DNA of 52,830 bases from Bacteroidia bacterium Ga0077558 (GTDB taxonomy: Bacteria; Bacteroidota; Bacteroidia; Chitinophagales; Chitinophagaceae): the NCBI GenBank assembly GCA_001464625.1, contig LNFJ01000011.1, positions 1 to 52,830 of the forward strand, in the 5' to 3' direction. The notes beneath the pieces are model-generated. The model made no database searches and was not told where the DNA came from. It worked only from the letters and a program-made list of their open reading frames with translations. Below are positions 1-52,830 of this stretch, in pieces; the stretch's first letter is position 1, and each line of letters opens with the position of its first letter. The translations under genes were made by a program, and so were the position numbers.

Positions 1-2040
1 TCTCCCAATGCGTTTTCTTTTAATTCACCCTATGGTGCTTGTCCTGTTTGTAAAGGATTGGGAAGTGTATATACAATAGATATGGGTGAAGTGCTTTCCG
101 ATACCTCAAAAACAGTAAAGGAAGGTGGTATTACTCCGTTGGGCGAAGAAAGAAATGCCAGTGTGTTTCAACAGGTAACTGCATTTGCCAAACAGTATAA
201 AATAAAATTAGATAAACCCATCAAGGATCTTTCTAAAGAGCAGTTAGATCTGCTTTTATATGGCGATAAGAATATAAACCCATCATTAGAAGTAGATGTA
301 AATGATGATACCATTCCGCATGAGTATACCGGAAGCTATGAAGGAATTATTCCGATGCTGAAGCGATGGTTTGTTTCTACCAATAGTACCGAAGCGTTGC
401 GGGAATGGGTCCAACAGTTCATGACCTTTACAACTTGCGTAGCTTGTAATGGTCAGCGGTTGAAAAAAGAAAGTCTTTGGTTTAAAGTAAACGGTAGAAA
501 TATTGCAGAACTAAGCAATATGAATTTGGATAATTTGGCAGCCTGGTTTGATGGAATAGAATTGATGCTGGATAATAAAAGAAAGACGATTGCCAAAGAT
601 GTACTGAAAGAAATACGAGAACGATTACAATTTTTGTTAGATGTGGGTCTTACATATCTCACTTTATTTCGTCCATCCAAATCACTAAGTGGTGGTGAAT
701 CGCAGCGAATTCGCTTAGCTACACAAATTGGTTCGCAGCTACAAGGCATCACCTATATATTAGATGAGCCTTCTATTGGTTTGCACCAAAGGGATAATCA
801 ACGTTTGATAGAAGCATTAAAAAATTTGCGGGATATTGGCAATAGTGTATTGGTAGTAGAACATGATAAGGATATTATGATGGCTGCTGATCATCTAATT
901 GATATAGGACCGAAAGCAGGTTTTCATGGCGGTAGAATTGTAGCAGAAGGTGATCCAAAAGAAATGTTGAAATTAGATACGTTAACAGCAGGTTATTTAA
1001 ATGGGCATCACAAAATAGCTATCCCAAAAGAAAGAAGAGTTGGCAGTGGAAAATTTTTGGAATTAAGGGGGGCTAAAGGAAATAACCTGCAAAATGTAGG
1101 AGCACAATTTCCACTCGGAAAATTTATTTGCGTTACCGGTGTAAGCGGTAGTGGCAAATCAACTTTTATTAATGAAACGTTGTACCCGATTCTTTCGAAA
1201 CATGCATATGGGTCTAAAATGGTTCCTTTGGAATTTAAATCCGTGAAAGGATTGGAGCATATTGATAAAGTGATTGAAATAGATCAATCACCTATTGGAA
1301 GAACACCGAGAAGCAATCCGGCAACTTATTGTGGTTTTTTTACGGAGATAAGAACCTTATTTGCATCCATACCTGAAGCAAAGATTAGGGGATACAACGC
1401 AGGTCGTTTTTCATTTAATGTAAAGACCGGTCGTTGCGAAGTGTGTGAAGGTGGTGGAATGCGGGTTATTGAAATGAATTTTTTACCGGATGTATATGTG
1501 CATTGTGAAAAATGTAATGGTAAACGATTTAACCGGGAAACATTGGAGATCCGCTACAAAGGAAAATCAATTGCGGATGTGCTGGAGATGACGGTGGAAG
1601 AAGCGGTGGAGTTTTTCCAAAATGTTCCTTATATCTATCGCAAGATAAAAGTATTAGAAGAAGTAGGATTGGGGTACATCACACTCGGCCAATCCGCTGT
1701 AACATTGAGTGGGGGAGAGGCGCAGCGGGTAAAATTATCCACCGAATTGTCTAAAAGAGATACGGGTAAAACATTTTACATTTTAGATGAACCCACTACA
1801 GGCTTGCATTTTGAAGATATACAACACTTGCTGGCCGTATTGAACAAATTGGTAGATCGGGGCAACACTGTTTTGGTAATAGAACATAATATGGATGTAA
1901 TAAAAGTAGCTGACCATGTTATTGATCTTGGGCCAGAGGGTGGTGACGGTGGAGGCAGAATTTTATTTGAGGGAACGCCGGAAGAGTTGGTAAAAAATAA
2001 AGGAAGTTATACCGCTCAATTTTTGAAAATGGAATTATAG
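1..2040 (+). CDS. uvrA: UvrABC excision nuclease subunit A, 5' end cut by window
   Basis: UvrA is the ATP-dependent damage-recognition subunit of nucleotide excision repair and loads UvrB onto DNA. The frame is open from base 1, so the N-terminal 200 or more residues lie outside the window. Visible are the first zinc-binding CPVC at the very start, the first ABC signature LSGGESQRIRLA followed by the Walker B region ILDEPSIGLHQRDN, a second Walker A GVSGSGKST, the C-terminal zinc module CEVCEGGG...CEKC, and the second signature LSGGEAQRVKLS with ILDEPTTGLH. The first Walker A is not in view. The TAG stop lies inside the stem of the downstream terminator. Identification is secure. Confidence 0.97.
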   Translation, partial: SPNAFSFNSPYGACPVCKGLGSVYTIDMGEVLSDTSKTVKEGGITPLGEERNASVFQQVTAFAKQYKIKLDKPIKDLSKEQLDLLLYGDKNINPSLEVDVNDDTIPHEYTGSYEGIIPMLKRWFVSTNSTEALREWVQQFMTFTTCVACNGQRLKKESLWFKVNGRNIAELSNMNLDNLAAWFDGIELMLDNKRKTIAKDVLKEIRERLQFLLDVGLTYLTLFRPSKSLSGGESQRIRLATQIGSQLQGITYILDEPSIGLHQRDNQRLIEALKNLRDIGNSVLVVEHDKDIMMAADHLIDIGPKAGFHGGRIVAEGDPKEMLKLDTLTAGYLNGHHKIAIPKERRVGSGKFLELRGAKGNNLQNVGAQFPLGKFICVTGVSGSGKSTFINETLYPILSKHAYGSKMVPLEFKSVKGLEHIDKVIEIDQSPIGRTPRSNPATYCGFFTEIRTLFASIPEAKIRGYNAGRFSFNVKTGRCEVCEGGGMRVIEMNFLPDVYVHCEKCNGKRFNRETLEIRYKGKSIADVLEMTVEEAVEFFQNVPYIYRKIKVLEEVGLGYITLGQSAVTLSGGEAQRVKLSTELSKRDTGKTFYILDEPTTGLHFEDIQHLLAVLNKLVDRGNTVLVIEHNMDVIKVADHVIDLGPEGGDGGGRILFEGTPEELVKNKGSYTAQFLKMEL

Positions 2041-2081
2041 AGAAAATCCCGACTGGGGTCTGCCAGGCGGGATTTTCTCTA
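2038..2081. terminator. Hairpin between convergent uvrA and Yip1-family gene
   Basis: TAGAGAAAATCCCG at 2038-2051 pairs perfectly with 2068-2081 around a 16-base loop. The A-rich left arm and T-rich right arm allow it to work as a bidirectional intrinsic terminator between two converging genes. The uvrA stop codon is the first three bases of the stem. Confidence 0.75.
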
Positions 2082-2095
2082 TAATAATTTATGTT

Positions 2096-2692
2096 TTACA
2101 AACTAAAAGAACTCACATTATATTTTGGAACAAGAATAGATACCAATATCATACTCACAACAAATGAAGCCACAATCATTGTTATGAGACTTACTACAAA
2201 ATATGTTGTAACCTGATCGGCTGGTGTTTTCTTTAGTTTAGGTAGTCCAAGATATAGCAAGTATAAACCATAGAGGCCAACAAGGGAACCAATTATAGCA
2301 AGAGAAGGCAGAATATTAAAAATAGCACCAACCCAACCTGCGGTAAAAGAATAGGCGGCTAGTTGGAATGACTTACCAAAATTTTTCTCTGATTTAAAAG
2401 TAGGTGCTAATGCATCAACCACAGCAGCCATCAAAAAAGTACTGGCAACGCCACTAATAAGAGCAATAAGAGCATACCTGATACCAAGCTCAGTGCCTTT
2501 AATCTTAATACCAAATCCATATGACTTACCTATTAAACCCCAACCGATAAAAGAGGCAACGGCACCCACTACCACAAGCGGTATTACATAAGTAGTAAGA
2601 ATTTTTTGGGTATTCGGCGTTTCGCCATTTATAACATCCCATTCTGTTTTAGGTGTTATAAGAATGTTTTTAACTCTGTCGATGAGATTCAT
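2096..2692 (-). CDS. Yip1-family multi-pass membrane protein
   Basis: About 198 residues. The sequence opens with MNLIDRVKNILITPKTEWDVI, the typical start of bacterial Yip1/DUF1282 proteins, followed by about five hydrophobic segments. I chose the ATG at 2692 rather than 2740 because the 16 extra upstream residues do not look like family sequence. The molecular role of bacterial members is unknown. The gene is convergent with uvrA. Confidence 0.8.
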   Translation of the reverse strand: MNLIDRVKNILITPKTEWDVINGETPNTQKILTTYVIPLVVVGAVASFIGWGLIGKSYGFGIKIKGTELGIRYALIALISGVASTFLMAAVVDALAPTFKSEKNFGKSFQLAAYSFTAGWVGAIFNILPSLAIIGSLVGLYGLYLLYLGLPKLKKTPADQVTTYFVVSLITMIVASFVVSMILVSILVPKYNVSSFSL

Positions 2693-3292
2693 AATAGGTT
2701 GATTTTGGTTAATGAGCCTACTCGTTTGGCTTTTCGGCATTCGCCCCCGATCTTATAATTCGGGATTTGTAGTATTTAATACTAAACTAATATAAGACAG
2801 TTTTTTAAAAAGGAGGAAGTCGCAACGATTTTTTTTTAAACCGGTTAATAACAACCATTTATGCTGCGGAGGGAAGTGGTAAAAGCAAGTCCGTATGTTA
2901 AGGCAGGAAGTGATTGAGAAAATCTATATAGGGTCCGACAATTTTGCGGTTTTTCACCCGGATACCGGATTAAAACAATTTCCCTGCCTTATCTGCCGGG
3001 AGTGTAAAAAATTACACCAGGGCAGTTATACGGGTTTCTTAGTTATGACAATTAAAAGAGCTCTGGGTTGATAACAGACCCGAAAGCGGGGCAGAAAGTG
3101 TTTAATAAAATCTATACTAATGAGAGTACCAATAGAGAACGGATTAGGTTTCTTGAACCAGGGTATCAAATTATATTAAGCTCTCTGCCGCTTGTCGGGA
3201 CGACATTTAAGAATTTTATGTAAAGAACTTTTATGCTAAAGCGATTTATTAATGTTCTAAAACAGTTCAATTTTTTTAAACCTGCTTTGGTA
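2693..3292. other. Intergenic region with one doubtful small ORF
   Basis: Six hundred bases without a confident gene. A 58-codon + strand ORF at 2895-3071 encodes a peptide with a CLICREC cysteine cluster. I see no good promoter or ribosome site for it, and it may be chance or a gene relic. The rest is AT-rich with no repeat or tRNA-like fold that I could recognise. Confidence 0.3.
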
Positions 3293-3694
3293 TTAATGAA
3301 CTTGAAATGTACCGGATGCAGCTTCTTCATCTCCACAAAAAACACGGTATATATATGAGCCCCTTTCCATATTTATCATTTGTTTACGGTCTTTAGGCTT
3401 CATTTTGTAGTTATGTACCAATGTGCCTTGTAAATCGAACACAAAAAAATCAATCTCTTTCCTTGCATTGTCTTTTGCTACCACATGCATTTTTCTTTTA
3501 AATATATCAGGATAGATTTTTATTGCATTATTATTTCTTGAAACGAGTGATTTGATCTTTGTATTGGTTTTCTTTACTGGCTTTTTATTGTTTATACCCG
3601 TTGCCATAGCTGGCATTGCCAATAATAAAAGCCCGATAATAGCACCTGCAGTAACAAATATTGCTGGATTCCGGTTCGGCGATTTTATTTTCAT
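3293..3694 (-). CDS. Small secreted protein resembling a free T9SS C-terminal domain
   Basis: A protein of 133 residues. Residues 12-32 form a hydrophobic signal segment ending in MPAMA. After a lysine-rich linker, the sequence from about residue 59 (IKIYPDIFKRKMHVV) to the end (GSYIYRVFCGDEEAASGTFQV) follows the pattern of the Por_Secre_tail (type IX sorting) domain, a small beta-sandwich normally fused to large secreted proteins. Here it stands alone. It may be the remnant of a larger gene or a real small protein. The domain call rests on pattern only. Confidence 0.6.
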   Translation of the reverse strand: MKIKSPNRNPAIFVTAGAIIGLLLLAMPAMATGINNKKPVKKTNTKIKSLVSRNNNAIKIYPDIFKRKMHVVAKDNARKEIDFFVFDLQGTLVHNYKMKPKDRKQMINMERGSYIYRVFCGDEEAASGTFQVH

Positions 3695-3728
3695 GGTGGT
3701 TTGGATTTGGTATGTTTATTTTTTATTC

Positions 3729-4679
3729 TTAATAGAATACAGGGCATTTTAACTGCCGCATGGCACTATTTTGTCCAAGGCGCCATCCCATTCTTACGAG
3801 GGTAGAGAAAAAAGCATCATTCTCAGTTGGATCACCACGTTGCTGTACTCTATGATATGGTCTGCCTTGCGCCAATGTTGGACCTCTGTATGCAAGCCTT
3901 CGTGCAATAACAGCATTTTCAGGAGTTAAGTATCTGTCATAATTAATTGGGTCGATATATTTTTTGCTGCTTACATCATCTACGTAGTCAGTAAATAGTT
4001 TGCGGTGTAAAACTTCTAACCCAATATATTTGTTTTCGCTAAAGTAATATTTTAAGCCAAAGCCCATCAGCAAATTCATTTGAGTCAGTTTGTATGGCTG
4101 TATATCTGGATATTCGGCCATACCCTGACCTTCGAGCCGTAGTGGCGCTGTTTTAATCCATTCGCCATTATTATCTTTTGCTTCAGGATCGAAATGATAA
4201 ATCCCTATGCCTGCAACGCCATAAGGTCGGAGCTTACCAGCCAGCCCATCATATTTTTCTAAAAAAACAGTAGGATAAATTTCAGTAGCTAAATAAGCTT
4301 CAGAAATTTTCGACCTAAAGTTCAGATTTCGTTGCAATCTGAAACGTTCCGCACCGCCTTTATTAGGAGCTTGCTTATCATCTCCCTCTACCATTCCCAG
4401 ATTAGCGGCTAAACGAAAGCCTAACCACTCAACTGGATAATAATTCAGAAATAATCCTTTATTAAGTTTAGTAAGAGGAAGATCAAGGTCTTTGATAAAA
4501 GTTTTTCCTTTCCCTTCGCTACCGCCTAGGTCTCCCAAAAAGAACATGGGCCCAAGTCCAAGACCTAGTTCATACTTTCCATTTTGGAAACTAATTGATT
4601 GCGATTGGGAATTAAAAGAAAAAAATGCGAAGAGACAAGTCAGCACGGCAGGCCGTACTAAAAGTACAATTGTTCTCAT
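3729..4679 (-). CDS. Outer-membrane beta-barrel protein, DUF6089-like
   Basis: A protein of 316 residues with a signal peptide of about 27 residues ending FNSQSQS. The mature part alternates short aromatic-rich strands and loops (YELGLGLGPMFFLGDLGG, LRPYGVAGIGIYHF, MGFGLKYYFSENKYIGLEV), as expected for a Bacteroidota outer-membrane barrel. The GP.FFLGDLGG opening is typical of DUF6089 proteins. No enzymatic motif is seen. It is probably a structural or porin-like protein. Its stop codon lies about 35 bases from the start of the neighbouring secreted protein gene. Confidence 0.75.
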   Translation of the reverse strand: MRTIVLLVRPAVLTCLFAFFSFNSQSQSISFQNGKYELGLGLGPMFFLGDLGGSEGKGKTFIKDLDLPLTKLNKGLFLNYYPVEWLGFRLAANLGMVEGDDKQAPNKGGAERFRLQRNLNFRSKISEAYLATEIYPTVFLEKYDGLAGKLRPYGVAGIGIYHFDPEAKDNNGEWIKTAPLRLEGQGMAEYPDIQPYKLTQMNLLMGFGLKYYFSENKYIGLEVLHRKLFTDYVDDVSSKKYIDPINYDRYLTPENAVIARRLAYRGPTLAQGRPYHRVQQRGDPTENDAFFSTLVRMGWRLGQNSAMRQLKCPVFY

Positions 4680-4810
4680 TGGTATCAGATTTCTGGTTTT
4701 TCTACTATTGGATTTCGAAACTAAAGTAGAAAAAGAAAAAACAAATTATACAAACATCGTAGCAGTTTTTTCTATTTGGACACAAACATCAGTTGTTATA
4801 CTTAGGAGAT

Positions 4811-5269
4811 TTACGAAAATGTACCTTGTTTGGTCATTTCGATATGCTCAATACCATCTTCGAGATAAACTTCGCTGGATTGTACAAAGCCAAGCGAGGT
4901 ATAAAATTTTTGCAGGTAAAGTTGAGCACCAATTTTAATAGCAACATTTCCAAACAAGCTATATAATTGGCTGATTGATTGCAGCATTAATTCTTTACCA
5001 ATGCCATCACCTCTTACTGTAGGCGAGTTAACTACTCTGCCTATAGAGGCTTGTTCATAGGAGATGCCCGGTGGGATGATTCTTGTATAAGCAACCAGTT
5101 TATTATCTACCCAACCCATAAAATGAAATGATAACAGGTCTTTATTATCTGCATCCTGGTAAGGACAATTTTGCTCTACCACAAATACCTCATTACGCAA
5201 TTGTAGAATGACATATAACTCAAGTGGAGTTAATTCTTCAAACTTTTTTAGCGACCAGGTTATTTTCAT
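4811..5269 (-). CDS. GNAT acetyltransferase, ElaA family
   Basis: A protein of 152 residues spanning a complete GNAT fold. The N-terminal LRNEVFVVEQNCPYQDADNKD is the characteristic ElaA block. The acetyl-CoA loop region reads VVNSPTVRGDGIGKELM around residues 82-98. It is expected to transfer an acetyl group from acetyl-CoA to a small molecule, but the substrate is not established. It starts 10 bases after the rarA stop on the same strand and is probably cotranscribed with it. Confidence 0.88.
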   Translation of the reverse strand: MKITWSLKKFEELTPLELYVILQLRNEVFVVEQNCPYQDADNKDLLSFHFMGWVDNKLVAYTRIIPPGISYEQASIGRVVNSPTVRGDGIGKELMLQSISQLYSLFGNVAIKIGAQLYLQKFYTSLGFVQSSEVYLEDGIEHIEMTKQGTFS

Positions 5270-5279
5270 CTGTTATATT

Positions 5280-6548
5280 TTAATAATTGTATTTGTCTTT
5301 CCATAAGTTCTTTAAAAATTTTCGCAGTTCTTCTTCCCTGGCATTTTTTCCGGGCTCATAAAATTTTGTACCCGCAATTTCTTTTGGTAAATATTCTTGC
5401 GGAGAAAAATTGTTGTTGTAGCTGTGAGAGTATTCATAATTTTCTCCATACCCCATTTTTTTCATCAGCTTGGTCGGCGCATTGCGAATATGCAAGGGAA
5501 CTGGCAGGTCGCCATATTTTTTTACAGCTGATAATGCTTCGCCAATGGCCACCACAGCGGCATTACTTTTTGGTGATGCAGCCAGGTATGTTACACATTG
5601 AGAGAGTATAATATTTGCTTCGGGATATCCAATTTTATTAACTGCATCAAAAGTGGCGTTTGCCATTACCAATGCAGTAGGATTGGCATTGCCAATATCT
5701 TCACTGGCAAGAATTACTAACCGTCGTGCAATAAATTTTACATCCTCTCCACCTTCAATCATTCTCGCCAACCAGTAAATCGCTGCATTGGGGTCGCTGC
5801 CTCGTATGGATTTAATAAAGGCAGAAATAATATCATAATGCTGTTCTCCGGATTTATCATATAATGCAATTCTTCGTTGCGCTACTTCCATTACAAACTT
5901 ATCAGTAATGCTAATTGAATCACCACCTGTATCAGTTACAATTTCCAGCAGGTTCAAAAGCTTTCTTCCATCGCCTCCGGAAATATTTATTAATGCAGCA
6001 GTTTCCTTTAGTTCTATCTTTTTCCTTTTTAAACTTTCATCTTTTTCAATGGCTGTTTGTAAAAGTTTAACCAAGTCTTTTTCTTCCAATGGTTTTAATA
6101 CATATACTTGGCAGCGACTCAACAAGGCGCTGTTTACTTCAAAGGAGGGATTTTCTGTAGTAGCACCAATCAACGTAATTATTCCTTTTTCAACAGCTCC
6201 AAGCAATGCGTCTTGTTGTCCTTTATTAAAACGATGAATTTCATCAATAAACAAAACGGAGCCGGGCTGATCTTTTGCTTTTTCTATTATTTCTCTTACA
6301 TCTTTTACACCTGCACTAATAGCACTTAATTGAAAGAATGGAGCTTGAAGAGAATGTGCAATAATATTAGCAATGGTTGTTTTACCCGTTCCCGGTGAAC
6401 CCCAAAAGATCATCGAAGGAATTTTTGCTTTCTCTATTGCTGTTCTTAATATGCTGCCCTTGCCAACAAGATGTTCCTGACCCAGCAACTCATCTAACGT
6501 AGTTGGGCGAATACGTTCAGCTAAAGGCATTGAAGAATTCATAGTCAA
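5280..6548 (-). CDS. rarA: Replication-associated recombination protein A (AAA+ ATPase)
   Basis: RarA/MgsA is a clamp-loader-like AAA+ ATPase that acts at stalled replication forks with SSB. The 422-residue length fits the family. Walker A is GSPGTGKTT (about residues 50-58), Walker B FIDEIHRFNKGQQDALL (about 100-116), sensor 1 IGATTENPSFEVNSALLSR, and the C-terminal tetramerisation region reads GSDPNAAIYWLARMIEGGED. An in-frame ATG two codons downstream is an equally possible start. The neighbour elaA probably shares its transcript. Confidence 0.95.
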   Translation of the reverse strand: MTMNSSMPLAERIRPTTLDELLGQEHLVGKGSILRTAIEKAKIPSMIFWGSPGTGKTTIANIIAHSLQAPFFQLSAISAGVKDVREIIEKAKDQPGSVLFIDEIHRFNKGQQDALLGAVEKGIITLIGATTENPSFEVNSALLSRCQVYVLKPLEEKDLVKLLQTAIEKDESLKRKKIELKETAALINISGGDGRKLLNLLEIVTDTGGDSISITDKFVMEVAQRRIALYDKSGEQHYDIISAFIKSIRGSDPNAAIYWLARMIEGGEDVKFIARRLVILASEDIGNANPTALVMANATFDAVNKIGYPEANIILSQCVTYLAASPKSNAAVVAIGEALSAVKKYGDLPVPLHIRNAPTKLMKKMGYGENYEYSHSYNNNFSPQEYLPKEIAGTKFYEPGKNAREEELRKFLKNLWKDKYNY

Positions 6549-6550
6549 AG

Positions 6551-6582
6551 TAACAAAAAAGCATCCCGTAAAAGTGGGATGC
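6551..6582 (-). terminator. Intrinsic terminator for the esterase lipoprotein gene
   Basis: GCATCCC (6561-6567) pairs with GGGATGC (6576-6582) around an 8-base loop. On the minus strand the hairpin is followed by a run of T residues (the A run at 6555-6560). It lies downstream of the minus-strand esterase and just upstream of rarA. Confidence 0.75.
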
Positions 6583-6630
6583 TGTAAAAGAAAGTGAAGA
6601 ATATATTTATTTTATGACTTTGACGGGGTT

Positions 6631-7440
6631 TTAATTAACATTCGCCTGCAAAAACGCAGCTATTTTATCAAAAGAAAAAACATATTGGTTTGCCACTCCA
6701 AACGATTGTAGTTTGTTTTTTAATGCTACAGATTGGTTTGGCGAAACTACAATATCAACTCCGCCATGTAATATAATGGTAGGAGGGCTTTGGGCATCTA
6801 CAAAATTGATCGGGCTCGATTGCTGGTAGAGTGTAGCATGTGTAGTAGGCGTGCCGCCAACAACTGCCACAATTAATGAAGGCGGTGCAAAAATTGTTGC
6901 CGGATTATTGTACATATCTACCAAGTCAGTGGGTCCAAAAAAATCAATCACTGCTTTTATTTTTACAGGACTGGTATATTTATAGGCATGTAATAAAGAA
7001 AGATGCCCCCCTGCACTGTTGCCTAATAAAACAAATTTGTCGGAAATTTTAAAATCGGCTCTCTTATTATAGATGTATTCAATGGCCGCTTTTACATCAT
7101 TTTCCTGTGTGGGAAACAAATTGCTTGCACCTGCGGCTAATCTATAATTAATATTGAAGATGGCATAGCCGGGCAATCTTTTCTTCAGCGTATCCAGGTA
7201 TAGCGCATAATCATTTTTATCACCGCCGCTCCATCCGCCTCCATGAATGAGTATAATAACTTTTGTAGATGTGCTGCTGCGATCAGCAGGCAGGTAGATA
7301 TCCATCCTTTGTGCGGCATTGGCTCCGTAAGACTCGTTAAGTGTTGTTTTTTCCGGTACTGTTGTCGGATTTTCTGTTGCATCTTTTTGGCAGGACATAA
7401 ACACCAGCGACAGAGATAAAATATATATAATGAGTTTCAT
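6631..7440 (-). CDS. Lipoprotein alpha/beta hydrolase (BD-FAE-like), catalytic His missing
   Basis: A protein of 269 residues. The signal peptide ends in the lipobox FMSC with Cys17 as the lipidated residue. The oxyanion motif HGGGW (66-70), nucleophile GNSAGG with Ser142, and HGGVDIVV with Asp229 are all present, as in carboxylesterases of the BD-FAE/COG0657 type. The expected GHG segment carrying the catalytic histidine should lie between NQYVF (251-255) and SFDKIAAFL (256-264), but the two blocks are joined directly, which suggests an in-frame loss of roughly 15-20 residues. The protein is probably inactive as a hydrolase unless another His substitutes. The gene is followed by a clear terminator. 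Confidence 0.82.
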   Translation of the reverse strand: MKLIIYILSLSLVFMSCQKDATENPTTVPEKTTLNESYGANAAQRMDIYLPADRSSTSTKVIILIHGGGWSGGDKNDYALYLDTLKKRLPGYAIFNINYRLAAGASNLFPTQENDVKAAIEYIYNKRADFKISDKFVLLGNSAGGHLSLLHAYKYTSPVKIKAVIDFFGPTDLVDMYNNPATIFAPPSLIVAVVGGTPTTHATLYQQSSPINFVDAQSPPTIILHGGVDIVVSPNQSVALKNKLQSFGVANQYVFSFDKIAAFLQANVN

Positions 7441-7710
7441 TTTTTTGTTTTGTATTTCTAAAGTTACTGATTGATAAGGAGAGATATGTTTGATAAACGC
7501 ATTTTAGTACAGATTATGATTTTAAAGTTTGAAAATTTTCATTTTGTTCACATCTATAAATGAAATGTTGTTTGAAATTTTCTTCGATTTGTATATTGAT
7601 TCTGGTGATTAATCGTACATTTTTCCTACATAGAATATGAAGCTAGTACACCAAAAAAATAGGTAGTGTAGAAACATTGAAAAAATATTTTTAAAATTTG
7701 TCAATAAAAA

Positions 7711-7743
7711 TTTGGCACTATCAAAAAAATAAATTCATCTTTG
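7711..7743 (+). promoter_or_regulatory. Bacteroidota-type promoter for the RNA island leader
   Basis: TTTG at 7711-7714 and CATCTTTG at 7736-7743 match the -33 TTTG and -7 TAnnTTTG elements with a 21-base spacer. Transcription would start near 7750 and run through the three short ORFs and terminators towards the tRNA array. The upstream interval 7441-7710 is AT-rich and shows no gene. Confidence 0.6.
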
Positions 7744-7761
7744 CACTGCAAAAATAAAAAC

Positions 7762-7854
7762 ATGCATCAAATACTTTTACATATTGAAACAGCGAATCGC
7801 TTTAGTCCCAAAGGGGATTATTGGGTGGCGGGGCAAGTATTGTTGCATGAATAA
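7762..7854 (+). CDS. Possible leader peptide 1, 30 residues
   Basis: An ATG about 18 bases after the predicted promoter opens a 30-residue ORF (MHQILLHIETANRFSPKGDY and ten more residues). The ORF ends 30 bases before a strong terminator. I do not recognise it. It could be a short protein, a leader ORF that controls termination, or a non-coding RNA with a chance ORF. Confidence 0.35.
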   Translation: MHQILLHIETANRFSPKGDYWVAGQVLLHE

Positions 7855-7884
7855 GTTTGAAAAACGAATTCGATAGAATACAGG

Positions 7885-7910
7885 CCCCGCAAGAGATTGC
7901 GGGGTTTTTT
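7885..7910 (+). terminator. Intrinsic terminator T1 of the island leader
   Basis: CCCCGCAA (7885-7892) pairs with TTGCGGGG (7897-7904) around GAGA, followed directly by six T residues. It is strong and oriented with the + strand. Confidence 0.85.
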
Positions 7911-7916
7911 ATTTCT

Positions 7917-7936
7917 CCCTCTCCTTAAGGAGAGGG
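7917..7936. repeat. Perfect 20-bp palindrome
   Basis: CCCTCTCCTTAAGGAGAGGG is a perfect palindrome followed by TCGGGGTGAGG. Palindromes of this type are dispersed in many bacterial genomes as intergenic repeats. Here it lies between terminator T1 and the second short ORF. Confidence 0.6.
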
Positions 7937-8055
7937 TCGGGGTGAGGCCCTAAAAAAACAAGAACGATTTTATGTAAAGTGAAAGAAATCGAATCTAACA
8001 GTAACTAAAAAATAAAAAATTGCTGAAACAAGAACAACATAAACGATTTACAGGA

Positions 8056-8175
8056 ATGAATGATGAAACATTATCACTCTGCTGCTATTGGTATGCGCCA
8101 TCGAATAGAAGTATTGTGCCCATAGGAAATCAGAATTATAATAAACATCAACGACCGGATTGTATCCATACGTAA
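8056..8175 (+). CDS. Possible leader peptide 2, 39 residues
   Basis: A 39-residue ORF (begins MNDETLSLCCYWYAPSNRS) lies 28 bases before terminator T2. It is not recognised. Its stop overlaps the start of a small hairpin with CCTGC and GCAGG arms. It has the same ORF-then-terminator layout as the first and third leader units. Coding status is uncertain. Confidence 0.3.
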   Translation: MNDETLSLCCYWYAPSNRSIVPIGNQNYNKHQRPDCIHT

Positions 8176-8190
8176 CCTGCTATAGGCAGG
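8176..8190. repeat. Short member of the CCTGCC...GGCAGG palindrome family
   Basis: The sequence CCTGCTATAGGCAGG is a shortened relative of the perfect palindrome at 9521-9540 and of the element inserted in the tRNA at 8820-8841. The shared arms are CCTGC and GGCAGG. Confidence 0.5.
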
Positions 8191-8202
8191 TTGAACGAAG
8201 GA

Positions 8203-8232
8203 AGCCCGGTCGCAAAACGACCGGGCTTTTTT
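8203..8232 (+). terminator. Intrinsic terminator T2 of the island leader
   Basis: AGCCCGGTCG (8203-8212) pairs perfectly with CGACCGGGCT (8218-8227) around CAAAA, followed by five further T residues. This is one of the strongest hairpins in the window. Confidence 0.9.
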
Positions 8233-8272
8233 ATTCCGGTAATTGATCAACAAAAACCAAGGAAGGTATGTG

Positions 8273-8413
8273 ATGAAATTTTTATTGATAGTGCTGGCAA
8301 TTCATTGCATCGGTGAATTGATCAGTAATAAAAGAAAAGATAAGCGAATCAACGAAGCAGAAGAAATAAACGAAAAAGTTTATCATCCGGCAGAGTATGA
8401 ATTACGACAATAA
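8273..8413 (+). CDS. Small putative membrane protein, 46 residues
   Basis: ATG at 8273 is preceded by GGAAGG at 8261-8266. The protein begins MKFLLIVLAIHCIGELI, a single hydrophobic segment, then continues with a charged tail rich in Lys and Glu ending EYELRQ. It is the most protein-like of the three leader ORFs. No family is recognised. It is followed by terminator T3 and then the tRNA array. Confidence 0.5.
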   Translation: MKFLLIVLAIHCIGELISNKRKDKRINEAEEINEKVYHPAEYELRQ

Positions 8414-8441
8414 AATTATTGATGCAGAAAGGAGGAAATAA

Positions 8442-8475
8442 GTGCTCCCTGCGAGATGCAGCAGGGACACTTTTT
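8442..8475 (+). terminator. Intrinsic terminator T3 directly before the tRNA array
   Basis: GTG plus TCCCTGC (8442-8452, with one bulged C) pairs with GCAGGGA plus CAC (8461-8470), followed by TTTTTCT. The first tRNA begins 24 bases later. No separate promoter is evident in between, so readthrough or processing may set tRNA expression. Confidence 0.75.
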
Positions 8476-8498
8476 CTAGAAGTTCTTTGAGAAAAAAT

Positions 8499-8571
8499 AT
8501 AGTAGCATTCCGACTGGTCGGATACCCCGTTTGGATCGGGGAGGCTGCAGGTTCGAATCCTGTCTACTATA
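8499..8571 (+). tRNA. tRNA-Pro (TGG)
   Basis: The acceptor ATAGTAG/CTACTAT is fully paired. The anticodon arm is CCCCG-TTTGGAT-CGGGG with anticodon TGG, and the T-arm has loop TTCGAAT. Position 8 is C rather than T and the D-arm TCCG/CGGA is displaced by one base. No CCA is encoded. Confidence 0.85.
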
Positions 8572-8577
8572 CTTTAA

Positions 8578-8649
8578 TGCCGGATAGTGTAATGGTTAAC
8601 ATATCACACTTTGACTGTGATGTTCTCAGTTCGAATCTGAGTCCGGTGA
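8578..8649 (+). tRNA. tRNA-Gln (TTG)
   Basis: The acceptor TGCCGGA/TCCGGTG has wobble pairs at its first two positions. The anticodon arm is TCACA-CTTTGAC-TGTGA with anticodon TTG. The T-arm CTCAG/CTGAG closes TTCGAAT. No CCA is encoded. Confidence 0.88.
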
Positions 8650-8661
8650 CGAGAGATAAAT

Positions 8662-8734
8662 GTTGGCTTTAGCTTAATTGGTAAAGCATCCGTCTGTGCA
8701 ACGGAAGAACAGGGTTCGAACCCCGGAGTCAACC
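8662..8734 (+). tRNA. tRNA-His (GTG)
   Basis: The arm TCCGT-CTGTGCA-ACGGA shows anticodon GTG. The D-arm GCTT/AAGC is good. The gene starts with G and ends in C, compatible with the G-1:C73 pair of tRNA-His. The T-stem has one A-G mismatch, and position 37 is C instead of a purine, so the body is slightly degraded. Confidence 0.75.
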
Positions 8735-8745
8735 AACAAATGAAA

Positions 8746-8861
8746 TGCGGCTTGGTGTAATGGCAACATACTCATCTCCCTTTCTTTCTGAGAGGCAAGT
8801 AGCAGATGATTGTATTCAGCCTGCCTGCCGGCATAGGCAGGTTCAATTCTGAAAGTCGCAC
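8746..8861 (+). tRNA. Interrupted tRNA-like gene with two insertions
   Basis: The acceptor TGCGGCT/AGTCGCA, D-arm GTGT/ACAT and T-arm TTCAG...CTGAA with loop TTCAATT are all intact, but the gene is 116 bases long. A 22-base near-palindrome (8820-8841) sits exactly between the 5' T-stem strand and the T-loop. In the anticodon arm, TCATCT (8772-8777) pairs with AGATGA (8804-8809) around an internal hairpin CCTTT-CTTTCTG-AGAGG whose loop could show TTC (Glu). Equally, a 23-base insertion may interrupt an ordinary anticodon loop that begins CT and ends AG. The identity is therefore unresolved. Confidence 0.6.
8820..8841. repeat. Palindromic repeat inserted in a tRNA T-arm
   Basis: A 22-base element beginning CCTGCCTGCCGGCA and ending TAGGCAGG. 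It is a near copy of the perfect palindrome at 9521-9540, differing by a TA interruption. Removing it restores a normal T-arm (TTCAG, TTCAATT, CTGAA). Confidence 0.8.
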
Positions 8862-8866
8862 AATGA

Positions 8867-8939
8867 TGGCTTATAGTTCAATGGATGAGAACACTTCACT
8901 ACGAATGAAGAAATGAGAGTTCGAATCTTTCTAAGCCAA
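8867..8939 (+). tRNA. tRNA-Arg (ACG)
   Basis: The acceptor TGGCTTA/TAAGCCA and the anticodon arm CTTCA-CTACGAA-TGAAG are perfectly paired, with anticodon ACG. The D-stem is GTTC/GAAC and the T-arm GAGAG/CTTTC has loop TTCGAAT. A34 would be expected to be converted to inosine. Confidence 0.9.
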
Positions 8940-8946
8940 CAGAAAA

Positions 8947-9019
8947 CGGCTTGTAGCTCAACGGTAAGAGCAGGAACCTTATACGTTCAAGGTTAACAGT
9001 TCGAATCTGTTCAGGCCGA
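8947..9019 (+). tRNA. tRNA-Ile (TAT)
   Basis: The acceptor is CGGCTTG/CAGGCCG, the D-arm GCTC/GAGC, and the anticodon arm GGAAC-CTTATAC-GTTCA has one outer G-A mismatch. The anticodon is TAT. The T-arm is AACAG/CTGTT. A TAT anticodon is rare in bacteria, which usually read AUA with lysidine-modified CAU. Confidence 0.82.
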
Positions 9020-9028
9020 CGATAAAAT

Positions 9029-9100
9029 TGCGGTTTGGTGTAATGGTAACACCCCTGTCTCATAAGCAGGATGATGTTGGTTCAAATCCAATGGCCGCAA
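9029..9100 (+). tRNA. tRNA-Met (CAT)
   Basis: The acceptor is TGCGGTT/GGCCGCA, the D-arm GTGT/ACAC, the anticodon arm CCTGT-CTCATAA-GCAGG and the T-arm GTTGG-TTCAAAT-CCAAT. CAT could also serve as an isoleucine tRNA if modified to lysidine. The non-initiator type is inferred. Confidence 0.88.
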
Positions 9101-9105
9101 CAAAT

Positions 9106-9175
9106 GATGACTTAGCTCAATGGTTGAGAGCATTACATACCGTAAAGGTTGATAGTTCGAATCTATCAGTCATCA
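9106..9175 (+). tRNA. tRNA-like gene with collapsed anticodon loop
   Basis: The acceptor GATGACT/AGTCATC, D-arm GCTC/GAGC, variable loop AGGTT and T-arm GATAG/CTATC are perfect. The anticodon arm is only 13 bases, TTAC-ATACC-GTAA, four short of the canonical 17. No 7-base loop with U33 can be drawn, so no anticodon can be assigned. The rest of the body shows no decay, so the RNA could still fold and be charged or sensed without decoding. Confidence 0.7.
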
Positions 9176-9181
9176 CAAGAA

Positions 9182-9253
9182 TGCGATTTAATTCAATGGC
9201 AGAAAACTATCGTTACAAGGTAGTTGTAGTTGGTTCGATTCCAACAGTCGCAA
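9182..9253 (+). tRNA. tRNA-Val (TAC)
   Basis: The acceptor is TGCGATT/AGTCGCA. The anticodon arm CTATC-GTTACAA-GGTAG gives TAC. The T-arm GTTGG/CCAAC has loop TTCGATT. The D-stem is weak, with one A-A mismatch. Confidence 0.85.
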
Positions 9254-9259
9254 CAAAAT

Positions 9260-9333
9260 TGGCTCGTAGCTCAACTGGAAGATGTATCCGGCTTTTAACC
9301 GGAGGGTTGTGAGTTCGAATCTCACCGGGCCAA
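9260..9333 (+). tRNA. tRNA-Lys (TTT)
   Basis: The acceptor is TGGCTCG/CGGGCCA. The anticodon arm TCCGG-CTTTTAA-CCGGA is perfect with anticodon TTT, and so is the T-arm GTGAG/CTCAC. The 3' D-stem strand reads GATG where GAGC would be expected, so the D-arm is weak. Confidence 0.87.
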
Positions 9334-9342
9334 CTCTTATTA

Positions 9343-9416
9343 GTCGTGCTGGCAGACGTGGCTGTATGCACCCGACTGCAAATCGGGAGAAAGAAGTTCG
9401 ATTCTTCTGCACGACT
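9343..9416 (+). tRNA. tRNA-Cys (GCA)
   Basis: The acceptor GTCGTGC/GCACGAC and the anticodon arm CCCGA-CTGCAAA-TCGGG are perfect, with anticodon GCA. The T-arm is AGAAG/CTTCT and the discriminator is T, as usual for Cys. Confidence 0.92.
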
Positions 9417-9420
9417 CATT

Positions 9421-9492
9421 GGATGAATAGCTCAATGGCAGAGCAGTGGTTTGTTAGGCCGCCGGTTGAAAGTTCGAATCTTTCTTCATCCG
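9421..9492 (+). tRNA. tRNA-Asn (GTT)
   Basis: The acceptor is GGATGAA/TTCATCC, the D-arm GCTC/GAGC, the anticodon arm GTGGT-TTGTTAG-GCCGC with anticodon GTT, and the T-arm GAAAG/CTTTC with TTCGAAT. It begins four bases after tRNA-Cys. Confidence 0.92.
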
Positions 9493-9520
9493 CAATGTTT
9501 GTTATAAGTGAATTCGATAA

Positions 9521-9540
9521 CCTGCCTGCCGGCAGGCAGG
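9521..9540. repeat. Perfect palindrome between tRNA-Asn and tRNA-Phe
   Basis: CCTGCCTGCCGGCAGGCAGG is a perfect 20-base palindrome, the complete form of the family also seen at 8176-8190 and inside the tRNA at 8820-8841. The 88-base tRNA-Asn to tRNA-Phe spacer is otherwise featureless. Confidence 0.75.
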
Positions 9541-9580
9541 TGAGGAAATAAAGATCAGTCAATACTTGTCGCAAACAAAT

Positions 9581-9653
9581 GGTGCTTTGGCAGAATGGAT
9601 ATATGCACTGGAGTGAAATCCCAGACATCGTGGTTCAATTCCACGGGGCACCA
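9581..9653 (+). tRNA. tRNA-Phe (GAA)
   Basis: The acceptor is GGTGCTT/GGGCACC. The anticodon arm CTGGA-GTGAAAT-CCCAG gives GAA with one mismatch next to the loop. The T-arm CGTGG/CCACG has loop TTCAATT. It is the last tRNA of the first array, and the YkuK-like gene starts 36 bases later. Confidence 0.87.
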
Positions 9654-9688
9654 CGAAAATGTAATTGAGAAAGTTAAAACGAAAGGCA

Positions 9689-10174
9689 ATGGAACAGCAA
9701 CAACAATGGAGAAAATTAAACGGTGAACGAATCAGCATTCCTATTGCTGAGGAAGTAACGAATGTATTGGTGCGGGAAAGTGAAACAGGACATGAATTAA
9801 AAGTATGCATTGGTACCGATAGCCAGGTAAAAGGGAAGGTTACTGAATTTGCCACCGTAATTGTATTCATCCGCAAAGGGAAAGGTGGTTTCATGTACAT
9901 ACACAATGAAACCACTACACAAAAAATGAGCATAAAGGAACGGATGCTGACTGAAGTTGCAAAAAGTATTGACATCGCTTATACGTTGTGCAATATTTTT
10001 TCCCGCTACAGTGTAGATATGGAAGTACATGCCGACATCAACACAAACCCATCATTCAAAAGTAATGATGCGTTGAAAGAGGCAATAGGCTACATCATGG
10101 GAATGGGTTTTGTGTTTAAAGCAAAACCGGATGCCTTTGCAAGTTCCAGTTGTGCGAATAAAGTGGTACAGTGA
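9689..10174 (+). CDS. YkuK/DUF458-type RNase H-fold protein
   Basis: A protein of 161 residues from the ATG at 9689; an in-frame TTG at 9665 is less likely. VCIGTDSQVKG (Asp44), a central EVAKSIDIAYTL helix region, HADINTNPSFKSNDAL (Asp116) and a final GFVFKAKPDAFASSSCANKV match the pattern of YkuK, an RNase H-like family. Acidic residues at expected first-strand and later positions suggest metal-dependent nuclease chemistry or RNA binding, but no activity of the family is established to my knowledge. It directly follows tRNA-Phe on the same strand and precedes the AAA gene by 43 bases. That position suggests a role in handling tRNA (inference). Confidence 0.8.
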   Translation: MEQQQQWRKLNGERISIPIAEEVTNVLVRESETGHELKVCIGTDSQVKGKVTEFATVIVFIRKGKGGFMYIHNETTTQKMSIKERMLTEVAKSIDIAYTLCNIFSRYSVDMEVHADINTNPSFKSNDALKEAIGYIMGMGFVFKAKPDAFASSSCANKVVQ

Positions 10175-10217
10175 GAGACCTTTGCAAAAAATATTTAAAA
10201 TTTTTTAAAAGAATAAA

Positions 10218-11294
10218 ATGGAAAATAGTAATGAACAGAAAGTGATAAACGCAAATGGCATTTTCGAAACTGGCTTTTTGTGTGGAAAATCGCTGTACCT
10301 GTATCGGTTTAATAAAATACCAAGTGCAAATTATATTGGTAATATAGATGGCGAAAAGGCATTCAATGCAGTTAAGCAAAAGTTTGAACACCTGATCTTG
10401 TCAATACATACCTATCGGTATTATGATGCTAAGTTGAAGAAGTATGGATTTGGTGACACTTTTATATTAATGAAGAATGAATGTGTTCTGGAGTTTTATT
10501 GTGGCTATTGTGAAATCTATCATAATGGCTCACAAGATGATTTTATAAATGAATGCACCATTTTGATGAAGGCCTTTAAAGAAAAGCAACGAAGAAAGCC
10601 TTTGGAAATAAACTTGATTAGCAGGGGCAGAAACGGATTTGAGTTTAGCCAGATTGAAGTAAAGCGAACAAAATTAGACCTTGATCTTTTTTATGAGGAC
10701 GACTTTAAAGAAGTGGATGATATCATTTGTAAAAGACTTAAAAACGAGAAGGATAAAGGAATTGTATTGTTACACGGATTACCAGGCACGGGAAAGACAA
10801 CCTATCTGCGCTACCTGATTGGTAAGATCAAGAAAAGAGTTTTGTTTGTATCACCAGGTGTGGCAGGCGAAATTATGAATCCGGATTTTGTTCAATTGCT
10901 GATAAGTAATCCGAATACGGTATTGATTATTGAAGATGCGGAGAACATCATCATGGATAGAAAACATAGCAACAGTTCATCCGTTTCGAACCTGCTTAAT
11001 ATTTCTGATGGGTTATTGGCAGACTTTCTGAATGTGCAATTGATCTGTACGTTCAACAGTTCGCTAACAATGGTGGATAGTGCATTGATGCGTAAAGGAA
11101 GACTGATAGCGAAATATGAGTTTGGCAAGTTGGGAATAGAAAAGTCAAAACGGTTATCAACTCATTTCGGTTTTAACACTGTAATTGACAAACCAATGAC
11201 CATTGCCGAGATTGCTAATCCGCATGAAAAGGAACAACAACCTGTTTCAACACAAGTAATTGGTTTCAGAACGCAGGAAGTGATGATGAATTAA
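10218..11294 (+). CDS. BCS1-like AAA ATPase with unknown N-terminal domain
   Basis: A protein of 358 residues. The C-terminal half is an AAA module: Walker A GLPGTGKTT (187-195, Lys193), Walker B VLIIEDAE (Glu239-Asp240), LLNISDGLL, sensor region CTFN and RKGRL (292-296) with arginine-finger candidates. These are the hallmarks of the BCS1/CDC48-like clade. The first 170 residues match nothing I recognise, and no membrane segment is seen. It probably remodels a protein or ribonucleoprotein substrate. It sits between the YkuK-like gene and the second tRNA cluster. Confidence 0.85.
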   Translation: MENSNEQKVINANGIFETGFLCGKSLYLYRFNKIPSANYIGNIDGEKAFNAVKQKFEHLILSIHTYRYYDAKLKKYGFGDTFILMKNECVLEFYCGYCEIYHNGSQDDFINECTILMKAFKEKQRRKPLEINLISRGRNGFEFSQIEVKRTKLDLDLFYEDDFKEVDDIICKRLKNEKDKGIVLLHGLPGTGKTTYLRYLIGKIKKRVLFVSPGVAGEIMNPDFVQLLISNPNTVLIIEDAENIIMDRKHSNSSSVSNLLNISDGLLADFLNVQLICTFNSSLTMVDSALMRKGRLIAKYEFGKLGIEKSKRLSTHFGFNTVIDKPMTIAEIANPHEKEQQPVSTQVIGFRTQEVMMN

Positions 11295-11340
11295 GTTATT
11301 TAAAATATTGTTGATACGACTGTATTAACAGAAGAAGGTA

Positions 11341-11417
11341 TATGCTTGTTGATAACAAACTAGGTTTATGTTTCAAAGAAGCATAACAGTGCAGAAGTAG
11401 TAACTATCTGTATGCTT
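11341..11417 (+). other. tRNA-like relic with duplicated 5' acceptor strand
   Basis: TATGCTT at 11341-11347 and again at 11411-11417 flank a single AAGCATA at 11379-11385, to which either copy pairs over 7 bases. Each TATGCTT is followed by a similar GTTG sequence, and the second copy leads into a D-loop-like AATGGCA. The layout suggests a tandem duplication of a tRNA 5' end around one 3' end. No T-arm can be drawn. Confidence 0.3.
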
Positions 11418-11446
11418 TTGTTGCAATGGCACATATATTACCAAAC

Positions 11447-11519
11447 GCTGTGTGCAGAGGTTCGACTCCTCTCGGGTTAATAGCCCAGTAGCTCAGGTGG
11501 AAGAGCAGCAGCTCCGTAA
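11447..11519 (+). tRNA. Apparent circularly permuted tRNA X (3' half first)
   Basis: The 3' half comes first: GCTGT (11447-11451), variable GTGC, T-arm AGAGG-TTCGACT-CCTCT and CGGGTTA (11473-11479). After a single A comes the 5' half: TAGCCCA (11481-11487), D-arm GCTC-AGGTGGAA-GAGC and GCAGC (11508-11512), then TCCGTAA. Across the junction the acceptor strands pair at 6 of 7 positions, and GCAGC pairs with GCTGT at all 5 including one wobble. Read in ordinary order, neither half finds its acceptor or anticodon stem. The anticodon is uncertain (CCG or CGT). Confidence 0.5.
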
Positions 11520-11600
11520 GGGTCACAGGTTCGACTCCTGTTTTCGCCAATGGCGAAATAGCTCAGGTGGCTAGAGCACTACACTGATAATGTAGGGTAA
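11520..11600 (+). tRNA. Apparent circularly permuted tRNA-Ile (GAT), tRNA Y
   Basis: The T-arm ACAGG-TTCGACT-CCTGT (11525-11541) and 3' acceptor TTTCGCC (11542-11548) come first. After AAT comes the 5' acceptor GGCGAAA (11552-11558), TA, D-arm GCTC/GAGC and a perfect anticodon arm CTACA-CTGATAA-TGTAG (11579-11595), giving GAT. The acceptor strands match at all 7 positions. The variable loop GGGT occurs at both outer ends, so the break lies in the variable loop. No T-arm follows the 5' part, only the degenerate hairpin AGAAG/CTTCT near 11604-11620. Confidence 0.6.
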
Positions 11601-11620
11601 CAAAGAAGAATGTCACTTCT

Positions 11621-11897
11621 ATAAAAAGGCAGCCAAAAATTAAAGTCAGGTTTATTTGCCTCCTTTATTTTCCCGGTCTTGATCGTGGATAATTAAGGAA
11701 CCAGGTAACTACCTGCAAGAAAAAGAAACGGATAAAGCTTGCATCACTTGTTTGATTATTACTTATAAGAATATTCTGGTAAGAACGATCAATTCAACTG
11801 GTACAAAAAATATCCCGGCAATCTTCTTCCGTATTTGCCCGGTGGCAAATAAAACTGGCTTTATTAAAACAATTGAGAATTTTTAAAAATAGAAGAA
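11621..11897 (+). other. Leader upstream of the slipin gene
   Basis: This stretch has no ORF. It contains a small hairpin CAGGTA/TACCTG near 11703 and a clear one, ATTTGCC-CGGT-GGCAAAT, at about 11833-11850, roughly 48 bases before the slipin start. The second could be an attenuator or a protein-binding element. No convincing promoter was found. Confidence 0.35.
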
Positions 11898-12998
11898 ATG
11901 AAAAAAGTAAAACTAAATGCCTACCAGGTTGGTTTGGTATTTAAAAATGGAGAGTACCAAAAAATGTTGGTAGCCGGAACTTACTGGTTCTGGAAAAATG
12001 AAGAGGTACAAGTGTACGATATCACTAAACAATTTGTCGCACCAATAGAATTAAATATTCTGTTGCAGGATAAAGTGCTGGCAGATATTTTGCAGATCGT
12101 AGAAGTAAAAGACAATGAAATTGCATTGCAATATGAAAACGGTTTGCTGAAGTCTGTAATGACTGCTGGTCGTTATGTATTCTGGAAATCTGTGGTGCAA
12201 CTGGAGTTCATTAAAGCTGATATCAGTAATATTGAAATTGCCGACAACATTGACCGTAGCCTGTTGGCGAAAGCACCTCTAAGTGCATGGGTACGTATGA
12301 ACGAAGTACAGAGCTATGAAAAAGCGTTGCTGTTTGTAGAAGGTAAATATGTAAAACAGTTGGAACCAGGTGCATATTTCTGGTGGAAGAACAGCATTGC
12401 TATTCATATTGGTAAAGTGGATATTCGTCAGCAACAACTGGAAGTAAACGGCCAGGAGATCTTGACCAAAGACAAAGCGGCATTGCGTATCAATGCATGG
12501 GCACAGTATAAAGTAGCCGACATTGAAAAAGCCTTGTTGCAGAACAAAGACTACGATAAGCAATTGTATGTAGCCTTTCAGTTGGCCTTGCGGGAGTATA
12601 TCGCTGGTTTCAGTTTCGATGAATTGCTGGATAAGAAAGAAAGCATTGCTCCATTTATTTTGCAAAGCGTACAACAAAACGCCGAAGCATTGGGTGTGGC
12701 GGTGAGTGATTTCGGTATCCGGGATATTATCTTGCCGGGTGATGTAAAGGAGATCATGAACCAGGTGTTGATTGCCGAAAAGAAAGCACAGGCTAACACT
12801 ATCATGCGTCGGGAGGAAACTGCAAGTACCCGTAGCTTGCTGAACACTGCCAAGTTGATGGAAGATAATGCGATGCTGTGGAAATTGAAAGAGATGGAAT
12901 ATGTAGAAAAGATCGCAGATAAGATCAGCAACATCAGTGTAAGTGGCAACGGTGTGTTGATCGAACAGTTGAAGCAGATCTTTGTGCCGCAGAAATAA
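11898..12998 (+). CDS. Slipin / SPFH (band 7) protein with three N-terminal repeats
   Basis: A protein of 366 residues. Residues 165-300 read as an SPFH domain ending in the slipin-like stretch LGVAVSDFGIRDIILPGDVKEI, followed by a coiled coil (LIAEKKAQANTIMRREETAS onward). There is no N-terminal membrane segment, unlike classical stomatins. Residues 9-34, 73-97 and 140-164 are three repeats of the form A-L-x-F-x-x-G-x-Y...L-x-x-G-x-Y-x-F-W-K. SPFH proteins form ring or cage oligomers. It lies 50 bases upstream of rtcB, and slipin genes are known neighbours of rtcB in several bacteria. Confidence 0.9.
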   Translation: MKKVKLNAYQVGLVFKNGEYQKMLVAGTYWFWKNEEVQVYDITKQFVAPIELNILLQDKVLADILQIVEVKDNEIALQYENGLLKSVMTAGRYVFWKSVVQLEFIKADISNIEIADNIDRSLLAKAPLSAWVRMNEVQSYEKALLFVEGKYVKQLEPGAYFWWKNSIAIHIGKVDIRQQQLEVNGQEILTKDKAALRINAWAQYKVADIEKALLQNKDYDKQLYVAFQLALREYIAGFSFDELLDKKESIAPFILQSVQQNAEALGVAVSDFGIRDIILPGDVKEIMNQVLIAEKKAQANTIMRREETASTRSLLNTAKLMEDNAMLWKLKEMEYVEKIADKISNISVSGNGVLIEQLKQIFVPQK

Positions 12999-13048
12999 AA
13001 CAAGTTAGGGCGCATTCAAAATGTGACCTAACTTATAAATTAATTTAA

Positions 13049-14500
13049 ATGAGCAAATTAAAAATAACAGGAAAAGAATTAAGAGCTATCGGCTATCCGG
13101 AAGGACCGGTGATTAGCGTAGCCATGAATGTGATGCAGAAAAATTACAAGCATCATGGAAAGGAGGAAGTGATGGAATTATTACAAAAAGTGTTGGCAAG
13201 TCCAATAGAATATATGAATGATGCAATATTGACATTGATAGCAGAACAATTAATACCGAAGCCGCAAACAGATGGAGCAGAAGTATCGTTAAATCAATCA
13301 GGTATTCAATTCAATGTATTCGGACAGGAACATATTGAAGAAGGAGCCATGCACCAGATGTACACTGCAGCAAAATTACCGATTGCAGTGGCTGGAGCAT
13401 TAATGCCCGATGCACATAGCGGTTATGGTTTGCCGATTGGTGGGGTACTGGCAACTGACAATGCCGTTATTCCTTATGGAGTAGGTGTCGATATTGGTTG
13501 CAGAATGTGTTTGAGCATTTTTGATATTGATCCGAAAGAATTGACACAAAGAGAGTCCTATTTCGCAAGGGAGATCAACGAAGCCACATTGTTTGGTAGC
13601 GGTGGCCAGTTTGACCATGCCGCCGATCATGAAGTGATGGAGAGCAAAGCTTTTTATGAAATGCCATTGCTGAAAAATTTGCATGGCCGTGCATGGAAGC
13701 AATTAGGTTCTTCCGGTTCGGGTAATCACTTTGTGGAATTTGGTGTGGTGGAAATTGCGGAGAAGGATGAAGTGTTAGGTGTTGATGCAGGTAACTATGT
13801 GGGATTGTTGTCTCACTCCGGTTCAAGAGCATTGGGAGCAAACATTGCCAATCACTATACAAAAATCGCCATCAGTAAGAGACGTTTGCCACATGATGCA
13901 AAAAATTTGGCGTGGTTAACATTGGATGAAGAAGAAGGAATGGAATATTGGATCGCAATGAACCTGGCGGGTGATTATGCATCTGCTTGTCACCATATCA
14001 TTCATGCAAAAATTGGAAAGCAGTTGGGACGAAAGCCGTTAAAGATGTTAGAGAACCACCACAACTTTGCATGGAAGGAAAAGTGGGAGGGAAAGGAAGT
14101 GATCGTTCACCGTAAAGGTGCAACACCTGCTGGTAAAGATGTATTGGGAATTATTCCGGGCTCCATGACCGCCGATGGATTTATTGTAAAAGGTAAAGGC
14201 GAATTAGCGGCTGTTAATTCTGCATCGCATGGTGCAGGAAGAAAGATGAGTCGTACCAGAGCTATCGCCTCTGTTACCGATAAACAGTTTAAAGACGAAC
14301 TAAAAAAGTTTGGTATAAAACTGTTGGGTGGAGGATTGGATGAATCACCTTTTGCGTACAAGGATATTGCAGTGGTAATGCAATCGCAAAAGCAATTGGT
14401 GGATGTAGTTGGAAAATTCACTCCGAAGATTGTAAAGATGGATGGAGCGAAGCATAGGAGCTGGGGAAAGAAAGGGAAAGAAGAAACAATGGGCGAATAA
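13049..14500 (+). CDS. rtcB: RNA-splicing ligase RtcB
   Basis: RtcB joins RNA ends carrying 2',3'-cyclic phosphate or 3'-phosphate to 5'-OH using GTP and Mn2+. It is the tRNA-splicing ligase of archaea and animals and an RNA repair ligase in bacteria. All key residues appear intact in this 483-residue protein: Cys151 in DIGCRM, His227 in GSGNHFVEFG, His256 in SHSGSR, His337 and His338 in ENHHNF, GSMTADGFIV, and the guanylylated His394 in SHGAGR. No archease or RtcA gene is nearby. It is the last gene of the RNA island and is followed by a strong terminator. Confidence 0.97.
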   Translation: MSKLKITGKELRAIGYPEGPVISVAMNVMQKNYKHHGKEEVMELLQKVLASPIEYMNDAILTLIAEQLIPKPQTDGAEVSLNQSGIQFNVFGQEHIEEGAMHQMYTAAKLPIAVAGALMPDAHSGYGLPIGGVLATDNAVIPYGVGVDIGCRMCLSIFDIDPKELTQRESYFAREINEATLFGSGGQFDHAADHEVMESKAFYEMPLLKNLHGRAWKQLGSSGSGNHFVEFGVVEIAEKDEVLGVDAGNYVGLLSHSGSRALGANIANHYTKIAISKRRLPHDAKNLAWLTLDEEEGMEYWIAMNLAGDYASACHHIIHAKIGKQLGRKPLKMLENHHNFAWKEKWEGKEVIVHRKGATPAGKDVLGIIPGSMTADGFIVKGKGELAAVNSASHGAGRKMSRTRAIASVTDKQFKDELKKFGIKLLGGGLDESPFAYKDIAVVMQSQKQLVDVVGKFTPKIVKMDGAKHRSWGKKGKEETMGE

Positions 14501-14502
14501 AA

Positions 14503-14535
14503 AAAGCCCCGCCGGTGATAAACTAGCGGGGCTTT
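14503..14535 (+). terminator. Intrinsic terminator of rtcB
   Basis: AAAGCCCCGC (14503-14512) pairs perfectly with GCGGGGCTTT (14526-14535) around a 13-base loop, starting three bases after the stop codon region. Confidence 0.85.
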
Positions 14536-15253
14536 GTAACCCGTACGAGATTCGAACCCCGATAATTATGTGTTATAAACCAGCTGTTTAAGTAATTGAT
14601 TTATGCTTTGGTGAAATTTTGGTGAAACGCTTTCAGTTTGACCCATTTAGTAACACTTAAAGATCTAGGGCAAATGTAAGAAGAGTAAATTGAATAGCAA
14701 ATCAGGAAATGGCTTGATGCTACCGCAAGTCGCAATAGATAGAGTATTAAGTAAAGATTTTATTGGATGAGTAGAGAATGGCCGCCGTTGTAGGTGGATT
14801 GAGATTTGGAAAATAACTTAGAGTTGTTGTGGTTTAACTGCGTCTAACCTTCATCTCAATATAACCGACCAACTTATTACGTTTGGGTATTTTTGAGATA
14901 TTGAATTTTCGTGCTACTAATTTGTCACTAAATTCTATCAAACTCTTTAGAATCGGGCATAGGTAAATTCTGTATCGGAAAATAAAATATTGAGTTGTAC
15001 TAATCTTGTTCATTGTTTTTAACTAGCAGATTGGTAAAAGAGTAGCGACAGAAATAACATCTTGAACAATTTGGTTCTGCGAATAAAATCAGGCATTTTA
15101 TTTTTTTCTAAGCGAATATGTATAAGACCTGACATCATTTGTCTATTGATTTGGGCGGTATCCCTTGATAGTTTTGTATTAGTTAATTCGATAGTCAGTA
15201 AGCAATTACTCGGGCTAACCAAAAGTATAATTTATCAATACAAACTCAAACGT
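14536..15253. other. Gene-poor junction with a decayed tRNA 3' end
   Basis: On the minus strand, 14537-14590 contains GGGGTTCGAATCTCG, a T-loop-like sequence followed by a possible acceptor strand ending ACGGGTTA. Its stems are imperfect, so it is at best a tRNA fragment. Just beyond, the minus strand encodes a short tail AFHQNFTKA before a stop, which could be the end of a lost recombinase gene (weak). The remainder to 15253 shows no convincing gene. Such a junction would fit the right edge of an integrated island. Confidence 0.35.
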
Positions 15254-16246
15254 ATGAAGCCTTCAAGAATTCATTCCACAATAGCAGTAGTAAGTACTTT
15301 TTTACTATTTCTTCAACTAGTTGTTGGCTGCAATGAAAGCCCTTCAAATGAAGCCAAGGAAACAAAAGGTACATCAGAAGTAACAGACCAGGTCAATGCG
15401 ACTAATTCCCGAACGCAGTATGCAGAGATCAATGGCAGGAAGATAGCTTATCGTTCTATTGGGAAAGGGGAGCCGATGATCTTGTGTCAGCGATTTCGGG
15501 GAATTCTTGATGATTGGGACCCTGCATTTCTTGATGCTCTTGCCAAGAACTACAACGTAATCATTTTTGACTATACAGGTCTTGCTTCCTCAACGGGTAC
15601 TCCTCACTCTGATATGATGGGATTTGCAAGTGATGTGACCGACCTGGCTAAATCACTTGGGTTTAAAAAAATAGTTGTTGGAGGCTGGTCATTTGGAGGA
15701 TGGGTTGCACAGATTGTTACTACGGAATTTCCTGACCTTGTGTCTCAAACAATATTAATCGGCACCAAACCACCTGGGAAAGTAAGTTACCCGTTTGAAG
15801 AAATATTTTTAAAAACAGCCTATAAGCCAGTAAATGATTTTGAAGATGAAGTGATCCTATTTTTCGAACCTATTTCAGCATTTAGCAGAAAGGCTGCAAA
15901 GGAAAGTCATGACAGAATTGCTCAGCGAACAATTGATAGAGATTCGATGGTGAAAATGGATCAATTACAATTCTATGGAAAGGGCAATGATGATTTTACA
16001 AAGGACCCCTATAACGCTAGGGAGAAGCTAACAACTACAAAAATTCCTATTCTCGTTATTTCAGGAGATCATGAAGTTTGTTTCCCTCCTGAAAACTGGT
16101 TTGAATTAAACAGGAAATTACCTACTACACAAGTTGTGGTTATTCCACGAGCAGGGCATGGGCCGCAGCACCAATTTCCTGAAATGACTGCGGAGTATAT
16201 TCATTCATTTGTTGCAACTAACAAAAAGGCTGGATTAGCTAATTAA
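15254..16246 (+). CDS. Lipoprotein alpha/beta hydrolase
   Basis: 330 residues from the ATG at 15254, chosen because it opens a clean lipoprotein signal, with the lipobox ending VVGC (Cys26). The frame stays open upstream but without signal-like sequence. The fold motifs are GEPMILCQRFRG, the nucleophile GGWSFGGW, an acidic block VISGDHEVCFPPENW and the histidine block PRAGHGPQHQ. It is an esterase or hydrolase of unknown substrate, anchored in the envelope. It leads a run of three genes with 16270 and 17160. Confidence 0.85.
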   Translation: MKPSRIHSTIAVVSTFLLFLQLVVGCNESPSNEAKETKGTSEVTDQVNATNSRTQYAEINGRKIAYRSIGKGEPMILCQRFRGILDDWDPAFLDALAKNYNVIIFDYTGLASSTGTPHSDMMGFASDVTDLAKSLGFKKIVVGGWSFGGWVAQIVTTEFPDLVSQTILIGTKPPGKVSYPFEEIFLKTAYKPVNDFEDEVILFFEPISAFSRKAAKESHDRIAQRTIDRDSMVKMDQLQFYGKGNDDFTKDPYNAREKLTTTKIPILVISGDHEVCFPPENWFELNRKLPTTQVVVIPRAGHGPQHQFPEMTAEYIHSFVATNKKAGLAN

Positions 16247-16269
16247 TAAAGTCAAGATAAAATTTTAAC

Positions 16270-17082
16270 ATGAGCTTAAAAATAACAAAATATTCTGCGG
16301 CTTACTGGCGGGCTACTATTGATAATCCGCCGCTGAATTTATTTGACCAGGAAATGTCAGATGCTTTGGTTGCTTTGATGGATGAATTAGAGAAAGATAA
16401 AGAGATAAAAGTAATTGTATTCGACAGTGCTGATCCGGATTATTTTATTTCTCATCTTGATGTGCTACGGGCTGCAACGATGTCACTTGATCCTGGCCCA
16501 ACGGGTCTGTCTCCCTGGCCTGATTTTGCATTGAGGTTAGGAAGAGCTCCGTTTATATCTATTGGTTTGCTGCGGGGAAGAGCAAGGGGAGTAGGCAGTG
16601 AGTTTCTGCAGGCGTTGGATATGCGATTTGCAAGTCTTGAAAAAGCAAAACTCTGCCAGTTAGAAATGGGGTGTGGGTTAATTCCCGGAGGTGGAGGAAT
16701 GGAGCGATTGCCATTATTGATTGGTCGAGCAAGAGCCTTAGAAGTAATATCAAGTGCTGATGACTATGATGCAGCAACTGCAGAAAAATATGGATGGATC
16801 AACAGGGCAATACCTGATGCTGAACTGGATGAATTTGTTGATCGGCTAGCAAAACGCATATCGGGTTTTAGTAAAAAAGCTATTACGGCAGCCAAAGAAT
16901 TAATTGATAAGCGTACCTCTATTGCCAGAGTAGAAGATCTTGCCGCAACCCAGAAAATATTTTTTGATTTACTGAGTTCAACGGAAACGCAAGCAAGAAT
17001 TGCTGTACTGTTTGAAAAAGGTTTGCAACAGCGGGGTGATTTCGAGTATAATCTGGGAGAGCAAATTGCCTTCGATAATTAA
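16270..17082 (+). CDS. Enoyl-CoA hydratase/isomerase (crotonase) family protein
   Basis: 270 residues with the crotonase layout. The start LKITKYSAAYWRATIDNPPLN is typical, followed by an oxyanion-hole segment RGRARGVGSEFLQALDMRFA and QLEMGCGLIPGGGGMERLPLLIGRARA. A usual glycine-rich GGG.E segment reads GVGSE. Family members act on CoA thioesters, but some distant ones act on non-CoA substrates, and this one sits among hydrolases instead of beta-oxidation genes. It starts 23 bases after the previous stop. Confidence 0.85.
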   Translation: MSLKITKYSAAYWRATIDNPPLNLFDQEMSDALVALMDELEKDKEIKVIVFDSADPDYFISHLDVLRAATMSLDPGPTGLSPWPDFALRLGRAPFISIGLLRGRARGVGSEFLQALDMRFASLEKAKLCQLEMGCGLIPGGGGMERLPLLIGRARALEVISSADDYDAATAEKYGWINRAIPDAELDEFVDRLAKRISGFSKKAITAAKELIDKRTSIARVEDLAATQKIFFDLLSSTETQARIAVLFEKGLQQRGDFEYNLGEQIAFDN

Positions 17083-17159
17083 GCTAATAATTCTTTCATT
17101 ATGGCTATTCTAATAAAGAATTTTATAAAAACGGGTTATCAACTTAAACATAAAATATT

Positions 17160-17930
17160 ATGACAAAATCAAAAACCATCGTACTCATTCACGGAAATTT
17201 TGTGAATAACGATTGCTGGACAGAATGGAAGCGTCACTATGAACAAAAAGGATATAAAGTTTATACACCTGCAAACCCCGGACACGAAGGAAACCCAGCT
17301 GAGCTGCGGGTAAAAGTTCATCCTGATCTTGTTAAAACAGGGTTTATTGATGTTGTAAATAACATCGCTCAGTTAATAGATAGTTTGCCGGAGAAGCCAT
17401 TAATTATTGGTCACTCTATGGCTGGAATGGCAACACAAAAATTGGTAGAAATGGGTAAAGCAGCAGCCGGAGTAAGCATTGATGGAGCACCACCAAAAAA
17501 TGTTTTTCCACCATTTCAAACACTTAAAACTGTGTTACCTGCTTTTGGATTTTTCTCTTTTAAGAAATATTTTATGGGTAGCCGTCAATGGTATAATTAT
17601 GCATTTTTTAATACAATCTCCGCTTACGAGAAAGAAATAGCATTTAAAAAATTTGCGGTACCTGAAAGTTATAAGGTTAGCCGGCAATTAGTTTTAGATT
17701 CTTTTGGAAATATAGATTTTAAGAAACCTCATGTACCAATTTTGTTTGTTGGCGGTGGCAGTGATCATATTTTCCCACCGAAACTTACTCAAACAATAGC
17801 TGGCAGGTATAAGGATGCAAATAGCCGGGTTAATGTAAAAATATTTGAAGGTAAAAGTCATTTCATTTGCGGTGAACCTGGCTGGGAAAACGTAGCCGAT
17901 TATGTTTTGGATTGGTATGAAAATCTATAA
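17160..17930 (+). CDS. Cytoplasmic alpha/beta hydrolase
   Basis: 256 residues without a signal peptide. IVLIHGNFVNNDCW forms the oxyanion region, IIGHSMAGMATQ the nucleophile elbow, GGGSDHIFPPKLT the acidic residue, and GKSHFICGEPGWENVADYVLDW the histidine block. It resembles the alpha/beta-fold hydrolases of COG0596/COG2267. The substrate is unknown. It is the third gene of the 15254-17930 run. Confidence 0.87.
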   Translation: MTKSKTIVLIHGNFVNNDCWTEWKRHYEQKGYKVYTPANPGHEGNPAELRVKVHPDLVKTGFIDVVNNIAQLIDSLPEKPLIIGHSMAGMATQKLVEMGKAAAGVSIDGAPPKNVFPPFQTLKTVLPAFGFFSFKKYFMGSRQWYNYAFFNTISAYEKEIAFKKFAVPESYKVSRQLVLDSFGNIDFKKPHVPILFVGGGSDHIFPPKLTQTIAGRYKDANSRVNVKIFEGKSHFICGEPGWENVADYVLDWYENL

Positions 17931-18019
17931 CAAAAACGGAAATAGACAGTTTTGCAGAATAAAACAGATGACATAGTATGGAACATCCAGTTAACGCACT
18001 GGTGAACAAATGTTGAAGA

Positions 18020-18802
18020 ATGAATATTTCTGTAACACATATAGACACTGCCTGTATTCTTCTTGATATTAATGGATACAAAATATTAACCGATCCTACA
18101 CTTGATGCGGCAGGCAAACTTTATTATCATGGTTCGGGTAGCTTTTCACGGAAGATAAGTGATCCTGCTATTGATGACAATACACTTAAGAATGTTGATC
18201 TGGTATTATTAAGCCATCATCAACATAAAGATAATTTTGATATAAAGGGAAAAGAGTTTGCATTAACAGTGCCGTTGATTCTTTCGACAAAATCTGCCAG
18301 TAAAGCGATACCAGGTATTACAGGGCTGGATAATTGGGAGTCTTATAATATATCTACTTCTAAAATAGCGGGGTTGAAGATCATTGCCACACCGGCACAG
18401 CATCATCCCTGGTGGGTGCCCGAATTCCTATCAGGTAAAGTGATTGGATTTGTTATTGAATTTGAAGGACAGGATAACGGAGTTATTTACATATCCGGTG
18501 ATTCAGTTTATTTTAAAGGCATTAATGAAATTGCCAAGCGATTTAAAATTGACGTTGGCATTTTTCATGTAGGCTCTGTCCAGTTCAGGTATCTTACCGG
18601 TTTCGGGCAATATACAATGGACAGTACTGATTTGTTGAAATCAGTTTATGTTCTCAATCCAAATAAGATCATTCCTATACATCTCAAGGGTTGGTCGCAT
18701 TTCAAAGAGAAGGAGAGTGAATTGAAAAAAGCTATCGCTTCGAATCCTGTGACTAATAAAAAAACAGTTTTTCTTCAGTCAGGCATATCGTTACAATTGT
18801 AA
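18020..18802 (+). CDS. MBL-fold metal-dependent hydrolase (UlaG/RomA-like)
   Basis: 260 residues. The fold is shown by ILTDPTL at the start, the metal motif LSHHQHKDN (65-72), GVIYISGDSVYF and the C-terminal NKIIPIHLKGWSHF. The canonical HxHxDH is HQHKDN here, with Asn72 replacing the last histidine. This may change metal binding at one site. The nearest types are UlaG-like lactonases and RomA/YtnP-type hydrolases. Substrate unknown. Confidence 0.83.
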   Translation: MNISVTHIDTACILLDINGYKILTDPTLDAAGKLYYHGSGSFSRKISDPAIDDNTLKNVDLVLLSHHQHKDNFDIKGKEFALTVPLILSTKSASKAIPGITGLDNWESYNISTSKIAGLKIIATPAQHHPWWVPEFLSGKVIGFVIEFEGQDNGVIYISGDSVYFKGINEIAKRFKIDVGIFHVGSVQFRYLTGFGQYTMDSTDLLKSVYVLNPNKIIPIHLKGWSHFKEKESELKKAIASNPVTNKKTVFLQSGISLQL

Positions 18803-18820
18803 TAAGAATCTGCATTCATT

Positions 18821-18878
18821 TGTACAACAACTGTCGTTAAATAGCAATTGACTTCGCTTTGTCATCATTGTAGTTTTA
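18821..18878 (+). promoter_or_regulatory. Shared promoter P1 (hydrolase-peroxiredoxin unit)
   Basis: TGTACAACA at 18821, CAATTGACTTCGCT at 18845 and the -7-like TAGTTTTA at 18871, 24 bases before the ATG at 18902. The same boxes with identical offsets (0, 24, 50) occur at 32138, 37568 and 39820. The first box may be an activator site. Confidence 0.65.
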
Positions 18879-18901
18879 ACCAATAATCAAAAACCAAAAA
18901 C

Positions 18902-19684
18902 ATGAAAAAGATATTTTCGTCAAGAAGTGCAGGGAAATTTATTATTGCTTTTACTGCAATACTTTTTATTTCGATTATGAGTGCAAAAGCACAAACAACA
19001 GTTAAGAATATTGTATTAGTACATGGAGCATTTGCTGATGGCTCAGGTTGGGAACCAGTTTATAAAATTTTAAAAGCCAGGGGCTACAATGTAAGTATTG
19101 TTGGGAACCCCAATACAGCATTGGCGGATGATGTGGCCGCTACGAAAAGAGTGATTGCCCGTCAGGCAGATAAAGTATTGCTTGTTGGTCATTCTTATGG
19201 TGGTGCTATTATCACCGACGCAGGTAATGATTCTAAAGTAGCAGGCTTAGTTTATATAGCCGCATTTGTTCCTGATGCGAATGAAACACTTTTACAATTA
19301 CTTCAATCAGGCCCGCCTGCACCTAATTCCGGAATATTACCACCTGATGAGTTTGGTTTTATTTGGTATGATGTAAAAAAATATCATTCCGGTTTTTGTG
19401 CTGATCTCCCAAAAGAACAGGCTGATTTTTTAGCGGCGTCGCAAATACCGGTTTCAGCATCTGTGTTTGGAGCTTCCATCACTAACCCGGCCTGGAAAAC
19501 AAAAAAGAGCTGGTATATAGTTGCAACAGAAGATCAGACCATTCCTCCCGATGCAGAACGCTTCATGGCTAAAAGGGCAGGAGCAACTGTTACAGAGATC
19601 AAAGCAAGTCATCTTGTTTTTATGTCACAGGCAAAAGCAGTTGCTGATGTTATTGAGGCGGCAGCAAAGGCCTTAGGAAAATAA
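18902..19684 (+). CDS. Secreted alpha/beta hydrolase, paralogue of 37687-38433
   Basis: 260 residues with a signal peptide of about 30 residues ending SAKAQ. The oxyanion motif is VLVHGAFADGSGW, the nucleophile GHSYGG, the acidic block IVATEDQTIPPDAERFMAKRA and the histidine segment IKASHLVFMSQAKAVADVI. The family resembles EstC/salicylate-esterase-like and pyrethroid-hydrolase-like proteins. The paralogue at 37687 lacks the signal peptide but shares almost all motifs. It is under promoter P1, with 19715 following 30 bases later. Confidence 0.9.
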   Translation: MKKIFSSRSAGKFIIAFTAILFISIMSAKAQTTVKNIVLVHGAFADGSGWEPVYKILKARGYNVSIVGNPNTALADDVAATKRVIARQADKVLLVGHSYGGAIITDAGNDSKVAGLVYIAAFVPDANETLLQLLQSGPPAPNSGILPPDEFGFIWYDVKKYHSGFCADLPKEQADFLAASQIPVSASVFGASITNPAWKTKKSWYIVATEDQTIPPDAERFMAKRAGATVTEIKASHLVFMSQAKAVADVIEAAAKALGK

Positions 19685-19714
19685 ATTATAAATCAGCACA
19701 ACAAAATTTTATTT

Positions 19715-20779
19715 ATGAGAAGGAATTTTCTCTTACTTCTTTCAACTGTGGCATTCTTAAGTTGCAACAGTGACAAGACTTCAAAACAAACAAACATGAA
19801 TAATGAAATTACTTTGGCTGATTATGCTACCGACACCTCAATAGAGGTACAAACAAAAGATTTTTTGAAAGCATTAAATACAAGCGGTGGCAAGCCAATG
19901 GAAACAATGCGGCCGGCTGATGCCCGCAAAGTACTAGAAGGAGCACAAGGTTCTGTGCAGGTAGATATTTCCGGAGTAGAAGTTTCGGAAAAAACAATTA
20001 CCCAGGATGGAATAACTGTAAAATTATTCATCATGCGGCCAGCTACTGAAAAGGGGGCATTGCCTGCATTCATGTTTTTCCACGGAGGAGGTTGGGTAAT
20101 TGGTGATTTCCCTACTCATCAGCGATTTATTCGTGATATTGTTATTCAATCAGGGGCTGTTGCTATTTATGTTGACTATAGCCGTTCACCCGAAGCCCAT
20201 TATCCTGTTGCATTGAATGAATGCTATGCTGCAACTACATGGGTGGCTGAGCATGGTAGCGAAATAGATGTTGATGGAAAGAGAGTGGCCGTTGTTGGCA
20301 ATAGTGCCGGTGGAAACCTTGCAGCAGCTGTTGCATTGATAGCAAAAGATAAAAAAGGACCTGCATTGAAATTACAAGTTCTTTTCTGGCCGGTTACTAA
20401 TGCAAACTTTGAAACGATCTCATATAACCAATTTGCTACGGAAAGGTTCCTTACAAAAAATATGATGAAATGGTTTTGGGATCTTTATATACCAGATCCA
20501 AAGCAACGGAATGAAATATATGCTTCACCGTTGCAGGCTACTGCTGACCAATTGAAGGGCCTACCACCGGCACTGGTACAAACAGCAGAGAACGATGTAT
20601 TGAGAGATGAAGGAGAAGCGTATGCCCGCAAAATGAATAGTGCTGCGGTTTCTGTTTCATTAGTCAGGTACCAAGGCATGATACATGACTATGGATTACT
20701 GAATCCGTTGGCTCATATACCTGAAGTTCAATCAGCATTGCTACATGCTGCCGCTGAATTAAAAAAAGCATTGAAGTAA
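19715..20779 (+). CDS. Lipoprotein esterase of the HSL (GDXG) family
   Basis: 354 residues. The signal peptide ends FLSC with Cys17 as lipidation site. The motifs HGGGWVIGDFPTH, GNSAGGNLAAAVAL, TAENDVLRDEGEAYA and GMIHDYGLLN form a complete hormone-sensitive-lipase-type site with Ser, Asp and His. It should hydrolyse short-chain esters at the cell envelope. It is part of the P1 unit. Confidence 0.9.
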   Translation: MRRNFLLLLSTVAFLSCNSDKTSKQTNMNNEITLADYATDTSIEVQTKDFLKALNTSGGKPMETMRPADARKVLEGAQGSVQVDISGVEVSEKTITQDGITVKLFIMRPATEKGALPAFMFFHGGGWVIGDFPTHQRFIRDIVIQSGAVAIYVDYSRSPEAHYPVALNECYAATTWVAEHGSEIDVDGKRVAVVGNSAGGNLAAAVALIAKDKKGPALKLQVLFWPVTNANFETISYNQFATERFLTKNMMKWFWDLYIPDPKQRNEIYASPLQATADQLKGLPPALVQTAENDVLRDEGEAYARKMNSAAVSVSLVRYQGMIHDYGLLNPLAHIPEVQSALLHAAAELKKALK

Positions 20780-20820
20780 AAACTGGTATTTTAATTTTTA
20801 AGAAAATAAATTGATAAGCT

Positions 20821-21291
20821 ATGCTCCAACCCGGCACTGTTGCCCCTGCGTTTTCACTCTATGAATCTCCTGCTACAAAAGTTAACCTTCTCTCATTCAG
20901 AGGCAAACGTGTCGTGTTGGTTTTTTATCCTGCTGACTGGAGCCCTGTATGTGGTGATCAACTTGTTTTATATAACGAAATATATGACCTGTTCAATAGT
21001 CACAACACTGAAGTGATTGGCATTTCCGTAGATGGTAAATGGTGTCATGCAAGTTTTCGGGAGGAACGTAATCTTAGTTTTCCTTTGCTCGCAGATTTTG
21101 AACCTAAAGGGAATGTTGCAAAAGCATACGGCGTATACAATGAAAATGATGGAGAATGTGAGAGAGCTTTATTCGTGTTGGATGAAGACGGTATTATCAG
21201 GTGGAGTTTTCTTTCAGATCCAGGTATAAATCCGGGAGCAGAAGGAATATTACAGGCACTCGAAAATTTAGATAAGAATCAACGTTCATGA
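20821..21291 (+). CDS. Peroxiredoxin (AhpC/TSA, AhpE-like)
   Basis: 156 residues. The peroxidatic cysteine is Cys44 in FYPADWSPVCGDQ, with Ser in place of the usual Thr of the PxxxTxxC motif. GISVDGKWCHASF and FPLLADF follow as in the AhpE/Bcp-like clade. It reduces hydroperoxides. It overlaps the next gene by four bases (ATGA), which suggests translational coupling with the DsbA-like protein, perhaps its reductant. Confidence 0.9.
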   Translation: MLQPGTVAPAFSLYESPATKVNLLSFRGKRVVLVFYPADWSPVCGDQLVLYNEIYDLFNSHNTEVIGISVDGKWCHASFREERNLSFPLLADFEPKGNVAKAYGVYNENDGECERALFVLDEDGIIRWSFLSDPGINPGAEGILQALENLDKNQRS

Positions 21292-21818
21292 CAAAGACAA
21301 ATATATTAACACAGGCTGTAACAGACAGCGATCATGCCTGGGGAAATCCTACTGCTTCCATTGTATTGGTAGAGTACGGGGATCTTCAATGCCCCCATTG
21401 TGGGAGGGCCTTTCCGATTATCAGAGAGCTAAAACAAGATATGAATGAGTTTGTCAAATTTATATTCCGGCATTTCCCTTTATCCAAAATTCATCCACAG
21501 GCAAAACAAGCAGCGGTAGCAACAGAAGCTGCCGCACGACAACATATGTTTTGGCCAATGCATGATATGATATTTGAACATCAAAAGCGTTTAACTAATA
21601 CGGCACTGTTTGAGTATGCTGCTATTCTTGAGCTCGATCTTAGCAAGTTTACAATGGATGTTAAGGATGAAGAACTTCACAAAAAAGTTGATAACGACTT
21701 TATGAGCGGTTTGCGAAGTGGTGTAAATGCAACGCCTTCTTTTTTTATTAACGGTCAGCTGTATCAACAAAGCTGGGAAGGAAATGACCTTAGAAATTAC
21801 CTGCTGTCTCTTGTCTGA
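21288..21818 (+). CDS. DsbA-like thioredoxin-fold protein
   Basis: 176 residues without a signal peptide. LVEYGDLQCPHCGRAF carries the CPHC active site (Cys35, Cys38). The helical insert follows, and VNATPSFFINGQ contains the cis-proline. The family includes DsbA/FrnE-like oxidoreductases. Lack of a signal peptide points to a cytoplasmic role, plausibly thiol exchange with the overlapping peroxiredoxin. Confidence 0.88.
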   Translation: MTKTNILTQAVTDSDHAWGNPTASIVLVEYGDLQCPHCGRAFPIIRELKQDMNEFVKFIFRHFPLSKIHPQAKQAAVATEAAARQHMFWPMHDMIFEHQKRLTNTALFEYAAILELDLSKFTMDVKDEELHKKVDNDFMSGLRSGVNATPSFFINGQLYQQSWEGNDLRNYLLSLV

Positions 21819-21847
21819 GATAAGAACTGTTTGTATATCTCTTCTAT

Positions 21848-22342
21848 TTATTGCCCTGTTGTTATAGGAATAAATATGTCACTCTTATCTTCATTTCTGA
21901 GGACTTTACAAAAAGTGTCAAGACAATTGCCGGATCTGAACAGTATTGCAAGCTTAAGAAGCTTTTCATTCTCTTTTACTGCAAAGAATTTTCTGATATT
22001 CGGGATATTATATGACCAGCTATTTTTACCAGCTGTTGTTGCAAGTGCTTCTTTCTGCTCTGAACCCCAATCGAATTTTACATATCGCCAATGATTGGGA
22101 CTTATCGAACTATCTGTTATCAATCCGAGGTGTACATAAACAGGGCCAGTATAGTTAAGGAGGCCCTTGTTTCCTTTTGTTGCATCACAGGTGATCGTTA
22201 CCGAACTGGTATCTGATAAATTTTCAGGGTTTGTTTTGACAAGAGGAGCAGAGCAACTCGTTATAGCCAATAATAAAATGGGTAAAAACCATTTCCATTT
22301 TGGAACAGCCCCTAAGATTTTATTAAATAGTTTTCTCATCAT
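21848..22342 (-). CDS. Lipoprotein with a starch-binding-like beta-sandwich
   Basis: 164 residues. The signal peptide ends AITSCS, so Cys30 is the lipidation site. The pattern VTITCDATKGNKGLLNYTGPVYVHLG...WSYNIPNIRKFF...AILFRSGNCLDTF resembles the small domains found before alpha-amylase modules in Bacteroidota. No catalytic residues are recognised. It is convergent with the DsbA-like gene. Confidence 0.65.
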   Translation of the reverse strand: MMRKLFNKILGAVPKWKWFLPILLLAITSCSAPLVKTNPENLSDTSSVTITCDATKGNKGLLNYTGPVYVHLGLITDSSISPNHWRYVKFDWGSEQKEALATTAGKNSWSYNIPNIRKFFAVKENEKLLKLAILFRSGNCLDTFCKVLRNEDKSDIFIPITTGQ

Positions 22343-22448
22343 TATTGGTAATGCTGTTGGTAAGAGTTCTTACGAATGATTATTTTTATTCAATTATAAC
22401 TTAAAACTAGTTTTATTAAATCAATATGCTTGTTTCTTGTATTATGGA

Positions 22449-24239
22449 TTATTTATTTTTTTGAAGATACTGAACTTGGTCAGGTCTGTTATCAGACATG
22501 AATTCAATTGTTATACTAGTTCCTTGCTCCCCTTTAATACTAAATTGAGCAGCTATGTCATCACTAAGCCCTTGCATTAATTTCATCCCTAGGGAATTTA
22601 TGGCGTTGACATCAAAACCATTCGGCAAACCAATACCATTATCTGCAACATTAAACCGGACTTTGTTTTCAGCTATTTGTTTTATTGAAATAGTGATTTG
22701 ACCTTCAGTTTTCTGGGGAAAGGCGTATTTGAGTGAATTGGTAATCGCTTCATTCAGTATCAACCCCACGGGTACTGCTGTTGTAATATCCAGATAGACT
22801 GGTTCAAGTTCTAAAATAAAATTTATTCGCTGGCCTGTTTCGAAGCTTTCCTGTAAATAATCTACCAGTTCATGAATATAAACGGACATATCTATTTCGG
22901 TAGAATTTGTTTCTGGCTGATATAGTTTTTGATGGATAATAGACATGGCAAATACACGATGCTGACTGTTACGAATGGCAGACAATGCTTCGTTTTCAAG
23001 ATAAGCTGATTGTGATTCCAGCAGGCTGGTGATAGTGTGAAGATTGTTCTTTACCCTGTGGTGAATCTCTTTTAGGAGCCATTCTTTTTCTTCCAGGTGG
23101 TGTTGCAATGAAATATTCTTATCGCTGATTAACCTTTGTTGTTTTTTAAGTTTTTTGATCTGAATGATGATAATGAAAACCAACACTACCAAGAAGAGTA
23201 ACGATGCAGTAATAATAGTGGCATATCTTCTAAGGCTAATTTTTTCTTTCTGAACTGTAGCCAATCTTTCCGCTTCAATCAAAGGCAGTACATTGCTCAA
23301 CTGTAGGATACGCTGTCTTGCACCATAAATTTTGGCATCACTGGCAGCTTTTTGAATGAACTTAGAGGCATTTTCAATATCCCCTTTCTTAAATAACAGA
23401 TTGGCAAGATGAAGAATGGCGGTTGTTTCTTTAGTGGATGACTTAATATCAGCTATAGCAGCACGGGCCAACAGTATGATTGCTGAATCTGTCATTTCCC
23501 TTCGTATATAAACATCGCTGAAAGTTGAATATACAATCGCTTGCTGATGCAATGGCAGATCTGTTCGTTTCGCCAGCAAGGTGAAATATTTAATAGAGGA
23601 CTGCCAGTCATTATTTCTTAAATGCTTTAGCCCATTGTAATATAAAAAGAGAAATGAACTGTCAGCCGAGAGCAGTAGGCAGGAATCAATGTATTTTTCA
23701 GCAGTTTCATTATATGCCTGTAAAAATAACTTGTTACCATTATAATCTGCAAGGTCAAGCAAGCTTCGAGCCTTTAATGAATAATATTCAGCCTTTTGCT
23801 GGTTGTCAAGAACGAATGGATCTATTTGCTCCAGCGATTCAAAAACTTCTTTAAACATACCAGCTGAAAGCAATACCTGCGTCTTTTTTAATAAAGCATA
23901 CATGAGCTTGCTATTATCTTTAATAGTAGCAGCAGTTTCCTTTAATTTTTCAGCATAAAAAAAAGAGGAGTCGAAATTAAATGCGGCAAACTCATAACGC
24001 ATATTGAGGTAATGATCAAACAAGTCTATCGGGCTGAGCTGAGCTTTTTGAAGCCGGAGACTATCAATCTTTTTTATTTTAAGGTCATCATTTTTTGAGG
24101 ATTCTAAAATTGTTTTATTCAGGCTTCTTAACCATTCATCTTTTCCTTGCTGACAATACGTGTTACTGCAATACAATAGAAAAATTGCCCAACATATTCC
24201 TTTCGCAGCAAACAATCTATATGGTCTGATTTTTTTCAA
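22449..24239 (-). CDS. TPR sensor histidine kinase (HisKA_2 type)
   Basis: 596 residues. The signal segment ends YCSNTYCQ, followed by helical TPR-like repeats to about residue 325, one membrane helix near 340-360 and a short coiled coil. The phospho-acceptor block KEIHHRVKNNLHTITSLL is near residue 395. The ATPase domain shows the N-box LNEAITNSLKYAFP, the G1 box VADNGIGLP and SLGMKLMQGLSDD. It would sense a periplasmic signal and phosphorylate a regulator, presumably the adjacent sigma-54 activator 9 bases upstream. Confidence 0.92.
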   Translation of the reverse strand: MKKIRPYRLFAAKGICWAIFLLYCSNTYCQQGKDEWLRSLNKTILESSKNDDLKIKKIDSLRLQKAQLSPIDLFDHYLNMRYEFAAFNFDSSFFYAEKLKETAATIKDNSKLMYALLKKTQVLLSAGMFKEVFESLEQIDPFVLDNQQKAEYYSLKARSLLDLADYNGNKLFLQAYNETAEKYIDSCLLLSADSSFLFLYYNGLKHLRNNDWQSSIKYFTLLAKRTDLPLHQQAIVYSTFSDVYIRREMTDSAIILLARAAIADIKSSTKETTAILHLANLLFKKGDIENASKFIQKAASDAKIYGARQRILQLSNVLPLIEAERLATVQKEKISLRRYATIITASLLFLVVLVFIIIIQIKKLKKQQRLISDKNISLQHHLEEKEWLLKEIHHRVKNNLHTITSLLESQSAYLENEALSAIRNSQHRVFAMSIIHQKLYQPETNSTEIDMSVYIHELVDYLQESFETGQRINFILELEPVYLDITTAVPVGLILNEAITNSLKYAFPQKTEGQITISIKQIAENKVRFNVADNGIGLPNGFDVNAINSLGMKLMQGLSDDIAAQFSIKGEQGTSITIEFMSDNRPDQVQYLQKNK

Positions 24240-24248
24240 TCGTTATAG

Positions 24249-25655
24249 TTATTCATTTTTTTCAACAGTATAATAGTGCTCCTTCCTGATGCCGTGTTTT
24301 TTTATTTTTGAATTCAAGGTGGATACATGAATGTTTAATAACTCTGCTGCTCCGCCTTCACCAGATATTTTTCCACCACATTTCATTAATGCAGCTATGA
24401 TGTGATCTTTTTCGTTTTCTTCAATAGTTTTGATTGGTCCAGGGTCTTCAAATAATAACGTTTCTTTTTTATAGCCTTCTGGTAGAGATATGTTGTTGAT
24501 GATGTTGCCAGTTGTAAGGAGTACAGATCTTTCAAGCAGGTTTTCCAACTCCCGGATATTACCGGGCCAATCATATCGAATCAGTTTTCCCATTACATCC
24601 ACGGAAATATCTGTTACTTGTTTTCCTGTTGTCCGTGCATACTGTCGCATGAAATGAATAGCCAATAGTGGTATATCCTCTTTTCTTTCCCGTAATGGAG
24701 GAAGTATAATAGGGAATACATTAAGACGATAATACAAATCCATCCTGAAACGGCCTTCTGCAATTTCTTTTTCTAAGTTCCTGTTAGTAGCAGCTATAAC
24801 ACGGACATTTATCTTCATTGTATCCTTGCCACCGATCCTTTCTATCTCTTTTTCCTGTAGTACACGCAATAATTTTACCTGTGTCTCAAGAGGCATATCA
24901 CCAATTTCGTCCAGAAAAATTGTACCGCCATCGGCCTGTTCAAACTTCCCTATCCGCTTTTCAAATGCACCCGTAAAAGCCCCCCGTTCATGCCCGAATA
25001 ATTCAGATTCGATCAAGGTGACAGGTAATGCAGCACAGTTTACTTTTATAAAAGGTTTATTTTTCTTAACTGAAATCGAGTGTATTGATTCTGCAATTTT
25101 TTCTTTACCTGTACCACTTTCACCTAGAAGAAGTACAGAAGTTTCCGCTGGGGCCACCATTAATACAGTGTCGAGCATACTTTTTAGTGGCCTGCTATTG
25201 CCAATAATGCTTCTGAATTCAGGTATCTTCGAGTGATCAGTATTTTTTTTGATTAGATTGTCGTTAATTTTTTTTGCGGCGAGAAACTCTTCATGCAGGT
25301 ACCACGCTATATCTAATGTTACTAGTATATCTTTTTCTCGGAAAGGTTTTACAAGAAATCCATAAGGCCGGGTGATTTTTGCCTCATTTAATGTTTTCTG
25401 GTTTGAGTTGGCAGAGAGGTATACAAACCCTATATTTTTTTCTTTGAGTTTACGAGCCAGGTCAATGCCGGTTAAATTTCCTTGTAAAAAAATATCCAGT
25501 AATACCATGTCTGGCTTTTCTTTTTCTACTATATCCAAGGCTACAGGTACCGACCTGGCAATGCCACAAACGATGTATCCTGCCTTTTCCAGTATCATCT
25601 GTAAGTTGTTGGCCTCTATAAACTGATCTTCTACAATTAGTATTTTTTTCTTCAT
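24249..25655 (-). CDS. NtrC-type sigma-54 response regulator
   Basis: 468 residues. The receiver domain (1-120) has the phospho-acceptor Asp near 53 in MVLLDIFL and the Lys in LVKPF. The AAA+ domain has Walker A GESGTGKE, the sigma-54 contact GAFTGA and Walker B GGTIFLDEIGD. The C-terminal Fis-type helix-turn-helix reads [20 protein letters not shown]. It activates sigma-54 promoters. It lies between two TPR kinases on one transcript. Confidence 0.95.
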   Translation of the reverse strand: MKKKILIVEDQFIEANNLQMILEKAGYIVCGIARSVPVALDIVEKEKPDMVLLDIFLQGNLTGIDLARKLKEKNIGFVYLSANSNQKTLNEAKITRPYGFLVKPFREKDILVTLDIAWYLHEEFLAAKKINDNLIKKNTDHSKIPEFRSIIGNSRPLKSMLDTVLMVAPAETSVLLLGESGTGKEKIAESIHSISVKKNKPFIKVNCAALPVTLIESELFGHERGAFTGAFEKRIGKFEQADGGTIFLDEIGDMPLETQVKLLRVLQEKEIERIGGKDTMKINVRVIAATNRNLEKEIAEGRFRMDLYYRLNVFPIILPPLRERKEDIPLLAIHFMRQYARTTGKQVTDISVDVMGKLIRYDWPGNIRELENLLERSVLLTTGNIINNISLPEGYKKETLLFEDPGPIKTIEENEKDHIIAALMKCGGKISGEGGAAELLNIHVSTLNSKIKKHGIRKEHYYTVEKNE

Positions 25656-25692
25656 TACAGGATTTCTTATGAATTTTTTGTTTTCATGTTTT

Positions 25693-27618
25693 TTATTTCC
25701 TTATGAAATAATTCTTCTGAAATTCCAGGGAAATTTTAGTCCCCTTTGACGATTCAATATGAAATTTTGCCTGCAGATCATCACTCAGGCCTTTCATTAG
25801 TTTCATGCCCAGTGAGTTTTTTTGTATAGTTGACCATTCGGTCGGGAACCCGATCCCATTATCAGTTATGGAAAGGAGAATGTTTTTCTTATCTGCTATT
25901 TTCATACAGACATGGATTTCTCCATTTCCCCGGTCCGGAAAAGCATACTTGATAGAATTGGTGATTGCCTCATTTAAAATAAGCCCGGTTGGGATTGCCT
26001 GTGAAATATCAAGCTGTATATTTTCAATATGTGTCCGAAATTGAATTCGCTTCCGAGTATCATAGCTATCGCTGAGATAGCTGATCAGTTCAGGCAGGTA
26101 AACAGCCATATTAATATTGGTTGAATTGTCCTGCTGATAAAGTTTTTGATGTATTAACGACATTGCATAAACCCGGTGCTGGCTATTCTGAACAGCAACT
26201 AACGCATCGTCTTTGAGGTATGCCGATTGGGTTTCCAGCAGGCTCATTACAGTCTGCAGGTTATTCTTTACACGATGATGAACCTCTTTTAACAGCCATT
26301 CTTTTTCGTCGAGTAATCGTTCCAGCGATTGGTTTTGAAGCCTTGCTTCATTGCTATTTCTTTGCTTGATACGGTATTGGTTATAAAGGAGACCGAGAAT
26401 AATTAAAAGCAATGCTGTTCCTGCAATCATCACATTTCGCATTATCGTTGAATTTTTCAACTCCAGTTGCCGCTTATTATTTAAAAGGTCAAGCTCTTTT
26501 ATTCTCGCATTTGATTTGCTTAGTTCATATTCAGACTTTAGTGATTCAATATTTTGGGCAGTAGTTTTATAAAAAAAGGTGTCAGCCAGGTTGTGTTCTC
26601 TTTCTTTTGTTGTGAAGGCATCTCTAAAATTTCCCTGTGATTTGTAAAAGTCAGCCAGTACTTTCAGGTAACGCATTTCCTGTTTTGGTACTTTTTTTTC
26701 TCTTGCAAGTTCTACCGCTTGTTTAATATAAAAAATCGCTTTATCCGGATTTTCGTTTCCATAAGTTTTTGATAAGCCCATAAGGGTTTGCAACTCCCGC
26801 AGATAATTTCCAATTTCTCTTGATCGTCTCAATGCTTGTTGCTGTAATAAAATCGCTTTCTCTTTCTTGCCATCTTTTGCGTAGACAGTAGCAAGATTGT
26901 TGATCATTGTGATATTCAAACCCTGATATTCTGGTTTGTCACTTAGTTGTATTCCTTTATTGAGATAATACTCTGCTTTTTTATAATTAGCTTTTTCCCT
27001 GTACACAACACCAAAATGATTATAAATATTCAAAGAGATATTGGAAAATGGAAGCTGTTTGTTAACTTCTTCAGCTGTCTCCAGGTATTTTAAAGCGGCA
27101 TCAAAATTTTTTTGATCAAGGTAGGCCCAGGATATACTATAATTAGCTTCCATGATACCAAATTTGTCAGTAATCTCTTCAGATGTCTTCAAAGCATCGA
27201 GAAAATATTTTATTGAATTATCATATTTTCCATTTCTCAATTCTACCACTCCAATACGAATGGTAGCAGAAGCGATCCCTTTTTTTGACCCGGCTATTTT
27301 AAATAATTCCAGGGCTTGATTATATTCCTGCTTTGATTTATCAAACTCTCCAAGGTTGTCATTAATCATTCCCTTTTGCAGCAACATTGATCCGACTGCA
27401 TTGCTATCGCCTGTTTGTCTGGCCAGTTCCATTCCTTTGTTAGTGTAGTAAATCGCAGAGTCCTGCTTGTAATATCGGTAATACTTTATCAGTTGTTCAT
27501 ACTTTGCTATCGCAGAGATATTTTCCTTTGTGTTGTTTTGACTGGTATGCACAGGACTTTGTCCCCACAGAAAATGGCCAATGAGAAGACAGACCCACGA
27601 TAGAAAACAGGATTGCAT
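25693..27618 (-). CDS. TPR sensor histidine kinase (HisKA_2 type), second copy
   Basis: 641 residues with a signal segment ending FLWGQ, about six recognisable TPR units (for example YEQLIKYYRYYKQDSAIYY and GEFDKSKQEYNQALELF), a membrane helix near 400, H-box KEVHHRVKNNLQTVMSLL near 446, N-box LNEAITNSIKYAFP and G1 ITDNGIGFP. It is homologous to the kinase at 22449-24239 along its whole length, so the operon is kinase-regulator-kinase. Confidence 0.93.
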   Translation of the reverse strand: MQSCFLSWVCLLIGHFLWGQSPVHTSQNNTKENISAIAKYEQLIKYYRYYKQDSAIYYTNKGMELARQTGDSNAVGSMLLQKGMINDNLGEFDKSKQEYNQALELFKIAGSKKGIASATIRIGVVELRNGKYDNSIKYFLDALKTSEEITDKFGIMEANYSISWAYLDQKNFDAALKYLETAEEVNKQLPFSNISLNIYNHFGVVYREKANYKKAEYYLNKGIQLSDKPEYQGLNITMINNLATVYAKDGKKEKAILLQQQALRRSREIGNYLRELQTLMGLSKTYGNENPDKAIFYIKQAVELAREKKVPKQEMRYLKVLADFYKSQGNFRDAFTTKEREHNLADTFFYKTTAQNIESLKSEYELSKSNARIKELDLLNNKRQLELKNSTIMRNVMIAGTALLLIILGLLYNQYRIKQRNSNEARLQNQSLERLLDEKEWLLKEVHHRVKNNLQTVMSLLETQSAYLKDDALVAVQNSQHRVYAMSLIHQKLYQQDNSTNINMAVYLPELISYLSDSYDTRKRIQFRTHIENIQLDISQAIPTGLILNEAITNSIKYAFPDRGNGEIHVCMKIADKKNILLSITDNGIGFPTEWSTIQKNSLGMKLMKGLSDDLQAKFHIESSKGTKISLEFQKNYFIRK

Positions 27619-27781
27619 AATGTTTTTTAAGTAATAAATGGCCGCAATCGTTTAAGAGATTTATCTATAAGAAACAGCCGAAATGTAAAGAATAGTAGCC
27701 CGCTTCCCATTGCCAAAACAACCTATTTGTTATACATTCCGGAACTTGTCTTATGTTTTCAATGTTGAAATAAGGACCCGG

Positions 27782-29959
27782 TCAGGTATATAGCTTGTTC
27801 TTTTTAATCCCCAATTTGTTGATCTTAGAGTTCAGTGTTGAAACCCGCAAATTCAACACTGCGGCTGCACCACCGGAGCCATATATTTTACCGTTGCATT
27901 TATTGAGCACTCTGATAATATGCTCCCGTTCATTTTCCTCATGTGTCTTTAAATATTCATGTTCCAGCACATTTTTAATTTCTAATTTATTATTCTGAGG
28001 TAAGTGAAGTTCTTTTATTGTCTTACTTGTAGTAGTAAGTAAAGTCCGTTCTATTAAATGTTCAAGTTCTCTCACATTGCCTGGCCAGTCGTAAGCCAGC
28101 ATTTTTTTTATAGCGGTTGCAGAAATCCCGTTTAACTTTTTTCCTGTGGTCTTGGAGAATTTGTCGAGAAAATATGACACTAATGCAGGTATATCTTCCT
28201 TTCTTTCCCGAAGCGGTGGAAGTATGATAGGAAAGACATTTAACCTGTAATAAAGATCCTGTCTGAATTTTACTTCGTTAACTTCTTTTTGAAGATCTCT
28301 GTTTGTAGCAGCAATTATGCGGACGTTGATTTTAATACTTGTCTTTCCGCCTATCCGTTCTATTTCTTTCTCCTGGATGGCTCTTAATAATTTGACCTGA
28401 AGTTCGAGAGGCATTTCACCGATCTCGTCGAGGAACAGTGTGCCATTATTCGCTAGTTCAAATTTACCTATCCTTTTTTCCAATGCCCCGGTGAAACTTC
28501 CTTTCTCGTGACCGAATAATTCGCTTTCAATCAAACTCGGAGGTATTACTGCACAATTTACTTTTACCAATAACCTGTCTTTTCGTGGAGATGAATTGTG
28601 AATGGCCCGAGCCACCAATTCCTTTCCGGTGCCGGTTTCGCCTAATATCAAAACGGTACTGTCAGAAAAGGAAACCTGTGAAATGGCTAAAAATACTTTT
28701 TGTATTTCAGAGCTTGAGCCGACTATCTCACTATACTGTTGATCTTTAAGAACCTGTTGATGTAAATAAACATTTTCCTCTTCAAGTTGTTCTTTGTAAA
28801 GGTTGATCTCATCTAATTGTTCTTTTAGTTTTTCATTAGCAAGAATATTGGCAACAACAGTTCCCAACTGATTTCCGATGCCCTGGGCCAGGTTAAACTG
28901 TAGATCAGAAAAGAGAATTCTTTTAGGAGAAAATAAAAATAAAACACCAATTTCTTTATATCCATCCCGCAGGGAAATGCCAACCATTTCCACAATGCCG
29001 TTCTCATAAATGAATTGGATATAGGGTAGGGCTATTGGCTTTTTTGCGAGGTTCTCAACATTGAAGATCACAGGCTTCTCTGACCGGAGTGCCAGCTCAA
29101 AAACACCATCCGGGATAGGATGATGGGTGTCCCGCATTTCAGCATAGCGGGGATCTTCAATGCGTTTATCCTCTTCATTTTGTACAAAGCGGCTGAAAGT
29201 CTTTCCACCATCATCCACTTTCGCTATGACAATGTCATTATAGAATGAAAGTCGTTCAAATTGATTCTTTAGTATTGGTAATAGATCTTTCCGTTCTTTG
29301 ACAGACGTAAGTTCCTTACTTATATTCAACAAAATTTCTTTTTCATTTTCGCTTTTCTTTAATTCTTCAATGGCTAAAATATTGGTGACCACAATCGAGA
29401 TATGGTCGCCGATATTTTCCATCAGGTCTAAGTGCTGCTGCGTAAATGAATTTTTGTTTTCTGACCATAAAGTCAGCACACCTATCAATTCATCTCCATG
29501 GTACAGGGATTTTGAAAGACTTTCAGTAAGACCGAATTTTTCTGAAGTTTGAATATAAAGAGGAGAGCCAGGTGTGCTATTGAGTTTCGTTAGATCACAT
29601 AGTACAGGGGCCTTTGAATTCAATATCCCTGCAATGAAGTTATCATGGATCGAAAAGTTCGAATTGATTATTTGCTCGTATTCGGAAGAGCCAAAACGTT
29701 TGCCACCGGCTACACGAAGAAAAGGATTGAGTGTATGATTAAATTTATCAACGACACAAATGAATATGTCTTCAGTATTAAATAGCTGTTTTATTTTTGG
29801 ATGTATGACTTTGAGTACATCCTTCCTGTCACGAACAGAAGCAATATCATTATTGAGGGATAGCAATATCTCCTTTTTTGCAAGCTCGGCTTGCAAAATA
29901 TTGATCCAATCGGAGCTATTGCCATCTCTAATCGCAGCTGTTTTATTTGCTTCGGTCAT
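27782..29959 (-). CDS. Sigma-54 activator with two GAF-like sensor domains
   Basis: 725 residues. Two GAF-like regions (about 20-200 and 210-385) replace the receiver domain. A coiled coil ([20 protein letters not shown]) leads to an AAA+ module with Walker [15 protein letters not shown]-type GSFTGA and Walker [12 protein letters not shown]. The C-terminal HTH is [20 protein letters not shown]. The layout is that of FhlA/NorR-like proteins that bind a small-molecule signal directly. It is divergent from the AraC gene at 30182. Confidence 0.93.
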
Positions 29960-30081
29960 GTTTTTAAAGATAAATAATATAGTTGTCGAAATAGCAATTG
30001 TATCATCAATAATTAGCGAAATATAGCTAATTTATTCTTCTATTATTTTCGTAATCTATTAACTGTTAATGTTTTATTTAT

Positions 30082-30098
30082 TGGCACTCAAATTGGCT
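30082..30098 (+). promoter_or_regulatory. Possible sigma-54 promoter before the first AraC gene
   Basis: TGGCACTCAAATTGGCT matches the -24/-12 consensus TGGCAC-N5-TTGC except that TTGC reads TTGG. It lies 84 bases before the ATG at 30182, facing an AraC gene next to two sigma-54 activators. Confidence 0.4.
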
Positions 30099-30181
30099 TA
30101 GATAGCTGCAATATTACATGACACAGAGGTTGCTGGCCTGTTACTTTAAAAATCATTCTTTAACCATTACTACCATCTGTT

Positions 30182-31096
30182 ATGAAACCAACACTTCTTC
30201 AAGCCAATTACAGAAATGTTTTTCAGTCTTCCGAAAGGGACAGCAACAGCATCATGCCGGGGCGAAAAGGGCATTTTGAAATCCATACTTTGGAGTGGTT
30301 GCAGCAAAATTTGTTATTGCAGGAGCTGAAGGAAGAGAGGCTCCAATATTATGAGATCACCTGGTTTTTATCTTCGTCGGGTACTCTTAAAATAGACTCA
30401 GTATGTCATACGATAAAAGATCATTCTGTTTATTGTTTTGTACCAGGTCAAGTTCGTAATTATAATGTTGATGATACTGTGCGAGGCTACCAGATTTCTT
30501 TTTCTCCAGAATTTTTGTACACGGGTGCCAATCAAACCCGGATGACACCATGGTTGGAAGCCTATAGCACTGAAATAAATATACCAGTTATTGAAACCGA
30601 CACGGAAATGCAGGTTCAGCTAGGTGAGATCATTCGCCAGATGGAGAAAGAGTTTTCCAATTACTTTTTACTGCGGTCTGAAATATTATCGGGCTTGTTG
30701 AATATACTACTGATACATTTTTCCAGAAAACTACAGGTAAATACCAATAACTATTCTATTTCAAAAGATGCAGAATTAGTAAGAAAGTTTAAGAATTTGT
30801 TGAAAGAGCATTTTACTTCCAAAAAGCAAGTGGTTGATTATGCTGAAGAACTTTGTGTAACGCCGAATTACCTGAATAGAACAGTAAAAAAAGTAACCGG
30901 GTTTACAGCAAGCCATCATATACAACAACATCTTATACTTGAAGCAAAAAGACAGGCTATACATTCAAATGGGAGTATGAAAGAGGTAGCCTATTTCCTT
31001 GGTTTCGATAATCTGGCACATTTCAGCAAATTCTTCAAAAATAATTGCGGTATGAATTTTACCAATTTTAAAAAAGGGCTTGCGTATGTCGGGTGA
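30182..31096 (+). CDS. AraC-family transcriptional regulator A
   Basis: 304 residues. The N-terminal half is cupin-like, with HTLEWLQQN and CFVPGQVRNYN. The C-terminal AraC DNA-binding domain has two helix-turn-helix motifs: KKQVVDYAEELCVTPNYLNRTVKK and MKEVAYFLGFDNLAHFSKFFK. It is closely related to the regulator at 31184 over its full length, so the pair arose by tandem duplication. It is a candidate regulator of the shared promoters. Confidence 0.93.
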   Translation: MKPTLLQANYRNVFQSSERDSNSIMPGRKGHFEIHTLEWLQQNLLLQELKEERLQYYEITWFLSSSGTLKIDSVCHTIKDHSVYCFVPGQVRNYNVDDTVRGYQISFSPEFLYTGANQTRMTPWLEAYSTEINIPVIETDTEMQVQLGEIIRQMEKEFSNYFLLRSEILSGLLNILLIHFSRKLQVNTNNYSISKDAELVRKFKNLLKEHFTSKKQVVDYAEELCVTPNYLNRTVKKVTGFTASHHIQQHLILEAKRQAIHSNGSMKEVAYFLGFDNLAHFSKFFKNNCGMNFTNFKKGLAYVG

Positions 31097-31183
31097 CTTT
31101 TTTGTATTACTTCATCTTGTACAGATAAAAGTCAGATGGGAAGTGGATGCGGAAAATAAATTATTATTGCATTCATCAAACTG

Positions 31184-32056
31184 ATGACAGCCAGCACACC
31201 TATACTTGAACTCAGCCGTTCTTCTGCGGCCATACCTTTTGAGATCCATACGATGGAATGGATTGATCAAAATCGTTGGCAACAAAATGCTGTCCCGCAT
31301 CGCCATAATTATTTTGTGATTGTTTGGTTAAAGAAAGGAACAGGTATTCACCTGATAGATCTTGATAAATTTGAGTTGCAGAATGGTACGGTTTATTGCA
31401 TTACACCGGGTCAGGTTCATTTGTTGAACAGCAATGGGCCTGCGGATGGATATGTGATCTCTTTTACTTCAGAATTTATGGGTTTGGCAGAAGAAAATTT
31501 TGATCTTTTATTTAATACCGGTCTCTTCAATACATTTTCGCATTCGCCTGTTATTAAAGTAAGCTGCGAGATACAAGAAGAGATGGAAGATATGTCGGGT
31601 AAAATGATGAAGGAGTTTGCAAATTATTTTTTACTCCGCTCCGAAATACTCCGGGGTTACCTGAAAATATTCCTGATCTATCTTACCCGTCAATTTGAAA
31701 GACCGGCTAAGGAAGATATTCATTCAAAAAACATTGACCTGGTGAAAAAATTTCTTTCGCTGATCGAAAAGAATTTTATTACTAAAAGAATGGTCACTGA
31801 TTATGCAGATGAATTGATAGTTACCCCCAACTACCTGAATGAGGTCGTAAAAAAGATCAGCGGTTTTCCTGCCAGTCATCATATTCAGCAACGGATCGTT
31901 TTAGAAGCAAAGCGACAAGCAGCTTACTCCAATCTCAGCATGAAAGAAGTTGCTTACAAGTTGGGCTTTGATGATATAGCCCATTTCAGCAAATTCTTCA
32001 AAAATGCTTCGGGTCAAAGCTTTACTGATTTCAGAAAGGCCTTGCAGATCAATTAG
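31184..32056 (+). CDS. AraC-family transcriptional regulator B
   Basis: 290 residues with the same layout as regulator A: a cupin-like N-terminus (HTMEWIDQN, PHRHNYFVIVW, CITPGQVHLLN) and a C-terminal AraC domain (KRMVTDYADELIVTPNYLNE, MKEVAYKLGFDDIAHFSKFFK). PHRHNYF preserves histidines missing in regulator A, so the two may respond to different ligands. It starts 87 bases after regulator A. Confidence 0.93.
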   Translation: MTASTPILELSRSSAAIPFEIHTMEWIDQNRWQQNAVPHRHNYFVIVWLKKGTGIHLIDLDKFELQNGTVYCITPGQVHLLNSNGPADGYVISFTSEFMGLAEENFDLLFNTGLFNTFSHSPVIKVSCEIQEEMEDMSGKMMKEFANYFLLRSEILRGYLKIFLIYLTRQFERPAKEDIHSKNIDLVKKFLSLIEKNFITKRMVTDYADELIVTPNYLNEVVKKISGFPASHHIQQRIVLEAKRQAAYSNLSMKEVAYKLGFDDIAHFSKFFKNASGQSFTDFRKALQIN

Positions 32057-32137
32057 GATAATATCTTCTTGATCCAACCATTTTCAATCACTCTTCTTGC
32101 GGCAATACTAGTGTACAGATAATCTCTTACGATGATT

Positions 32138-32195
32138 TGTACAACAGTTTCCCGTATATGTCAATTGCCTTCGCTGCAACAGTGCAATAGTTTTG
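32138..32195 (+). promoter_or_regulatory. Shared promoter P2 (isochorismatase-Dps unit)
   Basis: TGTACAACA at 32138, CAATTGCCTTCGCT at 32162 and TAGTTTTG at 32188, at the same offsets as P1 and with 13 of 14 identical bases in the middle box. A second TGTACAGATAA lies just upstream at 32112. The ATG follows at 32247. Confidence 0.65.
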
Positions 32196-32246
32196 TGTTA
32201 CTAAAATGATTCAAAAATTAAAAACTCAACACTAAAATTTTTAAGT

Positions 32247-32948
32247 ATGAAAAAGATGTTTCAAACAGCAGCAGCAATATTTATGGCTGTAATTACGACT
32301 GTTTCAGTTAATGCACAAAAACCTTCACCCGATTTACTGACTCCAACCAATCATGCCTTGGTACTGATTGACCATGAAAGCCAGATGGCATTCCCGGTAA
32401 AGAGCATCAGCATCGATGAATTGAGAAATAACAGTGCGTTGGTGGCGGGAGGTTCAAAAATTTTTAATGTACCTACACTGGTAACAACCGTTGCTGAAAA
32501 ATCTTTCAGCGGACCATTGTTCCCTGAAATAACAACTTTCTATCCTGCCAGTTCTACAAAAATCATTGACAGAACTACGATGAATGCATGGGAAGACGTG
32601 AATGCACACAAGGTTATAACAGGTTTTGGTAAAAAGAAACTGGTGATTGCCGGTTTATGGACAAGTGTATGTATCGTAGGCCCTGTTCTGTCAGCAATTT
32701 CAGAAGGATATGATGTATATGTGATCACTGATGCCAGTGCCGATTTAAGTAAAGAAGCACATGAAGTGGCTATTCAGCGTATGATCAAAGCTGGCGCAAC
32801 ACCTATTACTGCAACTCAGTATGTTCTTGAATTGCAACGTGACTGGGCAAGAAGTTCAACCTACGGCCCTGTAACTGATCTGTTCAAAAAATATGGCGGT
32901 GCTTATGGTATCGGTATTCAATATGCACATGAAATGCTGAAACACTAA
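32247..32948 (+). CDS. Secreted isochorismatase-family hydrolase
   Basis: 233 residues with a signal peptide ending SVNAQ. The cysteine-hydrolase fold shows ALVLIDHESQMAF (Asp42) and the nucleophile in GLWTSVCIVGP (Cys142). The position of the usual active-site Lys reads IIDRTTMNAWED, so the triad may be altered. Related proteins of the YcaC type are often annotated as hydrolases of unknown substrate. It is the first gene of the P2 unit. Confidence 0.88.
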   Translation: MKKMFQTAAAIFMAVITTVSVNAQKPSPDLLTPTNHALVLIDHESQMAFPVKSISIDELRNNSALVAGGSKIFNVPTLVTTVAEKSFSGPLFPEITTFYPASSTKIIDRTTMNAWEDVNAHKVITGFGKKKLVIAGLWTSVCIVGPVLSAISEGYDVYVITDASADLSKEAHEVAIQRMIKAGATPITATQYVLELQRDWARSSTYGPVTDLFKKYGGAYGIGIQYAHEMLKH

Positions 32949-32973
32949 ACGGGGTTTTGTTTATTCCTGTAAT

Positions 32974-33008
32974 AAGGGGCAGGTAGCAATGCTTGTCCCT
33001 TTAAATTT
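32974..33008 (+). terminator. Possible partial terminator inside the P2 unit
   Basis: AAGGGGCA (32974-32981) pairs with TGTCCCTT (32994-33001) with one wobble, followed by TAAATTTT. The U-tract is interrupted. It would reduce but not abolish transcription into the amidohydrolase gene. Confidence 0.4.
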
Positions 33009-33014
33009 TAAGCA

Positions 33015-34793
33015 ATGAAAATATTCGCAACATTCCTATTTGTACTGTTGATTTTTCTCAGTAGACCCATATCTGCACAAACAAAAGCTGATATTATTAT
33101 CATCAACGGAAAGATCACAACATTGGATGATCACAATTCAGAAGCAGAAGCTGTTGCTATTTCAGGCAATAAAATTCTATTGACAGGAACAAATGAACAA
33201 GTACTAAAACTTAAAGGCAAGCAAACAAAAACAGTAGATGCAAAGGGCAACAGGGTAATCCCTGGTTTGTTTGACAGTCACCTGCATGTTATTCGTGGCG
33301 GCAGGTTTTACAATACAGAATTAAGATGGGATGGAGTAAGTTCATTAAGGCGGGCACTGGAAATGCTGAAGGAACAGGCACAGCGTACTCCAAAAGGGCA
33401 GTGGATAAGAGTGGTTGGAGGATGGAATGAATACCAGTTTGAAGAGAAAAGATTACCGACATTGGAGGAGATCAATGCGGCAACAGGAGATGTGCCCGCC
33501 TTTATTTTATACCTCTATGGCAAAGCCTGGTTAAATAAAGCAGGATTGAAAAATCTAAACATAAATGCTGATACACCAAATCCTTCCGGAGGGTTAATTG
33601 AAAAAGACAGTGAAGGGAATCCGACTGGCTTATTAGTGGCAGAACCGAATGCTTTTATTCTTTATTCAACATTGGCTAAACTACCAGAGCTGACAACGGA
33701 AGAAAAGATCAATTCCACGTTGCAGTACATGACGGAACTAAACCGTTTTGGTGTAACAGCAGTTATGGATGCAGGAGGTGGCTTTCAAAATTTTCCCGAT
33801 GATTATGCTATAACTGATTCATTAAATAAACTCGGTAAGATCACTGTGCGATTACCTTATTTTTTATTTGCACAGAAAAAAGGAACTGAATTAAATGATT
33901 TTACAAAGTGGACGGGCATGGTGGAAATTGATCGTCATGTTCATAATGGTATCAATGAAGTAGATTATCATGTGAAGGGAGGTGGCGAAAATCTTGTCAG
34001 TGATGCAGGTGATTTTGAAAATTTTCTATATCCACGTCCTGAATTACCTGCCAGCATGGAAAATAACTTGAAAGCAGTAATTCAATTGCTGTTTAAAAAC
34101 CGATGGCCTTTTCGTTTGCATGCCACTTACAATGAAAGCATCACAAGAGATCTGAATGTAATCGAAGAAGTGAATAAAGAAACGCCATTGAATGGCTTAG
34201 TATGGCTGATCGATCATGCAGAAACGATCAGTGAGGAAAATCTTCAACGCATTAAAGCATTGGGGGGTGGTATTGCTATTCAACATCGCATGGCTTACCA
34301 GGGTGAAGGTTTTATTCATCGCTATGGTAAAAAAGCAGCGTTGGCAACGCCTCCGGTAAAAAGAATGCTGGAAATCGGTTTGCCCGTTGGTTTAGGTACT
34401 GATGGAACAAGAGTAGCAAGTTATAATCCATGGATCGCTTTGTATTGGATTACAACCGGGAAAACGATTGCCGGAACACAGGTGATGGCAAAAGAAAATG
34501 TGCTGGATAGAAAAACGGCGTTGAAGCTAATGACATCGGGTGGTTATGATCTTATCAGGGAGAAATCAAAAGGACGAATTGAAAAAGGATATTATGCCGA
34601 CCTGGTTATCCTGGATAAAGATTATTTCTATGTTCAGGATGATATGATAAAGACAATAGTTTCAAAGCTAACCATTGTTGACGGCAAGATAGTTTATGGG
34701 GATAACGAATTCGGCAACCTTGCGCCGGCAGTATTACCGGTCATACCTGCATGGAGCCCTGTGAAATATTTTGGCGGATACCAGTATAAATAA
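33015..34793 (+). CDS. Secreted amidohydrolase (YtcJ-like)
   Basis: 592 residues with a signal peptide ending PISAQ. The amidohydrolase superfamily is shown by VIPGLFDSHLHVIRGG near residue 93, WLIDHAETIS, GLGTDGTR and the terminal KGRIEKGYYADLVILDKDYF. The DSHLH metal ligands and the Asp in GTDG are present. YtcJ-like members act on unknown amides or esters, some on imines. It follows the isochorismatase-like gene in the same unit. Confidence 0.9.
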   Translation: MKIFATFLFVLLIFLSRPISAQTKADIIIINGKITTLDDHNSEAEAVAISGNKILLTGTNEQVLKLKGKQTKTVDAKGNRVIPGLFDSHLHVIRGGRFYNTELRWDGVSSLRRALEMLKEQAQRTPKGQWIRVVGGWNEYQFEEKRLPTLEEINAATGDVPAFILYLYGKAWLNKAGLKNLNINADTPNPSGGLIEKDSEGNPTGLLVAEPNAFILYSTLAKLPELTTEEKINSTLQYMTELNRFGVTAVMDAGGGFQNFPDDYAITDSLNKLGKITVRLPYFLFAQKKGTELNDFTKWTGMVEIDRHVHNGINEVDYHVKGGGENLVSDAGDFENFLYPRPELPASMENNLKAVIQLLFKNRWPFRLHATYNESITRDLNVIEEVNKETPLNGLVWLIDHAETISEENLQRIKALGGGIAIQHRMAYQGEGFIHRYGKKAALATPPVKRMLEIGLPVGLGTDGTRVASYNPWIALYWITTGKTIAGTQVMAKENVLDRKTALKLMTSGGYDLIREKSKGRIEKGYYADLVILDKDYFYVQDDMIKTIVSKLTIVDGKIVYGDNEFGNLAPAVLPVIPAWSPVKYFGGYQYK

Positions 34794-34799
34794 TAATCA

Positions 34800-35225
34800 A
34801 TGAAAACAATTATCGGTAGGGTTACAAGTATATATCCTTCGGCTGATAGATTTCATTGGTCGTTGCTTGTATTCAGGGTGCTTATTTCGCTTGAGCTGAT
34901 GATAGCACATGGACTAAAGAAGATAGGTGAAGGTGCGGAGCAGGTTCCGAATCCTCTCCATCTGCCAGCGTCATTTAATCAACTCTTTGCTGTGTCGGCC
35001 AATTTGTTTTTTCCTGTGCTGATCATTGTTGGATTGTTTACCCGTCTTGCGATATTGCCAATTCTTATCGTTACACTAATGGGTTATTTCGTTGTTCACT
35101 GGAACGATTCACCGTTGGGAAAAGATATGCCCTTTATGTATAGTGTGGCATTCTTGTTACTTTTTGTATTGGGTCCTGGTAAATTCTCAGCTGATTATTT
35201 AATTAATAAACGATACAGGTTATGA
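34800..35225 (+). CDS. DoxX-family membrane protein
   Basis: 141 residues with four hydrophobic segments. LLVFRVLISLELMIAHGLKKIGEG and PVLIIVGLFTRLAILPILIVTLMG are typical of DoxX/DoxD. Members support redox or quinone-linked processes, but the exact role is unclear. Its stop overlaps the next start by four bases. Confidence 0.87.
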   Translation: MKTIIGRVTSIYPSADRFHWSLLVFRVLISLELMIAHGLKKIGEGAEQVPNPLHLPASFNQLFAVSANLFFPVLIIVGLFTRLAILPILIVTLMGYFVVHWNDSPLGKDMPFMYSVAFLLLFVLGPGKFSADYLINKRYRL

Positions 35226-35662
35226 AAGGAATATGGATTATCATGGCATTTATTTCGGGGGCTTTTCTTCCAATACAGGCAGGCTTAAATACAAGATTGG
35301 GAAAATCGATTGAAAGTCCTGTCTATGCTTCTATGATCTCGTTTATCGTTGGAGCAGTTGCTGTATTACTGTATATTTTTTTTACCAAACAGCATGTTTC
35401 ATGGGCGGGTATTAAAACGGTTCCAGCTTATGCATGGATTGGTGGTGCCTTAGGTGCTTTTTATGTTACTGTGATAGTTTTGGCTTTCCCCAAAATAGGA
35501 CCCGCATTGACGTTTGGTTTAGTGGTAGCAGGTCAGATGGTTATTGCTGTTGTGCTTGATCATTTTAATATACTGGTGGCACATCAACACAGCATTAATA
35601 TCTGGCGTATACTGGGAGTGTTGATGATCGTTGGAGGGGTTATAGTTATCCGTAAGTTTTAA
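35222..35662 (+). CDS. Small drug/metabolite transporter, YdcZ (DUF606) type
   Basis: 146 residues with five hydrophobic helices. It opens with IWIIMAFISGAFLPIQAGLNTRLGK, the hallmark of the DMT-superfamily DUF606 proteins, and ends RILGVLMIVGGVIVIRKF. It is translationally coupled to the DoxX gene (ATGA overlap). Substrate unknown. Confidence 0.87.
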   Translation: MKGIWIIMAFISGAFLPIQAGLNTRLGKSIESPVYASMISFIVGAVAVLLYIFFTKQHVSWAGIKTVPAYAWIGGALGAFYVTVIVLAFPKIGPALTFGLVVAGQMVIAVVLDHFNILVAHQHSINIWRILGVLMIVGGVIVIRKF

Positions 35663-35664
35663 TC

Positions 35665-37035
35665 ATGAAAAAAATTCTGTTCATAGTGCTTATAATTAGT
35701 TACGATAGGGTTTGTTCCCAGGAGATCCCCGCATTCAAACCTTTACGATATGATGAGGATTATACTTTTCTGAAGAGCGATTCAGGCACTCACTGGTATA
35801 ACAAGATAAAATTTTCTCCCTTGTCAAATAGCAGACAAGCTTATATAGGTTTTGGGGGTGAAACCAGGTTCCAGTATTTCTATACAAAAAATGAAGGATG
35901 GGGAGGTGTTGCCAAGGACGATGATGGATATATTTTAAGCAGGTATCTTTTGCATGCAGACTTTCATGCCAGTAAATATTTTAGAACATTTATTCAATTA
36001 CAAAGCAGTGTTTCCGGTAGCAGGATTGATGCAAGTCCGGTTGACGAGAACCCGCTGGAACTGCAACAGGCTTTTATTGATATAAATTCAAACCCGCTAA
36101 ATAAATCAAAGATTACATTACGAATCGGCAGACAGGAATTGTTATACGGCTCACAACGGTTAGTGTCAGTAAGGGATGGTCCTAATAGCCGCCAGTCTTT
36201 TGATGCAGTTAAATCAATGCTGAATTCCGATAATTATAAGGTTGATCTTTTTTACAGCCATTATGTAAGAAGCCACAACGGGATATTTGATGATGGGTTT
36301 AATAAGAACACAAAATTTTGGGGAGCTTATATCGTTCGCAATAAAGTGCCGGTACTGAAAAATATTGATCTTTATTATTTTGGTTTGTGGAAACGAAATG
36401 CAATATTCAACGATGGGGCAGGGAAGGAGCTGAGACATTCTGTTGGAAGCAGGATGTGGGGCAAGATCAAAAATTGGCAGTATGATGCAGAAGCTTTATA
36501 CCAGTTTGGAGAATTTGCTATTAAAAATATCTCGGCATGGACTGCTTCACTCAATGCTTCTTACAAATTCAATAACAGTAAACTAAAACCAGAACTTGGT
36601 CTCAAAGCCGAATTGATCAGTGGCGACAGGCAAACAGGCGATGATAAATTGCAAACATTTAACTCACTTTTCCCACGAGGTGCTTATTTTGGATTAGCTG
36701 CGTTGATCGGCCCTGCTAACCTTATAGATATACATCCATCGTTATCATTGGCACTGTCCCAAAAATTAAATATTGATATAGACTATGATATTTTCTGGAG
36801 ATATAGTCGTAATGATGGTGTGTATGCAGTGAATACATCACTAATCTACTCCGACGCAAACAGCAGCAAAAACCATATTGGCCGGCAACTGGCAGGAAGT
36901 TTTATCTATCGGCCTGCTAATTTTCTTTACTTCAGGACAGAGATTACCTGGTTTGATGCAGGTGATTATTTAAAAATCGCAGGTGCAGGAAGGGATATTA
37001 TATTCACTGCTGTGACAGGACAATTAAAATTATAA
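35665..37035 (+). CDS. Alginate-export-like outer-membrane porin
   Basis: 456 residues with a signal peptide ending RVCSQ. It reads as a beta-barrel with the alginate-export-domain pattern: GFGGETRFQYFYTKNEGWG, LELQQAFIDI, TLRIGRQELLYGSQRLVSVRDGPNSRQSFDAV. It may carry small organic compounds across the outer membrane, which fits a detoxification or catabolic operon. Confidence 0.85.
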   Translation: MKKILFIVLIISYDRVCSQEIPAFKPLRYDEDYTFLKSDSGTHWYNKIKFSPLSNSRQAYIGFGGETRFQYFYTKNEGWGGVAKDDDGYILSRYLLHADFHASKYFRTFIQLQSSVSGSRIDASPVDENPLELQQAFIDINSNPLNKSKITLRIGRQELLYGSQRLVSVRDGPNSRQSFDAVKSMLNSDNYKVDLFYSHYVRSHNGIFDDGFNKNTKFWGAYIVRNKVPVLKNIDLYYFGLWKRNAIFNDGAGKELRHSVGSRMWGKIKNWQYDAEALYQFGEFAIKNISAWTASLNASYKFNNSKLKPELGLKAELISGDRQTGDDKLQTFNSLFPRGAYFGLAALIGPANLIDIHPSLSLALSQKLNIDIDYDIFWRYSRNDGVYAVNTSLIYSDANSSKNHIGRQLAGSFIYRPANFLYFRTEITWFDAGDYLKIAGAGRDIIFTAVTGQLKL

Positions 37036-37053
37036 TTACCTAAATATATAATT

Positions 37054-37527
37054 ATGCAACCTAAAATCGGTATTAAAAAAGAGAACCTTTCCAAAGTGGC
37101 ACATATACTCAGCGGATTTCTTGCTGATGAGTTTTTACTTTACCTGAAAACAAGGAATGCTCATTGGAATATTGAAGGATCAGATTTTCATACAATGCAT
37201 AAATTCTTTGAAGAGCAGTATGAGCAATTGGATGAGACAATGGATGAAGTGGCTGAAAGGGTTCGTATCTTGGGTCACTATGCACCGGCTACGATGAAAA
37301 GTTATCTTGAACTTACTCACCTCACCGAACAGTCTAGGGAGAAAAATGACTCTACCGGTTTTATCAAAGAACTTTTGGGCGATCATGAAAGTATTATCTT
37401 AAGATTAAGGGAGAACATTAATCTATTTGCCACTGAGCTAAATGATGCAGGCACCAGTGACTTTATAACTGGACTCATGGAAACACATGAGAAAATGGCC
37501 TGGATGTTAAGGGCTCATTTGGAATAA
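37054..37527 (+). CDS. dps: Dps ferritin-like DNA-protection protein
   Basis: 157 residues, the usual length. The ferroxidase signature is seen in RNAHWNIEGSDFHTMHKFFEE and EQLDETMDEVAERVRILG. Dps forms dodecamers that oxidise and store iron and shield DNA from peroxide. It closes the P2 unit 18 bases after the porin. Confidence 0.94.
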   Translation: MQPKIGIKKENLSKVAHILSGFLADEFLLYLKTRNAHWNIEGSDFHTMHKFFEEQYEQLDETMDEVAERVRILGHYAPATMKSYLELTHLTEQSREKNDSTGFIKELLGDHESIILRLRENINLFATELNDAGTSDFITGLMETHEKMAWMLRAHLE

Positions 37528-37567
37528 TCTCGCAACTCACTTAACAGCGAATAGAGAATATTTAATA

Positions 37568-37625
37568 TGTACAACAAAAGACCTGATACGGCTATTTTTT
37601 AGCGACTGTTCGAGCATGAAATTTA
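37568..37625 (+). promoter_or_regulatory. Shared promoter P3 (hydrolase paralogue)
   Basis: TGTACAACA at 37568, CTATTTTTTAGCGA at 37592 and GAAATTTA at 37618. The offsets match P1 and P2, but the lower boxes resemble P4 more closely. The ATG is at 37687. Confidence 0.55.
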
Positions 37626-37686
37626 TAAGAATTTCAATGCTCATCTATCTAATTGATTCCATTTATAAACTTAAAATATACATTCA

Positions 37687-38433
37687 ATGGAAACTCAAAT
37701 TAAAAAAAACGATTTGGCCAGTGGATCAGATTCTGCTGTCAAAAATGTAGTTCTGGTTCACGGTGCATTTGCAGATGGTTCTGGTTGGAAAGCACTTTAC
37801 AATGTTCTTTCAAAAAAAGGTTACAATGTAACAGTTGTTCAAAACCCCTTAACCTCATTGGAAGATGATGTAAACGCAACACATGTAGTATTAGACAAAC
37901 AGGATGGTCCGGTTATTCTTGTTGGACATTCGTGGGGCGGTGCTGTTATTACAGAAGCAGGCAATCATCCGAAAGTCGTCGCCTTGGTTTATGTAGCGGC
38001 TTTTCAGCCTGACAAGGGCGAATCTGCTTTACAATGGTTACAGACTGCTCCGCCTGCTCCCGAAAATGGTGTTTTACCTCCGGATGAAAAAGGAATAGTA
38101 TATTATGATAAGACAAAGTATCATTCAGGTTTTTGTGCCGACATCAGTAAGGAGGAGGCTGATTTTATGTATGCATCACAGGGTGCTTTTTACGCAAAAG
38201 GATTTGTTACACCAATAACACATGCCGCCTGGAATGATAAGCCAGCCTACGGTCTTGTGGCAACAGAAGATAAAAGTATTGCGCCGGAAATTCAACGTAA
38301 TATGTATAAACGATCAAACACAAATGTTACTGAGATCAAAGGCAGCCACGTTATCTTTATGTCGCAGCCCGAAGCGGTAGCAAAAGCAATTATAGAAGCC
38401 TCTGTAAATGCTTTGGCTTATAGTAATAATTAA
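37687..38433 (+). CDS. Alpha/beta hydrolase, cytoplasmic paralogue of 18902-19684
   Basis: 248 residues without a signal peptide. VVLVHGAFADGSGW, the nucleophile GHSWGG, VATEDKSIAPEIQRNM and IKGSHVIFMSQPEAVAKAI mirror the secreted paralogue block by block, including the CADISKEEADF region. The two copies thus place the same chemistry on both sides of the inner membrane. A terminator follows. Confidence 0.9.
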   Translation: METQIKKNDLASGSDSAVKNVVLVHGAFADGSGWKALYNVLSKKGYNVTVVQNPLTSLEDDVNATHVVLDKQDGPVILVGHSWGGAVITEAGNHPKVVALVYVAAFQPDKGESALQWLQTAPPAPENGVLPPDEKGIVYYDKTKYHSGFCADISKEEADFMYASQGAFYAKGFVTPITHAAWNDKPAYGLVATEDKSIAPEIQRNMYKRSNTNVTEIKGSHVIFMSQPEAVAKAIIEASVNALAYSNN

Positions 38434-38449
38434 AATGATTTTGTTTTAC

Positions 38450-38497
38450 GGGGTATTGAATGTTGGGTATTTTAAATCGAACTCAATGCCCCTTTTT
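38450..38497 (+). terminator. Intrinsic terminator after the hydrolase paralogue
   Basis: GGGGTATTGA (38450-38459) pairs with TCAATGCCCC (38483-38492) with one wobble, followed by TTTTTATTTTT. It separates the hydrolase from the DUF2652 gene. Confidence 0.8.
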
Positions 38498-38517
38498 ATT
38501 TTTCTAATCATTACAAA

Positions 38518-39114
38518 ATGGATAATAAGGGGTTGCTTTTTATTCCGGATATAAGTGGGTTTACAAATTTTGTAACCAATACGGAAATTGAACATAGCCG
38601 TCACATTATTCAGGAATTGCTGGAATTACTGATTGACGCAAACCAACTTGAACTTGAAATTTCTGAAGTGGAAGGAGACGCCATACTTTTTTACAAATTT
38701 GGGAATATGCCCGAACTAAATACAATTTACGAGCAGGTAGAAAAAATGTTTACGTCTTTTCATGAGCACCTGAAAATATATGAGAATGGACGGACTTGCC
38801 AATGCAGGGCCTGTGTGTCGGTGATTGACCTTACTTTAAAAGTGATCACTCATTATGGAGAATTTACAGGATACAAGGTAAAAAATTTCAATAAATTGTT
38901 TGGTAAAGATGTTATAGTAGCTCACCAATTATTAAAAAATGATATTGAACATCACGAATATTGGCTGGTTACAAAAAGCTTGATGAAAGATGAACCACCA
39001 GCTGAGTTCAGAGAATGGATGAGATGGGTTGCCAGTACAAAAAAAACAGAAAATGGCGAAGTACCTTTTTTATATACACAATTAAATAAAGCGGAAAATG
39101 GGGCATCAGAATAA
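38518..39114 (+). CDS. DUF2652 family protein
   Basis: 198 residues. It begins GLLFIPDISGFTNFVTNTE, the signature of DUF2652, with similarity in outline to adenylate-cyclase-like folds (VEGDAILFYKFG). A CQCRAC cluster lies near residue 100. No catalytic activity is known. Its stop codon directly abuts an in-frame ATG of the next gene. Confidence 0.85.
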   Translation: MDNKGLLFIPDISGFTNFVTNTEIEHSRHIIQELLELLIDANQLELEISEVEGDAILFYKFGNMPELNTIYEQVEKMFTSFHEHLKIYENGRTCQCRACVSVIDLTLKVITHYGEFTGYKVKNFNKLFGKDVIVAHQLLKNDIEHHEYWLVTKSLMKDEPPAEFREWMRWVASTKKTENGEVPFLYTQLNKAENGASE

Positions 39115-39753
39115 ATGCCTTGGGATATATTTGAAAATGATCTGGATGCTGCGGATACAATTGAAATGGAAACAGTATTACTGATTTCTCCTAACTTGGA
39201 GGGTATTATGGAAGCAACGAAAAAGGCATCAACGATTTGGGCCATTGATCCTGTGCATACAAAGATCAGGTTTGATGCAAAATACCTGCTCTTGACTGCC
39301 GTATCTGGTTGGTTCAGAGAAATAGAAGGAACTGTAATTAGTAAAAGTGGTGATTTCAGCGATAGCGAGATCAGGTTGACCATATACACACATTCACTTT
39401 TTACCGGCATTGATGAAAGGGATATTCATTTACGATCATCAGATTTTTTTGATGCAAAAAAGTATCCGACCATTACTTTTAATTCAACCAATGTTTTGGT
39501 TGAAGGAGATGATTTAAAGATCACCGGGCTTCTTGCTATAAAAGACATTACACAGGAAATTGTTTTTACGGCGAAATATCTTGGAATAGTGTCCGACCCG
39601 ATGGGCAATAACAAAGCCTGTTTTGAAATGGATACGATTTTCGACCGGAAGGATTTTAATATTACCTGGAATCAGTTTTTCGACAAAAACGGCATACTCA
39701 TTTCTGACCAAGTAAAATTACATGCAGACATTCAATTGCTAAAGCTGGCTTAG
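39115..39753 (+). CDS. YceI-family protein, first copy
   Basis: Up to 212 residues. The YceI domain starts at WAIDPVHTKIRFDAKYLLL, so the ATG at 39208 would give a 181-residue protein of usual length; the earlier ATG abuts the DUF2652 stop and may be used by coupling. DIHLRSSDFFDAKKYPTITF is the conserved YceI core. YceI proteins are lipocalin-like beta-barrels that bind polyisoprenoid or other lipids. No signal peptide is seen from either start. Confidence 0.87.
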   Translation: MPWDIFENDLDAADTIEMETVLLISPNLEGIMEATKKASTIWAIDPVHTKIRFDAKYLLLTAVSGWFREIEGTVISKSGDFSDSEIRLTIYTHSLFTGIDERDIHLRSSDFFDAKKYPTITFNSTNVLVEGDDLKITGLLAIKDITQEIVFTAKYLGIVSDPMGNNKACFEMDTIFDRKDFNITWNQFFDKNGILISDQVKLHADIQLLKLA

Positions 39754-39819
39754 TAATAGGAAGAGCTTTTCCATTGCTGAAATCTCCTGATCTGATTTTT
39801 TTGCTGTTAAACCATAATT

Positions 39820-39877
39820 TATACAACAATATCCCTGATTTGACTATTCTCCAGGCGGGCTGTATGAAGGAAATTTG
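39820..39877 (+). promoter_or_regulatory. Shared promoter P4 (YceI-dioxygenase unit)
   Basis: TATACAACA at 39820 (one mismatch to the other boxes), CTATTCTCCAGGCGG at 39844 and GAAATTTG at 39870, only 19 bases before the ATG at 39896. The offsets are identical to P1-P3. Confidence 0.55.
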
Positions 39878-39895
39878 TGGAACAAAAACAAAAAA

Positions 39896-40447
39896 ATGAA
39901 AACAGCAACTTTTACCACAGCAACCAAATGGGTACTTGACCCGGCTCACAGCGAGTTAGTCTTTAAAGTAAAACACCTGATGATAAGTACTGTCACTGGG
40001 CGGTTCAAAGATTTCTCTGTAACAGTCGAAACAGAAGATGAAACGTTTAATCTTCCAAGTGCTATAGAATTGATTGCCGATACTGCTTCGGTAGATACCC
40101 ATAATATTCAAAGAGACAATCATCTGCGTTCAGCAGATTTTTTTGACGATGAAAATCATCCTCAGCTTGTATTCAAAAGCAGCAACTATGAGGTTAATGG
40201 CGATGAAGCAAAATTATATGGCGTGTTGACCATTCGTGGTATCAGCAAAAATATTGTACTGAATGTTGAGCCCGGTGGAATAGCTACTGATCCTTATGGG
40301 CAAACAAAAGCTGCATTTTCTGTAACTGGAAAAATCAGCAGAAAAGAATTTGGACTTGTATGGAATGGTCTTACAGAAGCTGGTGGGGTAGTAGTGAGTG
40401 ACGAAGTAAAGATCCAGGCGGAAATTCAATTGATCAAACAAGCATAA
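39896..40447 (+). CDS. YceI-family protein, second copy
   Basis: 183 residues from the ATG at 39896; the open frame extends to a TTG at 39875 that overlaps promoter P4. KWVLDPAHSELVFKVKHLM opens the YceI domain and DNHLRSADFFDDENHPQLVF is its core. No signal peptide, so a cytoplasmic lipid- or small-molecule-binding role is likely. It shares its family and core with the preceding gene. Confidence 0.9.
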   Translation: MKTATFTTATKWVLDPAHSELVFKVKHLMISTVTGRFKDFSVTVETEDETFNLPSAIELIADTASVDTHNIQRDNHLRSADFFDDENHPQLVFKSSNYEVNGDEAKLYGVLTIRGISKNIVLNVEPGGIATDPYGQTKAAFSVTGKISRKEFGLVWNGLTEAGGVVVSDEVKIQAEIQLIKQA

Positions 40448-40457
40448 AATTTATTTT

Positions 40458-41396
40458 ATGAGCGACAAAATTTTGGGCATTCATCATATAACTGCGATTG
40501 CCGGACAAGCCCAGTGTAATTATGATTTTTATACCAAAGTACTTGGACTAAGATTGGTAAAGAAAACGGTGAACTTTGATGACCCCGGCACTTATCATTT
40601 TTATTATGGAAATGAGAACGGATCACCGGGTACTATTCTTACTTTCTTCCCATGGACTTTTGTAAAACGTGGTACTGCCGGAACAGGCATGGCAACAGGA
40701 ATAGGTTATTCAGTTCCTGCTGGCAGTCTTGATTTCTGGACTAACCGTTTTAAAGAAAACAATATAAAGCATGAGCAGATACTGGAGAGATTTGGTGAAA
40801 TATTACTCCCGTTTCAAGATCCGGATGGTTTGCAATTAAATCTTATTATCTCTGGTAAAGAAGATACAAGACAACCCTGGGAAACTGATGAAGTGAAAAA
40901 GGATACTGCCACAAAAGGTTTTCATAGTATCACACTTACATTGAGAGATATGAAACCAACAGCAAAAGTACTCACTGATATTTTCGGTTATAAGTTACTG
41001 GCACAGGAAGGAAATTCTTATCGCTTCATTACAGATGCAGTTGACAACGCAGCAATTGTTGATATTATTGAGGATGCGAATGGTAAACCCGGTGTTGGTG
41101 CAGGTGGAACCAATCACCATGTGGCTTTTAGAGTAAAGAATGAAGAAGTGCTAATGGCTTTCAGGGAAAAAGTTGCTGCTTTTGGTTTGAACATTACACC
41201 CAAGATTGATCGTAATTATTTCTTCTCCCTGTATTTCCGTGAACCTGGTGGAGTATTGTTTGAAATCGCTACAGACAATCCCGGCTTTGATGCCGATGAA
41301 GCAGTGAATGAGTTAGGCACCCATTTGAAATTGCCTGCTCAATATGAAACCCGTCGTTCGGAGATAGAAAAAATGTTGCCTGAACTGGCGAAATAA
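40458..41396 (+). CDS. Ring-cleaving dioxygenase of the VOC superfamily (MhqO-like)
   Basis: 312 residues with two VOC modules. ILGIHHITAIAGQAQCNYDFY opens the first, GFHSITLTLRDMKPTAK the second, and GGTNHHVAFRVKNEE and FREPGGVLFEIATDNPGF supply the expected His and Glu metal ligands. The family cleaves hydroquinone-type rings (Bacillus MhqO/MhqA). It is followed by a MhqD-like esterase, the same pairing as in quinone-resistance operons. Confidence 0.88.
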   Translation: MSDKILGIHHITAIAGQAQCNYDFYTKVLGLRLVKKTVNFDDPGTYHFYYGNENGSPGTILTFFPWTFVKRGTAGTGMATGIGYSVPAGSLDFWTNRFKENNIKHEQILERFGEILLPFQDPDGLQLNLIISGKEDTRQPWETDEVKKDTATKGFHSITLTLRDMKPTAKVLTDIFGYKLLAQEGNSYRFITDAVDNAAIVDIIEDANGKPGVGAGGTNHHVAFRVKNEEVLMAFREKVAAFGLNITPKIDRNYFFSLYFREPGGVLFEIATDNPGFDADEAVNELGTHLKLPAQYETRRSEIEKMLPELAK

Positions 41397-41406
41397 AAAA
41401 TAATAA

Positions 41407-42027
41407 ATGCACAAGAAGGAATTTATAACAGCAGGTAAAGATTTGAAAACCGCTTCCAAAGTTTTGATCATGGTACATGGCAGGGGAGGAAGTGCGGAAG
41501 ATATATTAAGCCTTACAGATCATCTCCACGTCAAAGACTTTGCACTGCTGGCACCACAAGCCACTAATAATACATGGTATCCATATTCATTCTTAGCTCC
41601 GGCATCACAGAATGAACCCTGGTTAAGTTCTGCTTTGAATATATTAAAAGAAATTGTTGCTGATCTTGAAGCAAAGGGTATAAGGAAGGCTAATATTTAT
41701 TTTCTTGGTTTTTCACAAGGTGCTTGTCTTACGCTGGAATTTGTAACAAGAAATGCTGCAAAGTATGGCGGAGTGGTAGCATTTACTGGTGGGTTGATCG
41801 GTGACAAGATCAATACAGCAAATTATTCCGGCAATTTTTCAAGCACACCAATATTCATTGGTAGCAGTGACCCTGACCCGCATGTGCCCGTGGAACGAGT
41901 GAATGAGTCGGCAGCTATATTGGAAGGAATGAATGCCACTGTTACAAAGAAGATATATAAAGGAATGGGACACACCATTAACCAGGACGAAATAACTGAA
42001 GCAAATCGTTTGATCTTTCAACTTTGA
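41407..42027 (+). CDS. Carboxylesterase/phospholipase-like hydrolase (MhqD-like)
   Basis: 206 residues. VLIMVHGRGGSAEDIL is the oxyanion region, LGFSQGACLTLEF carries the nucleophile Ser, GSSDPDPHVPVERV the Asp and YKGMGHTINQDEI the His. All are typical of small esterases of the MhqD/YtpA-like group. It starts 10 bases after the dioxygenase, which supports a joint role in handling quinone-like compounds. Confidence 0.9.
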   Translation: MHKKEFITAGKDLKTASKVLIMVHGRGGSAEDILSLTDHLHVKDFALLAPQATNNTWYPYSFLAPASQNEPWLSSALNILKEIVADLEAKGIRKANIYFLGFSQGACLTLEFVTRNAAKYGGVVAFTGGLIGDKINTANYSGNFSSTPIFIGSSDPDPHVPVERVNESAAILEGMNATVTKKIYKGMGHTINQDEITEANRLIFQL

Positions 42028-42031
42028 TAGA

Positions 42032-42391
42032 ATGACAACAACATTTCTGGTTACAAGGATATTTAGTGACGAAAAAGGCGAGAGCCATTTTGAGGATATT
42101 GAAATATCATTAAAACAAGCGGGTGATATTGGTAGTTTGTCTGAAGCCATTCCTGCAAAGAGTATCATTTTCAGAGAAGTGCTCCCTTCTTATGATTATG
42201 ATTTTCATAATGCACCTCAACGACAATACATCATTTTACTGGATGGAGAAATTGAGATAGAAACTTCGCTTGGTGAAAAAAGAATATTCGGTGCTGGTAA
42301 AATATTACTGGTTGAGGATACCACTGGGAAAGGCCATCGGACAAGAAATATCAAGTCTGAACCAAGAAGGTCTATATTTATTACCATTTAG
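42032..42391 (+). CDS. Small cupin-like protein
   Basis: 119 residues. FHNAPQRQYIILLDGEIEIETSLGEKRIFGAGKILLVEDTTGKGH follows the two cupin motifs, including the glycine turns and the terminal GKGH. Cupins of this size bind a metal or small ligand, sometimes as dioxygenases. It is the last gene of the P4 unit, five bases after the esterase. Confidence 0.75.
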   Translation: MTTTFLVTRIFSDEKGESHFEDIEISLKQAGDIGSLSEAIPAKSIIFREVLPSYDYDFHNAPQRQYIILLDGEIEIETSLGEKRIFGAGKILLVEDTTGKGHRTRNIKSEPRRSIFITI

Positions 42392-42892
42392 AATAAAACC
42401 TTCTTTCATCGAAGTTACATAAAGCCTCAGGTTGTTCCATTTCAACAGCTTGATTCAAATGATCGATTGTATGATTTTATTTTTCAAGACAGTTACTTAC
42501 CGGATGCTGACCCATCCATATCATATATTATTTCATGACAGATTATATTCTTGATATGAAAAATGGTGAAGCAGGAGTGAATTCTTTTTCTATCTAAAAT
42601 AAACTGGTTGTTTTTTATCGTGAAATTTCGAAAAGTCACGAATAATTAATAACTCATTCTAATTATTATTCTTAATTCTTTAAGCCCAATCGAAAATTCT
42701 CATGAATTCTCGTTAATTGGGTTTAATTCTTAAAATTGTATGTCATCAAGCAATTTAATTTAGAAAGCTCGTGAGAATGACACCTACTTGATGTATTGTA
42801 CAATATTGTGCAGAGGGAAAAAATTGCCCTTGGGGTATGTTTTACGTTGCCTCAATTAGTAGTTATTAAAGTGTAAGTGTTTGAAAATCATT
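42392..42892. other. Intergenic region with inverted repeats
   Basis: No gene is convincing. TCGTGA/TCACGA form a small hairpin near 42619-42642. AAGCCCAAT and ATTGGGTTT near 42681-42726 form a larger one around a 24-base loop and could terminate the P4 unit. TGTACAATATTGTGCA near 42789-42804 is a near-palindrome that may be a protein-binding site. The rest is AT-rich. Confidence 0.35.
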
Positions 42893-42931
42893 ACTAAAAA
42901 AATTAGTCATATAAAAGCTAATAAAATTAGT
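42893..42931 (+). promoter_or_regulatory. Tandem damage-box operators before the polymerase cassette
   Basis: ACTAAAAAAATTAGT (42893-42907) and GCTAATAAAATTAGT (42917-42931) are two inverted repeats of the form ACTAA-N5-TTAGT, ending 14 bases before the dnaE-like start. Copies occur at 47362 and 48882. This looks like a repressor operator shared by a damage regulon (inference). Confidence 0.65.
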
Positions 42932-42945
42932 AATTTTGTACTGCC

Positions 42946-45894
42946 ATGTACATCAACTGCAAGACCTATTTCAGCTATAAATACGGGACATTTTCTACCA
43001 AAGAATTAGTGGAAACGGCGGTGGATAAAGGAGTTACTGCTCTTGCCCTGACAAATATCAATTCGACCTGTGATGTGTGGGAGTTCGTGAAAATATGCAG
43101 AGAGCAACAGGTGAAACCGATCGTTGGTGTGGAAGTACGCAACGGAGATAAGCTGCTGTATATTCTGCTTGCTGCCAATAACAAGGGCTATGCATGGATC
43201 AATGCATTTCTATCAAAACATCTATTGGCGAAAATTGATTTTCCGGAAGCTTCGGAGGAGTTACATTTTTTCGAGAATGGTTGGGATGGATTTGTCATTT
43301 ATCAATTGGGGGCAAAAAAAAATTCTTCATTACGATTGAATGAACGTGTTGGTATCAGTCCCTTGGAAATTAATAAGCTTATCGGTACGGACTGGCGTGA
43401 CTTCGAAGAAAAATTCGTGATACGGCAACCCGTGACGGTGAAGGATAAAGTGCATCATAATCTTCACCGATTACTCAGAGCCATTGATAACAATGTACTC
43501 TTATCACAACTGCCGAAAGAAAGGGAATGTGATGAAAGAGAAATTTTTCTTTCTCCCGCCAAGCTGATGCATAGTTTTCAACTTTATCCATTCCTGATCT
43601 CTAATACGTACAAGCTGATGGACGCTTGTAAAATAGAGATGGAATTTTATACCGATAAAACAAAAAAGACCTATACGGGTTCAATGGAAGGAGACCGGCA
43701 ATTTTTGGAAAAGTTAGCGATGGATGGGTTGCCTTCAAGGTATGGTAAGAAAAATAAAATTGCGCTGGAACGGTTGCAGAAGGAATTGAAGATCATCAAT
43801 GACATGAAATTCAATTTTTACTTCCTTAGTAATTATGATATTGTCCGCTATGCACAATCCAAGGGGTTTTATCATGTGGGGCGGGGTAGTGGCGCGAATT
43901 CTATTGTGGCGTATTGCCTGGGCATCACTGACGTGGACCCTATTGAATTAAATTTGTTCTTTGAACGATTCCTGAACCCGGAAAGAACATCCCCTCCAGA
44001 TTTTGATATTGATTTTTCTTATACAGACCGCGATGAGATCATTGATTATATATTCAAACGATATGGTAAGGATCATGTAAGCTTGCTTGGTGCATACACT
44101 ACTTACCAGCATGATGGTATTATCAGGGAGCTTGGAAAAGTATTTGGATTGCCGGATGAAGAGATTAAAGATCTGCAACGAACCAATTTACCAAAGGATA
44201 AATTTCAACAGTTAATCATACAGTATGGTAAGCTATTAAAAAACTTTCCGAATAACTGTTCTTTACATGCCTGCGGGATGCTGATCAGTGAAGAACCTTT
44301 GCATCATTATGTAACGCTGTTCATGCCACCGAAAGGATTTCCGACGCCGCAACTGGATATGTTCGGAGCCGAAGATATCGGGTTGAATAAATATGATATA
44401 CTCAGTCAACGGGGGTTAGGTCATATCAAGGAAGCGTTGAGCCTCATTAAGCAAAATAAAAATGTTGATATAAATATCCATGACATTAATAAATTTAAGA
44501 AAGACCCATTGGTTGCGAAGCAAATAAGAGAAGCGAATACCATTGGTTGCTTTTACATTGAGTCACCGGCGATGCGGCATCTATTAATGAAGCTGCGTTG
44601 TGATGATTATTTAACGCTGGTGGCCGCCTCTTCCATTATTCGTCCCGGTGTAGCGGAATCCGGAATGATGCGGGAATATATTTACCGTTATCATAACAGG
44701 GACAAAATTGTTTACCTGCACCCCTTATTCGAAGAACATTTATCGGAAACATTTGGTGTCATGGTATTCCAGGAAGATGTGATCAAGATCGGTCATTATT
44801 TCGCAGGCCTTACATTGGGTGAAGCAGATGTATTACGTCGTGCCATGAGCGGGAAGTACCGAAGCAGTAATCAATTCAGGTTAGTGAAAGAAAAGTTCTT
44901 TGCGAATTGCAAAAATATTGGCCACCCCGATGAACTCGCCACGGAAGTATGGCGGCAGATGGAAAGTTTTGCAGGTTATAGTTTTAATAAAGCACACTCA
45001 GCCAGTTTCGCCGTAGAAAGTTATATGTCGCTTTATCTCAAAACTTATTTCCCCAAAGAATTCATGGTTGCCGTCATTAATAATTTCGGAGGTTTTTATT
45101 CCAGGGAACTTTATTTCTTAGAGTTATTAAAAACAGGAGGGCATATTCATCCGCCCTGTATCAACCATAGTGATGAATACACTAACATCCGAGACAATGA
45201 AGTCTATGTTGGATTTATTCATATTAAAGGTTTGCGGAAGGAACTTGTAGAAAAAATATTAGAAGAAAGAAACAACCGTGATTATTTTCACTTGCGAGAT
45301 TTTATGGAACGGGTTGATGCTGGTCAAAAGCAAATTGAATTGTTGATACAAGTTGGAGCATTTCGTTTCACCAAAAAATCAAAGAAAGAATTACTCTGGG
45401 AATTGAATGGATTACAAAAGAACTTACAACCGCAATCATTGGGCACTTCATTGTTTAATGAGCCCGTCATGAACTTTACATTACCCAACCTCGCAGATCA
45501 TCCTCTTGATGATGTATATGACCAGATCGAAATTTTAGGATTTCCCCTCTGTAATCCGTTTGGACTCGTGGATGATGATCCACATAGTTATGTTCCTACA
45601 AGGGATTTAATAAAGCATGCGAATAAAATGGTGACGGTCTTAATTTATTATATCACCCGCAAACAAGTGCCCACCAAAAATGGCGATACCATGTTCTTTG
45701 GCACTTTCATGGATCATAACCTGGACTGGATTGATACTGTGCATTTCCCGGAGTCGGCCAAAAATTATCCCCTGCATAAAAGCGGTTTTTATAAAGCTAC
45801 CGGAAAGGTCACCTTAGATTTTGGCGTTGTCAGTCTTGAAGTGCGGGAAATGAAAAGTGTTGCTTATAAACTGAGACGTTATGCAGGGCTCTGA
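42946..45894 (+). CDS. DNA polymerase III alpha-type error-prone polymerase (DnaE2-like)
   Basis: 982 residues, shorter than replicative DnaE. The PHP domain opens INCKTYFSYKYGTFSTKELVE but lacks several metal-ligand histidines. The palm has GRGSGANSIVAYCLGITDVDP and the catalytic acidic block PPDFDIDFSYTDRDEII near residue 355. FNKAHSASFAVESYMSLYLK marks the fingers. It is probably the translesion C-family polymerase of an ImuB/DnaE2 mutasome. It overlaps the Y-family gene by 14 bases. Confidence 0.9.
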   Translation: MYINCKTYFSYKYGTFSTKELVETAVDKGVTALALTNINSTCDVWEFVKICREQQVKPIVGVEVRNGDKLLYILLAANNKGYAWINAFLSKHLLAKIDFPEASEELHFFENGWDGFVIYQLGAKKNSSLRLNERVGISPLEINKLIGTDWRDFEEKFVIRQPVTVKDKVHHNLHRLLRAIDNNVLLSQLPKERECDEREIFLSPAKLMHSFQLYPFLISNTYKLMDACKIEMEFYTDKTKKTYTGSMEGDRQFLEKLAMDGLPSRYGKKNKIALERLQKELKIINDMKFNFYFLSNYDIVRYAQSKGFYHVGRGSGANSIVAYCLGITDVDPIELNLFFERFLNPERTSPPDFDIDFSYTDRDEIIDYIFKRYGKDHVSLLGAYTTYQHDGIIRELGKVFGLPDEEIKDLQRTNLPKDKFQQLIIQYGKLLKNFPNNCSLHACGMLISEEPLHHYVTLFMPPKGFPTPQLDMFGAEDIGLNKYDILSQRGLGHIKEALSLIKQNKNVDINIHDINKFKKDPLVAKQIREANTIGCFYIESPAMRHLLMKLRCDDYLTLVAASSIIRPGVAESGMMREYIYRYHNRDKIVYLHPLFEEHLSETFGVMVFQEDVIKIGHYFAGLTLGEADVLRRAMSGKYRSSNQFRLVKEKFFANCKNIGHPDELATEVWRQMESFAGYSFNKAHSASFAVESYMSLYLKTYFPKEFMVAVINNFGGFYSRELYFLELLKTGGHIHPPCINHSDEYTNIRDNEVYVGFIHIKGLRKELVEKILEERNNRDYFHLRDFMERVDAGQKQIELLIQVGAFRFTKKSKKELLWELNGLQKNLQPQSLGTSLFNEPVMNFTLPNLADHPLDDVYDQIEILGFPLCNPFGLVDDDPHSYVPTRDLIKHANKMVTVLIYYITRKQVPTKNGDTMFFGTFMDHNLDWIDTVHFPESAKNYPLHKSGFYKATGKVTLDFGVVSLEVREMKSVAYKLRRYAGL

Positions 45895-47017
45895 CAGACA
45901 TATTGCTCATTTGGATATGGATCATTTTTTTGTAGCTGTTGAACGGCTTCGTGATTCCAGCTTAAAGAATAAACCTATTTTGATCGGGGGAAGTAATGAC
46001 CGTGGCATTGTTGCTGCCTGTAGTGATGAAGCCCGGAAATTCGGGATTCATCCTGCGATGCCTATGCGTATCGCATTAAGACTCTGCAAATATGCGACGG
46101 TGTTGAAAACGGATCATGAAGTGTATAGCCAATACTCGAAATTGATTTATGAAATTATAAAAGACTCCACACCACTCGTGGAGAGATCGAATTTAGACTC
46201 CTTTTATGTTGACCTGAGCGGGATGGATAAATTTTTTGGTTGCAAAAAATTTACGAATGAATTACAAACAAAGGTTCATAAAGAGAGTGGATTATTTTCC
46301 AGCTATGGACTGGCGAGTAATAAAGTGGTGAGTAGGGTGGCGGCTCGTGAAGGTAACGGTCAACTGGCGATCCCTTTTGGAGAAGAGAAACCTTTTCTTG
46401 CGCCATTAAGTATCACCAAGATTCCCGGTGTGGGTACTGAAACGGCGATGAAATTAATTAAGATGGGCGTAGAGACGATCAAAGTGTTGAGTGATATTCC
46501 GGTGGAGATGCTGCAAAACTTATTGGGCAAAGGCGGAACGGAATTGTGGAGACGTGCCAACGGAATTGATGAATCACCGGTGATACCTTTCCGGGAGCAA
46601 CAATCATTTTCAACTGAATTTACCTTTCAAGAAGATACAATAGATTTAAATGTGTTGCATAGTGAACTAATCAGAATGACGGAAAGTATTGGTTTTGTAT
46701 TGCGCACACAAAAGCGTTTAACAGGATGTATAGCCGTGAAGCTTCGGTATTCGGATGGCGAGTCGCACACTATACAGAAAGTAATTCCATATTGTAATAT
46801 GGATCATATGTTGTTGTCAGTAACTAAAGATTTGTTCAACAAACTTTTTAGAAGGCGGGTATTGGTAAGACTGGTTGGTGTACGCTTTATGAATTTAATT
46901 CCGGGGACGTATCAGATTGACTTGTTTGAAGATAATGAAGAGACGATCAAATTATACCAGTCTATTGATTCGGTTAAGAAGCGATTTGGAGAACAGTTTT
47001 TAAAAAGGGCTACCTGA
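45881..47017 (+). CDS. Y-family polymerase, DinB/ImuB-like with altered active site
   Basis: 378 residues. HLDMDHFFVAVERLRD provides Asp12 and Asp14. The second catalytic block, normally S-x-D-E, reads RSNLDSFYVDLSG: Asp106 is kept and the adjacent Glu is Ser107. The helix-hairpin-helix KIPGVGTETAMKL and the little-finger domain follow. Loss of the Glu suggests weak or absent catalysis, as in ImuB, which acts as a scaffold for DnaE2. The overlap with the dnaE-like gene supports a joint complex. Confidence 0.9.
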   Translation: MQGSDRHIAHLDMDHFFVAVERLRDSSLKNKPILIGGSNDRGIVAACSDEARKFGIHPAMPMRIALRLCKYATVLKTDHEVYSQYSKLIYEIIKDSTPLVERSNLDSFYVDLSGMDKFFGCKKFTNELQTKVHKESGLFSSYGLASNKVVSRVAAREGNGQLAIPFGEEKPFLAPLSITKIPGVGTETAMKLIKMGVETIKVLSDIPVEMLQNLLGKGGTELWRRANGIDESPVIPFREQQSFSTEFTFQEDTIDLNVLHSELIRMTESIGFVLRTQKRLTGCIAVKLRYSDGESHTIQKVIPYCNMDHMLLSVTKDLFNKLFRRRVLVRLVGVRFMNLIPGTYQIDLFEDNEETIKLYQSIDSVKKRFGEQFLKRAT

Positions 47018-47215
47018 TCTTGTACAAATTTCAATTTCTATAGCTTCTATTTCTTTTAGTAGCGGATGTATATCATCCGAGACAGGCGGTTCGAAATTGG
47101 TAGAACTGCACAGCAGGTCTCTTTTTTGTTGAAGAATAGACCATAATTGTCTATCATTAAGTGTTGCCAAAGAATCAACTAAAGTGGTTGGATAAGTTAA
47201 GGTATCTGTTTGCAT
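47000..47215 (-). CDS. Small protein of unknown function, 71 residues
   Basis: The ORF overlaps the end of the Y-family gene by 18 bases on the opposite strand. The sequence (begins MQTDTLTYPTTLVDSLATL, with LWSILQQKRDLLC and EIEAIEIEICT) is helical and charged, which looks protein-like, but I recognise no family. It might be a short coiled-coil protein or a chance ORF. Confidence 0.45.
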   Translation of the reverse strand: MQTDTLTYPTTLVDSLATLNDRQLWSILQQKRDLLCSSTNFEPPVSDDIHPLLKEIEAIEIEICTRSGSPF

Positions 47216-47361
47216 AATTTTAGTGTTGAATCTGCCACTCTGATCCTGATGAAGCGAACATTGAAGTTCAGAAATTTGAATCTGAAGGAGAGCTGGAAAA
47301 ATTTTAGGAGATGTTAAAAGTTACTGTATTTAAACGAAGGTACCCAATAAGTTTGGTCGTT

Positions 47362-47376
47362 ACTAAAATAATTAGT
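47362..47376. promoter_or_regulatory. Damage-box operator before the 2H phosphoesterase gene
   Basis: ACTAAAATAATTAGT, identical to the copy at 48882 and one base different from 42893. A further half-site AAATTAGT follows at 47377-47384. The ATG is at 47404. Confidence 0.65.
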
Positions 47377-47403
47377 AAATTAGTTCTATAAAAATGATGT
47401 GCT

Positions 47404-48015
47404 ATGGCTACGAATGAAATTACCTTACCCGGTTACCGTATTTATGAATACCTGATTGTGCTGAACCCGCACCCCGAACTGAGCAATAAGATTGCCCATA
47501 TCCGTAAAGATTTTTATAAGGAATACAGATTGCAGGGAACTCCATCCACCAAAGCGAATCTTGCGTTGGTGAAGTTTCAGCAACTGGAAATGATGGAGCA
47601 GAAGATCATTAACAAGCTGCATACTATAGCGATGGGTTATCCGCCTTTCAAAGTGGAAGTTAAAGACTTTGGTAGCTTTCCTTCGCATACGATCTATTTG
47701 AATGTTACTTCAAAATTGCCAATACAAAATTTGGTGAAGCTGATCCGGACAGAAGCCAGCCGTTTGTTGAAATTTGATCCGGACAATACCCCGCACTTTA
47801 TGCTGGAACCGCATTTCACGATCGGTATGAAATTAAAACCCTGGCAATATGAGAAAGCATGGCTTCATTATTCGCACCAGCATTTCACTTCAAGGTTTAT
47901 AGCTGATGAAATGGTTTTACTGAAGCGTATGGCAGGGGAGCGGAACTGGATAGTAACGAATAAATTCAAATTTGAAAACTTACCGGTGGCGACCAGGCAG
48001 GGAGAGTTATTTTAA
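47404..48015 (+). CDS. 2H phosphoesterase / 2'-5' RNA ligase-like protein, one motif altered
   Basis: 203 residues. The second catalytic motif is intact in EPHFTIGMKL (His137, Thr139). The first, expected as His-x-Thr/Ser around ANLALVKF (51-58), has Asn in place of the His. LigT-like proteins cleave 2',3'-cyclic phosphates or 2'-5' bonds in RNA or nucleotides. With one His missing, it may bind without turning over. Its operator links it to the polymerase cassette. Confidence 0.75.
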   Translation: MATNEITLPGYRIYEYLIVLNPHPELSNKIAHIRKDFYKEYRLQGTPSTKANLALVKFQQLEMMEQKIINKLHTIAMGYPPFKVEVKDFGSFPSHTIYLNVTSKLPIQNLVKLIRTEASRLLKFDPDNTPHFMLEPHFTIGMKLKPWQYEKAWLHYSHQHFTSRFIADEMVLLKRMAGERNWIVTNKFKFENLPVATRQGELF

Positions 48016-48396
48016 ATTAACTGCACGCAAGGAAATAATTTTTTGCTGCCGGTTAAATTTTACTTCGATGCGTTCCATTTTGAACGTGGTTCCATCGAGA
48101 TATTCTTTTCCTGTTATTGTAACGATAGCTGTGCCATCCTTTACTTTTAACAGTTGTGAGGAAGTCATTTCAAATTTATTCTTCGGATGATTTTTCCAAA
48201 ATTGTTTATCACTGTCGGTGATCTTTTCCTTCGGTACATTCCGCATGTACTTCATATACACCTGTACCGTATCGGCAAAATAAAGTTGGGCTGAATCTGC
48301 TTTGTGTTCATTCCTTAAACGGAACAATTCCCTGACTAATTTGATTTCAGTTTGTTCCTGGTTAAAAAGGGAAAGTATGTACAAAAGATAGATCAT
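48007..48396 (-). CDS. Small secreted or cytoplasmic protein of unknown function
   Basis: 129 residues. A short hydrophobic start MIYLLYILSLF is followed by LVRELFRLRNEHKADSAQLYFADTVQVYMKYM and a C-terminal beta-rich segment SSQLLKVKDGTAIVTITGKEY, an outline seen in NTF2-like folds. No family is claimed. It overlaps the end of the 2H gene by nine bases on the opposite strand and follows 48401-48856 closely. Confidence 0.6.
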   Translation of the reverse strand: MIYLLYILSLFNQEQTEIKLVRELFRLRNEHKADSAQLYFADTVQVYMKYMRNVPKEKITDSDKQFWKNHPKNKFEMTSSQLLKVKDGTAIVTITGKEYLDGTTFKMERIEVKFNRQQKIISLRAVNLK

Positions 48397-48400
48397 ATTT

Positions 48401-48856
48401 CTAAAGCATTGCCCGCAACAATGTTTCTACCTTACCGGCAATAACGGGATCAATTTTATGGTCAGGATCTTTGGACCTGGAAGAAACGATCCATTCATTT
48501 TCTTCCAACTTTAACTCAAAGCGATAGTATTCATTATAAAATACCTGGTAAGCATTCTCTTTTTCTATGACCCACACATTGGTGGCAATCCCATCAATAG
48601 GATGCTGGAACACCTGCCAGAATTTATCCGTATCTAAATTTATTACATTCACTATATCATTACGGATCGCTTTGGCATACGGTATGGATGTTTCTTTATT
48701 ATCACCCTCCACCATTCCTTCCTCCAAACAAAATACATCTTCATACCCGTTCGAAAAACGGATTCGGTAAGCAAATTGTACTTCGTTACCTTCTTCATTC
48801 ATGATTGTTGCCAGCATTGGTTTGCCACCTACCTGTACGGGAAATTCGATTGCCAT
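48401..48856 (-). CDS. Protein of unknown function, 151 residues
   Basis: The protein begins AIEFPVQVGGKPMLATIMNE and is rich in beta strands and aromatic residues (ENAYQVFYNEYYRFELKLEENEWIV). No signal peptide or catalytic motif. It is divergent from the DUF72 gene, with the operator at 48882-48896 between them, so it belongs to the putative damage regulon. Confidence 0.65.
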   Translation of the reverse strand: MAIEFPVQVGGKPMLATIMNEEGNEVQFAYRIRFSNGYEDVFCLEEGMVEGDNKETSIPYAKAIRNDIVNVINLDTDKFWQVFQHPIDGIATNVWVIEKENAYQVFYNEYYRFELKLEENEWIVSSRSKDPDHKIDPVIAGKVETLLRAML

Positions 48857-48881
48857 ATCTTCGTTTTACAATATTTAAATT

Positions 48882-48896
48882 ACTAAAATAATTAGT
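48882..48896. promoter_or_regulatory. Damage-box operator between divergent genes
   Basis: ACTAAAATAATTAGT lies nine bases before the DUF72 ATG (48906) and 25 bases before the start of the minus-strand gene ending at 48856. It can control both directions. Confidence 0.65.
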
Positions 48897-48905
48897 TTCA
48901 GCCAA

Positions 48906-49778
48906 ATGGATTTTGGACGATTGCCAATAAATGAAGTAGGGAAAACAGATTTCAGATTGCCAGCTGAGCCGGAAAGGAATTCCCATGTATTAGCTGGTCA
49001 GCATGCAAACGGGAAAGTCTATATCGGTATGCCGCAATGGGGTACGCCGGCATGGGTTGGATCATTATACCCGGATGGAACTAAGCAGGCAACATTTCTT
49101 TCGTATTATACCGGGCATTTCAATACGGTTGAATTAAATGCTACGCACTACAACATCTTTGATGAAAAAATAATTTCTAAATGGGCAGGGGCAGTAAACA
49201 ATGCTGCGTTCAGGTTTTGCCCGAAAATGTTCAAAGGTGTAACGCATAGCGGGAACCTGGATAAAAAAGTCGAAGTTTTAATTAAGTTCCTTGACAGTGT
49301 AAAATTATTCGGTAAATACCTGGGGCCGATATTCATTCAACTCAGTGAATATTTTTCAGCTAACAAAAGCAAAGAATTGTTTCTATTTGCCGAATCACTT
49401 CCTACAGGATTTCAATTCTTTCTTGAACTCCGGCATCCCAGCTTGTTAAACAATGTTGCCTTATTCGATTACCTGCAAACAAAAAATATAGGCGCCGTGA
49501 TCACTGATACGGCCGGACGAAGGGATTGTGCGCACATGCAATTAACCGTACCGAAAACGATGATCCGTTTTGTTTGTAATGATGGACATCCCAGTGATTA
49601 CACCCGTATCGATGAATGGGCAGTGAGAATAAAAAGCTGGTTGGACAGGGGAATGGAAGAGGTTTACTTCTTTGTACACATGCAGGATGAAAAAAATAGT
49701 TTAGCAATGGCGAACTATGTAATAGAAAAAATAAATGCAACCTGTCATCTTACTATCCCCCCAATCAAATTACATTGA
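48906..49778 (+). CDS. DUF72 family protein
   Basis: 290 residues. VYIGMPQWGTPAWVGSLYPDG, TVELNATHYNIFDEKIISKWA, FFLELRHPSL and VYFFVHMQDEKNSLAMAN mark the TIM-barrel-like DUF72 family (YecE). The function is unknown, but DUF72 genes occur beside damage-response genes in Bacteroidota. It carries an extra N-terminal 35-residue region before the domain. Confidence 0.88.
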   Translation: MDFGRLPINEVGKTDFRLPAEPERNSHVLAGQHANGKVYIGMPQWGTPAWVGSLYPDGTKQATFLSYYTGHFNTVELNATHYNIFDEKIISKWAGAVNNAAFRFCPKMFKGVTHSGNLDKKVEVLIKFLDSVKLFGKYLGPIFIQLSEYFSANKSKELFLFAESLPTGFQFFLELRHPSLLNNVALFDYLQTKNIGAVITDTAGRRDCAHMQLTVPKTMIRFVCNDGHPSDYTRIDEWAVRIKSWLDRGMEEVYFFVHMQDEKNSLAMANYVIEKINATCHLTIPPIKLH

Positions 49779-50036
49779 TCTTGTATCGATCTCCAACCCC
49801 AATATCTGAATCATTCCCGGATCCATTTCGATACTGGTACGCCAGCCCAAACCTTCCCCAATATATAATTCAAATGAAGTAACACCTCTCATAGAGAACA
49901 AATGCACCAGGAAAGTATTCTCTGTCACCTTATACTTTTCAATTTCATCTATGGTTAAATATTCGTAGTGTATAATGTCCGCTAAGTAATCAATTCCTTC
50001 ATGACTGAATGTATAATTTAATTTCCAAACTGCCAT
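49770..50036 (-). CDS. Small protein of unknown function, 88 residues
   Basis: I use the ATG at 50036, two bases after the SRAP stop, rather than the longer frame to 50195 that runs inside the SRAP gene. The protein begins MAVWKLNYTFSHEGIDYLAD and has the Tyr- and Glu-rich helix YEYLTIDEIEKYKV. It overlaps the DUF72 end by nine bases. No family is recognised. Confidence 0.6.
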   Translation of the reverse strand: MAVWKLNYTFSHEGIDYLADIIHYEYLTIDEIEKYKVTENTFLVHLFSMRGVTSFELYIGEGLGWRTSIEMDPGMIQILGLEIDTRSM

Positions 50037-50037
50037 A

Positions 50038-50823
50038 CTAAGAAAGAATGAGTGGAGATAAATCAGGATAATCCACCGGCAAAGAAGGATCTTCGGCAGT
50101 CCTGAATTGTTTATCGATGGTATAGGCTTCCAATTGGCTGGATGGAATTTGAAATTTTGCAATTTCTGTAATTCGTTCCTCCGGCAAATCATCAAATAAC
50201 CATTCCCATGAAAGTTCTTCGGTAAGCATAGTTGGCATCCTTTTCTTTACATTATGCACCTGTGACATCAGTGAATTGGAAACGGTTGTAACAATGGAAA
50301 CGGATTCAACATATTCACCTGTATCTGCATCGGTCCAGGGTTGCCATATCCCTGCCATGTAAAAAATTTCTTTATTTTTTATTCCAACTTTGTAGGGAAA
50401 AGTTTCTGTTGCTTTTAATATTTGTCCCTTCTTACCCATTTTATGTTCATGCCGGTAATCATAAAATCCTGTTGACAAAACTAAACATCTTCTATGCAAA
50501 GTTGCATCCCGGTACATTTTATTGTTGAACAGTAATTCTTCCGATACTGCATTGAGCGTAGTATATCTTTCTCTGAATTTTTTTAGCTGCTCTCTTGTTT
50601 CAATAAAAGGAAATTTATCCGCCGGTGGAATAAAACCCCATTCCATTTCAACCAGCTCGAAATCTTCTTTTCCTTCTATTCTTTTGACCACCGGAACTTT
50701 TCCATAGGCAAAACCATTATGCATCGGGTTGTCTAAAAAATTATATTTCGCTACCAGTTTTTCCAAATGCTTTAAGCGGATATATTCATCTCTTGTCACT
50801 TTCGTTCCGTTATAATAGCACAT
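50038..50823 (-). CDS. SRAP (SOS response-associated peptidase, YedK/HMCES) protein
   Basis: 261 residues. The Met is followed directly by the catalytic Cys2, which forms a thiazolidine crosslink with abasic sites in single-stranded DNA. TLNAVSEEL supplies the conserved Asn, and VHNVKKRMPTML the active-site His. The usual Glu of GFYEW is Asp in STGFYDYRHEH. It lies in an operon with three small genes. SRAP genes are known companions of ImuB/DnaE2 cassettes. Confidence 0.92.
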   Translation of the reverse strand: MCYYNGTKVTRDEYIRLKHLEKLVAKYNFLDNPMHNGFAYGKVPVVKRIEGKEDFELVEMEWGFIPPADKFPFIETREQLKKFRERYTTLNAVSEELLFNNKMYRDATLHRRCLVLSTGFYDYRHEHKMGKKGQILKATETFPYKVGIKNKEIFYMAGIWQPWTDADTGEYVESVSIVTTVSNSLMSQVHNVKKRMPTMLTEELSWEWLFDDLPEERITEIAKFQIPSSQLEAYTIDKQFRTAEDPSLPVDYPDLSPLILS

Positions 50824-51071
50824 CAGTCCTTTTTTGATTTGAAATACTCATCTATTAATTTTCCTACCCCTTCGGCTTCATTTTGCCTGCCTTCCGGGAT
50901 AGAAGTCCAGAAAACATTTTTTTCCGCATCCTTAGTTCTTGCCAGCACCATAGGTTGCCTGGCACTACTGAATACGACCCTGAATGCGGTGTAATTTGGA
51001 ATACTCAATTCTGTTATATCCATCAGCACGCCATTCAATTCGAGTTGAAATGGTTTTTCCGCTAAAGTCAT
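50823..51071 (-). CDS. Small protein of unknown function, 82 residues
   Basis: The protein begins MTLAEKPFQLELNGVLMDITEL and ends with GRQNEAEGVGKLIDEYFKSKK. It has beta-rich, then helical character and no signal or known motif. Its stop overlaps the SRAP start by one base, so the two are translationally coupled. Confidence 0.65.
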   Translation of the reverse strand: MTLAEKPFQLELNGVLMDITELSIPNYTAFRVVFSSARQPMVLARTKDAEKNVFWTSIPEGRQNEAEGVGKLIDEYFKSKKD

Positions 51072-51072
51072 A

Positions 51073-51321
51073 TTACCTGATTACAATTTTTATATGTTCC
51101 GTATAAGGTGCTAATTCATCCGTGTCCTCAAAGGTCCTGAACTTCCGAATGACATTATATTCTTTATGATACCAGGTCTCTACATAAAATGCATCCAGCT
51201 GGTATAGAACATAGCGATAGACTTCATCGTCGCGTTCGGCAATATGTACGCCGTGTTCCCACAGTGCTTCGGCCTGTTCCATTTCATCCCCTTCCAAAAA
51301 TTCTTGCATAGTCATGAACAA
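51073..51321 (-). CDS. Small acidic protein of unknown function, 82 residues
   Basis: Two ATG codons (51321 and 51309) are possible. The protein is acidic and aromatic-rich (EMEQAEALWEHGVHIAERDDE, YQLDAFYVETWYHKEYN). It is separated from the preceding small gene by one base and forms the promoter-proximal end of the four-gene SRAP operon. No family is recognised. Confidence 0.65.
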   Translation of the reverse strand: MFMTMQEFLEGDEMEQAEALWEHGVHIAERDDEVYRYVLYQLDAFYVETWYHKEYNVIRKFRTFEDTDELAPYTEHIKIVIR

Positions 51322-51470
51322 AAGTTACACAAAATTAATAATCCGCTGTTAGCCTTGCTCCTTATGCTTACCTTGTAAGGAAGGTAAATTTATGTGTACA
51401 ACATTCCATCCTCATTTATTTTTCCAATAAGGGAAACCCTTAGTTTTAAAGTTCTAAAATTTTTGCGGTT

Positions 51471-52830
51471 ATGAAAAAAATTGCGGCCATTCTGCTTTTT
51501 GCTATCCTCCAGTTTTCTTTTACCTGGTTTGATGCAACTTACTTTGCACTCACCGTGAACTTTTCACAGGACTGGAATACTACCACTCTAATTACCACGG
51601 ACGACAACTGGGCCGGGGTACCCAGTATACAGGGTTTCCGGGGTGATGGTTTAACTGGCGCAACAGGTGCAGACCCGCAAACTTTGCTTGGTGGCGATGA
51701 TGCAGCACCGGTACTGGACGTGAATGCGAACCGCAATGATCCGAATGTATTTGCTACGGGCGGGGTCGCTGAATTTGATGGCATCGCTACACCCTGTATT
51801 GCGTTGTCCGGCTCGGGCACTGCCGATGCACCGTATATAACTTTATACTTAAATACTACCGGGGCAACTAATATAAGAGTACAATATAATGTGCGTGACC
51901 TGGACGGATCTGCAGACAATGCGATACAACCGGTTGCCTTGCAATACCGCACAGCCACTACCGGAAATTTCACCAATATACCGGGAGCTTTTGTGGCAGA
52001 TGCTACGACGCAGAACGCTGCTACGCTGGTCACGGCAGTGAACGTTATATTACCTGTAGCCTGTGAAAACCAGGCTACCCTGCAATTAAGAATCATCACC
52101 GCCAATGCAGCGGGCAATGATGAATGGGTAGGTATCGATGATATTTTAGTTACTCCGAATGCGGCACCGAGTTCCACTGTTGCTATCACTGGTGGTGGAG
52201 CGGTTGCAGAAGCAGGACCAACTGGTTCTTTCACCTTGACCTTTAATCCTGCTACTACAGTTCCTACGACCGTTGATTATGATCTCTCGGCCAGTACTGC
52301 TACGTTAACGACCGATTTTAGTGTGACCCAGACCGTTGGTACACCGGCGACCCTTTCACCAGCGACCGGCACTATCAGTGTTCCGGCCGGGACTACCACC
52401 GTAACCTTCACCATTAATCCAGTCAATGATCTTGTGCAGGAAATTACGGAGACCATTGTGCTTTCTATATTAAACCCGACACAAGGTTATACATTGGGCA
52501 CCGCGACGGCGAATGCGACCATTGTGGATGATGATCTGGACCCGATCAATTATACCGGCGCCACCTATACACAGGATTTTAATTCACTGACCGCTGCCGG
52601 CTCTTCTACTGTTACGCCGGTAGGCTGGCTCTTCGCTGAATCTGCTGCGAATGCAAATACTTCTTATACCGCCGGAACAGGAAGTTCCAATTCCGGTGAT
52701 ACCTATAGTTTTGGTACTGATCCAGACCGGGCTTTTGGCAGCCTTCGTTCAGGTAGTTTAGTTTCCACTGTCGGAGCGAAGATCCAAAATAATTCCGGTG
52801 CCACGATCAGTTCACTGGCGATCGCCTATA
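51471..52830 (+). CDS. Large secreted protein with Calx-beta domain, 3' end cut by window
   Basis: A + strand frame open from the ATG at 51471 to the window end (453 codons). The signal peptide covers about 28 residues. A beta-rich region with CIALSGSGTADAPYITLYL precedes a Calx-beta-like repeat (STVAITGGGAVAEAG..., PATGTISVPAGTTTVTFTI, TETIVLSILNPTQGYTLGTA, ATIVDDD) at about residues 235-350. A further domain starts near TYTQDFNSLTAAGSS. The composition (Thr, Ala, Gly) fits a long extracellular adhesin or nuclease-like surface protein. TGTACAACA and TAGTTTTA upstream (51395, 51441) resemble the shared promoter but with a spacing of 46. Confidence 0.85.
   Translation, partial: MKKIAAILLFAILQFSFTWFDATYFALTVNFSQDWNTTTLITTDDNWAGVPSIQGFRGDGLTGATGADPQTLLGGDDAAPVLDVNANRNDPNVFATGGVAEFDGIATPCIALSGSGTADAPYITLYLNTTGATNIRVQYNVRDLDGSADNAIQPVALQYRTATTGNFTNIPGAFVADATTQNAATLVTAVNVILPVACENQATLQLRIITANAAGNDEWVGIDDILVTPNAAPSSTVAITGGGAVAEAGPTGSFTLTFNPATTVPTTVDYDLSASTATLTTDFSVTQTVGTPATLSPATGTISVPAGTTTVTFTINPVNDLVQEITETIVLSILNPTQGYTLGTATANATIVDDDLDPINYTGATYTQDFNSLTAAGSSTVTPVGWLFAESAANANTSYTAGTGSSNSGDTYSFGTDPDRAFGSLRSGSLVSTVGAKIQNNSGATISSLAIAY

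Follow-up and report, generated by a model that had tools for sequence, protein, structure and literature searches.

In the circularly permuted tRNA genes known from red algae, green algae and archaea, the 3' half comes before the 5' half, with a short intervening sequence, and the accessible part of PMC3978253 describes no bacterial case. The tRNA-like domain of the bacterial RNA YrlA resembles the D, T and acceptor arms of tRNA (PMC8394870), and YrlA occurs in some rtcBA operons (PMC7790460, PMC8394870). In Salmonella, the RtcR-controlled rsr-yrlBA-rtcBA operon is described as being switched on by tRNA fragments (PMC7790460). The TrcR regulon of Anabaena comprises the trn tRNA operon, rtcB, a slipin and an AAA protein and is described as derepressed under translational stress (PMC10272220). 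The locus analyzed here lies in a stretch of 52,830 nucleotides from Bacteroidia bacterium Ga0077558 (contig LNFJ01000011.1), referred to below as the window. It contains the same kinds of parts as the Anabaena regulon, where they lie apart. Like the Salmonella operon, it combines a ligase operon with an RNA that mimics tRNA; unlike that operon, it has slipin, AAA and RNase H-like genes and a tRNA array, and its genome gave no Ro60 match. The features of the locus are listed in Table 1.

Table 1. Features of the slipin/RtcB locus, in positions of the window
Feature	Position	Strand	Evidence
tRNA array, 12 ordinary tRNA genes, locus head	8499..9654	+	ARAGORN 11, Rfam tRNA 12
RNase H-like protein (PF04308)	9665..10174	+	Pfam E 4.7e-37
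AAA ATPase	10218..11294	+	Pfam E 2.4e-10
boxA-like AGTTATTTAAAATA, head of the RNA	11294..11307	+	weak hint
Predicted 5' domain of the large RNA: hairpin 11368-11384, AGTGCA..TGTATGCT stem from 11386	11300..11446	+	alignment A2, consensus fold
Permuted tRNA-like unit 1	11447..11512	+	fold, coordinate mapping; outer stem covariation in 45 units
Permuted tRNA-like unit 2	11525..11595	+	coordinate mapping; YrlA model 35.6 bits at 11517-11584
Hairpin 11604-11620 and possible pseudoknot	11604..11631	+	hairpin in consensus fold
Predicted 3' domain, closing long helix 11642-11660 / 11844-11862	11642..11862	+	consensus fold, two-sided changes
Slipin (Band 7/SPFH), directly 3' of the RNA	11898..12998	+	Pfam E 4.2e-32
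RtcB RNA ligase	13049..14500	+	Pfam E 4.4e-80

The tRNA gene found by Rfam and missed by ARAGORN is at 9106-9175. The array includes a tRNA-Ile(TAT), which is rare in bacteria; it was present in 19 of the 88 slipin loci introduced below, either upstream or downstream of slipin. The defence library yielded nothing beyond one weak match, to the AAA protein (E 0.00063). Among plasmid records, the closest relative of the window's RtcB was an RtcB adjoining prfH (Aureibacter, 49.7%).

A sequence-only reading of this DNA had described two circularly permuted tRNAs next to rtcB, with the T-arm and 3' acceptor strand upstream of the 5' acceptor strand, D-arm and anticodon strand. In both units (11447-11595) the 3' acceptor strand follows the T-arm, and a short loop connects it to the 5' acceptor strand, after which come the D-arm and an anticodon strand; the proposed arrangement was confirmed by the comparison given below. 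Unit 2 is a complete cloverleaf. Its T-arm (11525-11541) is followed by the acceptor hairpin TTTCGCC-AAT-GGCGAAA (11542-11558), with 7 of 7 pairs as claimed, the D-arm (11559-11577) and the anticodon arm CTACA-CTGATAA-TGTAG (11579-11595), which forms 5 of 5 pairs and presents the triplet GAT (Ile); T33 is present in the loop. Unit 1 has no anticodon loop and consists of a T-arm (11456-11472), an acceptor hairpin (11473-11488) and a D-arm (11489-11506), enclosed by an outer anticodon stem. The two strands of this stem, GCTGT (11447-11451) and GCAGC (11508-11512), form 5 of 5 pairs including one G-U, and the pairing noticed earlier for the split stem therefore holds. The 6 of 7 acceptor pairs reported for unit 1 were reproduced in the register with a 1-nt loop only; the tRNA-anchored register has 4 of 7, and the centroid fold has 5 (GGGTT-AAT-AGCCC).

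The centroid fold of unit 1 (11440-11525) is a permuted cloverleaf, and the minimum-energy fold differs from it. Compared with shuffled sequences, the folding energy was no better for unit 1 (z 0.09) and modestly better for unit 2 (z -1.61), where the predicted fold contained the acceptor, D and anticodon hairpins and lacked a standard T-arm. Because folding energy as sole proof was not decisive, the comparison across loci was used. A conventional tRNA gene was rejected, in agreement with the earlier observation that conventional order fails. ARAGORN, applied in conventional order, returned no tRNA at 11447-11595, the Rfam tRNA model scored the units at 24.0 and 25.7 bits (threshold 29), and across loci the acceptor strands paired worse with their conventional partners (3.82 of 7 in 55 unit pairs). 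A model scan for permuted units, which the sequence-only reading had proposed, placed the two units at the top of their own genome with 54.2 and 40.4 bits. The next match, at 32.5 bits, joins two neighbouring ordinary tRNA genes. A search of the same genome for a donor of the units, with 11440-11610 as query, returned only the query itself at E 0.001.

Loci for comparison were gathered through relatives of the adjacent slipin gene. Whole-genome searches covered 97 genomes, 28 of which had any match, and contributed 16 relatives with at least 45% slipin identity; the named loci are the best 80 of 125 slipin relatives. Together with the window's own region, and after removal of nine taken as copies of named loci (L003-L009, L011, L012), this gave 88 upstream regions. 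In a strict scan requiring at least 6 of 7 acceptor pairs, a permuted unit was present in 77 of the 88 (115 units). The same scan found none on the reverse strand (0/88 loci) and none downstream of slipin (0/86 loci), and the mean in shuffled sequence was 0.95. No unit was obtained in 11 of the 88 loci at this level, or in six of them when 5 of 7 pairs were accepted. A T-arm followed by a D-arm was seen in 86 of the 88 upstream regions, giving 159 pairs, some of them due to chance or misread. The permuted order is thus not a product of chance, a conclusion that rests on the comparison and not on energy.

Sister strains in which the acceptor strands drift without compensatory change had been named as grounds for abandoning the permuted reading, and the relatives show compensatory changes. 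Mean acceptor pairing was 5.70 of 7 in 144 units (acceptor loop -3 to 15 nt), compared with 3.60 when the partners were shuffled between loci (maximum 3.94 in 1000 shuffles). These figures indicate that the acceptor strands covary between loci. In alignment A1 the units had been preselected for at least 6 acceptor pairs, so that the 100% pairing there derives partly from selection and is not proof. The outer anticodon stem of unit 1 also covaries, with 4.18 of 5 pairs in 45 units against 2.75 in shuffles (maximum 3.07). The first units are closed by this stem and therefore have no anticodon loop. For 44 second units no outer stem was found (best 2.16, shuffled maximum 2.30). In about 11 loci, mostly from Chitinophaga, no second unit was seen by eye. 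The units could in principle be decaying remnants of tandem tRNA genes, and an ordinary tRNA array does lie 2 kb upstream in the window. This explanation was rejected as extremely improbable, being contradicted by the acceptor covariation: there are compensatory changes and 127 distinct acceptor strand combinations among the 144 units, and the flanking domains are conserved.

According to the alignments, a single conserved structured RNA of ~560 nt fills the space from the AAA gene to the slipin gene, with a predicted core of two circularly permuted YrlA-type tRNA-like modules, each consisting of T-arm, sealed acceptor hairpin and D-arm. Alignment A2 contains 16 leaders over about 600 nt. Its consensus fold has 119 pairs, and at 79 of them both bases are changed in one or more of the 16 sequences. 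Both units are represented in the fold by their T and acceptor hairpins, and unit 2 by its D and anticodon hairpins as well; a conserved 5' stem, one more hairpin and the long helix closing the 3' domain complete it. The D-arm and outer stem of unit 1 are absent from the consensus of these 16 leaders. After unit 2, the hairpin loop at 11611-11614 (TGTC) could pair with 11628-11631 (GGCA). A lenient script found such a partner in 69 of the 88 loci, against a mean of 56.0 (maximum 66) with downstream stretches reassigned. With Watson-Crick pairs only, the figures were 58 loci and 38.9 (maximum 50). A pseudoknot at this place is therefore possible, modestly above the control. The boxA-related motif G[TC]TCTTTAA occurs in 15 of the 88 upstream regions compared with 0.98 in shuffles. 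The window's own site is outside these 15, and its boxA-like pattern has four matches in its own genome and a reversed control two. The recurrence of the related motif is a weak hint of antitermination. Besides YrlA and the sub-threshold tRNA matches, no other Rfam family matched 11290-11900 better than E 0.84, and Rfam has no family for the whole ~560-nt RNA.

One alternative is an autoregulatory leader, in which RtcB, slipin or another tRNA-binding protein would bind the mimic and repress the operon until damaged tRNA draws the protein off. The tRNA-like operator of thrS is the model for such a device. In the window, 35 nt separate the end of the closing helix from the start codon of slipin, and the scan placed units upstream of slipin in 77 of the 88 loci. 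At ~560 nt and with its long-range helices, the RNA would make a large operator, and some loci (e.g. L035) have extra sequence between the RNA and slipin. On balance this explanation is judged quite unlikely.

The best Rfam match in 11290-11900 was YrlA (RF02553), on unit 2, with E 4.4e-6. The two YrlA matches in the window, at 35.6 and 25.9 bits, did not reach the curated threshold of 69. They cover positions 23-88 and 30-81 of the 114 in the model and thus stop at the tRNA-like part. At E 0.01 the two units were the only YrlA matches in their own genome. Alone this result is weak, because sub-threshold YrlA matches were also obtained in 9 of 14 control genomes. YrlA scores in the slipin loci of 17 genomes were 39.3 bits at most; matches in three of them (G004, G008, G042) nominally span the model from 1 to 114, with low scores. 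The reverse search gave stronger support for the link, as judged from sequence: a model made from slipin-linked units found RNAs above the curated YrlA threshold at loci L137 and L145 (genomes G322 and G430). The order T-arm, sealed acceptor, D-arm of the YrlA tRNA-like domain is also the order in the units. The statement of the sequence-only reading that no bacterial case was known is accordingly revised, since the tRNA-like domain of YrlA already has this order with a sealed acceptor.

The unit model R1, built from slipin-linked units, also scores an ordinary T-arm together with the D-arm of the next tRNA, and its matches were therefore checked for acceptor pairing and neighbours. As a detector R1 alone is unsafe; it joins adjacent ordinary tRNAs, and at E 0.001 it matched all 395 genomes of the phylum. 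A unit-model search returned 30 loci, and the script recognized a permuted unit in 21 of these, 14 of which have slipin, including the window. In L137, L144 and L145 the permuted unit lies beside another RtcB, and no slipin was found. L138 has a permuted unit in a genome with Ro60 on the same contig, and L133 has one with Ro60 in the wider flank. L124 and L146 were rejected as permuted loci, being ordinary tRNA arrays. In the remaining nine the script found neither unit nor slipin; one of these, L134, has RtcB nearby, and its wider flank contains two units whose acceptor loops are longer.

No Ro60 match was obtained in 27 of 29 slipin-locus genomes, including the window's own (G000, 93% complete); the two with Ro60 were G047 and G150. 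Ro60 lies close to YrlA-type matches or units in G322, G230, G188 and G150, and none was found in G430. The window RNA was not assigned to the Ro60-bound Y RNAs, given its sub-threshold score and a genome in which no Ro60 was found. By the tests applied the module is YrlA-like, while the RNA as a whole does not appear to be a Y RNA. T-arm, sealed acceptor hairpin, D-arm and, as in unit 1, an outer closing stem are common to both. The differences are that here mostly one or two modules form part of a ~560-nt RNA, where the second module has an anticodon arm to itself, and that the neighbour of the window RNA is slipin. The units are very probably YrlA-type mimics within a structured RNA.

This relationship raises the question of an RNP scaffold, comparable to Y RNA for Ro60, in which the modules would bring in a nuclease or an enzyme of repair and slipin or RtcB would be bound by a different domain. 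The module is the same as in YrlA, and the phylum has loci where a YrlA-type unit occurs together with Ro60 and RtcB (G150) or with Ro60 and the RNase H-like family (L157). The window match stops short of the ends of the Y RNA model, Ro60 was not found in that genome, and we know of no RNA-binding role of slipin. We consider a scaffold fairly unlikely. At L157 (1540-4940), a member of the PF04308 RNase H-like family has Ro60 and a YrlA-type unit as neighbours, which connects both types of locus.

The link to rtcB that had been noticed in the window extends to other loci, with RtcB near 56 of the 88 slipin loci. In the other 32 it was not found, partly since contigs or fetched flanks end. Many of the fetched flanks were short, and all neighbour counts are lower bounds. 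The RNase H-like protein (PF04308) was near at least 49 of the 88 loci and an AAA protein near at least 31; three or more tRNA genes lay upstream in at least 35. More distant slipins have other partners. On a plasmid record from Citrobacter, rtcR is divergent from slipin; the two stretches examined from E. coli showed no rtcR beside slipin. In that species RlaP follows slipin. The E. coli stretch L147 (3899-6785) has slipin and the RlaP nucleotidyltransferase adjoining a zeta toxin family gene on the opposite strand. In Burkholderia cenocepacia (L150, 5001-6197), the RtcB match begins ~180 bp after the slipin homolog match.

None of the distant slipin loci L112-L116 had a complete permuted unit according to the unit script, and Rfam found no YrlA there at E 0.05. 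A stretch of leader plus slipin matched 1624 of 5426 complete E. coli genomes, 1623 of which hold most of the leader; a D-arm is not recognizable in it. When the D-arm requirement was dropped, a T-arm with a 7/7 sealed acceptor was found in E. coli (L112) and Subdoligranulum (L114), a 6/7 acceptor in Citrobacter (L113) and none in L115 and L116. Shuffled sequences did as well in 63 of 2000 cases for E. coli, 30 of 2000 for Subdoligranulum and 386 of 2000 for Citrobacter. The T-arm and sealed acceptor are thus suggestive for E. coli and Subdoligranulum, and not for Citrobacter alone. In Photobacterium (L116, 4665-4802), two tRNA matches in conventional order occupy the place that permuted units take in other slipin loci. 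The distant slipin locus of Burkholderia has one tRNA match.

The anticodon loop of unit 2 was compared across loci. In 64 of the 88, a fully paired anticodon arm (5 of 5) was present at the right distance; the scan behind this count picks the best hairpin at a set distance, and some of its hairpins are wrong. The 64 arms comprise 44 loops with 26 different triplets. Entropy was 1.77, 1.66 and 1.71 bits at positions 34-36, and 0.97, 1.27 and 0.59 at the flanking positions 33, 37 and 38. U33 was kept in 52, R37 in 61 and A38 in 57 of the arms. A single stem can carry many loops: 12 different ones were found on CTACA/TGTAG and 11 on AAGCA/TGCTT. Since the triplet changes while the adjoining loop bases are mostly kept, something probably reads this loop. 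The diversity of triplets could also stem from exchange with tRNA genes plus drift, and the loss of U33 in 12 of 64 arms fits decay as well.

Pairs of closely related loci differ in how the units evolve. The window and L032 have slipin proteins that are 96% identical (gene 92%) and 5' domains that are 94% identical, whereas units 1 and 2 are only 52% and 53% identical; the block of units has therefore been replaced between them. Such replacement does not appear to be general. In L041/L042 (gene 92%, 5' domain 92%) the units are 64% and 91% identical, and in L056/L059 (gene 90%, 5' domain 73%) they are 85% and 78% identical. Over the 120 pairs of the 16 leaders, mean identity was 66.7% for the 5' domain, 60.7% for unit 1 and 52.8% for unit 2.

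The sequence-only reading had taken the units for tRNA genes that need splicing and ligation. In that case the transcript would be cut in the anticodon/variable region, RtcB would circularize it, and the acceptor loop would then be opened by RNase P and a 3' nuclease, with addition of CCA, to yield working tRNAs. Unit 2 is indeed a complete cloverleaf, its anticodon arm recurs in the 64 loci above, and RtcB is encoded next door. An archaeal permuted tRNA is described with an intervening sequence of only 1 nt (PMC3978253), so that a short loop alone does not exclude a permuted tRNA. Against this stand several features of the family. Unit 1, unlike the algal and archaeal genes, lacks an anticodon loop; the acceptor loops measure 2-5 nt in 98 of 159 pairs and 0 nt in eight; U33 is lost in the 12 arms mentioned, and triplets vary on one stem. 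Four of nine class-II-like D-arms are combined with non-leucine triplets (GAA, GAA, CTT, CCT), a second unit is missing by eye from about 11 loci, and no splicing endonuclease was present among the locus proteins searched. Permuted tRNA genes are highly improbable as an explanation, working tRNAs made by RtcB are unlikely, and this part of the earlier reading was not supported. The units probably imitate tRNA and do not work as tRNAs.

As a whole, the locus is best explained, and with some confidence, by a slipin/RtcB-linked structured RNA with YrlA-type tRNA mimics that would serve as bait or sensor. The repair genes that accompany slipin are RtcB, rtcR in Citrobacter and RlaP in E. coli. The RNA would be transcribed together with the slipin-RtcB genes and would act through tRNA mimicry, presenting a tRNA elbow and a changeable anticodon loop to proteins that act on damaged or intact tRNA. 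The crystal structure of YrlA is reported to have no free CCA end. The mimic in the window would have no chargeable end; its tip is sealed, and charging is therefore unlikely. It may act as bait or sensor for an enzyme that damages or repairs RNA, such as an anticodon nuclease or RtcB itself, and damage or titration of the mimic could then alter the expression or activity of the repair genes. Among functions this use is the favoured one, held tentatively. It is supported by the varied triplets with kept R37 and A38, the many loops per stem and the replacement of the units between the window and L032. Counting against a bait, Salmonella YrlA is described as not being cut by an SOS-induced anticodon nuclease (PMC7790460). 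The same source suggests that YrlA might inhibit an anticodon nuclease. A wider scheme is doubtful though possible. In it, large RNAs of bacterial RNA-repair operons would form a family with exchangeable permuted mimics, an arms race with anticodon nucleases would diversify their anticodons, and the slipin-RtcB system would be alerted to tRNA damage when the bait loop is cut or bound.

Among the matches listed from the openly licensed PMC literature, titles and abstract openings contained no description of a slipin-linked permuted tRNA mimic; a prior mention is possible. The finding would extend permuted, end-sealed tRNA mimicry beyond Ro60 systems to the slipin-RtcB repair loci of Bacteroidota. 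In 1623 of the 5426 complete E. coli genomes, slipin is preceded by a leader that may be related, on evidence that is weaker so far. With changeable anticodon loops on a sealed tRNA body, decoy or sensor tRNAs in bacteria become testable, and through the slipin-linked mimic the substrate of bacterial RtcB likewise becomes testable.
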